A DNA stretch of 64,000 bases. It comes from Candidatus Gastranaerophilales bacterium. GTDB taxonomy: Bacteria; Cyanobacteriota; Vampirovibrionia; Gastranaerophilales; Gastranaerophilaceae. The position numbers and the translations under genes are program-made. Location of the stretch: positions 124,001 to 188,000 of the forward strand of contig CALUTI010000002.1 in the NCBI GenBank assembly GCA_944323695.1, written 5' to 3'. The notes under the pieces are model-generated. The model made no database searches, was not told the DNA's origin, and saw nothing but the letters and a program-made list of their open reading frames with translations. Below are positions 1-64,000 of the stretch, in pieces. Position 1 is the stretch's first letter; each line of letters opens with the position of its first letter.

Positions 1-359
1 GTAGTATTTAATTTCATTTTTAAATAAGCTAAGCCGGCTTATTTGTAGTGTATGCCCCTTGAATACATGTATAATTTTCCCGTATTCGTAATATATAGCT
101 ACATGCAATTCATTGCGGAATCTTGTAGCTATAATGTCGCCTTTTTTTAATTCGTCGCGGGTTATTTCCCTGCAATGCTGTTGTAATTTTGCAATTCCAT
201 AAAAATAATTGCGGTTGTCATCTTTTGACCTTAATTTATATCTTGGTTTATCCGGGTATAATTTTTGCACCGGGTAAAAGCAACCCTGATATGTACCGTC
301 AGGGTTAAACATTTCGTAAGGTCTTCCGACTTCTAACAACAATTCTTTAAAATTTTCCA
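1..359 (-). CDS. Phage tail-tip NlpC/P60-like peptidase (partial, C-terminus off window)
   Basis: The gene starts with ATG at 359 and runs off the left edge, so only 119 residues are visible. The pattern is that of a small NlpC/P60-type domain: a Cys in Y-Q-G-C-F-Y near residue 27, then a K-K-G-D-I-I stretch and the strand E-L-H-V-A-I-Y-Y with its His, followed by I-I-H-V-F. In lambda-like phages a gpK-type peptidase lies directly downstream of the gpL-type tail-tip protein, which is the case here, so its likely job is tail-tip assembly or cell-wall trimming during entry. The match is weak at sequence level and the end is missing, so the family call is an inference from motif plus position. 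Confidence 0.55.
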
Positions 360-395
360 TAAATACCCCCTTATGTTTTTACATGCCGGCCGGTA

Positions 396-1733
396 TTAAA
401 CCTTTACTACCAATTCTTCATACATTGTCGGGAATCCTCTAAAATTAGCTTCATTCCCTAATTCTTTACATCTGTCAAAAGTTCTGTCGCATGTTGTTTC
501 TTCCCCTGTGTAACCGCACCGGCAATCTTTAAACCTGCGCACCTGACAGCTTGCGCGGTATTTCATAACCGGGCATTGCTTTTCATAGCCGCCCAGCGGG
601 GTTTCTATATCCATGCTTGCATTTTCATAATCAAGCGTTAGATTATTGCATTTTCCGGCATATAGAATTTGCGCGGAATTTGCAATTAATGTGTTTGTAT
701 TAACGTCTAAAAATACAAGCGTTAATATGGCCGGGGAATTGGTTATAACATCCCCGCGGCTTCCGACAATAGCGGAAATGCTTAAAGCAACGTTTGATAA
801 CGAAATATTTAACCTTGATACACTTGAGTTATCATCTTTAGTAATTTCGCCATGTGTCAATGGCGCGCCTAAATATTCGTTGCCGTTATATACCAAGTAT
901 GATAATGTTTCATTATCAAGTATTCTTACACCCCCGCCGGGTATGTCGATTTCTAAAAGTTTACGCGGTATTATTTCATCTTTTTCAACCTCTAACAAAG
1001 GATTAGCGGTTGGAAATACCTCTATTAATTGTACTTGTGTTGTTGCAAATCCAAGCCGGTCTACATCTAATTGTAAATTATCAGAATCAAATCTTACATG
1101 GTATGTTTTACCGTCGCCGCCCCTGCTCGTTTCCCATGTCCAATCAAAAGAACGGAAGCGGCCGCGCTTTGCTATAAAAAATTCTTCTAACTTCTTGCGC
1201 GTTTGGGGGTCTTTATCAAATTTAAGTGTCCAACTCTTTTTAGGTTTATCCCACCATACTTTCATATTATTGGCGGCCGTAAAAACACTGTCCATGATTC
1301 TATAAAAACCTATTGAGTTTTCACATTCTGCGTCATGATAAAAATTAAAAGCCCCTACGCTTTGTACCGGGGAATTATCTATACAAGCAAAAGTAATATC
1401 AAAATCGGTGTAACCTAAATTTTTTATATTTTGCTTTAACTTGTCTTCTTCAAAAAAACATAAATATGTTTTACCGTTTCCGCCGGTTTCGGCTTCCCAT
1501 GTCCAATTAAATTTACCGCCATTAAGCATTACATCTATAAAAAATTCTTCTATCGCTTTACGGTCAGTAAAATTTTTGTCAAACTTTAATGTAAAAGTCC
1601 TTTTTGGATAAGTCCATTTTGGGTATCTCTGTTCTTTCCCTTTGTGTTTTTCGTTTATTTGTGTATCAAATTCAATTGTACTTGTATATGCTTCTTTATA
1701 CTTAAAATCAAAGGTTAATACAGTATCTGTCAT
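396..1733 (-). CDS. Tail-tip protein: two gpM-like domains fused to a cysteine-rich gpL-like domain
   Basis: This 445-residue protein contains an internal duplication. Residues about 8-118 and 125-238 both show the pattern K-x-x-x-L-K-F-D-K, then E-E-F-F, then F-x-W-T-W-E, G-x-G-K-T-Y and a closing strand, like small lambda gpM-type minor tail proteins. The C-terminal third ends in a cysteine-rich segment (C-P-V, C-Q-V, C-R-C-G-Y, T-T-C, D-R-C) followed by a G-F-P motif, as in DUF2163/lambda gpL-type proteins, where the cysteines bind an iron-sulfur cluster at the tail tip. It sits between the tape measure and the peptidase gene, the expected place for gpM and gpL. Having two M-like modules and an L-like module in one chain is unusual. 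Confidence 0.7.
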   Translation of the reverse strand: MTDTVLTFDFKYKEAYTSTIEFDTQINEKHKGKEQRYPKWTYPKRTFTLKFDKNFTDRKAIEEFFIDVMLNGGKFNWTWEAETGGNGKTYLCFFEEDKLKQNIKNLGYTDFDITFACIDNSPVQSVGAFNFYHDAECENSIGFYRIMDSVFTAANNMKVWWDKPKKSWTLKFDKDPQTRKKLEEFFIAKRGRFRSFDWTWETSRGGDGKTYHVRFDSDNLQLDVDRLGFATTQVQLIEVFPTANPLLEVEKDEIIPRKLLEIDIPGGGVRILDNETLSYLVYNGNEYLGAPLTHGEITKDDNSSVSRLNISLSNVALSISAIVGSRGDVITNSPAILTLVFLDVNTNTLIANSAQILYAGKCNNLTLDYENASMDIETPLGGYEKQCPVMKYRASCQVRRFKDCRCGYTGEETTCDRTFDRCKELGNEANFRGFPTMYEELVVKV

Positions 1734-1763
1734 TGTTTAAAAGCCCCGTAAAATTAATTTACT

Positions 1764-1811
1764 GAATTTGTAACAAAATCTAAATATATCTTTTGAATTT
1801 GTTGCAAAATC
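1764..1811 (+). repeat. Paired 17-bp direct repeats, candidate operator of the moron promoter
   Basis: GAATTTGTAACAAAATC at 1764-1780 and GAATTTGTTGCAAAATC at 1795-1811 differ at two positions. Each contains a TTTGT-ACAAA-like dyad. The period is 31 bp, about three helical turns, and the second copy covers the -35 box of the + strand promoter. This fits a repressor or activator binding site; the protein that binds it is unknown. Confidence 0.5.
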
Positions 1812-1830
1812 ATAAAACATAATTTATAAT
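1803..1830 (+). promoter_or_regulatory. Sigma70-type promoter of the inserted + strand genes
   Basis: TTGCAA at 1803-1808 and a perfect TATAAT at 1825-1830 are separated by 16 bp, 32 bp ahead of the ATG at 1862. It reads against the late operon, so the two genes downstream can be transcribed in the lysogen independently of lytic transcription. Confidence 0.65.
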
Positions 1831-1861
1831 ATTAATAGTTGAATATAGGAAAGGCTGTAAT

Positions 1862-2020
1862 ATGATTTATAAAGTAGAATTGGCGGCAAGTGATGATTTT
1901 GAAATTATACATGCCGATTCTGATGAAGAAATGTTTTTAGAAGCAGACCAAATAAACGGCGGCTATCTAAATATTTTTGAAGTTAATGAAGATTATGAAC
2001 AGATAAGGACGGTTATATAA
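1862..2020 (+). CDS. Small acidic protein of the moron pair (52 aa)
   Basis: A 52-residue acidic protein with no recognised family and no membrane segment. The ATG at 1862 is preceded by AGGAAAGG. Its stop overlaps the start of the next gene by one base (TAATG at 2018-2022), so the two are probably translationally coupled. It is on the opposite strand to all surrounding tail genes and has its own promoter, which is typical of a lysogenic-conversion moron. No function can be assigned. Confidence 0.6.
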   Translation: MIYKVELAASDDFEIIHADSDEEMFLEADQINGGYLNIFEVNEDYEQIRTVI

Positions 2021-2697
2021 TGCCTAAAGGCGGTTCAAGAATTAATGCGGGTAGAAAAATAAAACTTGATGAAAAGTTAGAATTTACCAAAAGACTTACA
2101 AAAACTGAAAATGATTTTATTTTATTTGCAAGGGATAAAAAAATAGACCTTGCAAAACTTAAAAAAACTTTGCTTGTTTTTGCAACTCTCTTTTTTATTT
2201 GCATGCCGGTTAATGCCTATACCCTCAAAGGCGGGGTAGAATATACCGTAGACAAAGCCCGTATTATTGCTTTTGATAATGCACCCCAAAGTATTAATAA
2301 AAATGAGTTTGGCGCATACTTAAACGATAAATTTTATTTTTCCAGTATAGGTTATATAAACGGTAATATATCCGTAGCGGTAGCCCGCAAGGTTGTACCG
2401 TTCTACGATAAAGGGAAATTGTCTTTTTACGGTGTTCAATATGACAATGACCCAAGTAAAAAATACTACTATTCACCAAAAGGAAAATTATTAAAATATG
2501 AAATTAACACTTTTAAAGGTGAATACCCTTACAAGACCATGGCGTATGATACGCAAGGAAAATTATTAAATATTAACCTTGTCGTATCAGACCATGAATC
2601 ATTTTTATTTGACAAGAATAAAAAACTAATCGGTCATTGGTTGAATAACCAATTTTACAATTCAAAAGGTGAAAAAGACATAACTAGACGCCTTTAA
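2020..2697 (+). CDS. Putative secreted moron protein with GxGRK-type N-terminus
   Basis: 225 residues, unrecognised as a whole. The first 45 residues (P-K-G-G-S-R-I-N-A-G-R-K and a charged helix) look like the basic N-termini of small phage DNA-binding proteins. Residues about 50-64 form a hydrophobic core ending in V-N-A-Y, a plausible signal-peptide cleavage point at 66. The remainder is beta-rich with repeated Y-Y-S-P-K-G-K-L and Y-D-T-Q-G-K-L-L type turns, like cell-surface or periplasmic repeat proteins. The gene lies against the late operon and its 3' end overlaps the tape-measure 3' end by 14 bases. A surface or periplasmic conversion role such as exclusion is an inference. The N-terminal part could be the remnant of a separate gene fused to a secreted protein. 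Confidence 0.6.
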   Translation: MPKGGSRINAGRKIKLDEKLEFTKRLTKTENDFILFARDKKIDLAKLKKTLLVFATLFFICMPVNAYTLKGGVEYTVDKARIIAFDNAPQSINKNEFGAYLNDKFYFSSIGYINGNISVAVARKVVPFYDKGKLSFYGVQYDNDPSKKYYYSPKGKLLKYEINTFKGEYPYKTMAYDTQGKLLNINLVVSDHESFLFDKNKKLIGHWLNNQFYNSKGEKDITRRL

Positions 2698-5458
2698 TCA
2701 TATCGCGCATTTGATGATTATTGTTTTTTATACTGTCTTTTACAATAGGTACGCCGCTTGTTTTCATCCACTCGGTAAACATCTTTTGACCCTGCGCCGG
2801 GTCTAAACTCTGAAATACCGGCGTTATATTATTAACTATTACCTGCTGGCTTTGACCCTGCGCCATGTTATTGCCGGCGGCCGGGGTATTATTCGCCCCC
2901 GCTATCATATTCCATAAGGTTTTTTGTTGTAATGGATTTAAAACCATTTCAGACCCATGGGCAACAATCGGCACGGCCTGATTATAATTGCCGGGTACTA
3001 TACCGCCGTCAGCAAAAAAGCCTTTTATAAAGCCTGCCGCCGCACCTACCCAGCCCCCGCTACCCGCAAGGGCTGTTAATCCCTGCATTAGCTTTAATTT
3101 GGCTTGTTCTACAAGCATTTCCGCAATCATACGCGCAAAGGCCGCTTTTATATCTCCAAAAATACTTATAAAGCTATCTTTTAATGACTGATTACCTTGA
3201 AAAAACTCGCTTAATGAATCTTGGAAGGATTCGCCCAAGTGTTCTAAAGTATTTCGCCAGCGCTCGTTTTCTGCGTCCAGTGATTCGGCTACTAATTCTT
3301 GTTTTGCTATTTCATAGTTTGCCGTTAATACTAATTTTTCTTGGTTTATCTGTTCAAGTTTCGCTAAGTCGTCTTGGTATAGCTGTTCTTGCTTTATTAA
3401 ACCATTTAAGGTTATATTATATTTTTGGTCTTCAAATGCTTGTAATTGTGCGTAATAGTCGCTATTAGATATAGACCCTTCTTCTTTTTGGGCTTCCAGT
3501 AATGATTTTTGCTTTTCTATATCTAATTGGTCTAATTCCGCTTTGCGGTTGTAGCGTTCTATTTCAAGCTGTATTGCTTGTTCTTGGTGTTGCTGTTCTA
3601 ATTGTGTCCGCTCGTTTAGTATATTTTGATATGCGGAAGTTCCTTGTTTTTCGGCATTTAGTTTTGCTTGAATTTTTTGTAATTCAAGTTTATAAACCTC
3701 ATCCGCATTATTCTTTACTAAAAGTATTTCGGCGTCTAATTGCGCAAGTTTGAGGGCTAAGGCTTCTTTTTGCGCTTTTTCTGCGGCCTTTTTATCCTCT
3801 TTTGATGTAGAACTTGCGGCGCTTCTTTGAGTTCTTGCCGGGGTTTTACTGCTAACACCCGTTAATGTGTTAATTATACTTTGCCTTGAATCGTAAGCGT
3901 TAGAAATTTCTTTAGATAATTTGTTATATTCCTTTGTCTTTTCATCTTCATAGGCAAAGTGTGTAGTACCGTCAAAACTTTCATAGGTCGCATAGTTGCC
4001 GCGGTTATTAATTACTTTTGCTACTTTGTCGCGCCGTTTTTCAAGTTCCTTAACCTTTTGCAAGGTTAATTCATTTGCTATCTGTTCGGCGGTTGCTTTG
4101 TTTATTTCCCCTTTTAATGCCAATTCTTCACGTAATTGGTCGGCATATTTCGGGTATTGTTCCACAAGCAAATCAATTGCTTTTGTTAGTCTTTGCTTTT
4201 CTTCATAATTAAGATTTTCAGCCCCCGACAATTCTTTAATTGTATTTATAGCGTCGTTTAAAGTGCTTACTTGCTGGTCTTGCGTATTGTTTAAATCTTC
4301 AATTATGGCCGCGGTTTTTTCGGATTCGTTTTTTAAATTCACCACGGCGGCCGTAACCCCTGCAATGGCTACAGCTACCCAAGTCCATGGGTTAGCAAGC
4401 ATTGTAGCGGTTAAAATCCTGAATTGAGCAATTAAAGCCCTTGTAGCTAATACAAGTTTACCCTGCATAGCCAAAGCAAGCGCGGTTGTTTCCGTACGTG
4501 CTAAAGCCTGTTGATACCTAAAGTATTCAATAGCGGCGGCCGCAACTTCCGCCCCTTTTTTTGTTGCTGTAAATGCTGTTACAGTCGATAACAAGGCAAT
4601 GGAAGTATTTTTAACCGCGTTTAATGTTTGGTTATTTACATCCATCCAAGCATAAAGCGCTTTTACGTGTTCCGTTGCACTGTTGGCCGCGTCTATTTGT
4701 GCTTGGTCGAAATCTTTTAAAGCTGGTAATGCTCTTTCTGTTATAGTACGGCCAAAAATTTCATAAGAATCTGCTTTAGTTGCTTCCAAGCCGGTTTTTG
4801 ATTTACTTTGCGCTTCTAACATTCCATAAAAGCGCCCGCCCTCGCTTGTAGCGTCTTTAAAAGCCTGTTTAACCATGTCCACGGATATTTTACCTTCGGA
4901 CATTTCATTTTTTAAATCGCCTAAACTTTTGCCGGTTTTTTCCGCTATTATCTGTAACGGATTAAACCCCGCATTAACCATTTGTAAAAGGTCTTGACCC
5001 ATTAAGCGCCCCGCGGAAGCGCACTGGGCAAAAGCAAGCGTCATTGAATCCATTTTTACTTGGTCGCCGCCTGTTATATCGCCCAACATGCGCAATGTCG
5101 GGATTATTTCATCTTCAGTCACCGCATTAAAGTTCAATAATAACTTTGCGTTTTCTTGAAGACCGGAAGAAGTCATGGGGGTTACGTTTGCTAAATCTTG
5201 TATATCATTAACAAGTTTTGCCGCCCTTTCTTCATTTCCTAACAATACCCTGAAAGATATTGAGGCTTGCTCAAAAGCCTTTGCGGAATTTAGCGCATAG
5301 TCACCTAAATTTTTAATAGATACACCAAGGGCGGCGCCGCCTATAATACCGCCTAAGTTTGTTTTAAAGCTCTGTAATAATCCTTGGGATTCTTTTAACT
5401 TTGTTCTTAATTCGGCATTATTTAAACCTAATAATATATCTACTTTGTTTTTTGCCAT
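2684..5458 (-). CDS. Phage tail tape measure protein
   Basis: A 924-residue protein with the tape-measure domain (residues about 40-215: F-E-Q-A-S-I-S-F-R-V-L-L-G then T-P-M-T-S-S-G-L and M-G-Q-D-L-L-Q-M-V-N-A-G), hydrophobic segments around residues 270-380, a long coiled-coil region (about 545-720) and a C-terminal G-x-F-A-D-G-G-I-V-P-G segment. This is the standard arrangement of proteins that set siphophage tail length and help DNA pass into the cell. It follows the tail chaperone genes, as expected. By the usual rule of roughly 1.5 angstrom per residue the tail would be about 140 nm; that estimate is inference. Its 3' end overlaps the convergent moron gene. Confidence 0.93.
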   Translation of the reverse strand: MAKNKVDILLGLNNAELRTKLKESQGLLQSFKTNLGGIIGGAALGVSIKNLGDYALNSAKAFEQASISFRVLLGNEERAAKLVNDIQDLANVTPMTSSGLQENAKLLLNFNAVTEDEIIPTLRMLGDITGGDQVKMDSMTLAFAQCASAGRLMGQDLLQMVNAGFNPLQIIAEKTGKSLGDLKNEMSEGKISVDMVKQAFKDATSEGGRFYGMLEAQSKSKTGLEATKADSYEIFGRTITERALPALKDFDQAQIDAANSATEHVKALYAWMDVNNQTLNAVKNTSIALLSTVTAFTATKKGAEVAAAAIEYFRYQQALARTETTALALAMQGKLVLATRALIAQFRILTATMLANPWTWVAVAIAGVTAAVVNLKNESEKTAAIIEDLNNTQDQQVSTLNDAINTIKELSGAENLNYEEKQRLTKAIDLLVEQYPKYADQLREELALKGEINKATAEQIANELTLQKVKELEKRRDKVAKVINNRGNYATYESFDGTTHFAYEDEKTKEYNKLSKEISNAYDSRQSIINTLTGVSSKTPARTQRSAASSTSKEDKKAAEKAQKEALALKLAQLDAEILLVKNNADEVYKLELQKIQAKLNAEKQGTSAYQNILNERTQLEQQHQEQAIQLEIERYNRKAELDQLDIEKQKSLLEAQKEEGSISNSDYYAQLQAFEDQKYNITLNGLIKQEQLYQDDLAKLEQINQEKLVLTANYEIAKQELVAESLDAENERWRNTLEHLGESFQDSLSEFFQGNQSLKDSFISIFGDIKAAFARMIAEMLVEQAKLKLMQGLTALAGSGGWVGAAAGFIKGFFADGGIVPGNYNQAVPIVAHGSEMVLNPLQQKTLWNMIAGANNTPAAGNNMAQGQSQQVIVNNITPVFQSLDPAQGQKMFTEWMKTSGVPIVKDSIKNNNHQMRDMIKGV

Positions 5459-5499
5459 TTTTTAATTTACTTTCAAATTGATTAATGACTATTCGTTAA

Positions 5500-6095
5500 T
5501 TACACGCCTAAAAAGCTATCCAGTTGTTTTAGCGCCTGTGCTTCATTATCTTTATGCATGCCGGCGCCTGTATTGCTGTAAAATTTATTTCGGGTTTCAA
5601 GAATTTTATAAATCCGTACATATTCGGATTTATAAAAAAATTCCTCACTAAAACCCAAAACAGACACAAAGGTATAAAATAATAAAAACCAGTCTATTTT
5701 ATATTCAGAATCGTTTTTATTTTCCTTAAAATCTTGTTCTTTACCGTCTTTTTTTTTGTGGTATCTTCGGGCATTGAAGCTAACAAGCCTTTTACTACAT
5801 TTTCGCCGATTTTTCGCATTTCTGCTAAATCCATTTTATAAAGTTTTTCTATTTCGATTTCTTCTTTAATTTCTGTCGGATTAGATACGTCGAAATTATC
5901 AGCAAATACCAATGTACCGCACCAAATCATTATTATGATAGCTTCTTCATCACCTTTTAAAACACGATTTATTAAGTCGTATGTTTCAATTCCAAAACGC
6001 CTTTTTAATGCTATAAAATTTCTAACCTCAAATTTTATAACTCTTTTTTTTCCTAAAATTTCGGCACTAAAGCTGCTTGATGTTAAATTTTGCAT
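5500..6095 (-). CDS. Tail assembly chaperone, -1 frameshift product (gpGT-like)
   Basis: A second open frame, -1 relative to the 133-residue chaperone, stays open across the run of nine A residues and ends at TAA 5502-5500. The heptamer A AAA AAG lies at 5754-5748 in the correct zero-frame phase for tandem slippage. Slippage would join residues 1-116 to an 82-residue extension, giving 198 residues. The extension contains W-F-L-L-F-Y and S-V-L-G-F-S-E-E-F-F, a T-like aromatic helix pattern, and has no good start of its own. This is the position between tail tube and tape measure where lambda G/GT-type frameshifts occur. The coding evidence is direct; use of the site is inferred from the family. 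Confidence 0.75.
5694..6095 (-). CDS. Tail assembly chaperone, zero-frame product (gpG-like)
   Basis: 133 residues, starting at ATG 6095 behind a strong AAAAGGGGA ribosome site. It lies between the tail tube and the tape measure, where G-type chaperones that coat the tape measure during assembly are found. The N-terminal half contains F-E-V-R-N-F-I-A-L-K-R-R-F-G and Y-D-L-I-N-R-V-L, resembling the phage tail chaperone families with a helical bundle. The lysine-rich C-terminus (T-T-K-K-K) is encoded by the slippery A run that leads to the longer product. Confidence 0.75.
   Translation of the reverse strand: MQNLTSSSFSAEILGKKRVIKFEVRNFIALKRRFGIETYDLINRVLKGDEEAIIIMIWCGTLVFADNFDVSNPTEIKEEIEIEKLYKMDLAEMRKIGENVVKGLLASMPEDTTKKKTVKNKILRKIKTILNIK
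5748..5757 (-). other. Programmed -1 ribosomal frameshift site
   Basis: Nine A residues followed by G on the minus strand, read in zero frame as ACA AAA AAA AAG, contain the A AAA AAG heptamer, the same slippery type as in E. coli dnaX. The -1 frame is open for a further 82 codons. An upstream Shine-Dalgarno stimulator or downstream hairpin was not clearly seen. Confidence 0.7.
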
Positions 6096-6119
6096 GTTAT
6101 CCCCTTTTCTTTTTGTATC

Positions 6120-6153
6120 TAAAAAATGAATGGGCGGTAATTTCCGCCCATTC
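6120..6153 (-). terminator. Intrinsic terminator after the tail tube gene
   Basis: On the minus strand GAATGGGCGG, a 6-base loop and CCGCCCATTC form a perfect 10-bp stem (6128-6153 in + coordinates), followed by a run of six T (6126-6121). It lies between the tail tube stop and the chaperone start, inside the late operon. Confidence 0.8.
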
Positions 6154-6168
6154 TCGTGTGTTTATTAG

Positions 6169-6735
6169 TTATGAAGCAACGATAACCGGGATTTGCGCAA
6201 TTTCTGTAATTGCTTCGTAAAGTTTTCTTGCGCCAAACTTCTTATCATAAGTTCTTGCAACACCTTTACCAGTAAAGCTACATACCATGTAGTCTTCTTC
6301 GGCAAATTCTTCTTCATAAGACCCGGACACCTTATATAAAATTCTATGATAGTCTTTTTCACCTACTGATTTTTCCGGCGCAAATTCTAAGGCAAAATAA
6401 CCCGGTGTGCATGCGCTGTCGTCTTCTGTAGTATAAACTTTGCTACCACTGCTACCGCTTGACTTGGTAGTAGTGCCGTTAATAATGTCCATGATTTCAT
6501 GGCTAAACTGCGCATTTTTAAATGATACTTCGTAACCTTTTCTTTTTTCGTAAGTATCTAAAATTACACCGTCGCCGGTTAATTCCTTTTCGTCTTTTAT
6601 GATTGTTACCGTTATTTCTTTAACGCCCGGTACATCTACGGGCGCGCCGTACTCTACGCCGGTTGAATCATCTTTTAAGACCTGTGAAATTTTTAAATCT
6701 CTAATACCTAATGTAATAGTTTCTTTTCCTGCCAT
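6169..6735 (-). CDS. Major tail tube protein
   Basis: 188 residues. The order G-I-R-D-L-K, then V-D-V-P-G-V-K-E-I-T-V, K-E-L-T-G-D-G and Y-E-V-S-F-K matches major tail proteins of the phi13/TP901 type, which polymerise into the tail tube. The late C-terminal half has Y-F-A-L-E-F and a F-T-G-K-G strand as in the same group. The start at 6735 has the ribosome site GAAAGGGAAAA. It is preceded by the tail terminator gene and followed by an intrinsic terminator, consistent with a highly expressed protein. Confidence 0.85.
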   Translation of the reverse strand: MAGKETITLGIRDLKISQVLKDDSTGVEYGAPVDVPGVKEITVTIIKDEKELTGDGVILDTYEKRKGYEVSFKNAQFSHEIMDIINGTTTKSSGSSGSKVYTTEDDSACTPGYFALEFAPEKSVGEKDYHRILYKVSGSYEEEFAEEDYMVCSFTGKGVARTYDKKFGARKLYEAITEIAQIPVIVAS

Positions 6736-6766
6736 GTCGTTTTCCCTTTCATAATTTAATCTTGTA

Positions 6767-7189
6767 TTACTTTTTTATATATATCTCTTGTTGCCATTCA
6801 ATATACCAAATTTCGGCACTGTCTATTTTTTCGTTAAAGCCGTCTTCTTCGGCATACTCAAAAATACCTTTGCTAAAGGTATTTACATCGCCCCAAAAAT
6901 TGCCGTCTACAAAGGCCGCAACATCTAGGGCGGTATCTCTTACCCTGCGTTTTGCCTGCCCTTTAAAACTTTCACAAACATACGCCCTAAAAGTGCAATT
7001 AGCCCTAAATGTATCCGGGATTCTATTACTTACACCTTCTAAATTTATCAGTTGTATAAAAATAGCCGGTAACTCTACGCCGTCTTCAACGTCTTCAAAA
7101 TCCCCGATTAAATAATCATCCCCGTATTTTTTCTTAAATTCGCTTATTATAGCGTCTGTTATCGGGTTTAAAACTGTTTTATCAATCAT
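6767..7189 (-). CDS. Tail terminator / gpU-like minor tail protein
   Basis: 140 residues, with an N-terminal helix, the segment D-G-V-E-L-P-A-I-F-I-Q-L, and an alternating strand pattern ending in I-W-Y-I-E-W-Q-Q-E-I. Small proteins of this shape between the gpZ-like protein and the tube protein are tail terminators (lambda gpU-like), which stop tube growth and prepare the tail for joining. The identification depends on position and length more than on strong motifs. The gene overlaps its upstream neighbour by four bases. Confidence 0.65.
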   Translation of the reverse strand: MIDKTVLNPITDAIISEFKKKYGDDYLIGDFEDVEDGVELPAIFIQLINLEGVSNRIPDTFRANCTFRAYVCESFKGQAKRRVRDTALDVAAFVDGNFWGDVNTFSKGIFEYAEEDGFNEKIDSAEIWYIEWQQEIYIKK

Positions 7190-7812
7190 TTTAGACCTTT
7201 TTTAAATTGATTTCTTAAATATTTATTAACTTCACTTTCAAAACTTTTTTTAAAAATCTTGTAAAAATTTTCCGTTTCATTTTGCAGAATCGGCATTACA
7301 ACATTTTCTATCTCGTTGTTTTCTGTTACCTGTTTTTCTAATATTTCGACTTTGTAGGGTTCGCCCTTTTTATGCTTTGCAGTGTTTCTCTGATATACTT
7401 TATTTGCATATCGCCCCTTGCTCGGTGTGTGATATTGCCCGGTTCTTTTAACTGCAATTTTACCGCCTTCCGGCATACGGGCAATAAAAGCCCCTTTTCT
7501 TAGCCTGCGGGGTCTGCCGTATGTAACGCCGCGTTTTGTTTTCCGTGCCTGCCAATTAGTAAGGCCGGTTCTATAAAATCCGGCAAATATTTTAATCTTT
7601 AAATCATCTATGACGTATTGCCGTATTCTTTGTCTTAATTTTTTATCTGCAATACCATAATTTTTTTTAATAGTTTTTATCGCATTTTTTGTAAAATTCT
7701 TTGCACTTGATTTAAAAGCCCTTGTAGCAATTTTTAATAATTCCCGGCCGGTTAATTCTAAATCGCGGTTTAACTGCTTTAGTTGTATGTCATTTATGCT
7801 TGCTTCTAACAT
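7186..7812 (-). CDS. Minor tail / head-tail completion protein, lambda gpZ-like
   Basis: 208 residues, strongly basic. After an N-terminal helical region comes W-Q-A-R-K-T-K-R-G-V-T-Y-G, then G-A-F-I-A-R-M-P-E-G-G and V-K-R-T-G, the pattern of the gpZ/HK97 gp10-like families. In lambda gpZ is needed to join a productive tail to the head. It sits between the gpFII-like connector and the gpU-like terminator, exactly the lambda order. Start at 7812 lies one base after the connector stop. Confidence 0.8.
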   Translation of the reverse strand: MLEASINDIQLKQLNRDLELTGRELLKIATRAFKSSAKNFTKNAIKTIKKNYGIADKKLRQRIRQYVIDDLKIKIFAGFYRTGLTNWQARKTKRGVTYGRPRRLRKGAFIARMPEGGKIAVKRTGQYHTPSKGRYANKVYQRNTAKHKKGEPYKVEILEKQVTENNEIENVVMPILQNETENFYKIFKKSFESEVNKYLRNQFKKGLK

Positions 7813-7813
7813 A

Positions 7814-8140
7814 TTAAAGTTTGCCGTATTTACTTAATATTACAACCGCCATGCCTGTACCGTCCGGCTGTGGGTCTTTTGTAACATCATATTTAACGCC
7901 GTTAATTTCGGCACTGTCTTCTTTTTTTACCTTTGCTATATCCGCTTCAACACAAGTTAAGCGCGGCTGGGTATTATCTAAATCCATGTCGCCTATTTCC
8001 TGCAAAAAATACGCATTATCAAAAATACCCTTTAATGGCTTGCCGTCTGCGCCGGTATCCAATATAGACCCGTCGGCAAGGTTAAATTTTACAACCTCGC
8101 CGAAAGTCCTTGTATAAACATGTAAATCTTGTTTAATCAT
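7814..8140 (-). CDS. Head-tail joining protein, lambda gpFII-like
   Basis: 108 residues with G-I-F-D-N-A-Y near residues 38-44, a P-R-L-T-C-V-E-A-D segment, the I-N-G-V-K-Y-D-V strand and the closing P-D-G-T-G-M-A-V-V-I-L. This order is characteristic of gpFII/Gifsy-2-type head-tail connectors, which form the interface to which the tail docks. It overlaps the upstream gene by eight bases and is followed by the gpZ-like gene. Confidence 0.8.
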   Translation of the reverse strand: MIKQDLHVYTRTFGEVVKFNLADGSILDTGADGKPLKGIFDNAYFLQEIGDMDLDNTQPRLTCVEADIAKVKKEDSAEINGVKYDVTKDPQPDGTGMAVVILSKYGKL

Positions 8141-9347
8141 TTTGTATTTTTTCTTTGATTTTTTCCCAAGCGTCTTTAATTTCCCAATTTTCGCCCAATT
8201 CTAAATTAAGTTCGCTTGCATATTGTTCTAAATTAAGCGTTACTTGTTCTTTTAAGTCTTCATAGCCTGTATTTTCTTGAAAATCTATATTTGCTTCAGC
8301 CGCAATTTTAACAAGTTCTTTATATTCTTCGCTTTCATCTTGTTTATTATCTTGATTAGCTTCATATAATTCAAAAGCCTTTATTGCGTCTTCCTGTTCG
8401 GCTAAATTTTCGTCTTTTTCTATCAAGAAATCTACAATTTTTTGATTCAAAGTCTTACCGCCAATATTAGGATTAAATTTAATCTCTAATTTGCCGGCTA
8501 TTTCTTTTAATTTTTCAATATCATATACAACATCATTACCGGCGGCCGGCGGTGTATTTTTCTCTTTAATATCTGTTGCCAATTCTGCACGGTTGCGCGC
8601 TATAAGTTCGTTTGCAACCGTTTTTGTTACTTCGTAAATACCGTTTTGCTCGTCATCCGGGCTTGCAACTTTACCGGCTAAAATAACAGCGGATTTTAAT
8701 TTAATTTTTACTTTTTCCATGTTTTCCCCTTTCGTTTTTATTAGGTTATTATTTAACAATTCTTCTATTGTTATTTTTTCTACTTCCATATCGCTATCGG
8801 GGTTTAATTGAAATATGTTCAAATAACGCCCTGCAACTTCTTTTATATGTCTTTTGGCTTTCACTAAATCACTATCAAACCATTTTGGATAATCAGCGTC
8901 AGGGGCTGTTTTACAATCAAAATGCGGGGTATGATTTACTAAATCTATACCGGCTAAAACTACATTTTTAAATCCTTTTTGCCATGCCCAATTTAAAGCC
9001 ATTGAAGGGGTGTGAAAATGAAAATATAGGGCATTTGGTACACTTGTAAAAATATAGTCATTTTTTACAACCATGTACAATTCTTTTTTAGGATAATCCG
9101 GGATTAATTGAGCGCATTTGTGTTTTTTATATTTAAAATACTCATATTGCGTTACAATCGTACTATTTTTAACTTTCGGGCATATATCGTCATAAAAAAT
9201 AACATAGTCTACATCCGGGAAGGATTCACAAAAATAATTACATCCCATTGTAGTATATTTTTTTATAATTTCGGGTATTCTATCCCGTATTTTGTTAATA
9301 AAAGGACTGCGCCCAAATAGTATTAACGTATCTTTTGTATCTAACAT
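8133..9347 (-). CDS. Fusion: DUF115/sialyltransferase-like domain plus HeH/LEM-like phage head protein
   Basis: 404 residues from ATG 9347, which overlaps the upstream gene by seven bases (ATGTTAG). Residues 1-200 have L-F-G-R-S-P-F-I, V-D-Y-V-I-F-Y-D-D and G-F-K-N-V-V-L-A-G-I-D-L, resembling DUF115 or GT42-type glycan enzymes. The C-terminal 195 residues look like a separate phage protein: they begin at Met 210 (8720) behind an in-frame AAAGGGGAAAAC ribosome site and contain two HeH/LEM-like helical repeats (L-K-E-I-A-G-K-L-E-I-K-F-N and L-V-K-I-A-A-E-A-N-I-D-F). Two products, the full fusion and the short form, are possible. The enzyme assignment is tentative; the fusion is seen directly. 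Confidence 0.65.
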   Translation of the reverse strand: MLDTKDTLILFGRSPFINKIRDRIPEIIKKYTTMGCNYFCESFPDVDYVIFYDDICPKVKNSTIVTQYEYFKYKKHKCAQLIPDYPKKELYMVVKNDYIFTSVPNALYFHFHTPSMALNWAWQKGFKNVVLAGIDLVNHTPHFDCKTAPDADYPKWFDSDLVKAKRHIKEVAGRYLNIFQLNPDSDMEVEKITIEELLNNNLIKTKGENMEKVKIKLKSAVILAGKVASPDDEQNGIYEVTKTVANELIARNRAELATDIKEKNTPPAAGNDVVYDIEKLKEIAGKLEIKFNPNIGGKTLNQKIVDFLIEKDENLAEQEDAIKAFELYEANQDNKQDESEEYKELVKIAAEANIDFQENTGYEDLKEQVTLNLEQYASELNLELGENWEIKDAWEKIKEKIQND

Positions 9348-10039
9348 AATTTTAAATTGCCTTTGTCTGCGCCTGTCACATGCCAAATTTTGACATCTTC
9401 TTTTGCAACTTCCCGGCCGGTATATGGGCGGTTATAGCAATAATTATATTTTTCACTTATCAGCTTAATTTTTTTGTGGAAAACATAATTTATTATTGTT
9501 TCATCTGCTGAAAACACCCGAGGCAAACCCAAGCACCCCCGCCAACTCTTTTTTATTTGCGCTAAATAGTTTTCATTATTCATTTTAGGAATATTAAATA
9601 ACATCACCCCGGAATTTATATAATATTCTATCCCTAATTCTTCAGCCTGCTTGTTGGCGTAATCTATACCCCTACAACCTATAATATAATTATTTTCAAA
9701 ATCGGCGTTATATAATTCGCTAATATCGCCTTTGCAAACTGTATCACAATCCAAATACAGCGCCCTGTCTGCAAAATTTAAGTATTTCGGGATTAAAAAC
9801 CGCACAAAACAACTTTTGCTAACGTGTTTATATCCGCATAAATCTTTTGTAAATTCTGCTAATTCGGATTCATCATATTTTATTATTTCTACATTCCCAA
9901 ATTCTGTTAAATCATCTTTTGGTAACTCTGAAATGCAGAAAAAATAAAACTTTGCATTTTTATTATATTTTTTTACGCTTTTTGCGGAATTTAGCGCATA
10001 TTTATAATAATTTTTATCAAAACAATATACTATATTCAT
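9341..10039 (-). CDS. Glycosyltransferase family 8 protein
   Basis: 232 residues covering a GT8 retaining glycosyltransferase fold: N-I-V-Y-C-F-D-K-N-Y start, R-A-L-Y-L-D-C-D-T with the metal and sugar-nucleotide D-x-D at 97-99, Y-I-N-S-G-V-M-L-F-N, and K-I-W-H-V-T-G at the end. Such enzymes transfer hexoses from nucleotide sugars onto glycans or proteins. The gene lies in the head module after the capsid gene and its terminator, not in a surface-polysaccharide cluster. Likely targets are the virion or, in the lysogen, the host surface; the acceptor cannot be read from sequence. Ribosome site AAAAGG. Confidence 0.85.
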   Translation of the reverse strand: MNIVYCFDKNYYKYALNSAKSVKKYNKNAKFYFFCISELPKDDLTEFGNVEIIKYDESELAEFTKDLCGYKHVSKSCFVRFLIPKYLNFADRALYLDCDTVCKGDISELYNADFENNYIIGCRGIDYANKQAEELGIEYYINSGVMLFNIPKMNNENYLAQIKKSWRGCLGLPRVFSADETIINYVFHKKIKLISEKYNYCYNRPYTGREVAKEDVKIWHVTGADKGNLKLC

Positions 10040-10049
10040 AAAAACCTTT

Positions 10050-10082
10050 TAAAAAATGCACCGCCCGAAAAAGGGCGGTACA
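10050..10082 (-). terminator. Intrinsic terminator after the capsid gene
   Basis: Read on the minus strand, ACCGCCC, a 6-base loop and GGGCGGT (10060-10079 in + coordinates) are followed by GCA and six T residues (10056-10051). It separates the protease/capsid gene from the glycosyltransferase gene and should end or attenuate most transcripts there. Confidence 0.82.
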
Positions 10083-10102
10083 TTTTACATAAATTATACG
10101 AC

Positions 10103-12316
10103 TTATGAGCCGCTTGTACTTGCGGTATTAGCACCCAAACAGAAGGAACCCGCATGACGTGCGCCGTAATCAACGTCTTGGAATGCCGTAATTTGTACGC
10201 CGCCTTTATTTGAATATGTATATGGGTCTACAATGAGTTCAAGACCGCCAAACATACCCAAAATCAAATCGGCAAAATTACCCAAGAATACATCACCGTC
10301 GGCAATTTGGTTTGTAACAAGTGCTTTGTAGCCATTTACTTTGTTATCAGATTCCCAAATATAACCGCTTACGCCAGTTGATTTAAGCGTAGTTTTGCAA
10401 TGTCCTTTAGTTTTTGCGTTGAACACATACGCCATATCTTCAACAGCCGCATTATCTGCGCCTATTTCGGTTTCCATTTTTACCAATTCTGCATAAGTAG
10501 GTTGAGCAGACGCAAATTTAACAACGTTTATACCGTCAGTATTTTTAATACCTTTTGGTTGGTTGCTTGTTCCTGTACCGTAGAATGCGGCTTTATCAAT
10601 TGCAAGTGCCAAAGCTAAGGCAATATCTTGCCTTACAAAGTTTTCCAAGTCCATGCTAGACTGTTTTAACATGGTTCTTGTAATGTAAGTATTTGCCGCA
10701 ACTGTTTTCATTCTTAATTGAAGCGTGCCAAATGTCGCGTTGCTTGTTGTTGGCGCGGTATCTTCACCAACCCAGTAAGCACTTGCGCCGGCTGTCTGCT
10801 TCGGAATGTCAATATTACCAACTAAGCCGGTTAATTGTCTTGCTAACTGCATAATAACAGATTTATTGCGTAACAATTCAATAAATGACCCGGTTAAGAG
10901 TTTTGTTTCAATTGTTGCACCGCCGGCCGTCGTATCTAAGCTTGCTTTAGGAAGCATAGGGGCTACAAGTGCTTCAACCGGAATTACAAGACCTTTGTTT
11001 TTAGCGCCGTATTTATCTTTAGCCCTTGCGCACATTTCAAACTCTTTTTGTGCGGCGTCTTGTGCGTAATGGTCGGAAGGATTAGCCAAAGCATTAATTA
11101 AGTTTACAAAACTAAAATTGCGGGCTTCATCCAAAGTAAGACCTACGCCAAAATTAGAATTAAGCGGCTTTTGGTCGCTTGATTGGCCTTTAAGCAATTC
11201 ATCTTTAAACTGGTCTACAGTTTTATTATCTTTAACAAAATCTAACGCTTTTTCTTTTGCGTTGTATTCTTCTCCCAATTTGATAATTGTTGCTATTCTG
11301 TCTTTTTCTGCTTTAATCTGCGCGTCTGCTTTGGCTTTTATTGCGGCCTCGTTGTTTCCGCCTTCGCCGTCTTCTTCCTGCATTTTTGCGCTAATCATAG
11401 CTTTAATTTGGGCGTCTGTCATTCCTGCATTAATTAAGGAATCGTAATCAAGCCCGTAGGCTTCGCACATTTTTTTCAAATCCATTTTTTTATTCCCTTT
11501 CGTTTTACCGTTTATACTAACATCTTTTTTTAACCCGGCCGGTTTTTCTTCCGCTTTGACTTCCCCGTCTTTCGCGCCTAAATCCTTATTTTTAAACCAA
11601 TCCGTTTTAAAATTCTTATATTTTTTTATGTCAAATTTTTGCCCGTTTATTTCAAGACAATTATTATTAATCAGGGCTTTTACTTCGTTTTCTTCTATTT
11701 CGTCACAAAAGCCCTTTTCTAACGCCATTGAAGCGGTTAGCCATGTTTCATCTGCTAACAATTGCTTTATTTCATCTTCCGCAAGCCCTGTTTTTTCGAC
11801 ATAAGCGGCTAACATTGATTCTTCTACTTTGTCTAAAGTGTCGGCTTGTTGCCGCATATCGTTTGCGTTACCGGCTGATATTGTCCATGGTTTGTGTATC
11901 ATCATCATGGAATTTTTAGGCATTATAATCTTATCGCCGGCCATAGCAACCAATGAAGCAATAGAAGCCGCCAAGCCGTCAATATATACAACTATTTGAG
12001 CCTTACAACGCTTTAACATGCTGTATATCGCTTGACCTGCGAAAACATCACCGCCGGGGCTGTTTATTCTTACTGATATTGTTTCGGCGTCTTCAACCTC
12101 TTTTAATTGCTCTGCAAACTCTTTACTTGTTACTTCGTCCCAGTAGCCGTCATCACCAATAACACCATATAAAAGTATTTCGGCTTCTTTTTTGTTTTCT
12201 TTGTTTAAAAAACTTTTAAACTTCCAAAAATTCTTTTTAGTGTTTTTATTTTCGGGTTTTTCTATGCTTGCATAGATTTTATTTGTCGGTTTGTTCTTCG
12301 GGATTATCGCCAACAT
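10103..12316 (-). CDS. Fused ClpP-like head maturation protease and HK97-type major capsid protein
   Basis: 737 residues. Residues about 46-215 form an S14 (ClpP-like) prohead protease: I-N-S-P-G-G-D at 84-90, G-L-A-A-S at 114-118 with the likely nucleophile S118, and M-M-I-H with H141. A linker and scaffold-like helical region (about 278-390) precede an HK97-fold capsid domain (L-V-I-P at about 440, A-Y-W-V-G-E, Y-G-T-G-T-S-N-Q-P-K-G-I). Protease-capsid fusions occur in some phages and release capsid by self-cleavage. Met 278 (11485) is preceded by an in-frame CGAAAGGGAA ribosome site, so a separate 460-residue scaffold-capsid could also be made. The gene overlaps the portal by 38 bases. Confidence 0.92.
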   Translation of the reverse strand: MLAIIPKNKPTNKIYASIEKPENKNTKKNFWKFKSFLNKENKKEAEILLYGVIGDDGYWDEVTSKEFAEQLKEVEDAETISVRINSPGGDVFAGQAIYSMLKRCKAQIVVYIDGLAASIASLVAMAGDKIIMPKNSMMMIHKPWTISAGNANDMRQQADTLDKVEESMLAAYVEKTGLAEDEIKQLLADETWLTASMALEKGFCDEIEENEVKALINNNCLEINGQKFDIKKYKNFKTDWFKNKDLGAKDGEVKAEEKPAGLKKDVSINGKTKGNKKMDLKKMCEAYGLDYDSLINAGMTDAQIKAMISAKMQEEDGEGGNNEAAIKAKADAQIKAEKDRIATIIKLGEEYNAKEKALDFVKDNKTVDQFKDELLKGQSSDQKPLNSNFGVGLTLDEARNFSFVNLINALANPSDHYAQDAAQKEFEMCARAKDKYGAKNKGLVIPVEALVAPMLPKASLDTTAGGATIETKLLTGSFIELLRNKSVIMQLARQLTGLVGNIDIPKQTAGASAYWVGEDTAPTTSNATFGTLQLRMKTVAANTYITRTMLKQSSMDLENFVRQDIALALALAIDKAAFYGTGTSNQPKGIKNTDGINVVKFASAQPTYAELVKMETEIGADNAAVEDMAYVFNAKTKGHCKTTLKSTGVSGYIWESDNKVNGYKALVTNQIADGDVFLGNFADLILGMFGGLELIVDPYTYSNKGGVQITAFQDVDYGARHAGSFCLGANTASTSGS

Positions 12317-13781
12317 CTTTTATTACCTCATCTTTTACTAATATGCCTTTGGCTCTTAGTATGTCGTTTTCCTTTTGGATTTCTTCCCATACTTCATCAG
12401 GGTCGCGGCCTTGCTCTCGTATCACGTCTGAACGTGAACGGAAGCCATTTTGTACGGAAATTGACGCACTATTAACATCTTTAACCGGGTCAACCCACAT
12501 CCAACGGCGCATAGTCCATGTAACTTCTTTATATTTGTCTATGCGTTCGGGTTTTAAATAACCATTGCCGCATTTAATTTTTGAAGCTAAAAGAGAATAT
12601 TTTAACCATTCTTCATGTATTCTTTCGATTACGAGTGATTTAAACCATTCTTGCAAGCCCTTCCATACTTCACGGGTTTCAATTACACCATGACGCAAAG
12701 AAGAAAAGTTTACGCTTGTTAAATCGCCGGTTAATTCCGCATAGCCGGTACAAAGCCCGGCCGCAATATCTCTTAAAATCGCTTTATTAAAAACATCAAA
12801 TTCACCATTTGGATAATTCGGGTCAAATTTTTTAACATCATACCCGGCCGGCAATTGCTGAAAACTTGCTGGGCTTGCTTCTATGTCTATGTCCTCGTTG
12901 TTTTCGTCTTCGTCGTACGCTTCCGGGTCGTTATTAGTTATAAAACCCATTTGACAGGCACCGGCGCGGGCGTGTTCGACTGCCGCAACTTCAAAACCGT
13001 TTAACATATTCATGTGCATAAGCACCGGCGAAAACCAAGGAATACCCCTTTTTTGGTCTATAAATTGCGGTAAGAATAAATGTATTATTTCATCTGCCGG
13101 TATTATGTCGTAAGGTTCGCCGTATGTTTGGTTTAATAAATCATCATCATATTTTTTAATGTAATACTTTAATGGTTTACCATAACTGCTAAATTCAATT
13201 CCAAATCTTACAAAACTCCCGTTAGGTTGTATAGATACGTCGTTTTTATCAATATCAAGCCTGCGGGGGTCTATAAGTTGCAGGGCAAAACCCCACGCCC
13301 CCGCGTTTCGGCCTTTAATTATCCTTATTAAACATTCACCTTCGCGGGCGCAAGTTTTGATAGCAAGTTTACATAAGCTTATAAAATTTTGTTGCTGTTT
13401 AACGTCGCAATATTTAGCCTTTTGCCATTCCTTCCACGCTTTTTCATGGGCTTCATTGGCTTTTGTGTCTAATTCGCCGTTTTGGTCTTTGGCCTGCGCT
13501 TGTAAGCTTATACCTTTATCGCCTATAACATTATTTTCAAGCAACGATAAGAATTTAACCGCATGCGGGTCGTTCATATATTCATTGCAAGAACGCGCTA
13601 CAAGCGGTTTTAAAAACTTATAGACTATTTGGTCTGCTGTATATTTATATGTATTCCAAGACCATGTAAGCCTGTTTGTTTTTGCGGCTTCATACGCTTT
13701 AGGCCTTACAACCACATAATGACCTTTTGCCGGTGTTTGATTATTTTTTTTATTTTTAAATAGGTTAAATATGCTAAACAT
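12279..13781 (-). CDS. Portal protein, lambda gpB family
   Basis: 500 residues of the lambda-type portal: R-L-T-W-S-W near residue 36, L-V-A-R-S-C-N-E-Y, H-A-V-K-F-L-S-L-L-E-N-N-V-I-G, then Q-L-I-D-P-R-R-L at about 168, E-I-I-H-L-F-L-P-Q-F and the capsid-proximal G-L-C-T-G-Y-A-E-L-T-G-D. The dodecameric portal is the DNA entry and exit channel and docks the terminase. It follows the gpW-like gene and overlaps it at the start (13781), in the lambda order W, B, C. Confidence 0.92.
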   Translation of the reverse strand: MFSIFNLFKNKKNNQTPAKGHYVVVRPKAYEAAKTNRLTWSWNTYKYTADQIVYKFLKPLVARSCNEYMNDPHAVKFLSLLENNVIGDKGISLQAQAKDQNGELDTKANEAHEKAWKEWQKAKYCDVKQQQNFISLCKLAIKTCAREGECLIRIIKGRNAGAWGFALQLIDPRRLDIDKNDVSIQPNGSFVRFGIEFSSYGKPLKYYIKKYDDDLLNQTYGEPYDIIPADEIIHLFLPQFIDQKRGIPWFSPVLMHMNMLNGFEVAAVEHARAGACQMGFITNNDPEAYDEDENNEDIDIEASPASFQQLPAGYDVKKFDPNYPNGEFDVFNKAILRDIAAGLCTGYAELTGDLTSVNFSSLRHGVIETREVWKGLQEWFKSLVIERIHEEWLKYSLLASKIKCGNGYLKPERIDKYKEVTWTMRRWMWVDPVKDVNSASISVQNGFRSRSDVIREQGRDPDEVWEEIQKENDILRAKGILVKDEVIKDVGDNPEEQTDK

Positions 13782-14029
13782 TAAAATCTATACCCAATCG
13801 TTTTAAAAGTCTTATTGCGTCTTGCTTTGATTCTTGCTAATTCGCTACGGTAATATGTCCGCAAATTTAACAATTCATCAAAAGTAAATTTGGTTATTTC
13901 CCGATTATTAATTTTTAATGTTTTATAATCGTCTGTTAATCGCCCTTCTATTGCCGCTTCAATAGCTTCTAACATCTTTTCGGCGTGCGTTTTGGGCGTT
14001 TCTTGGGTTATGTTTTCTTCATCTGCCAT
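13781..14029 (-). CDS. Head-to-tail joining protein, gpW-like
   Basis: 82 residues; after an acidic N-terminus the segment A-E-K-M-L-E-A-I-E-A-A-I-E-G, then I-T-K-F-T-F-D-E-L-L-N-L and Y-Y-R-S-E-L-A-R matches the helix-hairpin-helix plan of lambda gpW. gpW stabilises packaged heads and provides a docking site for gpFII. It lies between the terminase large subunit and portal genes, the lambda position, with one base between it and the terminase stop. Confidence 0.78.
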   Translation of the reverse strand: MADEENITQETPKTHAEKMLEAIEAAIEGRLTDDYKTLKINNREITKFTFDELLNLRTYYRSELARIKARRNKTFKTIGYRF

Positions 14030-14030
14030 G

Positions 14031-15950
14031 TTAAACTCTCCAACTTTGCGCGTATGTTTGTTTTGTATTAATTTTGCGTTTTTTCCGCATTTTAAGCGCT
14101 GTATTTTCGTTTGCGGGTTTATCCGGCTTTTCAGGTTCTTTATTGCTAAGCTTTTGTTTAAGTTCTTGCAATTTATTTTTTATCGCGTTTTCTTTCAAGC
14201 GTTCCCCGATTCTCTCAAAATTCGGATTGAGTATTTTTAAAGCCGCATAAGAATAAACCCTACAGTCTAAAGCTTCGTTTCTTTGGCGGATTTTTTCCCA
14301 CGTTCTTTTTGGAAAACCTTTTACAAACTTAGTTATTAATTTTTCTGCGGTTAAACTATCAAAATATGCTTTATCGCATTTTCTCGGAAAGTGCATATAA
14401 CCCGCCCCGAAAGAAGATATTTTTAACCGGCCGTAAATAGTTCCTTTTGCTTGGTCGACACCTACCGGGAATAATTTAACGGTCTTATTTTTAGATTTTC
14501 CGCATTTAACTTTACTTTGAGCGCCTACAATCGGGATACCTTCACCGCCAACACCTTTTATTAAATAAACCCTTTGAGTGTAACGGGTTCGGCCATATTC
14601 ATAAACGCTTTGCGTTTTATGTCCGCCGGTATCTATACAAGTTGCGCTAATATTTAGTCTTGCGCCGGATTCGTGTAAGTAATCAGAAGCTAAAATATCG
14701 TCTAATTGTTCCCATACTTCCGGTTGGTCGGGGTCACCGTACAACCTAATATAATCAATTAACCATGATTCTTCACCCTTACCCCACGCGGTTATTTCAA
14801 CTTCTAAACGGTCGTCTTGTGTGTCAACCCCGGCCGTTAATACTACGGCATTTTTAGGGATTTTTGTATAACCTTCCGTCCTTGCTTCTAAGCTGTCAGG
14901 GTCTACGCTTTCGCCGGCTTCTTCCCAAGTTTCGCCCAAGGAAGTATTAACCCAAGTTTTGAGGGTGTCCGGTTTGTCTTTTGCGTCTAAGAAGTCTTGC
15001 ACAATATCCGCAAGCTTACGCCAAGGGCTGTACAATTCGTTTAAATGAAAACCTGCAACGCCTTTAAATTCTTCTTGCGCTTCCCAATATCCGCGGGCTA
15101 TTGCCCTGTATCTGTCTGAATCAGATAAATGAGCGCCGCAATGTTCGCATTCGTAGTAAGCTTCTTTTACATTGTCTTTGCTATATTTTACATGCCCCCA
15201 CCTTAAACGCTGATAAACACCGCAATACGGGCAAGGTACATAATAATAGCGCTGGTCACTTTCTGCAAAAGCCTTTTCTATTCGGCTAACGCCTTTTATA
15301 GTCGGGGTTGAAAATAGCCCGATTTTTTTATTCCAGTATGTTGTAGTTCTTTTAATGGCAAGGTTTACCGGGTCGCCTTCTGCGCCGGCACTTACCGGGT
15401 AGCGGTCTACCTCGTCGCATAGCACAATTCTAATAGGTCTTGACGCAAGACCAGCCGGGGAATTTGCACCAACCATGGTTATATGACCGCCCGGGAAAAG
15501 TTTATGTAGAATTGTATTGTCTGAATCTTTAGACTTTGAGCTTTTAACCTTTTTGGTTAAACATGGATTATCTCTAACCATTGGCGCTAGTCTGTCTTTA
15601 CTCCAAGTTTGCGCCATTTCCAAGGTCGGTTGAAGATTTAATATTGTGCTTGGGTCTTGGTCGATATAATAACCCACAATATTATTTAAAATCTCGGTTT
15701 TTCCAACTTGCGCGGAAGACATAACAACGGTTTTTGTTACTTGCGGGTCGCTAAAAGCGTCCATAATTCCACGTTGATATTCCGCCCTTGATGTCTTATA
15801 TTTTCCGGGTTCGGCTGAAGCCTCCGGGCTTAAATATCTGTATAAGTCTGCCCATTCGGATATAGTTAATTTTGGCGGACATTTCCAACAATTAAAAGCC
15901 TGTCTAATTATCCCCCGTATTTTCTGTAATTCCTGTATCTGATTCATCAA
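14031..15950 (-). CDS. Terminase large subunit, lambda gpA family
   Basis: 639 residues. The ATPase half has Walker A S-S-A-Q-V-G-K-T-E (78-86) and Walker B V-L-C-D-E (176-180). A zinc-ribbon insert C240/C243 and C268/C271 follows, then the nuclease half beginning L-T-A-G-V-D-T-Q with the metal Asp at 376. The enzyme packages DNA and cuts at cos in lambda-type phages. Its start is inside the small-subunit gene (47-base overlap), suggesting coupled translation. The gpA family is what suggests cohesive-end packaging here. Confidence 0.95.
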   Translation of the reverse strand: MMNQIQELQKIRGIIRQAFNCWKCPPKLTISEWADLYRYLSPEASAEPGKYKTSRAEYQRGIMDAFSDPQVTKTVVMSSAQVGKTEILNNIVGYYIDQDPSTILNLQPTLEMAQTWSKDRLAPMVRDNPCLTKKVKSSKSKDSDNTILHKLFPGGHITMVGANSPAGLASRPIRIVLCDEVDRYPVSAGAEGDPVNLAIKRTTTYWNKKIGLFSTPTIKGVSRIEKAFAESDQRYYYVPCPYCGVYQRLRWGHVKYSKDNVKEAYYECEHCGAHLSDSDRYRAIARGYWEAQEEFKGVAGFHLNELYSPWRKLADIVQDFLDAKDKPDTLKTWVNTSLGETWEEAGESVDPDSLEARTEGYTKIPKNAVVLTAGVDTQDDRLEVEITAWGKGEESWLIDYIRLYGDPDQPEVWEQLDDILASDYLHESGARLNISATCIDTGGHKTQSVYEYGRTRYTQRVYLIKGVGGEGIPIVGAQSKVKCGKSKNKTVKLFPVGVDQAKGTIYGRLKISSFGAGYMHFPRKCDKAYFDSLTAEKLITKFVKGFPKRTWEKIRQRNEALDCRVYSYAALKILNPNFERIGERLKENAIKNKLQELKQKLSNKEPEKPDKPANENTALKMRKKRKINTKQTYAQSWRV

Positions 15951-16446
15951 AACCCGGTGTAACCAATTCGTTTAATATTTCTTCCACTCCGTCGGTTAAT
16001 ATTACTTCGGCTTCGTTAGGGGTTTCCGTTGTTGCCAATGTTGGCGCTAATTTCCGCGGCATTGCTAATAGTTTACCCCTGCAATTCATTATTATTTTTT
16101 CAAGTTCATGCTTAACCAATTCAACCGAAACATATTGACCCCTTTTAATCCCTAAATCAAATTCTATGCGGTCGGCTTCGGCTTTAGCTTTTCTTGCCCT
16201 CTCGTATTTGCCGTCTAGTTCGCCGTCTTCATCTCCGCAAAATTCTTTATAGTAATATGCTTGTACGCAAGCCGGTATGTCATATTGTCCGGGCTTTTCG
16301 GGTCTTGGTATAACCTCATCTTCTACAAGTTGTTGTATTCTTCGGGGGGTTATTCCTAGTATTTCGGCTAATAAATCTAATTTTGATGTAATTTCATTTA
16401 TTGCCACAAGCGAAACCCCATGAGCCTTTATTTTTAACACTTTCAA
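15904..16446 (-). CDS. Terminase small subunit, Nu1-like
   Basis: 180 residues with an N-terminal winged helix-turn-helix (L-D-L-L-A-E-I-L-G-I-T-P-R-R-I-Q-Q-L at about 26-43) and a helical middle (R-A-R-K-A-K-A-E-A-D-R-I-E-F-D) as in DNA-recognising small terminases that bring the phage cos region to the large subunit. It overlaps the large subunit by 47 bases. The non-coding stretch just upstream carries repeated CGAAA-type motifs that could be its binding sites. Confidence 0.82.
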   Translation of the reverse strand: MKVLKIKAHGVSLVAINEITSKLDLLAEILGITPRRIQQLVEDEVIPRPEKPGQYDIPACVQAYYYKEFCGDEDGELDGKYERARKAKAEADRIEFDLGIKRGQYVSVELVKHELEKIIMNCRGKLLAMPRKLAPTLATTETPNEAEVILTDGVEEILNELVTPGFDESDTGITENTGDN

Positions 16447-16725
16447 ACGAAAAGCGAAACGATATATTTAACCCATAATTAGCCAAAACCCTAAATTTAA
16501 CAATATTTACAAACTAAAACGAAAAACGAAATGTTAATTTTTAACTGTACCTAAAAAACCTTCGCGAGTTTCCTTACCCGCAAGAACAGGGGGTGTCGGG
16601 AAGTACCTTTTACCCCTTGATATTCAATGTTTATAAGGGTTTTAACCTATTTTTTTATTATGTTTTTGCTTTTCTTTACCTCATTTAATCAGAATAGCCC
16701 CCATGCGGGGGGTTTGTTCAGTGTT
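16447..16725. other. Non-coding region upstream of terminase: possible cos/packaging region
   Basis: 279 bases without a supported gene. On the + strand AAACGAAAAGCGAAACG (16445-16461) and AAAACGAAAAACGAAATG (about 16516-16533) form two clusters of CGAAA-type repeats next to the small terminase. A more GC-rich stretch lies around 16560-16610. By analogy with lambda this is where cosN and the R sites would be, but no cohesive-end sequence can be recognised by eye. Confidence 0.35.
16698..16712 (-). terminator. GC hairpin after the NinB-like gene
   Basis: CCCCC at 16698-16702 pairs with GGGGG at 16707-16711 around ATGC, just past the stop of the NinB-like gene. The T-run on the minus side is poor, so it may be a weak terminator or a structural element at the boundary between early and late genes. 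Confidence 0.45.
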
Positions 16726-17466
16726 TTAAGGAGTTCCACTATATGAAAAAGATTTCCTGTAATAATGGTAAGCAAGTAAACAAAAGTCTTCTAAACTTAA
16801 ACCATTCAAAACGGCTTTAATATCCGATTGTAAATAAGATTCGCCGCGCGTGTTTACATCATCATAACACTTTGCGCATAGCGGTAATGTTAAATAGTCT
16901 TTAGTGTATAACTTTTTCAAGTGGTACACCATACCGCCGCGCGCCCCGCACTTAATACAAGTAAGTTTACTTTGATGTAATAAATAACCTGAATCAAAGT
17001 TATTTATTTCGGCCGCTTTCATAAAAGCCAATTTATCTTTATCAATGTTATGCGTCCAACTATAGCGCAATTCCGGCGGTAAAATAAAATCTTCAAATAT
17101 TGCGGATGTATCAATAAAAAAAATAATATCTTCTATAAACTTAGCGGCTTCGGCTTTAGTCATAGAAGATAATGTTTTTAAATATGTTACCTGCTTGCCG
17201 TTTGGTAGTGTTATATATTCCGTTAATCCGCATTCGGAATATAACCAATCCTTAATCATGTACGGCTCGTAACTGTACCCCAAATTCTCAAAGAATCGTA
17301 TAAGCGCTTTTATCAATCCGCCAAATATAAAGCCTAATTGTTTTAATGTCTTTTCCTGCTTGATTTCTTCATAAGATATTTTGTATATAGCGCCTTCTTT
17401 ATAACGCCTTAACAAATCCCCGCAAATGTTTTTTAAATACTCTTTATTTGAGCATGTAAAATCCAT
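16726..17466 (-). CDS. NinB-like recombination protein with C-terminal zinc-binding domain
   Basis: 246 residues. The first 125 resemble phage NinB-type proteins: Y-E-E-I-K-Q-E-K-T-L-K-Q-L-G-F-I-F-G, then Y-M-I-K-D-W-L-Y and L-S-S-M-T-K-A-E-A-A-K-F-I-E-D. NinB acts as a recombination mediator in lambda. The last 80 residues carry C-I-K-C-G and L-C-A-K-C with H between (about 169-203), like DUF968/HNH-type zinc modules. The gene is the last of the early operon, next to the terminase region, where lambda keeps its nin genes. The combination of the two domains is assigned from pattern only. Confidence 0.55.
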   Translation of the reverse strand: MDFTCSNKEYLKNICGDLLRRYKEGAIYKISYEEIKQEKTLKQLGFIFGGLIKALIRFFENLGYSYEPYMIKDWLYSECGLTEYITLPNGKQVTYLKTLSSMTKAEAAKFIEDIIFFIDTSAIFEDFILPPELRYSWTHNIDKDKLAFMKAAEINNFDSGYLLHQSKLTCIKCGARGGMVYHLKKLYTKDYLTLPLCAKCYDDVNTRGESYLQSDIKAVLNGLSLEDFCLLAYHYYRKSFSYSGTP

Positions 17467-17894
17467 TAGCCGATTACCTTATATTCTTTGCTTAGCTTAA
17501 ATTGCCGGACATTATTAAAATCTTTTACCCATAAACTTTTGGAAGCGTCCGCATAGCGCCAGCCCATATTAGATAAAGACCCATTTTTAACTCTAAGGTC
17601 TGGTATTTCGTAATATGCTTCTTTTTCAAATTTTCTTATGAATTTTGCAACATCTTTAGATTTTTTTGGCTTGCGCTCGCAATATTTACCGTCTGATATT
17701 CGATACTGTTTTATTTGAACTTTAAGCGCCTTGCACTTCGGACACTGCCCAATCTCTAAAACACGGTTTTTATGCGTTGTATTATCATATAGTCTTAAAT
17801 TTCTTTCAGCCGAAAAATAGCCGTTACAACAATATAACAAAGCGTGGTACTCCCTTATTATTCTAGCGACACCTTGAATATTTACATTGCGCAT
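17466..17894 (-). CDS. Hypothetical phage protein with one C-x2-C pair
   Basis: 142 residues from ATG 17894, which has an AAGG eight bases upstream; a GTG at 17909 is an alternative start. The first part contains I-R-E-Y-H-A-L-L-Y-C-C-N-G-Y and C-P-K-C (about residues 51-54), the rest is basic. No family is recognised. It overlaps the NinB-like gene by one base and probably belongs to the same transcript, so a role in DNA metabolism is a guess from position only. Confidence 0.6.
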   Translation of the reverse strand: MRNVNIQGVARIIREYHALLYCCNGYFSAERNLRLYDNTTHKNRVLEIGQCPKCKALKVQIKQYRISDGKYCERKPKKSKDVAKFIRKFEKEAYYEIPDLRVKNGSLSNMGWRYADASKSLWVKDFNNVRQFKLSKEYKVIG

Positions 17895-18007
17895 TGCTAA
17901 TACCTTCACTAAGGAATCAAGGACAACTAAAATTTAAATCTAATCCATATTAACGTGGGATTAAAAATAAAACAATATGTCAACTAATTTACTTCAATTG
18001 AATTAGT
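17895..18007. promoter_or_regulatory. Short intergenic region with inverted repeat and a minus-strand TTGACA
   Basis: AACTAATT and AATTAGTT (about 17980-18003) form a dyad around CAATTG, and a TTGACA box reading leftward follows. No matching -10 box at normal spacing was found. It may mark a promoter start for the NinB-like group or a weak transcription stop after the gene at 18008. Confidence 0.3.
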
Positions 18008-18355
18008 TTAAGGGTATAAACCCGCATGCCATGCCTGTTTTGAAAAGATTATTTTGTATTTTTCAATACCCCAATTTTTTAAAAAATTTTCTTCACTCAT
18101 TCCGCTTGACGCGTCGTAATTCATTTGCGCCGGTACGATAATAATTTTTTGTAAATACTCTATTTTTGCGTAAAATTCCGGGTTATTTTTGCGTATTTGC
18201 TTTTCAATAAAATGATGTGCATGATATTGCCCGTGGTCATAATTATTTACACTTGTCAATTCGTCGGCCGGAATCGGCTTTAATGTCCGGCTAAACAAAT
18301 CAAAAAAGAAAAGCGGATATTTAGCAAAATCCGCATTAAAATCACAGCTACCCAA
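18008..18355 (-). CDS. Hypothetical phage protein, possibly HNH-like nuclease
   Basis: 115 residues beginning at TTG 18355, preceded closely by AGGGGGT. The segment Y-H-A-H-H-F-I-E-K (about 45-53) followed 30 residues later by V-P-A-Q-M-N-Y-D recalls the His-Asn core of HNH/His-Me nucleases, where H-H binds the metal region and N sits in the helix. The match is suggestive, not firm. It is in the early operon between a zinc-poor small protein and the NinB-like genes. Confidence 0.45.
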   Translation of the reverse strand: MGSCDFNADFAKYPLFFFDLFSRTLKPIPADELTSVNNYDHGQYHAHHFIEKQIRKNNPEFYAKIEYLQKIIIVPAQMNYDASSGMSEENFLKNWGIEKYKIIFSKQAWHAGLYP

Positions 18356-18370
18356 ATTTACCCCCTACTT

Positions 18371-18634
18371 TTAGTCCTTTGTTAATATTCCTTTTTCATT
18401 TTTTAACAATTCTTTTATTTCTTTATTACTATGCAAACACCATTCATCTACTTCACAAATAAAAGAATTGTATGCGCCTTCACAAACATAATCATATTTT
18501 TTTATTGGTTTTTTCCTTAATTTTGTACCTTCTAACCAAAACTTAACTATATTTTCATCAAAGTACAAGCAAAAACCTTTAAACTGTAAGTAGTGATGAT
18601 TTTTCAACCTCTTTTTAAGTTTTCTATATTTCAT
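18371..18634 (-). CDS. Hypothetical basic phage protein (87 aa)
   Basis: A basic 87-residue protein (N-terminus K-Y-R-K-L-K-K-R-L-K-N-H-H) with no recognised family. It overlaps the PAPS-reductase-like gene by four bases (ATGA type), so the two are likely translated together, and it may assist that enzyme; this is inference from overlap. Confidence 0.55.
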   Translation of the reverse strand: MKYRKLKKRLKNHHYLQFKGFCLYFDENIVKFWLEGTKLRKKPIKKYDYVCEGAYNSFICEVDEWCLHSNKEIKELLKNEKGILTKD

Positions 18635-19326
18635 GCCTGTTTTTCCTCTATTTTCTTTTCAATATCGTATATAGTTAATTTACCCTTAAATGGTCTTGTT
18701 GTTTCATCTTGCAATCTTTTTAACCTATCCCAATATTTAGGTAAATATTTTTTATAATTCGCTAATTCTTTTAAATTTTTATTTGCACAACACCAACATG
18801 ACACACGGTCTAATACATCATATAAACGTACGCCCGATTCTTCCCAAAAATAACCCTTATTATAGCAATATTCTAAACATTCTTTTTCAGTCATTTGCCA
18901 ATCATACAACGGGTAAGACTTATTAGGGTTATTTTTAATCCGCTTTGGTTCGTCGTATGCTATTCCGACATATTGTATTGCACCTTTACAATATTTTTCT
19001 ATAGTTCTTACTTTTTCCATTGTTCCCCAACGGCAACGCCCGCCACACCATGAATATCCGTTATGGGTTATTCTGCCGTCCCTATGTCGTACTGTTTTAC
19101 GTAACATATTTTCTTTAAATGACCTTTTAGGGTACAGCTCGGTATATTTAATTCCCAAATTACACAACATAGTTTTAACTTGATTTTTTATGTCGTATAT
19201 TGCTTTAAATTCCATGCCAGTATCAAAATATACTACCTCATCTAGCGGCATACCGTTTTCAATCATTTTTAATAACATTGCTAAAGAATCTTTGCCAAAA
19301 CTTACACTTGCAATATATCTTTTCAT
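18631..19326 (-). CDS. Phosphoadenosine phosphosulfate reductase-family protein (PP-loop)
   Basis: 231 residues starting with the PP-loop S-F-G-K-D-S (9-14), an adenylating motif shared by PAPS reductases, tRNA thiolases and DndC. V-V-Y-F-D-T-G-M-E-F follows, and two cysteine clusters, C-G-G-R-C and C-W-C-C, could hold a metal or Fe-S cluster. Phages often carry such genes without sulfate assimilation partners. Next to two DNA methyltransferases, a nucleic-acid modifying role is more likely than sulfate reduction, but DndD/DndE-type partners are not seen. The start at 19326 is ATG. Confidence 0.8.
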   Translation of the reverse strand: MKRYIASVSFGKDSLAMLLKMIENGMPLDEVVYFDTGMEFKAIYDIKNQVKTMLCNLGIKYTELYPKRSFKENMLRKTVRHRDGRITHNGYSWCGGRCRWGTMEKVRTIEKYCKGAIQYVGIAYDEPKRIKNNPNKSYPLYDWQMTEKECLEYCYNKGYFWEESGVRLYDVLDRVSCWCCANKNLKELANYKKYLPKYWDRLKRLQDETTRPFKGKLTIYDIEKKIEEKQA

Positions 19327-19330
19327 ATTT

Positions 19331-19678
19331 TCACCTATTTAACCTTTTTCCTAACTCTATATCTATCGCCAATTCTGCCGTTTTTTCTAACTCCGGGTTT
19401 ATTTTAACTAAGTCGGTTTCTTTTGCCCTTACCAAACTTATATTTTTTATCTCAAATATCATGTTTTTTGCCGGCTCTTTACTCATACCTAAAGAAAATT
19501 TGGCATATTTCTTTGGAAGCGGAAGAAATTTTAGCGTATTGCAATATGTCAGCCGCTTAGTCCAAAACGGTTTATATAAACGATATTCATGCGTCTTTTC
19601 GCCGCTTTTTATTTTTTCAAACCATTCTTTTTTAACTACAAAATGTACGGAGTTTTCTCGGTTTATGTTTATTTGCAT
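19331..19678 (-). CDS. ASCH-domain protein
   Basis: 115 residues containing K-K-E-W-F-E-K-I-K-S-G-E-K-T-H-E-Y-R at about 16-33, the signature helix-turn of ASCH domains, which are RNA-binding folds related to PUA. Such phage proteins are thought to bind RNA or modified nucleotides, and some ASCH proteins hydrolyse N4-acetylcytidine. ATG 19678 is preceded by AGAGGATAAC. It lies directly upstream of the PAPS-reductase-like gene. Confidence 0.72.
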   Translation of the reverse strand: MQININRENSVHFVVKKEWFEKIKSGEKTHEYRLYKPFWTKRLTYCNTLKFLPLPKKYAKFSLGMSKEPAKNMIFEIKNISLVRAKETDLVKINPELEKTAELAIDIELGKRLNR

Positions 19679-19691
19679 GCCTGTTATCCTC

Positions 19692-19877
19692 TTAAAATTC
19701 TTCCTTTTTTAGCCACTCACCCAACTCTAGTAATTTTCTATCGTATTTCGCTTTACATTTTGCGCATAAATCGCGACTAATGTATTCGCTTGGTGTGTTT
19801 AACTCTACTTCTCTTACTTCCGCTGGGTCTAATTGCTCATTGCATTTATCGCAATAAAATACTGTCATTTTTGCCAT
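19692..19877 (-). CDS. Small zinc-ribbon protein
   Basis: 61 residues with C-D-K-C at 9-12 and C-A-K-C at 38-41, a two-knuckle zinc ribbon, and a charged C-terminal helix. Function unknown; such small proteins are common in phage early operons. A second in-frame ATG at 19868 is a possible start. Confidence 0.6.
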   Translation of the reverse strand: MAKMTVFYCDKCNEQLDPAEVREVELNTPSEYISRDLCAKCKAKYDRKLLELGEWLKKEEF

Positions 19878-19916
19878 GTTATCGTCCTCTTTTCCTTTTT
19901 CTATCGTCTACCGTTC

Positions 19917-20234
19917 TTAATCACTTTTTAAATTTGAATTTACAATGTCTTCATAGGTAAATTCTGTTTTACCTTGCCACCTGCGGGGTGTGCCGTCCGG
20001 GTATATTACTTTACTTTCATTTGTCAAAATATATTTCTTTTTGAATAAATTATAAGTAAACCCATAATCTTTTAATGTTGCCGCGCCTGTACCCTTTTTT
20101 AATTCCGGGTATTTTCTGCGTAATTTTTTACAAGCATATAGTATATGCCCGTTTGGCATTTCTCTACAAACTAAATACATACAAGCGCGGTCATACTGAT
20201 TTATTATTAGTAACTTGTCTTCATTTACCCACAT
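19917..20234 (-). CDS. Hypothetical phage protein (105 aa)
   Basis: 105 residues, no family recognised. The N-terminal half has a strand pattern (D-K-L-L-I-I-N-Q-Y) and the remainder is basic with repeated aromatic residues. It overlaps the upstream zinc-ribbon gene by 14 bases. Early-operon position is the only clue to its role. Confidence 0.5.
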   Translation of the reverse strand: MWVNEDKLLIINQYDRACMYLVCREMPNGHILYACKKLRRKYPELKKGTGAATLKDYGFTYNLFKKKYILTNESKVIYPDGTPRRWQGKTEFTYEDIVNSNLKSD

Positions 20235-20613
20235 GCCGGCACTCCTCTAATTTTTTCTTGCATTCTGCACAAATGACACTACCTTTAACAAAATCATTAT
20301 TGGAGTAATCAACATCATCTATAAAGGCTTCATCATCTGCGATTTTGTCATAGTCTAAATATTCTTCCCCACATTTTCTACAAGAAAACCAGCAAGACAT
20401 ATTTAATAATTCTTGAATCGGTACTTTTTTCGTGTCTGCGTATTTATCAAAGTCTTTTACACGCTCGGTTCTTAATTCGGTATATTCGTAACCGTCAAAA
20501 ACATCATTATATAGGGCAGTACTTTTTGCTTTGCCGCGAGTTTCAGCCCATACAACAATACTACCGGCGTCATTCCATTTATCGTTTACTATATATGCCT
20601 TTAATTTTCCCAT
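20221..20613 (-). CDS. Hypothetical phage protein with C-terminal zinc ribbon
   Basis: 130 residues from ATG 20613, chosen because GGAG lies nine bases upstream and earlier ATGs fall inside the preceding gene. The N-terminal half (L-K-A-Y-I-V, S-I-V-V-W-A-E-T-R-G-K-A-K) looks like a small strand-rich domain. The C-terminus has C-R-K-C-G and C-A-E-C, a zinc ribbon. No function can be given. Confidence 0.55.
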   Translation of the reverse strand: MGKLKAYIVNDKWNDAGSIVVWAETRGKAKSTALYNDVFDGYEYTELRTERVKDFDKYADTKKVPIQELLNMSCWFSCRKCGEEYLDYDKIADDEAFIDDVDYSNNDFVKGSVICAECKKKLEECRHVGK

Positions 20614-20617
20614 TTTT

Positions 20618-20926
20618 CTAATCTCCATATAATGTAATAATTCCGTGATAGCAATCATCACAACTATATTTTACGTTGTGTTCTACAAAATCAATTGTTA
20701 CCAAACAACTACTACCGGCGGGGATATACGCCCCGCAAAAATAACACTTACGGGCTTTACGAGTTTTATGCACCTGTTTTGTTATTCCTTCACCCGTTTT
20801 ATCGGTGAATTTAATCGGTTGATTGCATTTTACGACCTCATCAGGGAATTTATTTAAATTTTTTGATTCCTGATTTTTGCATTTGTCTGTATGCCATTTG
20901 CATTTATAACATTTTTTCCAAACCAT
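20618..20926 (-). CDS. Hypothetical cysteine-rich phage protein
   Basis: 102 residues with four cysteine pairs: C-Y-K-C at the N-terminus, single Cys at about 16 and 34, C-Y-F-C-G at about 61-65 and C-D-D-C near the end, so one or two zinc sites. It overlaps the cytosine methyltransferase stop by one base. It is the third zinc-binding small protein in this stretch. Function unknown. Confidence 0.55.
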   Translation of the reverse strand: MVWKKCYKCKWHTDKCKNQESKNLNKFPDEVVKCNQPIKFTDKTGEGITKQVHKTRKARKCYFCGAYIPAGSSCLVTIDFVEHNVKYSCDDCYHGIITLYGD

Positions 20927-21744
20927 TATTTATTACCCTCTTTAATTCCTTTCAAAATGTGTGCTATTACGTCAGTCGTCCATCCGTTGCCAATACATTT
21001 ACGGCGTTGGTTATCTGCTATACCGTCCGTATAACCGTCTGGTAGGGTCTGTAAGCGCTCAAGTTCGACGGTTGTATAACGGCGGTACGGGTTCGGCATA
21101 TCCCACTCATGCCGGTCTTTCCAACCACTGCCCCACCCCCCGATTCTTACTGTCTTACTTTTTTGACGTTCAGTTACACCAAATTCTAAAATATCTTGCA
21201 AATAAATATTTTTATCGACAATCGGGGGTATCATTATATTAGTCCAATATAAACGTTTGCGGCTTTGAGCCGAAAACATAGCCGAATTTATCAAAACGGG
21301 CTCAACCCCCATATATTGAGTAATTGCCGTTTTATTTTCTTCGGTCATACTTGCGTTATTTTCTAATAAAAAATATTTTGGTTTAATTTCTTTTAATGCT
21401 CGGACGTATTCAAAAAATAACTTACTTTTTTCGCCTTTAAGCCCTGTACGGTCGCCAGCAATACTTAAATTTTGGCAAGGGCTGCCACCTATCAATATAT
21501 CAACTTTGCCACATAATTGGCTAAAATCTGCGCCTATTACGCTACCTAGTTGTATAATGTCGGGGTAATTCTTTTGCGCAACCTTAATAGCGTATTTGTC
21601 TATTTCGTATGCGTAATACCTCCCGATTTTTAGCCCCGCTCTTTCTGCCGCCAAATATCCCGTAGCGATACCGTCGAATAAAGATACAACAACTAGGCCC
21701 GAATCTTTTTTAAACTTATCCAAAATATTTTTTATTATTTGCAT
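20926..21744 (-). CDS. DNA (cytosine-5-)-methyltransferase
   Basis: 272 residues with the C5 methyltransferase motifs in order: S-L-F-D-G-I-A-T-G (21-29, AdoMet), G-G-S-P-C-Q (86-91, catalytic C90), L-E-N-N (127-130), Q-S-R-K-R-L-Y-W (160-167) and I-G-N-G-W at the C-terminus. The target recognition region is short, as in solitary phage enzymes. No restriction partner is nearby, so its likely role is protecting phage DNA from host restriction or changing gene control. The start overlaps a 39-residue ORF. Confidence 0.93.
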   Translation of the reverse strand: MQIIKNILDKFKKDSGLVVVSLFDGIATGYLAAERAGLKIGRYYAYEIDKYAIKVAQKNYPDIIQLGSVIGADFSQLCGKVDILIGGSPCQNLSIAGDRTGLKGEKSKLFFEYVRALKEIKPKYFLLENNASMTEENKTAITQYMGVEPVLINSAMFSAQSRKRLYWTNIMIPPIVDKNIYLQDILEFGVTERQKSKTVRIGGWGSGWKDRHEWDMPNPYRRYTTVELERLQTLPDGYTDGIADNQRRKCIGNGWTTDVIAHILKGIKEGNK

Positions 21745-21854
21745 GCCTGTTCTTTTTCCTTCCTGCGGTTGATTTCCTCTATAACCTTTTCAAAAAGGCT
21801 ATAGAGTGTATCAATATCGCATTTTTTAATGTATTCCGATAGTGTTTGATTCAT
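21735..21854 (-). CDS. Small ORF (39 aa) overlapping the methyltransferase start
   Basis: ATG 21854 with GGGGGT upstream, ending at TAA 21735, ten bases inside the methyltransferase gene. The product is a charged helical peptide. It fills an otherwise empty gap between tightly packed genes and begins three bases after the upstream stop, which supports it, but no family is known. Confidence 0.4.
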   Translation of the reverse strand: MNQTLSEYIKKCDIDTLYSLFEKVIEEINRRKEKEQACK

Positions 21855-21856
21855 CA

Positions 21857-22078
21857 CTACCCCCAATAAATCTTTACGCCGCCTTGAATTTCGGTTACGG
21901 TATAGCCTGCTTGCTCGTACGCTTCACGCAAATTTGCTATAACATCATAAGCGCATAATATTTTAACTTCGCTTAATCCCTTTTCAACGGCTCTTTTTAT
22001 ACTGCCTTCCGCTTCTCTTATTGCCTTGTTTATTTTATTTATTGCGGCCTTTTCTCTTGCTTCTTTTGCATTTATCAT
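21857..22078 (-). CDS. Hypothetical helical phage protein (73 aa)
   Basis: 73 residues: a long basic helix (residues 3-36), then a small alpha/beta segment ending in E-I-Q-G-G-V-K-I-Y-W-G. Small proteins of this type recur in phage early operons; the family is not known to me. It follows a 19-residue ORF and precedes a 39-residue ORF, all in line. Confidence 0.55.
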   Translation of the reverse strand: MINAKEAREKAAINKINKAIREAEGSIKRAVEKGLSEVKILCAYDVIANLREAYEQAGYTVTEIQGGVKIYWG

Positions 22079-22096
22079 TTTTATTAATCCTCTTTT

Positions 22097-22156
22097 TTAA
22101 TCACTAAATAAAATCGCGCCTACAATAACGCCCAATATAAAAACAGTCCAATCCAT
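22097..22156 (-). CDS. Possible 19-residue membrane microprotein
   Basis: MDWTVFILGVIVGAILFSD is one hydrophobic transmembrane segment with a G-x3-G motif. The ATG at 22156 has AGGGAG eight bases upstream, a good ribosome site. It occupies the gap between the clamp-like gene and the next gene. Whether it is translated is unproven. Confidence 0.4.
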   Translation of the reverse strand: MDWTVFILGVIVGAILFSD

Positions 22157-22161
22157 GCCGG

Positions 22162-22839
22162 TTACTCCCTTAATTGAACAGGCATTAATAAAGCTGTAGT
22201 TTTTATTTCATCTGAATTATTATCAGAAGTTATAATAATCCCGCTTAATGGACTTTCTTTATCTACTCTTAAAATGCCTATTCCTGTCCTCGGGTTGGAA
22301 ATTTCCGCAAATCTCGATAGAAAGTATGTATTAAATCCAATTTTTGTATATCTTTCGTTTTTATCTATATCAGGTAAATATTTTTCGTAGTCAGGATATT
22401 TAATATCGCTTTCATCTATCTTTGGAATAGTATATTTTATACCGTTCTGCATATCCTCAATAATTGCAAAGTCTTTATCGACACTAATTTTTAATTTATC
22501 CATATAACTCATACTGCTTTTTCTTCCAAATTCATAGGATTTTTTAAAATTAGCTTTATATAGATGTCGGCCGCTTAATGTTAATTGATAATCACCGGGA
22601 GTTATTACTTTATCTACTGCTAATTCTTGCTTTATTAACGTGTTACCGTCAGTTGAAGCTAATATTAACTTTTCACCGCTAATTTTAAAATTAATTCCTG
22701 TTAAACAATTCGTATTGCCGGCATATAAATAACTTAAAGTGCAATTTAAAGCATTTTTTATTGCTTTAATAAATCTGCTTTTTTGAATCTCAAATTCTAT
22801 CGGTTTAAATTTTGCTTTTTTGGTTGAATTTTTAGCCAT
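22162..22839 (-). CDS. Sliding-clamp (DnaN beta)-like phage protein
   Basis: 225 residues. I-K-N-A-L-N-C-T, then L-T-G-I-N-F-K-I-S-G-E-K-L-I-L-A-S-T-D-G-N-T-L follows the domain-1 plan of bacterial beta clamps, and the end T-S-D-N-N-S-D-E-I followed by T-T-A-L-L-M-P-V-Q-L resembles the clamp C-terminus (M-P-M-R-L). It is shorter than the usual 366 residues, about two of the three domains. In an operon with a replication initiator, loader and SSB it is probably a processivity factor or a decoy for host clamp partners. Homology is judged by eye and moderate. Confidence 0.55.
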   Translation of the reverse strand: MAKNSTKKAKFKPIEFEIQKSRFIKAIKNALNCTLSYLYAGNTNCLTGINFKISGEKLILASTDGNTLIKQELAVDKVITPGDYQLTLSGRHLYKANFKKSYEFGRKSSMSYMDKLKISVDKDFAIIEDMQNGIKYTIPKIDESDIKYPDYEKYLPDIDKNERYTKIGFNTYFLSRFAEISNPRTGIGILRVDKESPLSGIIITSDNNSDEIKTTALLMPVQLRE

Positions 22840-23053
22840 GTTTCTTTTCCCTTTCTTTGTATTCTTTAAATTTTTCGTCTAATTCCCCGTTTTTTATAAT
22901 TCGGTCTACTTTTTGGCGCGCCCTAATAAAATAGGGAATATTAACCGCGTCGGTTATTTTGTCTTGCTGTTCGCATTCGCGCATTATTGCCATTAACAAA
23001 TACGCTTCTTTTTGCTGTTCTGAAATATTTTTAGGAACTAAATTTAATCCCAT
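22832..23053 (-). CDS. Hypothetical phage protein (73 aa)
   Basis: 73 residues from ATG 23053; a GTG at 23059 is an alternative. The protein is helical and charged (S-E-Q-Q-K-E-A-Y-L-L-M-A-I-M-R-E). It overlaps the clamp-like gene start by eight bases. Family unknown. Confidence 0.5.
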   Translation of the reverse strand: MGLNLVPKNISEQQKEAYLLMAIMRECEQQDKITDAVNIPYFIRARQKVDRIIKNGELDEKFKEYKEREKKHG

Positions 23054-23069
23054 GTACACCTGCCTTTCT

Positions 23070-23531
23070 CTATACCTTTTTTACCAACAAGCCATACCGA
23101 TTAAACATATCTAAATTCGGTTGCTCATCATCAATAGCTAAAATTACTTCGTAACGCTCAAGTATTGTTTTTAAATGCTTTTCTTTCACAATATGCGCCG
23201 GGTCTAAATCATCTTTAGCGCGCATTAACAAGCAGTAATCCAATACATTTTTAAACTCTTTATTTAACCTTGTCCGGGTGTTATAGCGTATCTTTTCGCT
23301 ACGGGCTGTTAAGAAAATAATATTGATTCCTTTTATATATTGACTAACAAGCCAATTACCCAATGTTTGATTAAATACCGACATTTTGCGGTCATTTGCA
23401 AAGGTTTCAAAAAACATCCATTTTCTTTGACCTTCCAAATTTAAGCGCTCAATTTCCTTATAAATTGCGCTTGTATCTAAAACACAACCGTCTATATCGC
23501 AAATAATCGCTTTAGGTTTGAATTTATCCAT
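23070..23531 (-). CDS. HAD-family phosphatase, PNKP 3'-phosphatase-like
   Basis: 153 residues with the HAD motifs: D-I-D-G-C-V-L-D (12-19) with the nucleophile Asp, F-L-T-A-R-S-E (motif II), the Lys in H-L-K-T and I-D-D-E-Q-P-N (motif IV). This arrangement resembles the phosphatase half of T4 polynucleotide kinase, which removes 3'-phosphates from nucleic acid ends. There is no kinase domain attached. The gene overlaps the upstream methyltransferase by eight bases. Confidence 0.75.
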   Translation of the reverse strand: MDKFKPKAIICDIDGCVLDTSAIYKEIERLNLEGQRKWMFFETFANDRKMSVFNQTLGNWLVSQYIKGINIIFLTARSEKIRYNTRTRLNKEFKNVLDYCLLMRAKDDLDPAHIVKEKHLKTILERYEVILAIDDEQPNLDMFNRYGLLVKKV

Positions 23532-24261
23532 TAAAGCCCCCTATAAAACTTTGTTGTACTACTAATTCTTCCGGCGTTATCAATCTTACTTGCCTTTGAA
23601 TATTCCAAAGCCTGTTACGGGCTTTATCAATCATTACCGGGTCTTGGTCTAAGCAAATATAATTAAATCCTTTGTTATAACAAGCTACGGCGGTTGTACC
23701 GCTTCCGCAAAAACAATCTAAAACAATTGCACCGGGTTTTAATTTTGCTTTATCTAAACACCATTCAAAAAGTTTAACCGGCTTTTGTGTCGGATGTATT
23801 TTATTCGGCTCATCTGCTTTGTATTCACTTCTTGAATAGTCAAAAATCCTTAATGCTTTATCGTAAGAAGTCCACGCTACTTCACCGTCTGCAAGACTAA
23901 AGCCGCGTTGCTTTTTATTCCAAATCAATAAACATTGCGTAGGCTTCAATATATCGCTAAAATAGTTACCACCCCATATAATTTGATTCTTTGATACTCT
24001 TATAACTTCTTTAATCAAATCCGGGCTTGTGCGTTCTCTATCCCATGTTTGGTCTTGCGCGCCGTAATTATTCCAATGATATTTAGTTATGCTTAATTTT
24101 TGGCCGCCTAATTTCTTTTTTAACTGACCGCAATAATCTATGCCGTATGCCGGGTCAATTAGTGCCAAATCTACACAATTATCTTTTAAATACCTTAAAA
24201 AGAGTTGAGCAGGCGCGGTAAATATTTTGTTTTTAAATCTGTTAATATCTGCTTTTATCAT
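23524..24261 (-). CDS. DNA N6-adenine or N4-cytosine methyltransferase
   Basis: 245 residues of the beta-type amino-methyltransferase: catalytic D-P-A-Y at about residue 37-40 (a variant of D-P-P-Y), H-P-T-Q-K-P near 158, and the AdoMet motif D-C-F-C-G-S-G-T-T near 183. These enzymes modify adenine N6 or cytosine N4 in short sites. No restriction gene accompanies it, so it is probably for self-protection or regulation. It overlaps the phosphatase and hypothetical neighbours by a few bases. Confidence 0.9.
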   Translation of the reverse strand: MIKADINRFKNKIFTAPAQLFLRYLKDNCVDLALIDPAYGIDYCGQLKKKLGGQKLSITKYHWNNYGAQDQTWDRERTSPDLIKEVIRVSKNQIIWGGNYFSDILKPTQCLLIWNKKQRGFSLADGEVAWTSYDKALRIFDYSRSEYKADEPNKIHPTQKPVKLFEWCLDKAKLKPGAIVLDCFCGSGTTAVACYNKGFNYICLDQDPVMIDKARNRLWNIQRQVRLITPEELVVQQSFIGGFNG

Positions 24262-24752
24262 GCCGGCCGCCTTTTACTTCTTTTGGTCTGTTTGCTCTCA
24301 ATTTCGGTCAATTCCGGCAACGGTATAAAAAATTGCAGTTCGGAATTATGCGCCGTACCTTCAAAATTTTTATAATTTCCTACCTGTATAGCTTTACCGA
24401 CACGGATTTTATAAATCTTTTTGTCAATCTTGAAATACAGATAATCACCAACCCGCAATTTGGAAAAAATAGCGCCGTTTACCCCTACTTCATTAGTTTT
24501 TAGCATTATATGGGTTTTGGATTTTAAAAATTTCCACAATGAAAATTTATAATTAGCCGGGTTGTATATAAGTTTTCCGATTAATTTTTTTTCATTTCCA
24601 AAAACTTTATAAAATTCCGTAGAATAACAATCAGTAACCGCGGTTATTTTATAGCCGTCAAAATTAAGTTTACGGATTTCACGCGCTAAAATTTCGTTTT
24701 CGGTAACTTCAAATTTATATTCTTTTCCGTTTATTATTCTAATTTCTTCCAT
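24258..24752 (-). CDS. Hypothetical phage protein (164 aa)
   Basis: 164 residues, strand-rich, with F-S-K-L-R-V-G-D-Y-L-Y-F-K-I-D (about 96-110), which recalls small beta-barrel domains, and a basic C-terminus (R-S-K-R-R-P-A). No family is recognised. It is coupled by four-base overlap to the methyltransferase and may help it; this is only a position-based idea. Confidence 0.5.
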   Translation of the reverse strand: MEEIRIINGKEYKFEVTENEILAREIRKLNFDGYKITAVTDCYSTEFYKVFGNEKKLIGKLIYNPANYKFSLWKFLKSKTHIMLKTNEVGVNGAIFSKLRVGDYLYFKIDKKIYKIRVGKAIQVGNYKNFEGTAHNSELQFFIPLPELTEIESKQTKRSKRRPA

Positions 24753-25014
24753 TTTCTAAAACTTCCTTAAAGTGGTTGTAAAATATGCACATTGCTACTC
24801 TAAAATTGGTTTTAGTAGTCGGGATTGTGATTTTATAAGATAGGTTGTTTAAATAAACTTTTACGGTATTTCTTGATATTTTTAGATTTTTTGCAATTTC
24901 TGAAATGTCAAAGCCTAATGCGATATTTTTAAGCGTTTCTAATTCTCTTTTGCTTAAATCCTTTTCAAGTATTTTGTTTAATTCTTTACCCTCTAAAAAT
25001 GCCTTAATGTTCAT
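24739..25014 (-). CDS. LuxR/GerE-type helix-turn-helix protein
   Basis: 91 residues containing a GerE-type DNA-binding domain: L-S-K-R-E-L-E-T-L-K-N-I-A-L-G (20-34), I-S-E-I-A-K-N-L-K-I-S, then N-T-V-K-V-Y-L-N-N-L. There is no receiver or autoinducer domain. It could control timing of early or late phage transcription, similar to small single-domain regulators in other phages. The ATG at 25014 follows the SSB gene by 33 bases. Confidence 0.75.
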   Translation of the reverse strand: MNIKAFLEGKELNKILEKDLSKRELETLKNIALGFDISEIAKNLKISRNTVKVYLNNLSYKITIPTTKTNFRVAMCIFYNHFKEVLENGRN

Positions 25015-25047
25015 TTTCCGCCCTATCTTCCAAAATTTGGAATTTTT

Positions 25048-25377
25048 TTAATCCTCTTTTTTGTTTGAAATTTTTATTTCATTTATCAAAATATAAGTTT
25101 TGGCTATATCCTGGCCGGATTCGTCTTTAAATACGTCTTTTTCCAAAGTGCCTTCTATAAAAACTAAAGCCCCTTTTTTTGCTACTTCGCCTATAAATTC
25201 CGCTTTACTACCCCAAGCACGGGCGGTATGCCATGTAACTACTTCTTTTTCTTGTTTTTTACTCCATTTATTGACGCCTATAGAAATAGTTACCGTTTTA
25301 TTGCCCGATTCAAAGTATTTCATTTGCGGGGCGTCGCCCAGCCGGCCGCTTAATGTTACTGTGTTGATGTCTGCCAT
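25048..25377 (-). CDS. ssb: Single-stranded DNA-binding protein
   Basis: 109 residues of the OB-fold SSB family: V-T-L-S-G-R-L-G-D-A-P (7-17), T-V-T-I-S-I-G-V-N, W-H-T-A-R-A-W-G and L-V-F-I-E-G-T-L. It is shorter than the usual 170 or so and has no acidic D-D-I-P-F tail for partner binding. In phage replication it coats single strands beside the initiator and loader. Directly adjacent to the upstream gene. Confidence 0.92.
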   Translation of the reverse strand: MADINTVTLSGRLGDAPQMKYFESGNKTVTISIGVNKWSKKQEKEVVTWHTARAWGSKAEFIGEVAKKGALVFIEGTLEKDVFKDESGQDIAKTYILINEIKISNKKED

Positions 25378-25647
25378 TTATTCTTTATCCTTTCCGCGGT
25401 CTTCATAGCCGCTAACTTCGTTTAAATAACTCCATAAAATAGCTTTTAAAGCCGGTATAAACCTTTTATCCACCTTTGAGTTTTCTTTTAAATATTCACC
25501 TATTGCGCACTGGGAATAAAACAAAGATGTTATACCAACCCAGCCCGCCGATTTTTCCGGGAATTGGTCTATAAAATATTGATTAAATTTTTTCAAATTC
25601 CCGATTATTTCTTTATTTTCTCGGTATGTTTTGATATTTATTACCAC
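25378..25647 (-). CDS. Hypothetical phage protein (89 aa)
   Basis: 89 residues, helical, with no recognised family. It uses GTG at 25647, preceded by AAGGGGGCG, and this start lies inside the stop region of the helicase-loader gene (seven-base overlap). It sits between loader and SSB in the replication group. Confidence 0.55.
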   Translation of the reverse strand: MVINIKTYRENKEIIGNLKKFNQYFIDQFPEKSAGWVGITSLFYSQCAIGEYLKENSKVDKRFIPALKAILWSYLNEVSGYEDRGKDKE

Positions 25648-26438
25648 TTGCGCCCCCTTAATGATTCGCCTTTAAAATTAATCGCAAGGCCGCAAATGTC
25701 TTTAAGACGGTCTAAAACCGCGCCCCAATCCTCAATTTTTCTTAAACGTTCCAACATTTCAGGATTAGCCGTAAAACCTGCCGGTACTTCATAGTTTAAG
25801 AGTGTATCAATTATTCTGTATGCAATTTCTTTACGGCGGTCGGTATAGTTTTCGCGCCCAATATCATCAATCACTACAAAATCAAACTTTACTAACCACA
25901 TAAGAAGCGGGTATATATCGCCGTTATGTTCTGCACTGTATTTTAAAAATCTTTCCATTAAAGCCGAAAAGGTAACAAACAGAACATTAAAACCGCGTTT
26001 TATTAATTCATTACACACCGCCGCCAGCATTGATGTTTTGCCCGTACCGGGCTTGCCTGTTAAAAATATGCCGGGCATTTCACCTTTTTTAAAATTTTGT
26101 GCATATTGCAAAAGTTTTTTAAGTTCTTTTTCGTTGCCGTATTCTTCAGCCTTGGTTTGCAGATTTTCAAAAGTTTTCTTTTTGAAGTACGGTGTTATTA
26201 AAGAGTTTTCAAAAAGTTTGTCTAACTTTTCTTTTTTCTCTTTAGCTTCAATACTTGCTTTTTCTCGTTCTTCCCGTAACTTTAAACAATTACATGCCGG
26301 CGCCTGAACTCTTAAAATTTTTTCTTCCGGCTTGCCTTCAAAAAGTTTATATTCAATTCTTTTGTATTCCTTGCCGCAATATTTACATTTGTCTAATTTT
26401 TCAATATCACTGTTAAGGATTTCATTAATTTTCTGCAT
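25641..26438 (-). CDS. DnaC-like replicative helicase loader
   Basis: 265 residues. An N-terminal zinc site is likely (C18/C21 and C49/C51), followed by a DnaC-type AAA+ ATPase with Walker A G-K-P-G-T-G-K-T (128-135), Walker B V-V-I-D-D-I-G (188-194) and the helical lid with A-N-P-E-M-L. DnaC-like loaders put DnaB helicase on the phage origin. The start overlaps the initiator gene stop by one base. No phage helicase is seen, so host DnaB is the likely partner. Confidence 0.85.
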   Translation of the reverse strand: MQKINEILNSDIEKLDKCKYCGKEYKRIEYKLFEGKPEEKILRVQAPACNCLKLREEREKASIEAKEKKEKLDKLFENSLITPYFKKKTFENLQTKAEEYGNEKELKKLLQYAQNFKKGEMPGIFLTGKPGTGKTSMLAAVCNELIKRGFNVLFVTFSALMERFLKYSAEHNGDIYPLLMWLVKFDFVVIDDIGRENYTDRRKEIAYRIIDTLLNYEVPAGFTANPEMLERLRKIEDWGAVLDRLKDICGLAINFKGESLRGRKW

Positions 26439-27541
26439 TAATCTTCACTCCATACGGGTATACCCAAATCAAAACCGTCATTTTGGGAATCTTCATTTTT
26501 TACAAATGAATCATATTCACCGTTTAAAATACCTGCCCAGCCCCCCTCGTTAATCAACCATTTTAAAGTTGCGGGCGCATTGGTAAATTTTAATTTTGAA
26601 AACTTTTTTATAATTTCCGGCAATTTTTCTAAAAAATCGGGATTATCTGCGGAAATTTCAATTAATTTGTTAATTTTGAAATTATCTAAATAACATCTTT
26701 TTTTATCAAAATTTTTCTCATATTCTTTTTTAAATTTTTCTACTATCGGATTATTAAAATATGGGTCAAAATTTTTTGCACCTTCTTTTTTTTCTTCCCC
26801 TATAAGAGAAATGTCTTTAATACATGTCTTTATATTGTCTTTAATAATGTCTTTAGGTGTGTTCGTATTGCTGTCGCTGTCTGTATTTTCGGATTGTCCT
26901 TGTAACCGTGGTGGTGACAAAATTTCATTTTTTGTAACCGTGGCGGTTACATCGTTGTAACCGTGGTGGTTACAATTTTCAAAATTTGTAACCGTGGTGG
27001 TTACTTCGTTATTTTCTGTTTGGTTACTATTTGTAACCATAGTGGTTTGCATTTTGTAACCACCATTGTTACAATCTATATTGCATTCTTGGTTACAGTT
27101 TGTAACCGCGGGGGTTACATCTTCAAAATTATTTATGTCACATTCTTGGTTACTATTTGTAACCGTGGCGGTTACATTCCCCCTAAACTGCAAGCCTTTT
27201 AATTCGTTAAAATTATCTTCATTAAAATGCTTGTTTAATTTAACCTTCCAAGTATCAAAATGCTTATTTAGCATAAATTCATCATTACCGCGGTCAATAA
27301 TTACATTTTTAGCAACCAAGCTATCTAAAGCCCTGTCTATGTGTTGCCTGTGCATTCCGATTAAACCAAAACGGGCTTTAGGTTTGATAATAGCCGCTTT
27401 GTAGTTAAATCCGTATGATAAGCGGATAACCAAAAATATTAAGGCTCTTTCGCGATTGTTAAAATCTCTAAAAATGATGTTATCAAACAAATTATTAGCA
27501 ATTTTTACATAGCCGTTTTTTATTTTAACCTCAACACTCAT
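26438..27541 (-). CDS. Phage replication initiator, lambda O-like, with origin iterons inside the gene
   Basis: 367 residues. Residues 1-115 form a winged-helix domain as in replication protein O: G-Y-V-K-I-A-N-N-L-F-D-N, R-D-F-N-N-R-E-R-A-L-I-F-L-V-I-R-L-S-Y-G, and G-M-H-R-Q-H-I-D-R-A-L. The middle (about 122-215) is low complexity and coded by iterons, giving repeated V-T-A-T-V-T peptides. The C-terminal part (about 250-350) is helical and would bind the loader. As in lambda, the origin lies inside the initiator gene. It begins one base into the previous gene (TAATG). Confidence 0.85.
   Translation of the reverse strand: MSVEVKIKNGYVKIANNLFDNIIFRDFNNRERALIFLVIRLSYGFNYKAAIIKPKARFGLIGMHRQHIDRALDSLVAKNVIIDRGNDEFMLNKHFDTWKVKLNKHFNEDNFNELKGLQFRGNVTATVTNSNQECDINNFEDVTPAVTNCNQECNIDCNNGGYKMQTTMVTNSNQTENNEVTTTVTNFENCNHHGYNDVTATVTKNEILSPPRLQGQSENTDSDSNTNTPKDIIKDNIKTCIKDISLIGEEKKEGAKNFDPYFNNPIVEKFKKEYEKNFDKKRCYLDNFKINKLIEISADNPDFLEKLPEIIKKFSKLKFTNAPATLKWLINEGGWAGILNGEYDSFVKNEDSQNDGFDLGIPVWSED
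26902..27175. repeat. Eight palindromic 17-bp iterons, candidate phage replication origin
   Basis: Consensus GTAACCGTGGYGGTTAC, itself an inverted repeat of GTAACC. Copies at 26902, 26934, 26957, 26988, 27033 (degenerate), 27056, 27102 and 27159, each 17 bp. Extra half sites GGTTAC lie at 27022, 27091 and 27148. Spacing is irregular, which argues against CRISPR. They lie in the linker-coding part of the O-like gene, just as lambda iterons do. Confidence 0.82.
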
Positions 27542-27714
27542 TAGCCGGCCACCTCGATAATGTCAGCTAAAATAACTGCTACAAAATAATAAGCAAAGAA
27601 GAAAATAACCCCTATAATTGCTTGTATCTGTAATTTGATAAATTCGCCCCATGTTACTCTCTTTTCCAAAACACTAAACGGGCAAACAGTGTTTAAAAAA
27701 TTTCTCTTTCTCAT
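27541..27714 (-). CDS. Small membrane protein (57 aa)
   Basis: 57 residues with one strongly hydrophobic segment (about 31-53, I-G-V-I-F-F-F-A-Y-Y-F-V) after a basic N-terminus. ATG 27714 has AGGAG eight bases upstream and its stop overlaps the initiator start (TAATG), so it is very likely translated. Single-pass membrane protein; it could be an exclusion or host-takeover factor, but nothing shows which. Confidence 0.65.
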   Translation of the reverse strand: MRKRNFLNTVCPFSVLEKRVTWGEFIKLQIQAIIGVIFFFAYYFVAVILADIIEVAG

Positions 27715-27732
27715 TGTGTGAACTCCTGATTT

Positions 27733-27864
27733 TTATTTGTTATCAACATTTAGTAGCTCATAGATAAATTGGGCTATTAGATTTTTAGATTCTTCTTCAT
27801 TGCTTATCCTGATATCTACTTGCACCCCGTCAATAACTAAACTTTTTAAAAGCGTTGAACTCAT
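27733..27864 (-). CDS. Small phage protein (43 aa)
   Basis: 43 residues, acidic and helical at the C-terminus. The ATG at 27864 overlaps the stop of the ribbon-helix-helix gene (ATGA), a typical coupled arrangement. No family recognised. Confidence 0.55.
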   Translation of the reverse strand: MSSTLLKSLVIDGVQVDIRISNEEESKNLIAQFIYELLNVDNK

Positions 27865-28055
27865 GCCGGAAAACCTTTTTGTAAAAGGGGTGTAGCACTT
27901 TTAGAATGTAAAGTTAAATCATTGCTTAATTCTTTATAAACAACCTCGGTTATTAATTTACGTAAGTACAAAGACCGCGCAACATCCCCGCGAACGCTGT
28001 CAATAATTTTTACAACATCCGGCGTTAAACCAACACTAATAGTTTTTTTTGCCAT
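27861..28055 (-). CDS. Ribbon-helix-helix (CopG/Arc-like) regulator
   Basis: 64 residues starting at ATG 28055, chosen because AGGAAAGAG precedes it; an upstream in-frame start at 28091 would add an unlikely N-terminus. K-K-T-I-S-V-G-L is the DNA-contacting strand, followed by P-D-V-V-K-I-I-D-S-V and a second helix. First gene of the leftward early operon, opposite the repressor, the place of a Cro-like protein. It may repress its own promoter through the palindrome just upstream. Confidence 0.75.
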   Translation of the reverse strand: MAKKTISVGLTPDVVKIIDSVRGDVARSLYLRKLITEVVYKELSNDLTLHSKSATPLLQKGFPA

Positions 28056-28099
28056 TTCTTGCTCTTTCCTTTCCAACACAAAGTAACGCAATGTAAAGC

Positions 28100-28111
28100 G
28101 TAAATATTTAC
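28100..28111. promoter_or_regulatory. 12-bp palindrome, candidate operator for the ribbon-helix-helix protein
   Basis: GTAAATATTTAC is a perfect 12-bp palindrome 45 bp ahead of the regulator start, within a row of GTAA repeats (28083 onwards). Small RHH proteins often bind short palindromes in their own promoters. Confidence 0.45.
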
Positions 28112-28171
28112 ACTTTTTGCTTGTTTGTGTTAATATGTAATTAAATAAATTAAATAAATTAAATTATCTTG

Positions 28172-28200
28172 TTGACATAATATTATCAAAATGTTTATTT
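28172..28200 (+). promoter_or_regulatory. Candidate repressor maintenance promoter
   Basis: TTGACA at 28172-28177 with TTATTT at 28195-28200, 17 bp apart, reads toward the repressor. The -10 is poor, as is usual for maintenance promoters that need activation. It overlaps the leftward promoter and an ATAATATTAT palindrome. Confidence 0.45.
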
Positions 28201-28208
28201 TTTGTCAA
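28180..28208 (-). promoter_or_regulatory. Leftward early promoter of the prophage
   Basis: On the minus strand TTGACA (28208-28203), a 17-bp spacer and TAATAT (28185-28180) make a near-consensus sigma70 promoter aimed at the early operon. The -10 lies in the palindrome ATAATATTAT flanked by TTGA and TCAA, which would let the repressor block it. Confidence 0.7.
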
Positions 28209-28254
28209 TAGGTATAAACAATTTTTATTTTTTTTAACTATAAAGGCGGTAAAA

Positions 28255-28932
28255 ATGCTTACTATTAAAGAATTATTAGACGAGTTACAAACATTAACAA
28301 ATTTAAAAATAACCCAAACAGATATAGCAAATGCGCTTGGTACTACAAGGTCAAATATAAGTTTACGTGTAAAAAATAAAAGCATGGCAACGATAGAAGA
28401 AATTAAAAAAATAATAACTTTTTTAAATCTATCTTCACCCCATAACATTATGAATATTTTGTTAAAAAAACAAAATCAATCCATATTAGAAGAAATAGAG
28501 GACGACCCCGACCAAGAAGACACTATAACATTAGACTATTACCCGGATGTTTTCGGTTCTTGCGGCGGCGGTTCTTTTGTTTTTTCTGAAAATAAACAAT
28601 CTGTCGAACTCCCAAGGAAATTTATTACAACATATAGTGGTTTTAAAAAATATTCAATTGTAAACGCCGTAGGAGATAGTATGACCCCTTACATACATGA
28701 CAGAGATAAATTAGTGATTGAGCATTGGAATGGTGAACAAATCCGCGACAATCGCGTTTATATATTCAGATTCGGGGATAATATTTTTATTAAAAGATTA
28801 GTTTTAAATATAGACCAAATTATAGTTAAATCAGACAATAAAGAATATCCCGTAAGACATATTGAAAAACAAGACGCCGCCGATTTTCAAATAATCGGGC
28901 GTATTGTTGGTATTTGGCGGGAAGAAAATTAA
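28255..28932 (+). CDS. CI/LexA-type phage repressor (HTH plus S24 peptidase)
   Basis: 225 residues. The N-terminal XRE-type HTH is at about 17-45 (T-Q-T-D-I-A-N-A-L-G-T-T-R-S-N-I-S). The C-terminal S24 domain has G-D-S-M with the nucleophile S142 and K180 in F-I-K-R. The bond C103-G104 in G-S-C-G-G is a plausible self-cleavage site, similar to the C-G site of UmuD. RecA-stimulated cleavage after DNA damage would release the leftward promoter. It is the first gene of the rightward group repressor, immunity protein, integrase. Confidence 0.9.
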   Translation: MLTIKELLDELQTLTNLKITQTDIANALGTTRSNISLRVKNKSMATIEEIKKIITFLNLSSPHNIMNILLKKQNQSILEEIEDDPDQEDTITLDYYPDVFGSCGGGSFVFSENKQSVELPRKFITTYSGFKKYSIVNAVGDSMTPYIHDRDKLVIEHWNGEQIRDNRVYIFRFGDNIFIKRLVLNIDQIIVKSDNKEYPVRHIEKQDAADFQIIGRIVGIWREEN

Positions 28933-28945
28933 AAGGCGGTATATT

Positions 28946-29431
28946 ATGGAAAATAATATTAAATCTTTAATATGGCTTTTTATATTATTAATTATTCAAA
29001 CCTTTTTAATGTTTACTATTTATTATTTCATGCCGGATTTTACAACATCATTAGACCATGTCTATCAACATCCGGGCGGGGTGTGGTTGATGTTTTTAAC
29101 TTTGATTGTATATTTTATACCTTCCATTGTTGCAATTGCGACAAAGCATAAGTATTTTTTACAAATAGTTTTATTAAATATTTTTTTAGGTTTTAGTGTT
29201 TTAGGCTGGGTAGGCGCTTTAATATGGGCTACAATCAAAACCCCCGATAAGAATAAGCAAAATTTTATTATTTGCAACATTTTGATTCAAATTTTTTCTT
29301 TTGTTTCCTTGGTTGCGTATTGCATTATAGACCATAAATTATACAACTATCAAAGAATGGACAATATCTATAATCAAAATATACAAGAAACATTAGACGC
29401 GGTAAGAACTATACAAAATTTAAGGTATTAA
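28946..29431 (+). CDS. Superinfection immunity membrane protein
   Basis: 161 residues from ATG 28946 with AAGGCGG upstream; earlier starts lie inside the repressor gene. Four hydrophobic segments (about 8-29, 45-66, 70-97, 106-127). The third has L-L-N-I-F-L-G-F-S-V-L-G-W-V-G-A-L-I-W-A, the hallmark of the superinfection immunity family (T4 Imm-like), which blocks DNA entry of a second phage at the membrane. Expressed with the repressor in the lysogen. Stop is three bases before the integrase. Confidence 0.8.
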   Translation: MENNIKSLIWLFILLIIQTFLMFTIYYFMPDFTTSLDHVYQHPGGVWLMFLTLIVYFIPSIVAIATKHKYFLQIVLLNIFLGFSVLGWVGALIWATIKTPDKNKQNFIICNILIQIFSFVSLVAYCIIDHKLYNYQRMDNIYNQNIQETLDAVRTIQNLRY

Positions 29432-29434
29432 TTA

Positions 29435-30982
29435 ATGAAAAATGCTGTATTATATGTTAGGGTTTCAACTGATGAACAAGCAAAATATGGCTATTCTATT
29501 GATATGCAACAAAATCAATGTTTTAATTTTGCTCAAAAAGAAGGGTATATAATAACAAAAACTTATATTGACGACGGGTACACCGCCCGAAACATAAACC
29601 GTCCACAATTCAAAAAACTTTTAGAAGATATAAAATATAAGAAAAATAATATTAATGCTGTTATAGTTTGGCGCTGTGATAGAATGGTTAGAAACAATGC
29701 TATTTATCATTCTGAAATAGTGCCAAAATTTGCAAAATATGGCGTTGTTTTATTGTCAGCAACCGAAAATAACGACATTAGCCCTTATGGTAGATATATA
29801 AGAAATACACAAATTAATAATGCAGAGTTAGAAAGTGATTTAACAAGCATTAGGACTATAGAAAATTTAAAAGAAAAAGCAAGGCAAGGCTATTTTCCGG
29901 GTTCTATTCCGCCCGTTGGATATATGCGCGAAAAAATAAATAAAAAAAATAGTAGCACCAGTAAAAAAATTATAAAACCAGACCCGGAAAAAGCAGGCTA
30001 CATAAAAGAAGTTTTTAAATTATATACCGCCGGATATTCTTATAAAGAAATAGCCGCAAAATTAGCAAAAATGGGCTTTACTCATAATAATAAACCTTGT
30101 AATAAAAAATTGGTAGAAAATATTTTAACCGTTTACGATATTTTTTATATTGGTAAATTCCGTTATAAAGGGGAAATCTACAACGGAAAACATGAAGCGA
30201 TTTTAACACCTGAAGAATATGCCGCATTTAAAAAAATTCGCAACCAAAATTATCGCCCAAAACAATTACGTCATAGTTTTGTATATAAAGGATTAATTAC
30301 ATGCCCTACGACTGGCCGTATATTTGTAGGTGAAAAACAAAAAGGGGCAAATAAAAGCGGGGAATATATATATTATAGATGTCACCATGCCTGCGAAAAT
30401 TGTAATAATTGCAAAAGAACAATTAAAAATGAAGTTATAGACAAGGCTGTATTAGAAATAATTAAATCAATCGATATTTCAGAAGAAAAAATGCAAGAAA
30501 TAAGAGAAGATTTAAAAGGTATAATGTATTGTAATAAAGAATTGAATGAAAAACGAAAAATGCAAATCGATACCCAATTATTAAAACTAAATAATAGACT
30601 TTCTGCATTATATGATGATAAAATAGACGGTTTAATTTCAAATGAAGTTTATATAAATAAGCGTGACACATGGCAAAATCAAATAGATGATTTAATGATA
30701 GAATTAGTCGCATTAAATAAAACACAAGCAGAAGTTTTTAAAAGAATAGAAGGAATGCTCGAACTCTGCAAAGACCTTACAAATACTTATTTGCGACATG
30801 ACAACACAAAAAAGAATATTTTGCTAAAATTGCTATGCTCGAACTTTTTTTATGACGGCTCAAAACTAACAATAACAATAAAAGAGCCGTTTAAGGCTCT
30901 TATAAAATTTGCTATTCTTAAAAATGGGGCGCCTGATGGGATTCGAACCCATGCATATCGGAACCACAATCCGAGGTCTTAA
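29435..30982 (+). CDS. Large serine integrase; its 3' end reads into the tRNA-His gene
   Basis: 515 residues. The resolvase domain begins V-L-Y-V-R-V-S-T-D-E-Q with catalytic S11; the recombinase domain (about 190-280) follows G-Y-S-Y-K-E-I-A; then a zinc-ribbon-like region (L-I-T-C-P, C-H-H-A-C-E-N-C) and a coiled coil (about 355-450). It performs attP x attB recombination. The last 18 codons lie inside the antisense of tRNA-His, and P-D-G-I-R-T-H is only tRNA sequence read as protein. The natural C-terminus probably ends near the K-E-P-F-K-A-L-I-K hairpin or differs in the free phage. Confidence 0.9.
   Translation: MKNAVLYVRVSTDEQAKYGYSIDMQQNQCFNFAQKEGYIITKTYIDDGYTARNINRPQFKKLLEDIKYKKNNINAVIVWRCDRMVRNNAIYHSEIVPKFAKYGVVLLSATENNDISPYGRYIRNTQINNAELESDLTSIRTIENLKEKARQGYFPGSIPPVGYMREKINKKNSSTSKKIIKPDPEKAGYIKEVFKLYTAGYSYKEIAAKLAKMGFTHNNKPCNKKLVENILTVYDIFYIGKFRYKGEIYNGKHEAILTPEEYAAFKKIRNQNYRPKQLRHSFVYKGLITCPTTGRIFVGEKQKGANKSGEYIYYRCHHACENCNNCKRTIKNEVIDKAVLEIIKSIDISEEKMQEIREDLKGIMYCNKELNEKRKMQIDTQLLKLNNRLSALYDDKIDGLISNEVYINKRDTWQNQIDDLMIELVALNKTQAEVFKRIEGMLELCKDLTNTYLRHDNTKKNILLKLLCSNFFYDGSKLTITIKEPFKALIKFAILKNGAPDGIRTHAYRNHNPRS
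30882..30901 (-). terminator. Hairpin at the end of the integrase, probable tRNA-His terminator
   Basis: AAGAGCC and GGCTCTT flank a 6-base loop. On the minus strand the stem is followed by TTTTATTG, so it ends the tRNA-His transcript; on + it can also stop integrase transcription. It is within the integrase coding region. Confidence 0.65.
30902..30982. other. Candidate prophage attachment junction at the tRNA-His 3' end
   Basis: The phage-host boundary must lie between the integrase C-terminal domain and the chromosomal genes beyond the tRNA. The integrase stop is inside the tRNA, and the 3' end of the tRNA (30925) faces the phage, the usual target orientation. The left att site is off the window, so the core cannot be read. 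Confidence 0.4.
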
Positions 30983-31001
30983 CCGCTTGACGACAGGCGC
31001 C
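30925..31001 (-). tRNA. tRNA-His(GTG)
   Basis: 77 nt including G-1 (31001) and an encoded CCA (30927-30925). The acceptor GCGCCTG pairs perfectly with CAGGCGC and the discriminator is C73, which pairs with G-1 as expected only for tRNA-His. The anticodon GTG is at 30967-30965 in a 7-base loop between TCGGA and TCCGA. T8, A14, GG in the D loop and the GGTTCGAATC T arm are all present. Confidence 0.97.
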
Positions 31002-31013
31002 ATCACATCTTTT

Positions 31014-31041
31014 ATATTATCACAAACATTATCTAAATCAA
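31014..31041 (-). promoter_or_regulatory. Promoter of tRNA-His
   Basis: Minus strand TTGATT (31041-31036), 16-bp spacer, TAATAT (31019-31014), 12 bases ahead of the tRNA 5' end, so transcription would start close to the mature end. Confidence 0.6.
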
Positions 31042-31101
31042 GACGTAAAAATTGGATTTATATCACAGTTTACACAAGAATGTATTCAAAATACACTCAT
31101 A

Positions 31102-31230
31102 ATGTCATTCCGAACTTGTTTCGGAATCTCTATGTCGGGAGCCCCTGAAACACCTACCGGCTTCGCCGACGGATACAGGCTCACACAACTCATTCTTCGT
31201 TGGTTCGCTTTGTAAAGTTCAGGGTGACAT
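31102..31230. repeat. REP-like intergenic palindromic element
   Basis: ATGTCATTCCGAAC at the left and GGGTGACAT at the right are partly inverted. The left part contains ATTCCGAAC-TTG-TTTCGGAAT, a strong hairpin, and CGGCTTCGCCG lies in the middle. Elements of the GTCAT-CCGAAC-TTG-TTTCGG-AATCT form are spread between genes in many bacteria. It fills the 295-base gap between tRNA-His and rpaB, which holds no supported gene. Confidence 0.6.
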
Positions 31231-31267
31231 TTAAAATGTCGTTTAGTGTAAACTGCTATATAAATCC

Positions 31268-31292
31268 ATAAAAAATCCCGCCTTGGCGGGAT
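31268..31292 (-). terminator. Intrinsic terminator of the response regulator gene
   Basis: ATCCCGCC at 31275-31282 and GGCGGGAT at 31285-31292 form an 8-bp stem; on the minus strand it is followed by a T-rich run (TTTTTATGG). Five bases after the gene stop. Confidence 0.88.
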
Positions 31293-31296
31293 CATT

Positions 31297-32046
31297 TTAA
31301 CTTATACGCTGAAACATATAGCCTATACCGCGTGCCGTTAAGATTAGCTCCGGATTTGCAGGATCTGTTTCAAGTTTTGAACGTAATCTTGAAATATGAA
31401 CATCAACTACACGGGTATCAATTCTGTGATCAGGCGGATATGCCCAAACATGCTGCAATATTTCGTTTCTTGAAAAAGCTTGACCGGAATTATTTACCAA
31501 CAATTCCAATAAGCTGAATTCCATACCTGTGAGTCTGATTCTTTCATTCTTTCTGAATACTTGACGACGTGCCGTGTCAATTTTAATATTACCTGTTGTA
31601 ATAACATTTTTAGTAACCTTTCCGGTCGGAGCAGCAGTTTCACGGTTATTTGTACGTCTTAAAACCGCCTTAACACGTGCTTCCAACTCTTTCGGACTAA
31701 AAGGTTTAATTACATAGTCATCAGCGCCGAGCTCAAGACCTGTAATCCTTTCAGAAACATCACCCAACGCAGTCAAGATGATAATAGGTACATCGGATGT
31801 TCTTCTGATTTCACGTGTAACGCCATAGCCGTCCATTTTCGGCATCATAACATCCAACACAACTAAATCAGGATTATATTTATTAAACGCATTTACGGTT
31901 TCTTCACCGTCTTGAGCAGTATAAACATCATATCCTGCCATTTTTAAACGTGTTTCCAATATACGTCTTATACTTGCTTCGTCATCAGCAAGCAAAATAC
32001 GTTGACGATCTTCTGTTTCATTAGGCATTTCAGCATTTTCTGTCAT
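31297..32046 (-). CDS. rpaB: OmpR-family response regulator, RpaB-like
   Basis: 249 residues: receiver domain with the phospho-acceptor D65 in V-V-L-D-V-M-M-P-K and the conserved K in Y-V-I-K-P-F, then an OmpR-type winged helix ending in the D-V-H-I-S-R-L-R-S-K-L recognition helix. The receiver sequence is very close to cyanobacterial RpaB, an essential regulator of stress and light responses controlled by the kinase NblS. No kinase gene is adjacent. In a non-photosynthetic relative it would serve another stress-control role. The symbol rests on recognised similarity only. Confidence 0.85.
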   Translation of the reverse strand: MTENAEMPNETEDRQRILLADDEASIRRILETRLKMAGYDVYTAQDGEETVNAFNKYNPDLVVLDVMMPKMDGYGVTREIRRTSDVPIIILTALGDVSERITGLELGADDYVIKPFSPKELEARVKAVLRRTNNRETAAPTGKVTKNVITTGNIKIDTARRQVFRKNERIRLTGMEFSLLELLVNNSGQAFSRNEILQHVWAYPPDHRIDTRVVDVHISRLRSKLETDPANPELILTARGIGYMFQRIS

Positions 32047-32189
32047 AGTCTTTTCCTTACATTTATAAATCTTACACCACTAACTTTAAATAAATATTAC
32101 AAAATATATATTTTTTTGTATTTTTATAACGATATATTAACCTAAGTAAAGAAAAATTGCAAGCATTTTTTTATAAAAAATATGATTTT

Positions 32190-32927
32190 TTAAAGTTGAG
32201 AGGCAACAATTTTTCTGAATTTTTCCAGATCTTCAACCGTATCAATCCCAACAGGCGTAAAATCAACAACGCTTGTCTTAATTTTCATACCGTTTTGTAA
32301 TGCTCTTAACTGCTCAAGACTTTCGGAAAGCTCAAGAGAAGTTTGCGGCATTTTGGTCATTTTTTCCAAAGCAGCGCGCTTGTAGCCGTAAATTCCAAGA
32401 TGTCCGTAAAACGTTGCATGCCCTTCATTGCGTTCAAAAGGTATTTTAGAACGTGAAAAATAAAGTGCATAGCCGTTGTTATCAACAACACACTTTACCA
32501 AATTCGGATTTTCAATATCCTTTTTGTCGCGCAAAACTCTTATCAAAGTAGAAATATCAGCATTTTCGTCATATTTAACATTTTTGATAACTTCATCAAT
32601 GCTTTCTGGCTTAATCAACGGCTCATCACCTTGAAGATTAACAACGTATTCAATTTCAGGGTGACGTTCCATAACTTCCTGAATTCTGTCGCTGCCGCAA
32701 TTGTGGGCTTCTGATGTCATTTCAGCCTCAGCTCCGAACATAAGACAAGTCGTCAAAATTTCTTCATTATCGGTTGCAACTATTACACGGTCAGCCAAAG
32801 ATGCTTTTACTGCTTTTTCAAAAACCCACTGAATAATAGGTTTTCCGTTAACTTCAATCAACGGTTTGCCTTTTAATCTGCTTGAGCCGTAGCGTGCAGG
32901 GATTATGATTGCTGTATTTCCTGTCAT
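32190..32927 (-). CDS. kdsB: 3-deoxy-manno-octulosonate cytidylyltransferase
   Basis: 245 residues from ATG 32927, which overlaps the prmA stop (ATGA). I-I-P-A-R-Y-G-S-S-R-L-K-G-K-P-L is the nucleotide-binding motif, N-L-Q-G-D-E-P-L the metal site, and Y-G-H-L-G-I-Y-G-Y and L-E-Q-L-R the sugar-binding region. It makes CMP-KDO for lipopolysaccharide core, which shows the organism has an outer membrane or at least KDO-containing envelope. Confidence 0.95.
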   Translation of the reverse strand: MTGNTAIIIPARYGSSRLKGKPLIEVNGKPIIQWVFEKAVKASLADRVIVATDNEEILTTCLMFGAEAEMTSEAHNCGSDRIQEVMERHPEIEYVVNLQGDEPLIKPESIDEVIKNVKYDENADISTLIRVLRDKKDIENPNLVKCVVDNNGYALYFSRSKIPFERNEGHATFYGHLGIYGYKRAALEKMTKMPQTSLELSESLEQLRALQNGMKIKTSVVDFTPVGIDTVEDLEKFRKIVASQL

Positions 32928-33823
32928 TTTTTCCTCACTACAAACGCAGTCCACTGATTCATGTGAACTTCTTCCACTAATATTAAATCACATTTTTTTA
33001 TTGAATCCAGAACGACCTGTTTTTTCTCATCCAAAATTCCGCTCAAAACAAGCAAACCGCCTGAATTCATAATATTTTTCAAATCCTGCATAATTTCTGC
33101 CAGAACATTATGCAAAATATTTGCAAGCACAAAATCGAATTTTTCCGTAATCTTATCGGCTGTATTAAGCTCAAAAGTGCACTTGACCTGATTTTTCAGT
33201 GCATTTTCACAAGCGACATCAATAACAGTTTCATCATTGTCGCATCCGTAGACGAAAGATGCACCGAACTTAGACGCACAAATAGCAAGGATTCCGGAGC
33301 CCATGCCAATATCAGCGACTTTAGCGCCACGCGGCATATATTTTTCAATCATAAGCATGCAAAGCTGAGTTGTTGCATGGGCTCCGGTGCCGAATGCACA
33401 GCCCGGTTCAAGCCTTATAACAACCTCGTCCGAACTTTTGGGAGAATATTCAATCCAATCCGGCACAATGGTAATTTTATCGGAGACATGGGTAACGTCC
33501 CATTTTTCCTTCCATTTTTTAGACCAATCCTGATTTTCTTTTTCTTCCAGAGTGTAATCCCAGCTTCCCAGATCTTCATCGGTAAATCCGCGGGACTTCA
33601 ACAATTCACGCTGTTCAATCAAAAAATCTTTAATATCAGCATTATCCGTCAAAAATATTTTTAAAGTTCCTTCGGTAGTTGAAATCATTTCAAGATCTTT
33701 ATAAGCCTCTTCCGCGAGAACAACACCTTCACAGGGAAGATTTTCAAAGCAAAGCTCAGAAATAATATCTTCCATTTTGGGGTTAATTTTCAATGACAAT
33801 TCGTAATAAACCGCACACTGCAT
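32924..33823 (-). CDS. prmA: Ribosomal protein L11 methyltransferase
   Basis: 299 residues. A substrate-binding N-terminal half precedes the AdoMet-binding core: G-T-G-A-H-A-T-T-Q-L, D-I-G-M-G-S-G-I-L-A-I at about 172 and the catalytic N-I-L-H-N-V-L near 235. PrmA trimethylates ribosomal protein L11. The gene is coupled to kdsB and follows accA after nine bases. Confidence 0.93.
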   Translation of the reverse strand: MQCAVYYELSLKINPKMEDIISELCFENLPCEGVVLAEEAYKDLEMISTTEGTLKIFLTDNADIKDFLIEQRELLKSRGFTDEDLGSWDYTLEEKENQDWSKKWKEKWDVTHVSDKITIVPDWIEYSPKSSDEVVIRLEPGCAFGTGAHATTQLCMLMIEKYMPRGAKVADIGMGSGILAICASKFGASFVYGCDNDETVIDVACENALKNQVKCTFELNTADKITEKFDFVLANILHNVLAEIMQDLKNIMNSGGLLVLSGILDEKKQVVLDSIKKCDLILVEEVHMNQWTAFVVRKK

Positions 33824-33832
33824 TTTAACACC

Positions 33833-34789
33833 TTATTGTTCAATAAAAGCGCCCATTTTTCTGAATTTTTGATAACGCATTGATTTCAATTCAGCACCTG
33901 AATATTTATTCAATTCATCCAGAGCGTCCAAAATAGTATGCTTCATTTCGTCAGCAGTAAGCTCGTAATTTGTATGGGCACCGCCCACAGGTTCTTTAAT
34001 AGCGCCATCTATTATGTCGAATTTCATCAAATCAGGAGCCGTAATCTTAAGTGCTTCTGCAGCCTCATTATTTTTAGAGGCATCACGCCAAAGAATTGAC
34101 GCACAGCCTTCCGGAGAAATAACCGTATAATAGGCATGTTCAAGAAGATAAACCTTATTTGCAACAGCAAGACCCAATGCACCGCCGGAACAACCTTCGC
34201 CGGTAATAATAGCAATAACCGGAACTTCAAGTTTTGCCATTTCTCTTAAATTAACAGCAATAGCAGAGCCCTGACCTTTTTCCTCCGCACTGATACCCGG
34301 ATAAGCACCGGGTGTATCAATAATGGTTACGATAGGAATATTAAATTTATCAGCATGCTTGAATAATCTCAAAGCTTTTCTGTAACCTTCCGGCTGAGGC
34401 ATACCAAAGTTATATTCCAAATTTTCTTTTGTTGATTTACCTTTCATTGTACCGACAATCATAACAGGGTTGCCGTCAATTCTTGCAAGTCCGCCGATAA
34501 TTGCTCTGTCATCAGTGCCTTCTCTGTCTCCGTGGAGTTCAACAAAATCCGTGCACATTAACTTTACATAATCCAAAAAGTTAGGTCTTTCAGGGTGTCT
34601 TGCGATCTGCATTTTCTGAGACGGTTTAAGGTTAGAATACAGTTCTTTTCTGTAATCATCCGCCTGCTGTTCAAAAGTTTCTATTTCTTTATCTAAATCC
34701 ATGCCGGACTCCAAACTTATTTTTTTTAGTTCCTCTATCTTTTCCTGAATTTCCATAATCGGCTTTTCAAAATCCAAAATTGTAGACAT
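33833..34789 (-). CDS. accA: Acetyl-CoA carboxylase carboxyltransferase, alpha subunit
   Basis: 318 residues, the normal length. N-terminal helices (L-D-F-E-K-P-I) and the crotonase-fold core with H-P-E-R-P, G-D-R-E-G-T-D-D-R-A-I-I-G-G, D-T-P-G-A-Y-P-G and G-E-G-C-S-G-G-A-L-G oxyanion glycines. AccA forms a heterotetramer with AccD to carboxylate acetyl-CoA in fatty-acid synthesis. It starts one base after the accD stop, so the two subunits are made in step. Confidence 0.97.
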   Translation of the reverse strand: MSTILDFEKPIMEIQEKIEELKKISLESGMDLDKEIETFEQQADDYRKELYSNLKPSQKMQIARHPERPNFLDYVKLMCTDFVELHGDREGTDDRAIIGGLARIDGNPVMIVGTMKGKSTKENLEYNFGMPQPEGYRKALRLFKHADKFNIPIVTIIDTPGAYPGISAEEKGQGSAIAVNLREMAKLEVPVIAIITGEGCSGGALGLAVANKVYLLEHAYYTVISPEGCASILWRDASKNNEAAEALKITAPDLMKFDIIDGAIKEPVGGAHTNYELTADEMKHTILDALDELNKYSGAELKSMRYQKFRKMGAFIEQ

Positions 34790-34790
34790 A

Positions 34791-35663
34791 TTACCTCACT
34801 GTATGCATTGACAAAATATTTGCCAGAGTATTTCTCAAATCTTTGCGGGCGGAAACAACATCCACCTGACCGTATTTTAACAAATATTCGGCTGTCTGGA
34901 AGTCAGACGGCAATTTTTGTCTTATAGTCTGTTCAATAACCCTGCGGCCTGCAAAACCTATTCTTGCACCTTGCTCTGCAACAATAATATCGCCCAGAGT
35001 TCCGAAACTTGCTGTAACCCCGCCAAACGTAGGTTCCGTAAGCAAATTTATATATAAAAGTTTTTCATCATCAAGTCTTGCGCAAGCGCATGAAGTTTTT
35101 GCCATTTGCATAAGACTCAAAGCGCTTTCTTGCATTCTTGCGCCGCCTGAAGACGTAATTGTTAAAACCGGCAGTCTTAATTCAATGGCTTTTTCAATAA
35201 TTCTTGTAACTTTTTCACCTACAACACTGCCCATAGAGCCGCCCATAAAATCAAAGTCCATAATCGCACAAGCCAATTTATTACCTTCAATTGTTCCGAT
35301 GCCTGTCACAACAGCCTCATCAAGCCCTGTTTTCTCATGCGCTCTTTGAAGCCTGTCTTTATAAGGCTCAGTATCCACAAATTCCAAAGGATCTGTCGGC
35401 TTTATTTCAGAAAATAATTCTTCAAACGAATTTTCATCAAAAAGCTGTTTGATGCGGGTTCTTGCATTTATCCTAAAATGGTAATCACACACCGGACACA
35501 CCATCATATTTTCTTCTATATCAGATTTCAAAAGCTGTGCATCACAATGAACGCATTTTGTCCATAAATCCGGATTTTCGACCACTTGAGCTGCTTTAGC
35601 TTCCAAAGCACGACGCTGAATCTGTGCCTCTTTACGTTTTTCAAACCAATCTTGAACTGTCAT
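34791..35663 (-). CDS. accD: Acetyl-CoA carboxylase carboxyltransferase, beta subunit
   Basis: 290 residues with the N-terminal zinc ribbon C37/C40 and C56/C59 and the carboxyltransferase core: M-D-F-D-F-M-G-G-S-M-G-S-V-V-G, T-S-S-G-G-A-R-M-Q-E and G-G-V-T-A-S-F. It pairs with accA directly downstream. In AccD the zinc ribbon also binds its own mRNA in some bacteria, giving possible autoregulation. Confidence 0.97.
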   Translation of the reverse strand: MTVQDWFEKRKEAQIQRRALEAKAAQVVENPDLWTKCVHCDAQLLKSDIEENMMVCPVCDYHFRINARTRIKQLFDENSFEELFSEIKPTDPLEFVDTEPYKDRLQRAHEKTGLDEAVVTGIGTIEGNKLACAIMDFDFMGGSMGSVVGEKVTRIIEKAIELRLPVLTITSSGGARMQESALSLMQMAKTSCACARLDDEKLLYINLLTEPTFGGVTASFGTLGDIIVAEQGARIGFAGRRVIEQTIRQKLPSDFQTAEYLLKYGQVDVVSARKDLRNTLANILSMHTVR

Positions 35664-35738
35664 AATATTAAATTTTCCTCATATCCCATAAACACATTAT
35701 ACACAAAAAATAAAACTTATCAATAAGCTAAGTAAAAC

Positions 35739-36515
35739 CTAGTTGTCTTTTGGTCTTGAGAGGAAATTTTTCATATCTTCCGGAAGTCTAACATTCTGGA
35801 GAGCCAGATGATATTTTCTCAAATTCGCAATGGATTCCTGTTCGTCAAGCAGATCTCTGCGCTTAATTTTTTGGGCAGGTGCATTATTAACTTTTCCGCC
35901 ATGCTTTGCAATAACTTTTGCAATCATCTCATCAATATCGGAACCGCTGACCTGATACTTTGCAGCAACGTCATCGGCTGTTGCCCCCATAGGAAGACTG
36001 TAAAGCCAATTTAAAGTTAAAGCATCACACGGAGAAATTGTTAAAATCCCTTTTTGATGAGGGGTGTACATAATATCTTTAGGAAAAGGGCTGTGTCCTA
36101 AACCCACCGCATGACCGATTTCATGAAGAATTGTGTGATAAACTTCTCCGTCATCCATATAATCACGATGGATAAGTCCGTCTGTTAATCCGATATTAAC
36201 TTCCGCGCTGTATAACCTGTTTGCGCCGTCGTAATCAAAATAGCAATGTCCTAGAGCTTTTCTTTCAACTCTTTTCCAATCAACATTAATTTGAGATTCC
36301 AAAAGTGTATTTACAACCGTAAAAGAAACCTTACCGCGCGTTGCACTCTGCCAGGCTTCAAGTGCCCTTTTAACCATTGTGCGGTAGCGGCTGTCCTGTC
36401 CCTGTTTGGAATAAAACTTCATAGGAGCAATGAAAACCTTCAACGGCATCTTGCATGTCCAGCGCATTATCCTGCCGTTTCGTAAAGACTCTTGTAAATA
36501 AGTTTCCTTCTTCAT
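35739..36515 (-). CDS. Matrixin-like zinc metalloprotease
   Basis: 258 residues from ATG 36515 (upstream starts give an implausible extension). The zinc site H-E-I-G-H-A-V-G-L-G-H has H131, E132, H135 and H141, and the Met-turn is D-I-M-Y (M149), as in matrixins and other metzincins. The C-terminus has a helix and a charged tail. No signal peptide is evident, so it is either cytosolic or exported by another route. It lies alone between accD and the divergent YbaB gene. Confidence 0.82.
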   Translation of the reverse strand: MKKETYLQESLRNGRIMRWTCKMPLKVFIAPMKFYSKQGQDSRYRTMVKRALEAWQSATRGKVSFTVVNTLLESQINVDWKRVERKALGHCYFDYDGANRLYSAEVNIGLTDGLIHRDYMDDGEVYHTILHEIGHAVGLGHSPFPKDIMYTPHQKGILTISPCDALTLNWLYSLPMGATADDVAAKYQVSGSDIDEMIAKVIAKHGGKVNNAPAQKIKRRDLLDEQESIANLRKYHLALQNVRLPEDMKNFLSRPKDN

Positions 36516-36525
36516 ATTTTTATTG

Positions 36526-36531
36526 TATAAT
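36526..36531 (+). promoter_or_regulatory. -10 box for the YbaB-recR operon
   Basis: A perfect TATAAT lies 35 bases before the YbaB start; the -35 region (TTTCCT around 36503) is weak. A short divergent region of 51 bases separates it from the protease gene. Confidence 0.45.
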
Positions 36532-36566
36532 AAAAATTGATACAGGGCTATAGGGAGGAAAATTAC

Positions 36567-36899
36567 ATGAATATCATGCAAATGATGAAACAGGCTCAAA
36601 ATTTACAAAAAAAATTAAAAGAAACACAGGATGAGCTTTCTAAAACAGAAGTAACAGGCGAAGCTGCAGGCGGCGCGGTTGTTGTAACCTGCGACGGCCA
36701 GGGCAGATTTAAGTCAATCAAACTGAAACCGGAAGCGCTTGACCCTGATAATCCGGAATCCGTTGATCCTGAGGTTGTTGAAATGGTTGAAGATATTGTA
36801 ACAACCGCAATTTTGCAGGCAAGCATGAAAGCAACCGACTTGATGGAAAGCAAAATGAAATCAGTTACGGGCGGAATTAACATTCCGGGATTATTCTAA
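36567..36899 (+). CDS. YbaB/EbfC nucleoid-associated protein
   Basis: 110 residues from ATG 36567, preceded by GGGAGGAAAA. Features of the YbaB family: M-M-K-Q-A-Q-N-L-Q-K-K-L, G-G-A-V-V-V-T-C-D-G-Q, and S-V-D-P-E-V-V-E-M-V-E-D. These homodimers bind DNA and are nearly always next to recR, as here, where the stop overlaps the recR start (TAATG). Confidence 0.93.
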   Translation: MNIMQMMKQAQNLQKKLKETQDELSKTEVTGEAAGGAVVVTCDGQGRFKSIKLKPEALDPDNPESVDPEVVEMVEDIVTTAILQASMKATDLMESKMKSVTGGINIPGLF

Positions 36900-37495
36900 T
36901 GATTTACCCGAAGTCTATTGCGGCGTTAATCGAGCATTTCCAAAAATTTCCGTCCATCGGACCGAAGTCCGCGCAAAGAATGGCATTTTACTTGCTTAGA
37001 ATGCCCATGCTTGAAGTGCAAAAGTTTGCGCAGGCAATGCTTGATGCAAAACAAAACACAAAAACATGCGAAATTTGTTTTAATATTTCATCTGAAAGCC
37101 CATGTGAGATTTGTACGTCAACTTCCCGCGACAGATCAACGATTTGCGTTGTGTCAGAAACAAAAGATTTGATTGCAATAGAAAAAACTAATGAATACAA
37201 AGGGCTTTACCACGTATTGCAGGGGCTTATCTCGCCAATGGACGGAATTGGTGCGGACGACATACGAATAAAAGAATTGTTAAGCCGGTTGACAGCAGAC
37301 GAAGTGCAGGAGATTATTCTTGCGCTTCCTCCGTCTGTCGAGGGTGAGGCTACAAGCCTTTATCTGACAAAATTAATTAAACCGTTCGGGATAAAAATTT
37401 CAAGGATAGCCTTCGGTCTGCCGGTCGGTGCTGATTTGGAATACGCGGATGAAATTACTCTTGCCAAAGCTATTGAAGGCAGACGCGAATTGTAG
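36899..37495 (+). CDS. recR: Recombination mediator RecR
   Basis: 198 residues, full length: helix-hairpin-helix (F-P-S-I-G-P-K-S-A-Q-R-M-A), zinc finger C-E-I-C and C-E-I-C, and Toprim with V-V-S-E-T-K-D and G-D-like acidic sites, then the L-P-V-G-A-D-L-E-Y-A-D-E end. With RecO and RecF it loads RecA on gapped DNA. Coupled to the YbaB gene. Confidence 0.96.
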   Translation: MIYPKSIAALIEHFQKFPSIGPKSAQRMAFYLLRMPMLEVQKFAQAMLDAKQNTKTCEICFNISSESPCEICTSTSRDRSTICVVSETKDLIAIEKTNEYKGLYHVLQGLISPMDGIGADDIRIKELLSRLTADEVQEIILALPPSVEGEATSLYLTKLIKPFGIKISRIAFGLPVGADLEYADEITLAKAIEGRREL

Positions 37496-37510
37496 ACATC
37501 AGAATTTGTC

Positions 37511-38284
37511 CTAAAGTATCATATCATCTTTAATTTTCCAATTGTTACGCAAAATGTATGAAAAGCAATAATAGCCTCTGCCGCCGTCAGAACAATCTTC
37601 TTCAACCTCTTCTGTGGTCTTATCATTTCCAGCAGGAAGCAAAAGTCTGTTATTAAAAATAAAAACAAACACATCCTGCCCTATAACATTTGGTCCGTCA
37701 TCACCGTTCACATCAACATGCATAACCAAGCCGGGAGCATCCATTTTCACGCCAAAGCTATCTTCAATATCACTGGCAGATGCTCCGTCCATATTTACAT
37801 AGACATTATCAAAAGTTCTGAAAACAATAATATTACTTCCAATACCTTTGGTACCGGAATCCCAGATGGCAGTCTGGCCGTTTAACTGTTTTGTAACACC
37901 TTCCGAATGCCAGCAGCCGGTAGATTCAATACAGTCCTTTTGTATTCTCAAATTCGGTTTCAGATAGTAGTTATACCAATTTACCATACTGTCAGTATTT
38001 CCATCAGAAAAATTAACGTAAGAATACCCCAAATTATCAGCTACTGTCCGCTGAATTGCCTGCTGCAAAGTAGAATATGTTTTTTTCAACTTGGCAATAG
38101 AAACAGCACGTCTGTATTCTTTAGTCAGTGTAGGAATGGTCATTGCCGCAACAACACCTATTATCCCTAGAGTAATTAAAACTTCCGCCAAAGTAAACGC
38201 TGTCCGACGCTTTTTGTCAGACGCAGCCAAATGCATAGCGTCTTCAGTTAAAGTAAATGCCTTTTTAGTATAAAATTTGAACAT
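37511..38284 (-). CDS. Type IV prepilin-like protein with duplicated leader motif
   Basis: 257 residues from ATG 38284, inside the end of the YjbQ gene (20-base overlap). The true prepilin leader is R-T-A-F-T-L-A-E-V-L-I-T-L-G at 27-40 with E34 at +5 and Ala rather than Gly before the cut, then a hydrophobic helix. An earlier A-F-T-L-T-E at 9-14 looks like a second copy of the leader. The C-terminal globular part has Cys pairs and D-rich loops. This A-F-T-L-A-E group is common in Gastranaerophilales-like genomes. It would be a pseudopilin or minor pilin. Confidence 0.85.
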   Translation of the reverse strand: MFKFYTKKAFTLTEDAMHLAASDKKRRTAFTLAEVLITLGIIGVVAAMTIPTLTKEYRRAVSIAKLKKTYSTLQQAIQRTVADNLGYSYVNFSDGNTDSMVNWYNYYLKPNLRIQKDCIESTGCWHSEGVTKQLNGQTAIWDSGTKGIGSNIIVFRTFDNVYVNMDGASASDIEDSFGVKMDAPGLVMHVDVNGDDGPNVIGQDVFVFIFNNRLLLPAGNDKTTEEVEEDCSDGGRGYYCFSYILRNNWKIKDDMIL

Positions 38285-38681
38285 GAACCGTCCTTGTCCT
38301 TGCTTTGTTATCAAAATCAACCAACACAATCTGCTGCCACTGTCCAAGCTGCAATGCACCATCCAGCAATGGTACCATTGTTGAATTACCCACAATTGAA
38401 GCCCTAACGTGCGCATATCCGTTGCCATCATGCCACGTATCATCATGGTGGTAAGCCTTATTAATCGGTGCAATTCTATCAAGTGCTTCCGGAAGATCAA
38501 CCAGCAGTCCCGGTTCAAACTCGATATTTGTAATCGAAACTGTGCTGCCTGCAACATACACATAGACAACCGCATTATGCAAAGAATGTCTGTAAACAAG
38601 GTTTTTGACATCATTTGTGACATCAATAATATCGTTATTGCCTTTTGTGTGCACAGAAAATTTTTCGCAAATTATTGTCAT
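38265..38681 (-). CDS. YjbQ/UPF0047 family protein
   Basis: 138 residues with the UPF0047 motifs: G-S-T-V-S-I-T-N-I-E (about 45-54), Y-H-H-D-D-T-W-H-D-G-N-G-Y-A-H-V-R and a D-G-A-L-Q-L-G-Q-W-Q end. Members have a metal site of conserved His residues and rescue thiamine-phosphate mutants in E. coli; the real role is not settled. It overlaps the amidohydrolase-like gene by four bases and the prepilin by 20. Confidence 0.9.
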   Translation of the reverse strand: MTIICEKFSVHTKGNNDIIDVTNDVKNLVYRHSLHNAVVYVYVAGSTVSITNIEFEPGLLVDLPEALDRIAPINKAYHHDDTWHDGNGYAHVRASIVGNSTMVPLLDGALQLGQWQQIVLVDFDNKARTRTVHVQILY

Positions 38682-39991
38682 AAACTAAATCTTATATCTC
38701 CCCTTTTTACTATTTTTCTGCCTTTAGAATAAGTTGAATAAGGGAAATGCTTATTTACGATAGCTGAGTAATCCTCGCCATCTTCAAGCTTAAACACGTT
38801 GAAATCAGCATCTTTGCCGACTTCAATTGATCCTGTAACATGGTCTAAACGTAAAATTTTTGCAGGATAAATTGTCAAATACTTTAACAATTCCACAGCA
38901 TCAAGCTGATTTTCACTGTTGCATTCAACTGCAAGCTTCAAAAGGCTGTAATCCTTTTCCGGCGCAAAACTCTGGGTTGAGAACCCGAAATTTTTGCCGA
39001 AATATTTCAAAACAGTTGAAAAATCAAGTTTTTTATTGCAGATTTCATCGCTGTATCTTGGCTGATAAACGAATTTGACACCTGTTTCAGCGAGTTCTTC
39101 CAATTGATTATCGGAAACATAATTTGCATTAGCAACAATAACCTTTTTGGTCAAAACTTTCAGCCCGTCAAGATATTCAACGGGATCTTCCATACGCTTG
39201 TACGGCGTAATTTTTCTGAACCCCATAAATTTATGCAATAAATCAATATCGGAAAATCCGTGCTCCAGCCATTCCATCTCGTCCTGAGCTTCCGCAAAAC
39301 GTGTCATCAAAAGCATGTTATGCTTGCGGCAGTATTTGGAAAACAATTCCCATAATTTTTTATGCACACCGGGAATTGAATGAAGCATAATCCCGATATG
39401 CGTATTTTCGCCTTTATGGAAAACGTAATTTTCAACCTTATCACGCAAAGCCTTAAATTTTTTCTTGCTTTTGTCTGAGCTGTCCGCGAAAACCTCAAAA
39501 AACATGTAATTTTTAATAGGCGCCCTGTTAATAATTTCAAAATACTTATCCTCTTTTGAAACCTGAGCAATACATGTAGTGCCGGCTTTGACGGAAGCTG
39601 CCAGACCGTCTTTAAAGGATTGAATTTTTTCATTACGTCCGAGCACAAAATAATCACTCAGAATATTAGCCCATTTTAAGCTGTAATTATCAGGTTTTAC
39701 TCCTGCAAAAGTGTACTTTTTGGCAATAGTCTGGAAAAATTTTTTCAAATTATTTTTAACCCCGACGGGCTTTGTTTTTCCGATATCCGTATACTGGTAC
39801 TGGGTAAACATGTCAATAAACCCGGGCGTTACAACTGAATTTCCGAGATCCTTCACGTATTTTTCTTCAAATTTTGAAGTTTCCCGGTTCGGAATTATCT
39901 CTACAAATTTGCCCTCATCAACGACCAGCGCCATATTTTCAAGCACCTCGCCCGTTGAAGTTAATATCCATCTTGATTTATAACACTTCAT
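38678..39991 (-). CDS. Amidohydrolase-superfamily pseudoenzyme (metal ligands lost)
   Basis: 437 residues with the full TrzA/SsnA-like fold: N-terminal and C-terminal strand halves around a barrel, P-G-F-I-D at 56-60 and the closing G-S-I-E-V-G-K-D-A-D-F-N-V. The metal residues are missing: the usual H-x-H after P-G-F-V is F62-T-Q64, the H of the M-H-x-A-E motif is R230, the A-H-C histidine is N287 and the G-T-D aspartate is Q339. It is therefore probably not a hydrolase. The rest of the chain is intact, so it may bind a ligand or partner. Coupled to YjbQ. Confidence 0.8.
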   Translation of the reverse strand: MKCYKSRWILTSTGEVLENMALVVDEGKFVEIIPNRETSKFEEKYVKDLGNSVVTPGFIDMFTQYQYTDIGKTKPVGVKNNLKKFFQTIAKKYTFAGVKPDNYSLKWANILSDYFVLGRNEKIQSFKDGLAASVKAGTTCIAQVSKEDKYFEIINRAPIKNYMFFEVFADSSDKSKKKFKALRDKVENYVFHKGENTHIGIMLHSIPGVHKKLWELFSKYCRKHNMLLMTRFAEAQDEMEWLEHGFSDIDLLHKFMGFRKITPYKRMEDPVEYLDGLKVLTKKVIVANANYVSDNQLEELAETGVKFVYQPRYSDEICNKKLDFSTVLKYFGKNFGFSTQSFAPEKDYSLLKLAVECNSENQLDAVELLKYLTIYPAKILRLDHVTGSIEVGKDADFNVFKLEDGEDYSAIVNKHFPYSTYSKGRKIVKRGDIRFSL

Positions 39992-40057
39992 AATTTACCC
40001 CTTGATTTTTAGGATAACAAATTTTATCAAAAAATGCAAGTAAATTCTCTACACAGG

Positions 40058-41341
40058 TTACGAATACATCTGATCTTCCCAGTATTCCATTTCAAGATGA
40101 CCTATGACAATTGTGTCGCCGTCTTTTACACCCTGTTTTTTAAGTTCTTCAAACACACCCATGCCGGTCAAAATATTTTGAAGTCTTATAATCTGCTCGG
40201 TGTTTCTGGCGTCCGTAACTGCCGCGAGCCGTTTTATTTTACCGCCGTCCACGATATATGTATCTTTGGCGGCTTTATAAACTTCAAAAGCGCTGTCGTC
40301 GTTGTTATAAGCGTCCAAATCTTCTTCAACCACAATATCTGACACGTGATGTTCAATCTCATCAACTTTAACCGCCATAAAATCAAGCAATTTATCAAGA
40401 TTTTCGCCTGTTACGGCAGAAATGAGGAAAACATCTTTAGCGGCTTTTTTAAACTCGGCTGACAATGCATCCTGTTTTGTTTTATCAACCGCATCGATTT
40501 TATTCAAAACAACGATTTGATAGAGATTGGCGAGCTTTTCGGAATGTTTTTCAAGCTCTGAATTAATTATTTCGTAATTTTTCAAAGGATCATCAGCTGT
40601 AATATCGACAAGGTGAACAAGGAAACGACAGCGCTCAATATGGCGCAGAAATTCATGCCCTAACCCAACCCCTTCCGACGCTCCTTCAATAAGCCCCGGA
40701 ATATCCGCAACCACATAACCATCACCCGAGCGCTTTTTAACCACACCTAAATTTGGAATTAACGTAGTAAAAGGATAATCCGCAATTTTTGGTTTAGCGG
40801 AAGAAATTCTGCTAATAAGTGTTGATTTTCCTGCATTCGGCATACCTAAAAGCCCGACATCGGCAATTAATTTTAATTCAAGTTCAAGCTCTCGCTCAAT
40901 TCCCGGTTCACCCGGTTCACAAAACTGCGGAGCACGTTTTTGAGCGGTCGCAAATCGTGCATTACCGCGTCCGCCCCTGCCGCCTTTTGCGACAAGAACT
41001 TTTTGTTCATGTTCCGTTAAATCAGCAATTGCGTTTCCTGTTTTCAAATCTCTTACGACAGTTCCGACAGGAACCTTTATAACCAAATCTTTTGCACATT
41101 TTCCATGCATATTTTTAATTCCGCCGTTTTCACCGTTTTCGGCTTTAAAAACAGATTTATATTTAAAATCCATAAGAGTTGACATATTTTCATCTGCAAT
41201 CAAATAGACATCACCGCCTGAGCCGCCGTCACCGCCTGCGGGGCCTCCTTTATCAACGTATTTTTCGCGGCGCCAGGCTACCATACCGTTTCCGCCCCTG
41301 CCTGAAATTATTCTTATTCTGGTTTTGTCTAAAAATTGCAT
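40058..41341 (-). CDS. obgE: GTPase Obg
   Basis: 427 residues. The glycine-rich Obg domain (residues 1-158, G-G-x-G-G-S-G-G-D-V), then the G domain with G-M-P-N-A-G-K-S-T, D-I-P-G-L-I-E-G-A, N-K-I-D and the S-A-V-T-G switch, and a C-terminal extension of the Obg type with an acidic part. It supports large ribosomal subunit assembly and stress control. It starts 30 bases from the divergent tsaD gene with AGAGGAAAA upstream. Confidence 0.97.
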   Translation of the reverse strand: MQFLDKTRIRIISGRGGNGMVAWRREKYVDKGGPAGGDGGSGGDVYLIADENMSTLMDFKYKSVFKAENGENGGIKNMHGKCAKDLVIKVPVGTVVRDLKTGNAIADLTEHEQKVLVAKGGRGGRGNARFATAQKRAPQFCEPGEPGIERELELELKLIADVGLLGMPNAGKSTLISRISSAKPKIADYPFTTLIPNLGVVKKRSGDGYVVADIPGLIEGASEGVGLGHEFLRHIERCRFLVHLVDITADDPLKNYEIINSELEKHSEKLANLYQIVVLNKIDAVDKTKQDALSAEFKKAAKDVFLISAVTGENLDKLLDFMAVKVDEIEHHVSDIVVEEDLDAYNNDDSAFEVYKAAKDTYIVDGGKIKRLAAVTDARNTEQIIRLQNILTGMGVFEELKKQGVKDGDTIVIGHLEMEYWEDQMYS

Positions 41342-41371
41342 TTATTTTCCTCTTTGTATTACAATAATACT

Positions 41372-42412
41372 ATGAAAATGATAAAAAATACATTATTTAC
41401 CGAAAAACCGGTAGAAATAGGACCTGAAAGCGGCTATGACAACTACATCATGGCAATTGAATCAAGCTGTGATGAGACAGCCTGCGCGATTGTAAAAAAC
41501 GGACGCGAGGTAATTTCAAACGTTGTAGCCTCACAAATTAAAACACACGAAAAATACGGCGGAGTAATACCGGAAATTGCTGCGCGCGAGCATTTGGAAT
41601 CAATAAACGTAGTAATAGAAGAAGCCTTTAAGCAGGCAAATATGAAGCCTGAGGAAATCACGGCATTTGCAGGAACCGTAGGCCCGGGGCTTGTAGGATG
41701 TCTTTTGGTAGGCTTAAATGCTGCAAAAACGCTTGCGCTTGTATATGACAAACCGTTTATAGGGGTAAATCACTTAAACGCACACCTTTGCGGGAATTAC
41801 ATAGATACCGACCTAAAACCGCCATATATAGCACTATTAATAAGCGGCGGCCACACACAAATTATTGATGTAAAATCATATTCAGAACAGACGATTATTG
41901 GCGAAACAATTGATGATGCCGTAGGTGAAGCCTATGACAAAGTTGCAAGGCTTATCGGACTTCCGTATCCGGGAGGACCTGTTTTGGACAAACTGGCAAA
42001 AGAAGGCAATCCGCATGCGTATAAGCTTCCGGAGGCAAAAGTTGACGGATATAATTTCAGTTTCAGCGGGTTAAAGACTGCTGTTTTACGCCTTGTGAAA
42101 TCCTTTGACGGGCAAGAACTTCCTGTCAATGACATCTGCGCAAGTTTTCAGGAATGTGTTTCATCAACTTTATACAAAAAGGTTAAAAAAGCACTTGAAG
42201 AAAGCGGCTACAAGCAGGTTGTAATTGCAGGCGGAGTAGCTGCAAATTCCGAAATAAGAAAGAAAATTTTCTCACTGGAAAATGAAGGTTACAGGGTAAA
42301 CGCGCCTTTGATGAAATACTGCACTGATAATGCAGCTATGGTAGCGTCCTGCGCATATTTCAACACAAACACCTTTGATGATATTGACGTTGAAGTATTT
42401 TCACGCGCTTAG
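41372..42412 (+). CDS. tsaD: tRNA N6-adenosine threonylcarbamoyltransferase
   Basis: 346 residues from ATG 41372; no clear ribosome site is seen, and the ATGs at 41378 and 41450 are alternatives. Family motifs: I-E-S-S-C-D-E-T-A-C, V-G-P-G-L-V-G-C-L-L, the metal site H-L-N-A-H, S-G-G-H-T and G-G-V-A-A-N. It adds t6A at position 37 of ANN-reading tRNAs with TsaB, TsaC and TsaE. The N-terminal 26 residues before the motif are longer than usual. Confidence 0.95.
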   Translation: MKMIKNTLFTEKPVEIGPESGYDNYIMAIESSCDETACAIVKNGREVISNVVASQIKTHEKYGGVIPEIAAREHLESINVVIEEAFKQANMKPEEITAFAGTVGPGLVGCLLVGLNAAKTLALVYDKPFIGVNHLNAHLCGNYIDTDLKPPYIALLISGGHTQIIDVKSYSEQTIIGETIDDAVGEAYDKVARLIGLPYPGGPVLDKLAKEGNPHAYKLPEAKVDGYNFSFSGLKTAVLRLVKSFDGQELPVNDICASFQECVSSTLYKKVKKALEESGYKQVVIAGGVAANSEIRKKIFSLENEGYRVNAPLMKYCTDNAAMVASCAYFNTNTFDDIDVEVFSRA

Positions 42413-42780
42413 TAATTATTATCGCGGATAAATTTAACAAGAGTGTTAAAAATACCGACTCTGTCACGCGAAACCGGAATACTTAAAATTTCTTCTTTAA
42501 CAGGAATATAGACAGCATCGCCGGTATTACGTTTCACTGCATAGCCCGGAACTTCGCTAACATGTTTATATTGTGTTCTGCTGACATTCATTTGAGCAAT
42601 ATAACTACTGTACTGCTTTTTTTCCAGAGGCGTAAAGTTTACATGTAAGTTATGACGTTTCAAATATTTCTCAAAAGTCGGCATATGAGTAACATACTCT
42701 CTTGTAGTACGCGGTAATTGACGGGAAGCCTTTACATTTGATAAGCCGATTGCATATTTTATTGAATGAACTATTGACAT
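42409..42780 (-). CDS. Hypothetical protein (123 aa)
   Basis: 123 residues with AAGGAG upstream of ATG 42780. Basic, strand-rich in the middle (Y-A-V-K-R-N-T-G-D-A-V-Y-I-P-V), with no family known to me. Its stop overlaps the tsaD stop by four bases from the opposite strand. Confidence 0.6.
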   Translation of the reverse strand: MSIVHSIKYAIGLSNVKASRQLPRTTREYVTHMPTFEKYLKRHNLHVNFTPLEKKQYSSYIAQMNVSRTQYKHVSEVPGYAVKRNTGDAVYIPVKEEILSIPVSRDRVGIFNTLVKFIRDNNY

Positions 42781-42842
42781 AAATTCTCCTTACATTTATT
42801 AGTAAACGCCCGTAAAAAAGTTTTTAAACAGCACAACGGAGT

Positions 42843-43817
42843 TTATTTTACACAACTTAATAAATTTGAATCAACCACCGATAAAATTTTATCAATAATT
42901 TCTTTTTCAAATTGAATATTAAAGGCATTATTAATTTCCCTGATAAAATAACACGGACTTGTAACGTTAACCTCTAAAATCTTTCCTTCAACCACGTCAA
43001 GCCCTGCCATATAAATTCCGCGTTTATTAAGCTCGCGCGCAAGGGCAGTAAAATTTTCCTTTTCGGAAGGTGTCAGAACATCTTTTTTAATACAGTCGTC
43101 TTTATGCTCATTGAACTTAAAGTCATTATTGCTCGGGAGTTTTCTGACACAATAGTCATAAACAGTATCACCGATAATCAGCACTCTTTTGTCGCCGTAA
43201 ACGGCAGCAGGAAGGTATTTTTGCACCATAACCATATTGGAGCCGTTATTTGTCACGGAATTAATAATAACTGATGTATTTTTGTCACCGTCTTTAAGAT
43301 ACATAACGCCTGCTCCAAAACATTTGTTCAGAGGCTTTAAGATAATCTCGTTATTTTCATGTAAAAATTCCAGAATATCAGCTTTAGATGCCGTCACAAT
43401 ATTTTTTGGCATTAAGTCATTAAACAATACCGCATGAAGCTTTTCGTTAAAATCGCGGATAGCCTTTGTATCATTCAGGATAAAGGTTTTGTTCCTGTCG
43501 ACAAAATCAAATACGTAAGTCGCGTTAATATAATCCAGATCAACCGGCGGATCCGGTCTGAACATTACGAGCTGAAAATCCTCAATTTGTCTTGTGTATT
43601 CTTTTGTTTTATCAAAAAATATGTTTCCGTTTTTCTCGTAAGAATCAAAGCCGGAGGCATAAGCAACACCGGATTTTACGGATAACTTATCAATGGTTGT
43701 GATAAAAACTTCATTCCCGCGGGACAGAAACTCCTTTATCATCCAAAAATTAGTCACCAAATCGTTGAACTCAAAATATTTAAGCTCTACCCTGTCTATA
43801 ACAAATAAAATATTCAT
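42843..43817 (-). CDS. gshB: Glutathione synthetase
   Basis: 324 residues of the ATP-grasp family: M-F-R-P-D-P-P-V-D-L-D-Y, E-I-I-L-K-P-L-N-K-C-F-G-A-G-V, M-V-Q-K-Y-L-P-A, G-D-K-R-V-L-I-I and the closing G-L-D-V-V-E-G-K-I-L-E-V-N-V-T-S-P. It joins gamma-glutamylcysteine and glycine. No gshA is in the window. Presence suggests glutathione-based redox protection, less common in strict anaerobes. Confidence 0.92.
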   Translation of the reverse strand: MNILFVIDRVELKYFEFNDLVTNFWMIKEFLSRGNEVFITTIDKLSVKSGVAYASGFDSYEKNGNIFFDKTKEYTRQIEDFQLVMFRPDPPVDLDYINATYVFDFVDRNKTFILNDTKAIRDFNEKLHAVLFNDLMPKNIVTASKADILEFLHENNEIILKPLNKCFGAGVMYLKDGDKNTSVIINSVTNNGSNMVMVQKYLPAAVYGDKRVLIIGDTVYDYCVRKLPSNNDFKFNEHKDDCIKKDVLTPSEKENFTALARELNKRGIYMAGLDVVEGKILEVNVTSPCYFIREINNAFNIQFEKEIIDKILSVVDSNLLSCVK

Positions 43818-43833
43818 AACGCCTCACTTAATA

Positions 43834-44496
43834 CTATATTTTTTCAGGATCCAAAACACCCACTGAGGTATTATTCAAATTAACGAGTTTAATAAACCTT
43901 TCGACATCAGCCTCAATTTCCGGGAAAGTTCCGTAATGCATCGGGATAACCGTTTTTACCCCTAACCATTTTGCTGCAATTGCAGCGTGTTCAACATCCA
44001 TTGTGTAATTTCCGCCTATCGGAAGCATCGCAATTTGAGGTGCGTAAAGTTCTTTTATTGTTTTCATCTCAGAACTTAAGCACGTATCGCCGGCATGGTA
44101 AATTCTTGCACCGTCGACATCTAAGAATATGCTTGCCGGGCATCCGCCGTAACGTCCGTCAGGAAGCGAGCTTGAATGAAACGCCGGTAAAAATATAGCG
44201 CGTCCCCAGGAGTATTGAAGCCATCCGCCAAGCGATACGGATTTAGCTTTTGCGCCCTGCTCTCTGCAATAAGCCGCAAGCTCCGGCACTGCTGTAATTT
44301 CAATATCCAAATCCTTTGCAATCTCAATTGCCTGCCCCAAATGGTCGCCGTGCGCATGAGTAAGCAAAATATCTTTTAGCGGTTCTTTTTTCCAATCGTA
44401 TTTAGGGTTTTGCTTAACCAGAGGATCAATAATAACCGCATTTTCTCCGTTTGTAATCTGAAATGCGCTGTGACCGATGTATTTGATATCAACCAT
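43834..44496 (-). CDS. UPF0173 metal-dependent hydrolase
   Basis: 220 residues of the metallo-beta-lactamase fold: I-G-H-S-A-F at 6-11, T-H-A-H-G-D-H at 46-52, Y-H-A-G-D-T and P-M-H-Y-G-T-F-P. It is the UPF0173 type; substrates are unknown. It starts 57 bases from the divergent ribD, with GGAG upstream. Confidence 0.92.
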   Translation of the reverse strand: MVDIKYIGHSAFQITNGENAVIIDPLVKQNPKYDWKKEPLKDILLTHAHGDHLGQAIEIAKDLDIEITAVPELAAYCREQGAKAKSVSLGGWLQYSWGRAIFLPAFHSSSLPDGRYGGCPASIFLDVDGARIYHAGDTCLSSEMKTIKELYAPQIAMLPIGGNYTMDVEHAAIAAKWLGVKTVIPMHYGTFPEIEADVERFIKLVNLNNTSVGVLDPEKI

Positions 44497-44553
44497 AATA
44501 ATACTCCTTTACATTTTCTTTAAATTTAGCACATTTTACGCTAAAATACAATT

Positions 44554-45588
44554 ATGCAACAAAAGTATATGCAAAAGTGTATAGAACTTGCAAAACAAGC
44601 CGAGGGCAACACATCCCCCAACCCGCTTGTGGGCTGTGTTGTAGCTGACGAATTTGATAACATAATCGCAACAGGCTACCACAAAAAATACGGCGAAAAC
44701 CACGCCGAGCGCGACGCGCTTTTGAAGATTAACAAGGGCGAAGGCGACACCCTCTATGTAAATTTGGAACCCTGTTCGCATTTTGGCAAAACTCCGCCCT
44801 GCACAGATATTATTATTGAAAAAGGCATAAAACACGTTGTTGTGGGAATGCTTGACCCTAATCCCGTCGTAAGCGGAATTGATAAGCTTAAAAAAGCCGG
44901 AATTGATGTAACCACAGGTATTTTGGAGGAAGAATGCAAAAAGCTTAACGAAGTTTTTATAAAAAATATGAAAGAAAAAAAGGCCTTTGTTGCCATAAAA
45001 ACCGCCACGACTCTTGACGGCAAAATCGCGACATCAAGCGGTTCTTCCAAATGGATTACGTCAGAAAAGGCGCGCGAAGAAGTTTACAGAATCCGCAACC
45101 GCTACGATGCAATCATGACAAGCTCAACAACAGTCATCGCAGATAACCCGAAAATGGAACACCGAAAAAAAATTATTCTTGACCGCGAACTTAAAACAGA
45201 TTTAAACTCGCAGATTTACAAGCAGGGTGAAATTTACGTATTTAACGAAAAAGAAGACGACCTTGAGGGTAACGTTAATTTTATCAAAACTCCTGTAAAA
45301 GACGGCAAAATCAGCCTTGAATTTGTTTTTGAAAAACTCTATGAACTCGGGATTATGAGCGTTTTGATTGAATGCGGGGGCAAGCTTAACGGAAAAGCTC
45401 TCAAATATGCTGACAAAATTTATCATTTTATAGCCCCGAAAATTACAGGCGACAACAGTGCAAAATCCTGCTTTGACTACAGGAAAATCAATGAAATTTC
45501 AGAGTGCACGAATTACAAAATAGACAGCGTGGAATTTTTTGATCCGGATATTTTACTAACCTATTATCCGATAGATAAAACCCTGTAA
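44554..45588 (+). CDS. ribD: Bifunctional diaminohydroxyphosphoribosylaminopyrimidine deaminase / reductase
   Basis: 344 residues. The deaminase half has G-C-V-V, H-A-E-R-D-A and the zinc site N-L-E-P-C-S-H-F-G-K-T-P-P-C; the reductase half starts K-T-A-T-T-L-D-G-K-I-A-T and includes S-K-W-I-T-S-E and N-P-K-M near 189-192. It carries two early steps of riboflavin synthesis. The other rib genes are elsewhere. There is little leader between the promoter-like TACAAT and ATG 44554, so the mRNA may be nearly leaderless. Confidence 0.96.
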   Translation: MQQKYMQKCIELAKQAEGNTSPNPLVGCVVADEFDNIIATGYHKKYGENHAERDALLKINKGEGDTLYVNLEPCSHFGKTPPCTDIIIEKGIKHVVVGMLDPNPVVSGIDKLKKAGIDVTTGILEEECKKLNEVFIKNMKEKKAFVAIKTATTLDGKIATSSGSSKWITSEKAREEVYRIRNRYDAIMTSSTTVIADNPKMEHRKKIILDRELKTDLNSQIYKQGEIYVFNEKEDDLEGNVNFIKTPVKDGKISLEFVFEKLYELGIMSVLIECGGKLNGKALKYADKIYHFIAPKITGDNSAKSCFDYRKINEISECTNYKIDSVEFFDPDILLTYYPIDKTL

Positions 45589-45605
45589 AACGCTATAATG
45601 CTTTT

Positions 45606-46322
45606 ATGATAATAAAACCGACTTACAAAGGGCTGTTTGATACGCAGGAATCTCTGGTAAACCTTTTTAAGCTGCACTGCGGCGCCTGTCATAACGCAAT
45701 CGGCGCCAAATTAATAATTGCACCGCATGCGGGATATGAATTTATAGCGGAGACATCTTTTTCAGCCTACAACACAATTAATAAAGACGCGGAAAATATT
45801 ACGGTGATTGCGCCTGCTGTATATAACAAAATTTACGGACACGTAAGCTCGAATGCCGACGCGTTTGGAACCCCGTTCGGGGATTTAAAAATTTGCCCTG
45901 CAAAAACAGATGTAAATAATGAAATTTTTGAATGCGAAACAGCCTTAACATGCCAGCTTCCGATTATAAAATATCTTTTTCCTAAAGCATCCGTCACACC
46001 AATAATTTACGGCTGCGAAGATTACAATGAGATTGCGGGAATTATAGGAAAATCTCCCTGCGTAATCGTAACCAATCTAAGCAGATTTGTGCCCGAAAGA
46101 GAGAGCATAAAACTCGATAACCAAACCGCAAGAATGATTGAACGAAGGCAAATTCAGGATTTGGATACCGAACTTGCGGACGGAGCCGTGGGGGTTTGCG
46201 CTGCAATAGAATTTGCGAAACAAAATAACCTTGAATTTATCAGAACAGGTCTTACAAATTCCGCTAAAATCAACGGCGACACCTCAAATGTAGTCGGCTA
46301 CGGCAGCTGGTGCTTAATCTAA
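45606..46322 (+). CDS. MEMO1-family (AmmeMemoRadiSam system protein B-like) protein
   Basis: 238 residues. I-A-P-H-A-G-Y-E-F at about 37-45, A-P-A-V-Y-N-K-I-Y-G-H, and the C-terminal T-N-S-A-K-I-N-G-D-T-S-N-V-V-G-Y-G-S match the MEMO family, a dioxygenase-like fold with His metal ligands. In many anaerobes it is paired with AMMECR1 and radical-SAM proteins; neither is in view here. It follows ribD after 17 bases and ends nine bases into the convergent dnaX. Confidence 0.85.
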   Translation: MIIKPTYKGLFDTQESLVNLFKLHCGACHNAIGAKLIIAPHAGYEFIAETSFSAYNTINKDAENITVIAPAVYNKIYGHVSSNADAFGTPFGDLKICPAKTDVNNEIFECETALTCQLPIIKYLFPKASVTPIIYGCEDYNEIAGIIGKSPCVIVTNLSRFVPERESIKLDNQTARMIERRQIQDLDTELADGAVGVCAAIEFAKQNNLEFIRTGLTNSAKINGDTSNVVGYGSWCLI

Positions 46323-48200
46323 AAACTTGCCGTCAAATAAATCCACCACCATATTCACCATATCAGAGCGCATTGAAGGTACATGTGCCGGCGCTGCTTT
46401 TTCTTCCGCAGCTGCTTCGTCTTTTGCCTCCTCTATTTCTTCCTGTGAAGGAGCATCCTCTTTGGGCGGTTCAACTGTTTTTGGAGGCGGAGGCAAAGCC
46501 TCTTTAGGCTTTGGGGCAGGTGCTGACTCCTTTACCACCTTATCTCCCGGCTGCGGAAGCCTTACAACTACATTTGTATGATTAAACATAGCATTGACGG
46601 CATCTGCAAGGACTTTACGTTTGTTGCCCTCAACAAACTGCTTTAATAAATTTTCGCTGTTAATGCTAATCACAACATTTTCGTCGGAAAGCTCAACAGG
46701 GTTTGCCCACTGTTTTAAAAGTGATTTGGTAGGCAGACTCGGAATCTTATCAAGCAGAGCAGCCCATAGGGTTGCAATATCATTTAATCTGTCAACACTT
46801 TGCGATTTTGGCATAGGTGTAAATTCTTCCACCACATGAGCTTTTGCAGGCTCAGGTGTCTTTTCCGGCACTTCCGGCTCTTTTTGAGCTGCAGGCGCAG
46901 CATCCGCTGTTTTTTGAATTTCAGGCTCAACAGGCGGTTTTACCGGAATTTCCTTTTTAATTTCAGGTTTTGAAAGAACATCGGGCTTTGTAACAGGTGC
47001 CGGCGGAGTTTTGTAAGCTGCCGTGCTCGGCGCATGGGAAATATTTCCGGCTTCAAGCTGTAAAAGACGATTTTGCAAATCTTCAAGCTTCGTGTTTTCC
47101 GTAAGATTAGCCAGATCAATTATGCCGACCTCAAGCCACAAACGCGGATTGTTTGTCAATTTAAGCTCTTTTATGTAATCCGCGCACTTATCGACAAGCG
47201 ACATAATCTGGTGGGTTTCAACTGTTTTTGCCTGTTCTTTTAAGGCAGCAAGCTGAGCATCATTCAACTGTGTAAGCTCAAAAATAATTTCTTCCCTGCA
47301 ATTTTTAACAATCAAAAGATTTTTCAGATAATCCAGAAGGTTCGAAAGGATCTGAACCGGCTCGTTGCCGGAATTGTAAATATTTTCAAGCATTTCAAGC
47401 GCATCCTGCGGGTTTGAGGTCACAATTGCGCCTGCAAGTTTATTCAAAACGTCGAACGAAATTCTGCCTAACAACTGATTAATATCATCCGTAGTAATTG
47501 CGTCTTTTCCGCCCAGAACACTTAACTGATCCAAAAGTGCAATACTGTCGCGCATGCCGCCTGCGGAATTTTTAGCAATTGTAAATAACGCATCATCAGT
47601 AATGTTAATCTTTTCATTATCCGCAATATAGCGAAGGTGTTTTACAATATCATCAGTTGTAATTCTTCTGAAATCAAATCTCTGGCAGCGGCTTTTTATA
47701 GTATCAAGAACCTTATGAACCTCAGTTGTTGCAAGAATAAAAATAACGTTTTCCGGCGGTTCCTCCAGCGTTTTTAAAAGAGAGTTAAACGCCGTATTGG
47801 AAAGCATGTGAACTTCGTCTATAATATAGATTTTATACTTTCCGTAAACCGGAGCGTAGAGGATTTTTTCCAGAATATTCTGGGTATCTTCAACTTTTCT
47901 GTTGCTTGCCGCATCAATTTCAATAACATCCATAGGAACGGCATTTGTAATATCAACGCAGCTTTCGCACTCACCGCAGGGGTTAATGGTAGGGCCGTTT
48001 TTGCAGTTTAAAGATTTGGCAAAAATACGTGCCGTAGAAGTTTTACCGGTTCCTCTCGGACCTGTAAACAAATATGCGTGAGAAATTTTATTAAGCTCAA
48101 TAGCATTTGTTAAAGCATTTTTTATATGTTCCTGCCCAACAAGCTCATCAAGCTTTTGCGGGCGGTATTTACGGTACAGCGGTATATATTTATCGTTCAT
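46314..48200 (-). CDS. dnaX: DNA polymerase III gamma/tau subunit
   Basis: 628 residues from ATG 48200. AAA+ clamp-loader core: G-P-R-G-T-G-K-T-S Walker A at about 45-53, zinc site C-G-E-C-E-S-C, D-E-V-H-M-L Walker B, and S-R-C-Q-R-F sensor 1, then the collar domain and a proline/alanine/glutamate-rich tether (about 395-500) before a C-terminal domain that binds the polymerase. No A AAA AAG slip site was found, so a short gamma form is not predicted. Confidence 0.96.
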   Translation of the reverse strand: MNDKYIPLYRKYRPQKLDELVGQEHIKNALTNAIELNKISHAYLFTGPRGTGKTSTARIFAKSLNCKNGPTINPCGECESCVDITNAVPMDVIEIDAASNRKVEDTQNILEKILYAPVYGKYKIYIIDEVHMLSNTAFNSLLKTLEEPPENVIFILATTEVHKVLDTIKSRCQRFDFRRITTDDIVKHLRYIADNEKINITDDALFTIAKNSAGGMRDSIALLDQLSVLGGKDAITTDDINQLLGRISFDVLNKLAGAIVTSNPQDALEMLENIYNSGNEPVQILSNLLDYLKNLLIVKNCREEIIFELTQLNDAQLAALKEQAKTVETHQIMSLVDKCADYIKELKLTNNPRLWLEVGIIDLANLTENTKLEDLQNRLLQLEAGNISHAPSTAAYKTPPAPVTKPDVLSKPEIKKEIPVKPPVEPEIQKTADAAPAAQKEPEVPEKTPEPAKAHVVEEFTPMPKSQSVDRLNDIATLWAALLDKIPSLPTKSLLKQWANPVELSDENVVISINSENLLKQFVEGNKRKVLADAVNAMFNHTNVVVRLPQPGDKVVKESAPAPKPKEALPPPPKTVEPPKEDAPSQEEIEEAKDEAAAEEKAAPAHVPSMRSDMVNMVVDLFDGKFLD

Positions 48201-48202
48201 GA

Positions 48203-48208
48203 TATAAT
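48203..48208 (+). promoter_or_regulatory. -10 box between dnaX and the LD-carboxypeptidase gene
   Basis: A TATAAT at 48203-48208, 35 bases ahead of the LD-carboxypeptidase start, in the 42-base divergent gap. The -35 would lie inside dnaX and is not clear. Confidence 0.4.
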
Positions 48209-48242
48209 TATAGCAAAAGACAGCCCAAAAGGACAATACATT

Positions 48243-49139
48243 ATGAATTTAATTAAACCTGAAAAATTAAAAAAAGGCGGCACCATAGGAATTCTCGCAA
48301 CATCAGGCGCTGCAGGTGAAAAAGAAAATGTTCAAAGGGCGGTAAAATTTTTTGAAAACCGCGGATATAAGGTTGTATTAAGTGAAAATGCTTTTGATGA
48401 ATTCAGGGATATGGCGGGAAATGACGCAAAAAGGCTTGAGCAGCTGCATAATTTTTTCAAAAATCCCGAAATTAACGCAATAATCTGCATGCGGGGCGGT
48501 TACGGCGCAATAAGGCTTGTTAAGCATATTGACTATGACTTAATCCGTAATAATCCGAAGATTTTCTGCGGCTACTCTGATATTTCAGCGCTTTCAATAA
48601 TGTTTTTGAAAAAATCCAATCTTATGACTTATCACGGCCCAATGGCAATAGGCGATTTTGGGGTTGAAGAGCCTTGTGAATTTACCGTGGATTCGTTTTT
48701 CAAAGCCGTTACAACAGATAAATTGGAATATCAGCCTACCCGCCCCAAAATTTATAAAAAAGGTACGGCAGAAGGGCTGCTCTGGGGCGGAAATCTCGCG
48801 ACCGCGGCATCTCTTTGCGGTCAGGACTTTATACCGGATGAAGATTTTATATTCTTTACAGAGGATTTGAATGAACCTGTTTACAAAATCGACAAAATGA
48901 TGACGCAATTGATGAATATTGATAAATTTACAAAAAATATTAAAGGAATTGTGCTTGGCGAGTTTTTGGATATTGATAATCAGGCTTGGCTCGATGAATT
49001 ATTCACAGGGATCGGTGAAAAGCTTAATATTCCGGTAATCGGCGGGTTTAAAATTACGCATGGAACAGAGAAGATTACCCTGCCGTACGGCGCAAAAGCA
49101 AAGCTTGATGAAAAAAGTCTGATAACTTCGACTATTTAA
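48243..49139 (+). CDS. LD-carboxypeptidase (peptidase S66 family)
   Basis: 298 residues from ATG 48243 with AAAAGGA upstream. G-I-L-A-T-S-G-A near the N-terminus, R-G-G-Y-G-A-I-R-L at about 84-92 and C-G-Y-S-D-I-S-A-L hold the S66 nucleophile pocket region, and the C-terminal half has G-L-L-W-G-G-N-L and the E and H of the triad (L-G-E-F, T-H-G-T). It trims L,D-bonds in murein tetrapeptides during recycling or scavenging of cell wall. Confidence 0.93.
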   Translation: MNLIKPEKLKKGGTIGILATSGAAGEKENVQRAVKFFENRGYKVVLSENAFDEFRDMAGNDAKRLEQLHNFFKNPEINAIICMRGGYGAIRLVKHIDYDLIRNNPKIFCGYSDISALSIMFLKKSNLMTYHGPMAIGDFGVEEPCEFTVDSFFKAVTTDKLEYQPTRPKIYKKGTAEGLLWGGNLATAASLCGQDFIPDEDFIFFTEDLNEPVYKIDKMMTQLMNIDKFTKNIKGIVLGEFLDIDNQAWLDELFTGIGEKLNIPVIGGFKITHGTEKITLPYGAKAKLDEKSLITSTI

Positions 49140-49162
49140 ATTTAAATTGGCAGCAATACTAC

Positions 49163-49183
49163 CCCTCTACCCCCGGGAGAGGG
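49163..49183. repeat. GC-rich inverted repeat between the S66 peptidase and nifU genes
   Basis: CCCTCT and AGAGGG flank ACCCCCGGG; no T-run follows on either strand, so a REP-like hairpin is more likely than a terminator. Confidence 0.45.
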
Positions 49184-49273
49184 AAAACATTAAAATTATA
49201 TTAATTATCTTTAAAACAACAATTTTTTGCGCTACAATTTTAAAAGAGACACACGATATGGAGTATAAATACA

Positions 49274-50104
49274 ATGTGGGATTATTCGGAAAAAGTAATG
49301 GATCACTACAGAAACCCCAGAAACGTCGGCAAAATTGATGATGCAGACGCTGTCGGGATTGCGGGTTCGCTCGCCTGCGGCGACCAGTTAAAAATATATT
49401 TAAAAATAAAAGACAATATTGTCACAGATGCTAAATTTCAGACCTTTGGCTGCGGTTCCGCAGTTGCAAGCTCAAGCATCTTAACCGAAATGATTATCGG
49501 AAAATCAATAGATGAAGTCAAAAAAATTACCAATAAAGACATAGCAGACCAACTGGGCGGACTGCCGCCGGAAAAGATGCACTGTTCTGTTATGGGTTAC
49601 GAAGCACTTGAAGACGCCCTGAAAGGCTGGGGTGACGAATATCAGGATCTGGACGATTTGAGAGAACCCGAAAAAGCAGAAAAAATCGTCTGCACCTGCT
49701 TTGGCGTAACAGAAAACCTGATTTGGGATGCGATTAAACAAAACGGGCTCAAAACAGTTGAAGAAGTTACAAATTACACAAAAGCAGGCGGCGCCTGCGG
49801 TAAGTGCAAAGGTCTTATTCAAGACATTATTGATACATATTATGCAAAAGAACACGCAGAACAAAAGCTTTCGCCGACTCAGAGAATTTTGAAGATAAAT
49901 AACATTATTGAAACACAGATTTCTCCGGAATTGCAAAAAGACGGCGGTGATATAAACCTCGTAGACATAAAAGACAACAAGGTTTACGTAAAACTCCACG
50001 GCAAATGTTCTTCCTGCAAAAATGCAACACTTACAATAAAAAGATTTGTTGAACAAACACTCAAAACCGCGATGGATGAAGATATAGAGGTCATAGAAGC
50101 ATGA
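49274..50104 (+). CDS. nifU: NifU-type Fe-S cluster scaffold protein
   Basis: 276 residues in the three-domain NifU order: IscU-like domain with scaffold cysteines C35, C60 and C104; a central BFD-like [2Fe-2S] domain with C140, C142, C175 and C178; and a C-terminal NFU domain with C-S-S-C (C245, C248). It assembles Fe-S clusters with NifS, encoded directly downstream with a four-base overlap. No nitrogenase genes are near, so it is the general Fe-S system here. Confidence 0.96.
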   Translation: MWDYSEKVMDHYRNPRNVGKIDDADAVGIAGSLACGDQLKIYLKIKDNIVTDAKFQTFGCGSAVASSSILTEMIIGKSIDEVKKITNKDIADQLGGLPPEKMHCSVMGYEALEDALKGWGDEYQDLDDLREPEKAEKIVCTCFGVTENLIWDAIKQNGLKTVEEVTNYTKAGGACGKCKGLIQDIIDTYYAKEHAEQKLSPTQRILKINNIIETQISPELQKDGGDINLVDIKDNKVYVKLHGKCSSCKNATLTIKRFVEQTLKTAMDEDIEVIEA

Positions 50105-51285
50105 TATATTTAGACAATAACGCAACAACAAAAATAGACGAACGTGTGCTTGAAGCAATGATGCCGTATTTTAAAGAAGAATACGCAAACCCGTCAAGCA
50201 TGTATAACTTCAGCAAAAAAGCCTCAAATGCTCTGAAAGAATCCAGAGGCGTTTTGAAGGACTTTTTAAATGCTAAAGACGAAAAGGAAATCATTTTCAC
50301 ATCATGCGGTTCAGAAAGCGCTAACACTGCCATAAAAGGTGTTTTAAACTACAACAAGACAAAAAAACATATTATTACTACAAAAGTTGAACACCCATGT
50401 GTTTTGAATTTATACCAGACACTTGAAAAACAAGGCTACAAAGTCGACTATATCGGCGTAAATTCAAACGGCGATCTAGATTTGGAAGAACTTGAAGCCG
50501 CAATAACACCAGATACGGCACTTGTGTCCGTTATGTGGGCAAACAACGAAACAGGCGTAATTTTCCCGATAAAAAGGATTTCTGAAATAATTAAATCCAA
50601 AAATCCGGAAACTAAATTTTTCGTAGACGCAGTACAAGCCGCCGGAAAAATTCCTCTTGATGTTCAGGAAAACGGCATAGATCTGCTCGGAATCTCCGGT
50701 CATAAATTCCACGCACCTAAAGGTGTCGGTGCCTTGTACGTAAATTCAAAAACGCTCATAACACCGTTGATTGTCGGCGGTCATCAGGAAAGAGGCAAGC
50801 GCGCAGGAACGGAAAATGTTCCGTACATCGTAGGACTTGCAAGAGCTGCCGAATTAGCTCAGGACGGCTTAAATTACGAAGCCACAGAGGTTAAGCGTCT
50901 GAGAGATAAGCTTGAAAGGAATATCTTGAAAAATATCTACAATTCAAGGCTCAACACAGGTGTTTCCAACAGAGTTCCGAACACAACCAACATCGGATTT
51001 GAATACGTTGAGGGAGAACTTATTCTGCTGCACATGAGCGATTTGGGTATCTGCGCAAGCTCAGGAAGTGCCTGCACATCAGGTTCTTTAGAGCCAAGCC
51101 ACGTTTTAAGAGCAATGAATGTTCCGTTTACGGCAATTCACGGCAGCATAAGATTTTCTCTAAGCAGATTTACAACTGAAAAAGAAATTGATTATGTCTG
51201 CGAAAAAATGCCTGAAATAATTGAAAAAATTACGGCGATTTCACCTTATCAGGATGAACTTGCAGCATTAAAAGCTCATAGATAA
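50101..51285 (+). CDS. nifS: Cysteine desulfurase NifS
   Basis: 394 residues of the group I NifS/IscS type: Y-L-D-N-N-A-T-T start, G-S-E-S-A-N-T-A, H-P-C-V-L-N-L, S-G-H-K-F-H-A-P-K with the PLP lysine, and the active-site Cys in S-S-G-S-A-C-T-S-G-S. It supplies sulfur to NifU. The pair NifU-NifS forms an operon. Confidence 0.97.
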   Translation: MIYLDNNATTKIDERVLEAMMPYFKEEYANPSSMYNFSKKASNALKESRGVLKDFLNAKDEKEIIFTSCGSESANTAIKGVLNYNKTKKHIITTKVEHPCVLNLYQTLEKQGYKVDYIGVNSNGDLDLEELEAAITPDTALVSVMWANNETGVIFPIKRISEIIKSKNPETKFFVDAVQAAGKIPLDVQENGIDLLGISGHKFHAPKGVGALYVNSKTLITPLIVGGHQERGKRAGTENVPYIVGLARAAELAQDGLNYEATEVKRLRDKLERNILKNIYNSRLNTGVSNRVPNTTNIGFEYVEGELILLHMSDLGICASSGSACTSGSLEPSHVLRAMNVPFTAIHGSIRFSLSRFTTEKEIDYVCEKMPEIIEKITAISPYQDELAALKAHR

Positions 51286-51368
51286 AGTTTACTAATTGTA
51301 AATATTACACGCATTAGGTGGCAAAATTTGTTATGTGCTGATTTAATATTAAAGAAAGGGATATATTT

Positions 51369-52754
51369 ATGCGCATACAGAGAATAGGATACACACCAAC
51401 ATTCGGGTATAACAAAAGATTAAATAATGAACTTAATAAAAAACTTGATGCGGAAAAGCCTGATGATGAAATGGCAAATACCATAAGAAATTTAAACAAT
51501 TACTGCAACAGTACGGAAGAATTAATAAGAAGCAGTAAAAATGAAGCGGAAGAAGATGAATTTTTATCTGCATTTACGGCGCCTAAAATTACACTGGCAG
51601 GACTTATAGACATCAAATATCCTGAATTAAACTACTCGGCAAGAGAGAAAAAATCTTATCTGAACGAAATTCCCAAAAACCTTGATCCGGATGAGATACC
51701 ATGGCAAAGAATAGTGGCAGAAGATTTTGCTATGCATGATGCTGAGGAGAATATAGAGAATGATCCAGATGTAGTATATTTCATATTACAGGCTAAAAAC
51801 GAACAACCCGCTGAATCCGTCCCGCAAACTAAAGTTCAAAATATTGAGACCGCGATTGAGGCAATCGGTGAAACCCCAGATATAATTGAAAGATTTGTGC
51901 CGACATTTTCAAGTCCAAAAGGATTTGAAAGCCTTGGCGGTATGACAGAGCTAAAAGAAGAGTTAAACGATAAAATTCTTTACCCTGCAACACACCCTGA
52001 AGAAGCCAAACAAGACTTTGCGGAATACGGGAAAAGACCGCCGCGCGGCATTATGCTTTACGGACCTCCGGGCTGCGGAAAAACTTCAATAGCGGAAGCT
52101 ATGGCTATGGAATCTCAATTACCGCTTTTTAAACTAAAAATCAGTAAAGCCGGTTCAGCATATATTAACCAGACTTCAAAAAACTATGAGAATGTCTTTA
52201 ATTATGTTGCTGAATGTGCAAAAATGATTGGCGCACCATGCTTTTTATTCATTGATGAAATTGACGGGCTTGCAAAAGGCAGAGATAATGATGCTTCAAG
52301 CGAAGATTTAAAACAAATGAGCACACTGTTAAATCTTATAGAAACTTCAAGAGACAGAAATGTTATAGTACTTGGTGCAACCAACAAGTATGATCTGGTG
52401 GATGACGCAATAAAACGCAGATTTGACGAACAGGTTTATATCGGAATGCCTGACATGCAGACAAGAGTAGAAGTTCTTCAAAAAACTCTTGGCAAATGGC
52501 TTAAAGGGGTACCGCTTTCCAAAAATAAAGATGACCTCAAGGAAATTGCAGAGAAACTGAATAATTTTCCGACAAGTGCTATAGTAATTCTTGCGGACAA
52601 AGCTTCCGATATAGCACGAAAAGACAGCAGAAGAAATATTATAAAAGAAGATTTTTATCAAGCTATTGAAAAAAATCAAAACCTTAAAATAAAAGAAGAC
52701 AACTATAAAGAACAAAGATTAAGAACACGTATAGGTTTTCCAAGCAATAACTAA
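51369..52754 (+). CDS. AAA+ ATPase with lineage-type N-terminal motif
   Basis: 461 residues. The N-terminus Y-T-P-T-F-G-Y (8-14) looks like a small conserved tag in this lineage, followed by a helical acidic region (15-175). A classic AAA domain follows: L-G-G-M-T-E-L-K, Walker A Y-G-P-P-G-C-G-K-T-S (231-240), Walker B F-L-F-I-D-E (292-297), sensor G-A-T-N-K-Y-D and R-R-F-D-E arginine finger. It resembles FtsH/Cdc48-type ATPases but has no protease domain. Its partner is unknown. Confidence 0.85.
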   Translation: MRIQRIGYTPTFGYNKRLNNELNKKLDAEKPDDEMANTIRNLNNYCNSTEELIRSSKNEAEEDEFLSAFTAPKITLAGLIDIKYPELNYSAREKKSYLNEIPKNLDPDEIPWQRIVAEDFAMHDAEENIENDPDVVYFILQAKNEQPAESVPQTKVQNIETAIEAIGETPDIIERFVPTFSSPKGFESLGGMTELKEELNDKILYPATHPEEAKQDFAEYGKRPPRGIMLYGPPGCGKTSIAEAMAMESQLPLFKLKISKAGSAYINQTSKNYENVFNYVAECAKMIGAPCFLFIDEIDGLAKGRDNDASSEDLKQMSTLLNLIETSRDRNVIVLGATNKYDLVDDAIKRRFDEQVYIGMPDMQTRVEVLQKTLGKWLKGVPLSKNKDDLKEIAEKLNNFPTSAIVILADKASDIARKDSRRNIIKEDFYQAIEKNQNLKIKEDNYKEQRLRTRIGFPSNN

Positions 52755-52798
52755 GCAAAAAGTCCTATATAAATTTTAAACTTAGTACTTTTTGCTTA
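52752..52798 (+). terminator. Inverted repeat after the AAA+ gene
   Basis: TAAGCAAAAAGT (52752-52763) and ACTTTTTGCTTA (52787-52798) form a perfect 12-bp stem with a 23-base loop, overlapping the stop codon. T-rich stem arms could act as a terminator, but no T-run follows. Confidence 0.5.
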
Positions 52799-52892
52799 CG
52801 AAGAAACGCCCGTTTTAAGCTTTTTTCAAACTCCTGAAATGTAGGATAGAATTTGCTAATAAATAAATCTATCCTGACATTAAGGAGTGGTT

Positions 52893-53828
52893 ATGAGAAA
52901 ATTTATAATTCTTGCGGCAGTATTCTGCCTGATAAATAACTTTGCCCATGCCGGCAGTTACACACCGACACTCGGTAAGATAGAAAACGTGCTGTACGGC
53001 TTCCAATATGATATGGAAGACGATTCTTCAAGGTTATCAAGAATTGAAGAAAGCGTTTACGGCACATCATCATCAGGAGATGTAGGAACAAGAATTGCGA
53101 AATTAAAAAACGATTTGTCCGCGGATTTAATGGGGCATGAGATAGAGCCTAAAGAGGACACCTTCCATAATGAAAGTGATGACCGGGTGGAAGAAGTTCC
53201 CGTAGCTGATGCAAATATACAATATCCTGCGGTAGATGAGCTTGAACAGAGAGTATTTAATAACAAATTTCCCAATAAAGACATCAAAGAAAGGCTTTCC
53301 GCACTGGAAGAGAAAACCTTCGGGCAGACTTTTAATGATGATTTAGCTTCACGTACAGACAGACTAAAGGCGGAATTAAAGCCTTCAAGCTTTATGGATA
53401 ATGCAATAGCGCAGTCGTCAAATTATTTTTATGATGATGAAGATGTGGTTACGCTTGACAAAAACTATCATCTTGACCGCTATGAATCGCCAAATCAGTT
53501 TGACTATGATGCTTATAACGCTGCACATCCTAAAAAAAGCAGTTTTTTTCCGACTAAGAAAGCCAACATTTCAACAGTTGAAAATGCCATACTAAATCAA
53601 TCTTTTAAGGATGAAACAATGGACAAAAGGCTTTCAAGGCTTGAGTATGCAATGTTCGGAACAAACTTTGCGCAGGATGACAACCAGACACGTGCAGAAC
53701 GTATTGCAAGTGCATACCGTGCGCAAAAAAGCTCGAACAAATACGACAGCAACAAGTTCACCCAGAACATGGCAACCGCCATGCAAATCGGTACACTGAT
53801 TTTAATGGTTCTGGCATGTATTCTTTAG
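52893..53828 (+). CDS. Secreted protein with three FG-type helical repeats
   Basis: 311 residues from ATG 52893 (AAGGAG five bases upstream; a GTG six bases earlier is less likely). Signal peptide 1-20, cleaved after A-H-A. Three repeats of about 50 residues at 27-75, 113-162 and 226-276, each with the pattern R-L-x-x-L/I-E, then F/Y-G, then D-x-x-x-R-x-x-R/K-L/I. The C-terminus is hydrophobic (294-311) and could anchor the protein. The linkers are acidic. No function known; the repeat resembles secreted helical families in cyanobacteria and relatives. Confidence 0.75.
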   Translation: MRKFIILAAVFCLINNFAHAGSYTPTLGKIENVLYGFQYDMEDDSSRLSRIEESVYGTSSSGDVGTRIAKLKNDLSADLMGHEIEPKEDTFHNESDDRVEEVPVADANIQYPAVDELEQRVFNNKFPNKDIKERLSALEEKTFGQTFNDDLASRTDRLKAELKPSSFMDNAIAQSSNYFYDDEDVVTLDKNYHLDRYESPNQFDYDAYNAAHPKKSSFFPTKKANISTVENAILNQSFKDETMDKRLSRLEYAMFGTNFAQDDNQTRAERIASAYRAQKSSNKYDSNKFTQNMATAMQIGTLILMVLACIL

Positions 53829-56800
53829 AACTTAAACAGATTTTTCAAGCCTTCTTTAGCATCAAGCAGCTGCTGTTTTGTTTCTTCAACAGTACTTTTG
53901 ACAGCTTCTTTTGCGTCATTCAAATCCTGCTTAACATCAATTGCAGACGTGTCGCATTCTGAAAGCCATTTGAAAGATTTGACTGATGATGTACTGTCAA
54001 TTCCGCCGTTAAATTCGACTTTAAAATCCTTATAATTATCGGAAGAAATCGCCGGAATATTTGCGACATTTTCTTTTTTAGGATCAGTTGTCATTGAATC
54101 AATCAAAACAGCCGTCAATGCACCGAATTTCGGGATATAAGAGGTTAATTTATCAACAGATAAATCACCCAAAGGTCCCAAAACCGCAACAACTTTTTCA
54201 TCCAGACGCCCAAGAACAATAACATTAGTTGTTCCGTTCAAAAGATTATAATCGCCTGTAATATAATAAGCCATTGAAGGGCCTGACATTGTTATAGGAT
54301 TCAATTTTGCCCAGCCGTTTTTGAACGTAAGGTTACCGGCAATATTTTTGAATTCCGCGGTATTTTGTATTATAGGAAGTGAAGTAACAGATGTCACTGC
54401 AGCCTTCAAAATTGCGTTGCCAAGGATATTTTGAGCATATAACAAAGTATCAAAGCGTCCGACATTCAATAATTTTCCGTTATTAACAGTAAATGAGGCA
54501 GAGCCCGTAAGATTTTTCATCATATCAACATCAGTTGCGCCTTTTGTTACAATATCCGCGTTAAAGCCCAAAGTTCCGGATAAAGCATTTTTAATTCCGG
54601 CTGCACCCTCAATTGTTTTAACGGCATTCATATCAGAGCCTGACATATTAACGGTAATTTTTCCGTCATTAATACCGTAAGAAATGTTTCCGGAAATTTT
54701 ACCGTCAAAGGCATCTGCCGCCAGATTATTCAGATAAAATACACTGTAATTTTTCAATAAAAACGCAGCTGCGATATTTTGAGCTTCAATACCGCCTGTT
54801 TTAAAGCTTTGCACTGTTGCGTTGCCTTTTAAAACCGGACCGTTCAGGTTTGCAACGAGGTTTGTCATAGTCAATGCCATATCAGGGATTGATATATCGG
54901 AAACGGTTACAAGTCCTTTCAGATAAGGATTTGCAGCAGTACCTGTAATATCAATATCGCCTCTTGCTGAAATTGATGAATTTTTAAATCCCGGGATTAC
55001 AAAAGCAATCTTTTTAGGCACAGAGGCGCGAAGATTGAGTTTTTGGGATTTGGAAAGATTATTCACCGTACCGTCAAGCGTCAAGATTGCGGTATTACCG
55101 GCATAAATTCCTGTGTCCGCAAACTTTAATGTATCATCCGCAATTTTCATGGAAGAAGAAATCTTTGTGGTTTTACCCTTGAGCGCATCAACCTCCAAAA
55201 TTGCCGCATAATTTGCAGGATCCGCCGTAATATTCAATTTAATATCCTGAACCTTTTGATTACCTGTTATGGAAACACTAAGAGGAATTTTACCCGTAGC
55301 ATTCACCATAAGCTCTTTGGGCAGCATGGATTTAATATCATTTGCCAGAATATTACCGGAGGCATTAAGATCAATCTTCATTTTGTCGTTAATATAATCA
55401 GCGATTTTGCCCGTTATATCAATTCTGGAATTATTAAACAAAAGATACGCTTTTTTAATATCAATATCTTTTTGACCGATAATCACCTCAGTTTCAGGCA
55501 AAGAAACAACTGCCATAGGATTTTTAACCTTAAGCTCATTTGCAGTCAAGTCGCCCGTGAAATTTTTACCGTCCGTATCGACGGTAAACTTAGCCTCAGG
55601 CATTGTAATTCTTGTATTTGACGGGTTATTTTTAATATCAAGATTATTAACCGCAAGATTTAAAGACGGGATAATCTTTGACAAATTGCCTGTCAAAGAC
55701 GCATCAAGAGATAAAGTTCCTGAATTAAAGCTGTTTTCTTTCAAAAGCTGAACCTGGCCTGCGGCAGCCACAAGCCCCTTCAGCAAGATATTTTCCGCTT
55801 TTATGTGAAGATCCGTGTCTGCATTGTTTTGGATTGTACCGTAAATCTTCAACGGATGCCCCATAATCTCCAAACCGGCATCTTTTATATTAACCATATT
55901 GTTGAAATCAATATCCGCATTTATGTTTTTCAGCGCTACATTATATAATTTGTAGTTGATACTTGCGGAAGGAATTTTGAAATAACCGCTTGAATTTACA
56001 TGTTTTTTGTTTGCATTGATAGTGAAATCAGAATCAATTCCGCCTGTTGCAGTGAGGGTGCGCAAATCATTATAATTAAATGACTCGGCAATACTGTTCA
56101 GGATTTTAAAAAGGTTATTAAACTGCGCGTTTGAAGTAAATTGCATATCGGTTGAAGGATTTTTTCCGAAATGAAATTTTCCGTTGAGAACCGTTTTTTC
56201 GTTTTCAGCGGAGTATAAATTCACATCAAGATTTGCATTTTTGCCTTTTGCAAGAAAAATAACCGAACTTTCGGGAAGCATTTTTCCGTCAACAAGCAGA
56301 GAAAGATTTGAAACATTTGCACTTCCCGTAATTTCAGGTGAATCAAAGCTTCCTGCGGTTTTCAAATCCATATTCAAATCTGCGGTAAGCCCTGTTCTGT
56401 TCAGCGCTTTAAATATATCAATTACATTAAATACAATAGCTTCTTCCGACTTTTTTTCCTCAGCCGGCTCCGGATTAAACACCATATCGTTCAAGGACAA
56501 ATCCGGCATAAGTTTATTGTACAATTTAACATCATACCTGAATTGCTCATTGTCGTTTAGGGTAAGATTTCCTTTTGCGGAAAATTTAACTTTTTTGTCC
56601 AATATAAAATCAGAAAGCTTCATATCAGCGCCGGAAAGGGTATATTCACTTTTTGTCGCCATATCAACAAAAGTAATATCGTACTCTTTTACGGTGACAT
56701 CCGGAAGCTTGTTAGACAGCTTGAATCCGAAAGGCAGCGGCTGCATAGTTTGCGGCGCGGCATCAGGATCCGGCTGCGGAATGTATTCTTCTATCAGGAA

Positions 56801-57181
56801 TTTTCCGTCCTGTCTGACCTTCAAATTTGCCTCAACGCTTTCAACCGAAACCGCATCGGCTTCAATTCTTCCGATTAACAAAGGTAAAAGCGATAATTTT
56901 GCTCTGCAATTTTCCGCTTCTAAAAATTCCTCACCGTCAGGGAGCTTGAATTCAGCCTGACCGACTTTTATGCCGGCAGTAAGCTTCGGAGTCGTAACAA
57001 CTCCCAAATCTTCAAGTTCAACCTTATAACCTGACGCTTCTTCAATCATTGTCTGAATTTGCGCGCGATAAGAATTCAATATCGGCGACAAAACAAGCGG
57101 CAGCAATAAGAATATAACGTATAACGTCAACAGAACAGAGCCTGTAATCAGTCCGATTTTTTTCAATTTATTCAAATCCAT
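53825..57181 (-). CDS. AsmA/TamB-like large envelope protein
   Basis: 1118 residues: N-terminal membrane helix at about 10-33, an AsmA-type N-terminal domain (E-E-A-S-G-Y-K-V-E-L-E-D-L, L-S-L-L-P-L-L), long beta-rich repeats and a C-terminal AsmA-like segment (F-T-V-N-N-G-K-L, Y-I-T-G-D-Y-N-L-L-N-G-T-T). Such proteins form long beta-taco bridges for lipid transport to the outer membrane in Gram-negatives. The last 60 residues are a charged helix. It overlaps the convergent repeat-protein gene by four bases. Confidence 0.88.
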   Translation of the reverse strand: MDLNKLKKIGLITGSVLLTLYVIFLLLPLVLSPILNSYRAQIQTMIEEASGYKVELEDLGVVTTPKLTAGIKVGQAEFKLPDGEEFLEAENCRAKLSLLPLLIGRIEADAVSVESVEANLKVRQDGKFLIEEYIPQPDPDAAPQTMQPLPFGFKLSNKLPDVTVKEYDITFVDMATKSEYTLSGADMKLSDFILDKKVKFSAKGNLTLNDNEQFRYDVKLYNKLMPDLSLNDMVFNPEPAEEKKSEEAIVFNVIDIFKALNRTGLTADLNMDLKTAGSFDSPEITGSANVSNLSLLVDGKMLPESSVIFLAKGKNANLDVNLYSAENEKTVLNGKFHFGKNPSTDMQFTSNAQFNNLFKILNSIAESFNYNDLRTLTATGGIDSDFTINANKKHVNSSGYFKIPSASINYKLYNVALKNINADIDFNNMVNIKDAGLEIMGHPLKIYGTIQNNADTDLHIKAENILLKGLVAAAGQVQLLKENSFNSGTLSLDASLTGNLSKIIPSLNLAVNNLDIKNNPSNTRITMPEAKFTVDTDGKNFTGDLTANELKVKNPMAVVSLPETEVIIGQKDIDIKKAYLLFNNSRIDITGKIADYINDKMKIDLNASGNILANDIKSMLPKELMVNATGKIPLSVSITGNQKVQDIKLNITADPANYAAILEVDALKGKTTKISSSMKIADDTLKFADTGIYAGNTAILTLDGTVNNLSKSQKLNLRASVPKKIAFVIPGFKNSSISARGDIDITGTAANPYLKGLVTVSDISIPDMALTMTNLVANLNGPVLKGNATVQSFKTGGIEAQNIAAAFLLKNYSVFYLNNLAADAFDGKISGNISYGINDGKITVNMSGSDMNAVKTIEGAAGIKNALSGTLGFNADIVTKGATDVDMMKNLTGSASFTVNNGKLLNVGRFDTLLYAQNILGNAILKAAVTSVTSLPIIQNTAEFKNIAGNLTFKNGWAKLNPITMSGPSMAYYITGDYNLLNGTTNVIVLGRLDEKVVAVLGPLGDLSVDKLTSYIPKFGALTAVLIDSMTTDPKKENVANIPAISSDNYKDFKVEFNGGIDSTSSVKSFKWLSECDTSAIDVKQDLNDAKEAVKSTVEETKQQLLDAKEGLKNLFKF

Positions 57182-57221
57182 AACACAACCCCTTTTTTAC
57201 AAATATAATATCAAATTTTAA

Positions 57222-58088
57222 TTATTTTTTCAACTTTTCCGGATAAACATTCCACTTTATCTCGGGATTTTTCCTGAACCACGTAAGCTGACGCTTAGCG
57301 TAGCGCCTTGTGTTTTGCTTAAGCTTATCAACAGCCTCATCAAGTGTCAATAACCCGTCAAGATACTGAATCATCTCCTGATAGCCTATTGTGTACAAAA
57401 GGTTGTTAATCCTGCCATTCTTTTCAAGCAGCGATTTTGTTTCGTCAAGTAAACCGTTTTCAAGCATTTCATCCACACGACGGTTAATTCTGTCATAAAG
57501 AACATCCCGCGGAAAGTTCAGCCCGATCCATTCGACCTCGTACTCGGAATTATTAATTCTTCGGGGAACAGGTTTTCCTGTTAATTTAACAATTTCAATT
57601 GCACGAATAAGCTTTTTTCTGTCATTTTTATCAATAGTATTTGCGGTTTCCTCGTCGAGCTCCAGCAAAATTTTGTGTAAATCCGGCTCTTTGCGCAATT
57701 TTTCCCGCAAATCATAATCCGGTTCAACCTTTGGAAGATCGTAATTCATAAGAAGAATATTTATATATAACCCAGTACCGCCTGCAACAATCGGAATTTT
57801 ACCGCGAGAATGGATGTCATTGATAATCTTTTTGGCTTCAGCCGCATAAAGTCCTGCCGAATAATCAACTTCCGGCTCTACAATATCAATCATGTAATGC
57901 GGAATTCCCTTGCGTTCTTCAAGTGTCGGCTTTGCGGTGCCTATATCAAAACCTTTATACACAAGCCTTGAATCCGCAGAAATAATTTCGCCGTCAATTT
58001 TTTGCGCCAAATCAACCGCAAATGATGTTTTGCCGCTCGCTGTCGGCCCCACAACCGCTATTACTTTATTCTGTGAATTCCCTGTCAT
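57222..58088 (-). CDS. miaA: tRNA dimethylallyltransferase
   Basis: 288 residues. P-loop G-P-T-A-S-G-K-T-S at 14-22, D-S-R-L-V-Y-K-G-F-D-I-G-T-A-K-P, G-G-T-G-L-Y and the R-R-Y-A-K-R-Q-L-T-W-F end. It adds an isopentenyl group to A37 of UNN-reading tRNAs. Its start lies 23 bases inside the upstream membrane protein gene. Confidence 0.95.
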   Translation of the reverse strand: MTGNSQNKVIAVVGPTASGKTSFAVDLAQKIDGEIISADSRLVYKGFDIGTAKPTLEERKGIPHYMIDIVEPEVDYSAGLYAAEAKKIINDIHSRGKIPIVAGGTGLYINILLMNYDLPKVEPDYDLREKLRKEPDLHKILLELDEETANTIDKNDRKKLIRAIEIVKLTGKPVPRRINNSEYEVEWIGLNFPRDVLYDRINRRVDEMLENGLLDETKSLLEKNGRINNLLYTIGYQEMIQYLDGLLTLDEAVDKLKQNTRRYAKRQLTWFRKNPEIKWNVYPEKLKK

Positions 58089-58896
58089 AATACAAAAATA
58101 TTAACATTACCACATATACCAGAAAATAAAAATACACAACCGTCATTATGAAATACAAAAACGGATTAAACAATGAAAACGTGTTAATGAAGGATAGTAC
58201 AAAATTTAAAACCGTTATAAAAATGAATAATTTTAAAGACTTTCCAAACTTTTGGAATATTTTTTTCACTGAAAAAATCAATGCCATAAAAGGATTTCTG
58301 GTTTTAAAAGCGATTTCCGGCACCCACAGCATAAACAAAAATGAAATTACGGTTGTTGTTGCAAGGAACAACAAATTCCAATTGTTAAGCTTAACAAGCT
58401 GTTCAAAAGATAAAGAATCCAAAAACGCCTTCATATCAGCTGCAGATGACAAAACATTTTTCAACTGTTCAGGATTCAAGTCCAGACTGCCGATTAAATG
58501 AGTACCTAGCTGAAAAACGCAAGCCCCGAGAACAGCTGCAATAAATCCGCCGATAACTATCATCCCTGAATATGACAAAAAATATTTTCCAATTCCGGCA
58601 GGGATAGTTTTTACAAGATTAAAAGTAGCTCTGGCTCTGTCTGTATCCAATACAAAGACTTGCTTTGAAAGTTTAACCGCCTTTTTAATCATATAAAACC
58701 ATCCGGCAAGAAATGCACCAGTCATAACTAATACTGTTACTGATGACAAAATCAACAACGGCAAAGAATTCACGGTCTGGCGGGAAAATGTAATATACAA
58801 GGTCAAAACCCACATAAATAAAATAAGAGGAAACGAGATAATAATATTATCGTTCGTAATACCGATTGTCTCTCTGAAAAGTTTTCCCATGCTCAT
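58066..58896 (-). CDS. Membrane protein of unknown function
   Basis: 276 residues with about five or six hydrophobic segments (near 18-36, 45-70, 108-130, 172-190, 218-240, 245-270). A cytoplasmic loop R-A-R-A-T-F-N-L-V-K and a hydrophilic helix between segments 3 and 4 are seen. No family recognised. Overlaps miaA by 23 bases and lies 24 bases after the CoA-dehydratase-like gene. Confidence 0.65.
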   Translation of the reverse strand: MSMGKLFRETIGITNDNIIISFPLILFMWVLTLYITFSRQTVNSLPLLILSSVTVLVMTGAFLAGWFYMIKKAVKLSKQVFVLDTDRARATFNLVKTIPAGIGKYFLSYSGMIVIGGFIAAVLGACVFQLGTHLIGSLDLNPEQLKNVLSSAADMKAFLDSLSFEQLVKLNNWNLLFLATTTVISFLFMLWVPEIAFKTRNPFMALIFSVKKIFQKFGKSLKLFIFITVLNFVLSFINTFSLFNPFLYFIMTVVYFYFLVYVVMLIFLYYDREFTE

Positions 58897-58920
58897 TTTT
58901 TACCTCAAATCCCAAAAAAT

Positions 58921-60066
58921 TTATATTGCCGTACTGCTCAATTGTTGTTTTTCTTCAAGATTTTTTCTGCGTTTTCTGCGTCTCATCAAATCAACAAATG
59001 CCTCCAAACGCGTCAGATAACCTGCTTTGCCGGTCTGTTCATCCATAATAAGCGGCAATATAGGAATTTCACAGTTTTCTCTCATTGCAGGGAAAATATT
59101 CTGTGACATAATCTCAGGCATGCAGGTAAACGGACTTATGTGAATAATTCCGTCAATTCCGCGCTCATTTGCATAAGCAACATCAGATACACATTCCAGA
59201 GCGTCACCGCCTATATCACGCATAAGATAAGGTTTTGCAAGTCTGTTGGCACGCTGAAGGTGAGTTTCGCCTTTTCTGAACATTTTCGGAATAATCGCAT
59301 CTTTTAAAAAGCTGCTTACGGTAAGGCTTTTTCTAACCTGAACTCCCATATTCCCGAGTTCTTTTTCAATATTCTGGTTTGAAAAAGGATCACATACAAG
59401 GAAAATTTCGCCTGTAATATCAACATTCAAGACTTCTTTGTTTTTGTCGAATTTAACCTTATCCATTTCAGCAAAAGCCTTCTTTTTAGCCTTTTTAAGC
59501 TTCCAAAAAGAATCCTCCGCATCAACAATCTTCAAAGCTTTATTAAAGGCTTTTTCCGCATCACCGGGGTTGATTTCGCGGGCTCTCAAATATGCAAGCT
59601 TAGTTTCCAAATCATCCACCAGAAAAACCTTTCTGATAGCAGTGATAATTGCATTAAGGAACATAAGAGGTCTGTTTTTGCCGGTAACCTCTTTCAAAAA
59701 TCTATACATTCCCTCAATTCCGTCATAAAGCTGTAATTCAATATATCTTGCATCATACCCCAAATCGTGCAGTGCATTTTGAATACATTTTCCGTACTCA
59801 CCGAGCCTGCAAATTCCGGGGGATGTAATCATCGCAACGTAATCCGCACCGCCTTCAAGCGCCTCGATAAAGTTTCCGAGAATTAATTTATAAGGCAGAC
59901 AAATCGCCTCAGGTGAATGTTTTGTACCCAGTGAAAGCGTTTTTTTACTTGTATAAGGTTCAATATAAGGCTCTACGCCTACTTTTCTTAAAGCGCACGA
60001 CCATGCTACATATATAAGTCCCATATGGGGGAATGCTACTTTTTTTAATTTTTCGTGTTTTTTCAT
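58921..60066 (-). CDS. 2-hydroxyacyl-CoA dehydratase-like (HgdB/activase-related) protein
   Basis: 381 residues. F-P-H-M-G at about 12-16, K-H-S-P-E-A-I-C-L-P-Y-K (Cys near 57), S-P-G-I-C-R-L-G-E-Y (Cys near 86), and H-I-S-P-F-T-C-M-P-E near 320 provide the three cysteines expected for a [4Fe-4S] cluster in CoA-activase-related dehydratase proteins. These act in fermentation or in double-cubane reductases. No activator ATPase is next door. It precedes gcvPB in reverse order on the same strand. Confidence 0.8.
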   Translation of the reverse strand: MKKHEKLKKVAFPHMGLIYVAWSCALRKVGVEPYIEPYTSKKTLSLGTKHSPEAICLPYKLILGNFIEALEGGADYVAMITSPGICRLGEYGKCIQNALHDLGYDARYIELQLYDGIEGMYRFLKEVTGKNRPLMFLNAIITAIRKVFLVDDLETKLAYLRAREINPGDAEKAFNKALKIVDAEDSFWKLKKAKKKAFAEMDKVKFDKNKEVLNVDITGEIFLVCDPFSNQNIEKELGNMGVQVRKSLTVSSFLKDAIIPKMFRKGETHLQRANRLAKPYLMRDIGGDALECVSDVAYANERGIDGIIHISPFTCMPEIMSQNIFPAMRENCEIPILPLIMDEQTGKAGYLTRLEAFVDLMRRRKRRKNLEEKQQLSSTAI

Positions 60067-60071
60067 ATATC

Positions 60072-61496
60072 TTATCCTTGGAATTTCAAATCGGGGTGCC
60101 GTGCTGCAAGCGTTTCATCCACACGCTTAACAGGGGTGGTATGAGGTGCGGAAATAAGTTTTTCCGGATTTACCTCTGCCTCTTTTGCTATTTTTATCAT
60201 AATATCGACAAATTCATCCATTTTTTCTTTGGTTTCGGATTCCGTCGGCTCAATCATGATTGCCTCGTGAACAATCAGCGGGAAGTAAACCGTCGGCGGA
60301 TGAGTATTTTCATCCATAAGCGCCTTTGCGATATTTAAAGTAGAAACACCGTTTTCGTGTTTTTGTTTTTCGCCGGAAAGCACAAATTCGTGCATACACG
60401 GTTCATCATACGGCAAATCGTAATATTTTTTAAGCTTTTCTTTCAGGTAATTTGCGTTAAGCACTGCATTTTCAGAGGCGTTTTTAAGATTTTTGCCCAT
60501 CATAAGAATATATGCATAAGCCTTAACAAGCACCCCGAAGTTTCCGTAAAAAGCCTTAACAGCACCGATTGAGTGCTTGAGATTATAATTTCTGAAATAT
60601 TTTTCACCGTCAAAATCAATCAACGGCGCAGGCAAAAATTCTTTCAAATCCTCCGTAACACAAACCGGGCCTGCTCCGGGGCCGCCGCCGCCGTGAGGGG
60701 TTGCCATGGTTTTGTGCAAATTCAAATGCACAACGTCAAATCCCATAAGACGCGGATTTGTATAACCCATAATCGCATTGAAGTTAGCACCGTCATAGTA
60801 AAGAAGTGAGCCGTTTTCGTGCATAAGCCGTGATATTTCAAGCACATTTTCTTCAAAAAGCCCGAGAGTATTCGGATTTGTCATCATAATTGCCGCAACG
60901 TCTTTATCAAGAACAGCTTTCAGTGCCTCAATATCCACCTGACCTTTTTCGTTTGATTTAATTTCAACGATATCAAACCCGCACATTTTAGCGCTTGCAG
61001 GGTTAGTACCGTGTGCGGAATCAGGGATTATAACCTTTTTCCTTAAATCGCCTTTAGTTTCAAAATACTTTTTAATAATCATCATGCCGGTCAATTCACC
61101 GTGAGCGCCGGCAGAAGGCTGCAAAGTAACCGCATCCATGCCTGTCAAAACTTTTAGAGCCTGTTGAAGCTTATACATCAATTCAAGCGCGCCCTGACAA
61201 TCAGAGTCAGAGGCAAGCGGATGAAGATTCGCAAAATTTTCCAGTCCCGCAAGAAATTCATTAACCTTGGGATTATATTTCATTGTGCAGGAGCCCAGAG
61301 GATAAAAACCTTTTTCAATACAGAAATTCCTGTCTGAAAGCTCTTTATAATGACGCATTACATCAAGTTCACCGAGCTGCGGCAGACCTATTTTTTCATC
61401 TCTTATTAAAGAGCTGTCGAGAAAGGATGTATCAATTTTTTCATCCGTTAAATTTATCCCGTCAACTCCGTTTGATTTTTCAAATATTGTTTTCAC
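60072..61496 (-). CDS. gcvPB: Glycine dehydrogenase (decarboxylating) subunit 2
   Basis: 474 residues, the C-terminal P-protein half typical of bacteria with split GcvP. PLP lysine in N-L-H-K-T-M-A-T-P-H-G-G-G-G-P-G, and Y-P-L-G-S-C-T-M-K-Y near 67. With GcvPA, T and H proteins it cleaves glycine. It begins with GTG directly after the sigma-factor stop, so translation is coupled. GcvPA is not in the window. Confidence 0.95.
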   Translation of the reverse strand: MKTIFEKSNGVDGINLTDEKIDTSFLDSSLIRDEKIGLPQLGELDVMRHYKELSDRNFCIEKGFYPLGSCTMKYNPKVNEFLAGLENFANLHPLASDSDCQGALELMYKLQQALKVLTGMDAVTLQPSAGAHGELTGMMIIKKYFETKGDLRKKVIIPDSAHGTNPASAKMCGFDIVEIKSNEKGQVDIEALKAVLDKDVAAIMMTNPNTLGLFEENVLEISRLMHENGSLLYYDGANFNAIMGYTNPRLMGFDVVHLNLHKTMATPHGGGGPGAGPVCVTEDLKEFLPAPLIDFDGEKYFRNYNLKHSIGAVKAFYGNFGVLVKAYAYILMMGKNLKNASENAVLNANYLKEKLKKYYDLPYDEPCMHEFVLSGEKQKHENGVSTLNIAKALMDENTHPPTVYFPLIVHEAIMIEPTESETKEKMDEFVDIMIKIAKEAEVNPEKLISAPHTTPVKRVDETLAARHPDLKFQG

Positions 61497-62102
61497 TTAA
61501 ATAATCCCCTGTCTTGCCAAATCTTTTTTAATCTTGTCCAGTCCCGCCTGAATAATTCTTGAAATTCGCGATTGCGATATATTGAACTCCTCTGCAATTT
61601 CACGCAATTTTTTTTCCTTAAAGAATTTGTATTCAATAAGCTCTCTTTCACGTTCCGACAGCTTTTTCATAGATTCCATAATTTCATGTTTTAATTCGAT
61701 AAATTCAATAGATTCTTCGGGGTTTCTGTCCTCGGATTTAATCTGTGTCGGCACTTCCGCATCCTGCATTTCATCAATTGATAAAATGGTTTTGTAGACT
61801 TCTTCTCTCAAATTATTGTCGTATTCTTCCTCGGTTTGTTTTTTATTTTTCAAAGAATACCATTTGTAACGTCTTCTGACCTCGTTTCTGATAGCCCACT
61901 TGATAGCGGTAGAGAGGTATGTATTATTAAAATCCTCCGGCTTATGGTTTTTAAAAAGTATATAAAGCGTATGATTGCCGATATTAATCAATTCCGGCAG
62001 CTCAATCAAATGTGAGGTCGAAAATTTCTGATATTCCACCTTTGCAATCATTTCTATCAAATCTTTGTAATCTCTGAGATTAACTTTTGGCGTTGCCGGC
62101 AT
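61497..62102 (-). CDS. Sigma-70 family RNA polymerase sigma factor
   Basis: 201 residues from ATG 62102. Region 2 includes L-I-N-I-G-N-H-T-L and T-A-I-K-W-A-I-R-N-E-V-R-R-R-Y, and region 4 ends with L-R-E-I-A-E-E-F-N-I-S-Q-S-R-I-S-R-I. Region 1.1 is absent, so this is a group 3-like alternative sigma factor. It heads a two-gene unit with gcvPB, though that pairing may have no functional meaning. Confidence 0.88.
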   Translation of the reverse strand: MPATPKVNLRDYKDLIEMIAKVEYQKFSTSHLIELPELINIGNHTLYILFKNHKPEDFNNTYLSTAIKWAIRNEVRRRYKWYSLKNKKQTEEEYDNNLREEVYKTILSIDEMQDAEVPTQIKSEDRNPEESIEFIELKHEIMESMKKLSERERELIEYKFFKEKKLREIAEEFNISQSRISRIIQAGLDKIKKDLARQGII

Positions 62103-62220
62103 GACACAGTCCCTAACCATAAAAATTTACAATTACATAATATCAGAAAAAATTATAGCAGACAAGAGGATGTAATTTTCCTTAACATAACTTATTTTAA
62201 GCTTAAAAAAGGAGAACAAA

Positions 62221-63087
62221 ATGAAAGTATTATTCTGCACAGACGGATCAAAAATAAGCTATGACGCGATAAAAAATTTTGCCAACTGGGTAAAAAAAGA
62301 CGAGACAACGGTTGATATAATATGCGTAATCGACTGGAGCTTTTTGCCTGACAATACAATTATAGAAGAAAGCGGTTTTGTCACAAGCTGCAAAAACAAC
62401 GCAGACTGCATACTTGAAAATGCGGAAAAAGAAATCAGCGCACTCGGGTTTAATACAGGCGAAAAAATCAAACATTGCGGCGCGGTTGTAGAAAGCATAC
62501 TTGAACAGCTTGACGAGAATGATTACGATATGGTAGTTTTAGGCTCGCACGGCAAAAAGGGGATTCAAATCTGGCTGGGTTCCGTTTCAAGAGAAATACT
62601 TGAAGCGGCTAAAATTCCGGCATATATTTCAAAACAGGGAAACAGCGGCAAAAATATTCTGTTTACCACAGACGGCACGGACGTGTCTTTTGAGACTACA
62701 AAAAAAGCAATAGAAATGCTAAATCTTACGGACAAAAACGTTTATATCTGCACGGTGACGGAAAATCCGGATTTATTGTTTTTGGAAGGCACCCTTGACG
62801 CCAACTGGATGATGGCAATAAGAACACAGCAGCAAATGTATTCGGATAGCGCCGTAGAAACCCTTCTGGCACTATTTGAAAAGTATAATATAACAGTCAA
62901 AGACAGTAAGGTTTTGGAAGGTGTTCCCGCGCAAAGCATACTGAATTATGCAAAAGAACAAAATATCGACCTTGTGGTAATGGGCTCAAAAGTAAAGACC
63001 AAAATGCAAAGCTTTTTACTGGATTCCGTAAGCAAACGCGTTGTCGAAAACGTAAAAAGCGATGCTTTTGTGATAAAACAAATTTAA
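62221..63087 (+). CDS. Tandem universal stress protein
   Basis: 288 residues with two Usp domains (1-140 and 145-288). Each ends with the nucleotide-binding pattern: V-V-L-G-S-H-G-K-K-G at about 103-112 and V-V-M-G-S-K-V-K at about 256-263. The second G-S-x-x-K differs from the ATP-binding G-x2-G-x9-G-S/T form. AAGGAG lies seven bases upstream of ATG. Role in stress survival; binding partners unknown. Confidence 0.92.
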   Translation: MKVLFCTDGSKISYDAIKNFANWVKKDETTVDIICVIDWSFLPDNTIIEESGFVTSCKNNADCILENAEKEISALGFNTGEKIKHCGAVVESILEQLDENDYDMVVLGSHGKKGIQIWLGSVSREILEAAKIPAYISKQGNSGKNILFTTDGTDVSFETTKKAIEMLNLTDKNVYICTVTENPDLLFLEGTLDANWMMAIRTQQQMYSDSAVETLLALFEKYNITVKDSKVLEGVPAQSILNYAKEQNIDLVVMGSKVKTKMQSFLLDSVSKRVVENVKSDAFVIKQI

Positions 63088-63090
63088 AGC

Positions 63091-63441
63091 TTAACGGCGC
63101 AGGCTTTTTGTACCTTTTAAATAAACAAACTCGGGCTCAAAATTTTCTTCTGCATTTACGACAACAAGAATTCGCAAACACATAGCAAGCGCATCCGGCA
63201 CTGCAAGCTCATTGTAGCACATCATTGCGGTTTTGGTCAACCCCATATCAAGCCGCGCAAACTTTGCCGGAAATGCCGCGTTCAAATCGTCCGTGAGCGT
63301 AAAAATTATGTGTGAAATATTTTCTTCCTTCAAGTCGTTTTTGCGGAACATTTCGCCTAAAAGCTCTAAAACCGCATTTTTTATGGCGGTTTCGGAATTT
63401 TCATCAACAGTAATTGCGCCTCTTATGCCTTTTGTAATCAT
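63091..63441 (-). CDS. aroH: Chorismate mutase, AroH type
   Basis: 116 residues, the length of monofunctional AroH. I-R-G-A-I-T-V at 6-12, F-T-L-T-D-D-L, A-A-F-P-A and L-R-I-L-V at about 90 are the family pattern with active-site Arg residues. It converts chorismate to prephenate for Phe and Tyr. Overlaps the fmt stop by four bases. Confidence 0.93.
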   Translation of the reverse strand: MITKGIRGAITVDENSETAIKNAVLELLGEMFRKNDLKEENISHIIFTLTDDLNAAFPAKFARLDMGLTKTAMMCYNELAVPDALAMCLRILVVVNAEENFEPEFVYLKGTKSLRR

Positions 63442-64000
63442 TTTCTTAACCCGTTATACCAGTCGCGTGCTGACATTTCGCCTTTACCTTCGGGCTTAAC
63501 CCGCAGCAATAAAAGGCAATCTTTGCCGCATCCCATCTGGACTCCTTCTTTCGTAACCTTTATAAATTCACCGCAAGCCCCGCAATCTTCTATTACGCGC
63601 GCCTCCAGAACCTTTATAATTTTACCGTCATAAACAAAATACGCCGACGGACTTTTGTAAATCCCGCGGACAAGGTTATTAATCTCGCATGCGGATTTTG
63701 ACCAGTCAATCTGCGCTTCTTCTTTTGTAAGCTTATTTGCCATACAAACCCCGTCCTCGCATTGCGGAACAGGCTTTAAGGTGCCGTTATAAAGCTCTAC
63801 AAGGGTTTTTTCAAGCAGAACAGGCGACATGTCGCTTATTTTTTCAAACAAATCCATACAATTCATGTTTTCAGGAATTTTAATTGTTTCCCTAAGGCAC
63901 ACGTCCCCGCAATCAAGCCCTAATTCAGTAATCATAGTGCATATTCCGGTTTCTTTATCGCCGTTAATTATGGCACGCTGAATGGGATTTGCGCCCCTAT
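63438..64000 (-). CDS. fmt: Methionyl-tRNA formyltransferase (partial, N-terminus off window)
   Basis: The last 187 residues are visible, continuing upstream past the window edge. G-A-N-P-I-Q-R-A-I-I-N-G-D-K-E-T-G at the edge and L-D-C-G-D-V are the catalytic-domain end; the C-terminal OB-type domain includes S-P-S-A-Y-F and the final K-G-E-M-S-A-R-D-W-Y-N-G-L-R. It formylates initiator Met-tRNA. An internal ATG at 63935 is not the true start. Confidence 0.95.
   Translation of the reverse strand, partial: RGANPIQRAIINGDKETGICTMITELGLDCGDVCLRETIKIPENMNCMDLFEKISDMSPVLLEKTLVELYNGTLKPVPQCEDGVCMANKLTKEEAQIDWSKSACEINNLVRGIYKSPSAYFVYDGKIIKVLEARVIEDCGACGEFIKVTKEGVQMGCGKDCLLLLRVKPEGKGEMSARDWYNGLRK

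Follow-up and report, generated by a model that had tools for sequence, protein, structure and literature searches.

The CRMP, or dihydropyrimidinase-like, proteins keep the amidohydrolase fold after loss of the metal ligands and have a new nonenzymatic role, but they are animal cytoskeletal adaptors, unrelated in lineage and context to the bacterial protein considered here, P0001. The closest system to P0001, both as a sequence family and among solved structures, is aminofutalosine deaminase (AFLDA / MqnX; 7lkj, 7lkk and 3v7p; NF006269). P0001 has the same barrel and small beta domain and keeps the catalytic Glu, but its metal ligands are all replaced, its genome has no futalosine pathway, and it scores 96.2 bits (1.7e-27) against NF006269, its nearest curated family, where the cutoff is 320 bits. 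A further parallel is the inactive dihydroorotase of some bacterial aspartate transcarbamoylases, e.g., that of Pseudomonas putida, a member of the amidohydrolase superfamily kept as a noncatalytic subunit (PMC4581275). It belongs to a different branch of the superfamily from P0001 and has a known physical partner. Judged from sequence, P0001 is a real, lineage-wide pseudo-amidohydrolase, and the alignments leave the loss of its ancestral metal-dependent chemistry well supported.

The gene lies in a window of 64,000 nucleotides, the whole stretch of Candidatus Gastranaerophilales DNA that was analysed. The ligand columns were read by aligning P0001 with 11 relatives in which H-x-H / H / H / D is intact, and codon coordinates were computed from the ORF start at 39991:

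38678 to 39991, minus strand: P0001, predicted pseudo-amidohydrolase of 437 aa, its ancestry an aminofutalosine-deaminase-like enzyme (ORF, Pfam, AlphaFold2, structure matches)
39800 to 39808, minus strand: codons of F62-T63-Q64, once the beta1 H-x-H metal ligands (alignment)
39299 to 39301, minus strand: codon of R231, once the beta5 metal-ligand His (alignment)
39290 to 39292, minus strand: codon of E234, the catalytic Glu of H-x-x-E, unchanged in all rows (alignment)
39128 to 39130, minus strand: codon of N288, once the beta6 His (alignment)
38972 to 38974, minus strand: codon of Q340, once the beta8 metal-ligand Asp (alignment)

The superfamily metal centre consists of H-x-H on beta1, a His on beta5, a His on beta6 and an Asp on beta8. 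At these places P0001 has F62 and Q64, R231, N288 and Q340. An earlier note on this DNA rightly had all five ligands changed within an open, full-length frame; its numbering of three of them (R230, N287, Q339) was one too low each, and it did not mention E234, which is invariant in every row of the alignment. Since R231, Q64, N288 and Q340 are identical in 50 of the 50 members of the P0001 clade, the replacement is not a matter of chance, and a sequencing artefact or a private mutation is ruled out by the 50 concordant relatives. P0001 cannot assemble the superfamily metal site and is likely to be metal-free. A metal might still be held at new positions, such as H204/H210, the acids E147/E166/E234, or C318. 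H210 and the three acids vary little or not at all among the rows, and Cys318, which replaces a His, is fixed in the P0001 clade. However, the intact relatives conserve H210 and the acids just as strongly without using them as ligands, and most of the clade has Asn in place of H204; we regard a relocated site as very improbable.

P0001 matches Pfam Amidohydro_1 (PF01979) at 91.6 bits against a cutoff of 25. Its AlphaFold2 model (pLDDT 94.5, pTM 0.93) is a (beta/alpha)8 barrel with an accessory beta domain, and it matches superfamily structures at Z of about 40. Among solved structures, the aminofutalosine deaminases 3v7p and 7lkk come first (Z 40.6, rmsd ~3, ~390 residues), with the adenosine deaminase 4gbd within 1 Z of them. 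The model of an intact ortholog from family f3 (the family and genus codes f1, g1, etc., are those of the genome-search tool) has a pLDDT of 91.5 and the same first matches, at Z 44.9. Therefore, the predicted fold has been kept while the metal site is gone. Some caution in annotation follows, in that a profile match would name P0001 a metal-dependent hydrolase or an aminofutalosine-deaminase-like enzyme. Activation in a heterodimer with an intact partner amidohydrolase is ruled out, P0001 being the only Amidohydro_1 protein, and also the only AFLDA-family protein, in its own genome (G000). PF01979 matches over the cutoff are present in all 14 control genomes, and G000 has P0001 alone.

Named relatives at 94% identity mark the genome as Candidatus Gastranaerophilales (Melainabacteria). 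Orthologs are found in 82 of the 192 genomes of the order, and in 15 of the 16 of the genus to which P0001 belongs, the source genome included; the exception is 89% complete. Outside the order, no full-length relative above 35% identity was among the matches listed in a genome-contig scan. Within Candidatus Gastranaerophilales, 84 orthologs show the replacement to be fixed and graded by group, the P0001 clade lying within family f1:

f3 and f4, 11 sequences: H-[TA]-H / H / H / D, intact
f7, 2 sequences: H-T-H / S or C / H / D, the beta5 His alone lost
f1 genera g34, g35, g39 and g42, 19 sequences: H-[NA]-H / R / Y / N
g33, 2 sequences: F-A-Q / R / N / E
g1, g7 and g24-g30 (P0001 clade), 50 sequences: [FLM]-[TS]-Q / R / N / Q

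In a tree made without the ligand columns, R231 has a single origin (support 100/100), and one change is enough to account for the missing second His of H-x-H. Support for uniting f7 with f1 is weak (79/35), which allows either one or two losses of the beta5 His. The intact f3/f4 orthologs (e.g., Melainabacteria GWA2_34_9, L156; L022, L019) are full length, about 34-38% identical to P0001, and have in common with it the invariant Q66, Q143, E147, E166, H210 and E234. Orthology of the intact and degenerate forms is further supported by a dCMP-deaminase-like neighbour common to f3 g20 (intact) and f1 g39 (degenerate). In some f3 genomes, the intact gene overlaps the upstream kdsA or lies directly against it, and in other f3/f4 genomes an M16-type peptidase gene lies downstream (set L065, L066, L069, L070, L071-L074).

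The gene has not been left to decay. Over 15 pairs with a dS of 0.05-1, the Nei-Gojobori dN/dS reaches 0.081 at most, with a median of 0.054, and the value for YjbQ, encoded next door, is the same 0.054. P0001 thus has the two marks of a pseudoenzyme: metal-binding residues absent across a lineage (50/50 clade sequences), with the catalytic Glu E234 kept, and retention by purifying selection. A pseudogene or relaxed selection is ruled out by this dN/dS and by the fixed residues. The ortholog alignment and selection test that the earlier note proposed have both gone in its favour, the ligand changes being fixed across genera of the lineage; intact orthologs of the kind it set against its own reading do exist, in f3 and f4, but the relaxed selection it paired with them is not seen. 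The idea of a decaying relic, a former enzyme heading to pseudogene after loss of the menaquinone pathway, could draw on the stepwise ligand loss, the missing futalosine pathway and the repeated loss of the whole gene described below. It is already contradicted by the low dN/dS, the uninterrupted frames in all members of the P0001 clade, the full-length fold and the fixation of the altered positions, and we find it scarcely credible.

Selection has acted on the pocket in particular. The active-site face was defined as the C-terminal ends of the barrel strands, taken from the strand ends predicted by AlphaFold2 rather than from measured distances. Its entropy within the P0001 clade is 0.437, versus 0.798 for all sites (p 0.0004) and 0.634 for the opposite face, and the difference is still significant when the five ligand sites are left out (p 0.0018). 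The intact group and the P0001 clade are fixed for different residues at 24 positions, nine of them on the active-site face and one on the opposite face (Fisher p 0.0004 for the former); besides the ligands, these fixed changes include C310Q, S313Y and G338S. Since the active-site face is more conserved and the fixed changes are concentrated there, we conclude that the pocket was remodelled. A candidate ligand pocket at the remodelled barrel mouth would comprise Q64, Q66, R231, E234, N288, N290, Y313, Q340 and S341.

The same residues might instead make a new metal-free enzyme, with E234 and R231, the amides Q64/N288/Q340 and the conserved S341/Y313 catalysing a different reaction in the same pocket. 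The invariance of E234 in all rows fits new chemistry as well and to that extent counts against a binding protein; the replacement residues are fixed 50/50 in the clade and clustered at the barrel mouth. Reviews, such as one of pseudoenzymes in general, also allow that these may catalyse with migrated residues (PMC10211241). But the make-up of the ligand sites differs among the sister clades (HxH/R/Y/N, F-A-Q/R/N/E, FTQ/R/N/Q and that of f7), where a uniform centre would be expected, and there is no pathway context. We consider a new enzyme unlikely, although the likeliest of the alternatives to a binding protein.

The distribution of the futalosine pathway for menaquinone (vitamin K2) coincides with the state of the ligands. 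Every genome with the intact form carries futalosine-pathway menaquinone genes. The mqnA family (PF02621) is present in 10 of these 11 genomes (the eleventh is 80% complete) and in none of the 24 tested with the degenerate form, and the MqnE/MqnC-type radical SAM family (TIGR03700) in 11/11 intact and 0/11 degenerate genomes. One f4 protein over the MqnE cutoff is encoded directly beside an mqnA gene. P0001 therefore differs from the intact f3/f4 orthologs twice over: they keep H-x-H / H / H / D and sit in futalosine-pathway genomes, whereas its own genome, G000, has no match to PF02621 or TIGR03700. The tested f5 and f6 genomes, none of which has a P0001 ortholog, are also without the pathway. 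The tree has just one or two changes of pathway and ligand state, so the coincidence is not independent in the statistical sense; it is suggestive and does not amount to a test.

An ancestral role as aminofutalosine deaminase fits this distribution. The intact forms themselves score ~100-180 bits against the AFLDA equivalog cutoff of 320. The reaction stays unproven because futalosine hydrolase (TIGR03664) was not found in the f3/f4 genomes searched (G026, G027, G032, G033, G036, G044, G053) and the intact gene is not adjacent to mqn genes. In the f3/f4 genomes with mqnA and MqnE/MqnC-type genes, the nucleosidase step is unaccounted for. Family f2 has a separate, intact aminofutalosine-deaminase-like gene directly beside an mqnA-family gene (L266:634-2572, genome G031; G025:C19); therefore, the order holds two separate lineages of this type of enzyme. 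A literature search gave no paper linking Melainabacteria with futalosine and none describing an inactive aminofutalosine deaminase.

The reading that we prefer, at a probability of about 0.6, is that P0001 is a pseudo-deaminase, an enzyme orphaned from its pathway and kept as a metal-free protein that binds probably a nucleoside-like small molecule. In outline, an amidohydrolase of the aminofutalosine/adenosine deaminase type, a zinc-type deaminase, would have been inherited vertically in the order. The order of the losses is visible in the sequences: the beta5 His was replaced first, in lineages without the futalosine pathway, by Ser or Cys in f7 and by Arg once at the base of f1; the beta6 His and beta8 Asp followed; and the H-x-H pair went last, in the P0001 clade. 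P0001 probably has a new, metal-free job; instead of hydrolysing a substrate, it would serve as a sensor, a carrier or an assembly partner. Much of this agrees with the earlier note, which proposed a kept, noncatalytic fold with a binding or regulatory role. The kept fold and the lost metal chemistry stand, and the conserved pocket face makes such a role plausible.

More tentatively, and with somewhat less than even confidence, the family may be read as a graded natural series in which an enzyme orphaned by the loss of menaquinone synthesis became a metal-free receptor, or else a new enzyme, by way of intermediates that sister genera still carry. If so, the series of intact, one ligand lost, three lost and all lost would be a functional shift within one protein family. 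Studies of how an enzyme is converted after pathway loss usually have only the start and the end to work from; here, one bacterial order contains at least four ligand states. These go in step with the lack of any recognisable pathway, so that the sequence of events and what the protein does at each stage can be tested on real proteins.

The neighbourhood of the gene bears on the question of a partner. Its flanking genes are as follows:

38265 to 38681, minus strand: YjbQ / UPF0047 protein, 138 aa (Pfam PF01894, 103.8 bits), overlapping the P0001 stop by 4 bp
40058 to 41341, minus strand: presumed Obg GTPase, upstream of P0001 and codirectional across a 66 bp gap; the usual left neighbour in the clade, its position conserved (tblastn)

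The name Obg, like all the names here other than UPF0047, is a presumptive family assignment. The usual order in the clade is what we take to be tsaD (divergent), obg, the P0001 gene and yjbQ, frequently followed by gpmI and an SNF2 helicase. Most of the clade shows the 4-bp overlap with yjbQ as well, and the two genes are probably cotranscribed. On this basis, P0001 could be a structural or assembly partner acting through its surface, possibly with the cotranslated YjbQ, for which the inactive dihydroorotase inside the aspartate transcarbamoylase holoenzyme is a precedent (PMC4581275). However, nine loci examined lack the P0001 gene and have yjbQ after obg, while about six genomes of g24 and g27 have the P0001 ortholog and no yjbQ match anywhere. 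Since each gene has been lost without the other, they are probably not obligate partners, and an obligate YjbQ complex is weakened as an explanation. The sister clades with H-x-H retained have no adjacent yjbQ, and the conservation of P0001 is concentrated in the pocket face rather than spread. We consider such a partnership decidedly unlikely, more so than a new enzyme, and continue to prefer the metal-free binding protein. A literature search on YjbQ gave no functional lead. On an Obg tree, presence of the P0001 gene changes at least four times, most simply by loss. Since the rest of the locus stayed each time, the function of P0001 appears dispensable.

The earlier note had also coupled the gene in an operon with both yjbQ and a prepilin gene. 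The overlap with yjbQ is real, but the link is loose, and the prepilin-like gene is local and not a conserved neighbour; the operon therefore means less than that note proposed. The prepilin-like ORF (window 37511-38626, minus strand) has two candidate prepilin-type motifs in a single frame, KKAFTLTE and RRTAFTLAE, and an ambiguous start. Elsewhere in the window, 35739-36599 (minus strand) encodes, in this gut Melainabacterium, a Matrixin-like (Peptidase_M10) metallopeptidase whose HExxHxxGxxH motif is intact. At 42843-43817 (minus strand) is an ATP-grasp protein resembling glutathione synthetase (GSH-S_ATP, 156.9 bits), which many relatives also conserve close to obg/tsaD.
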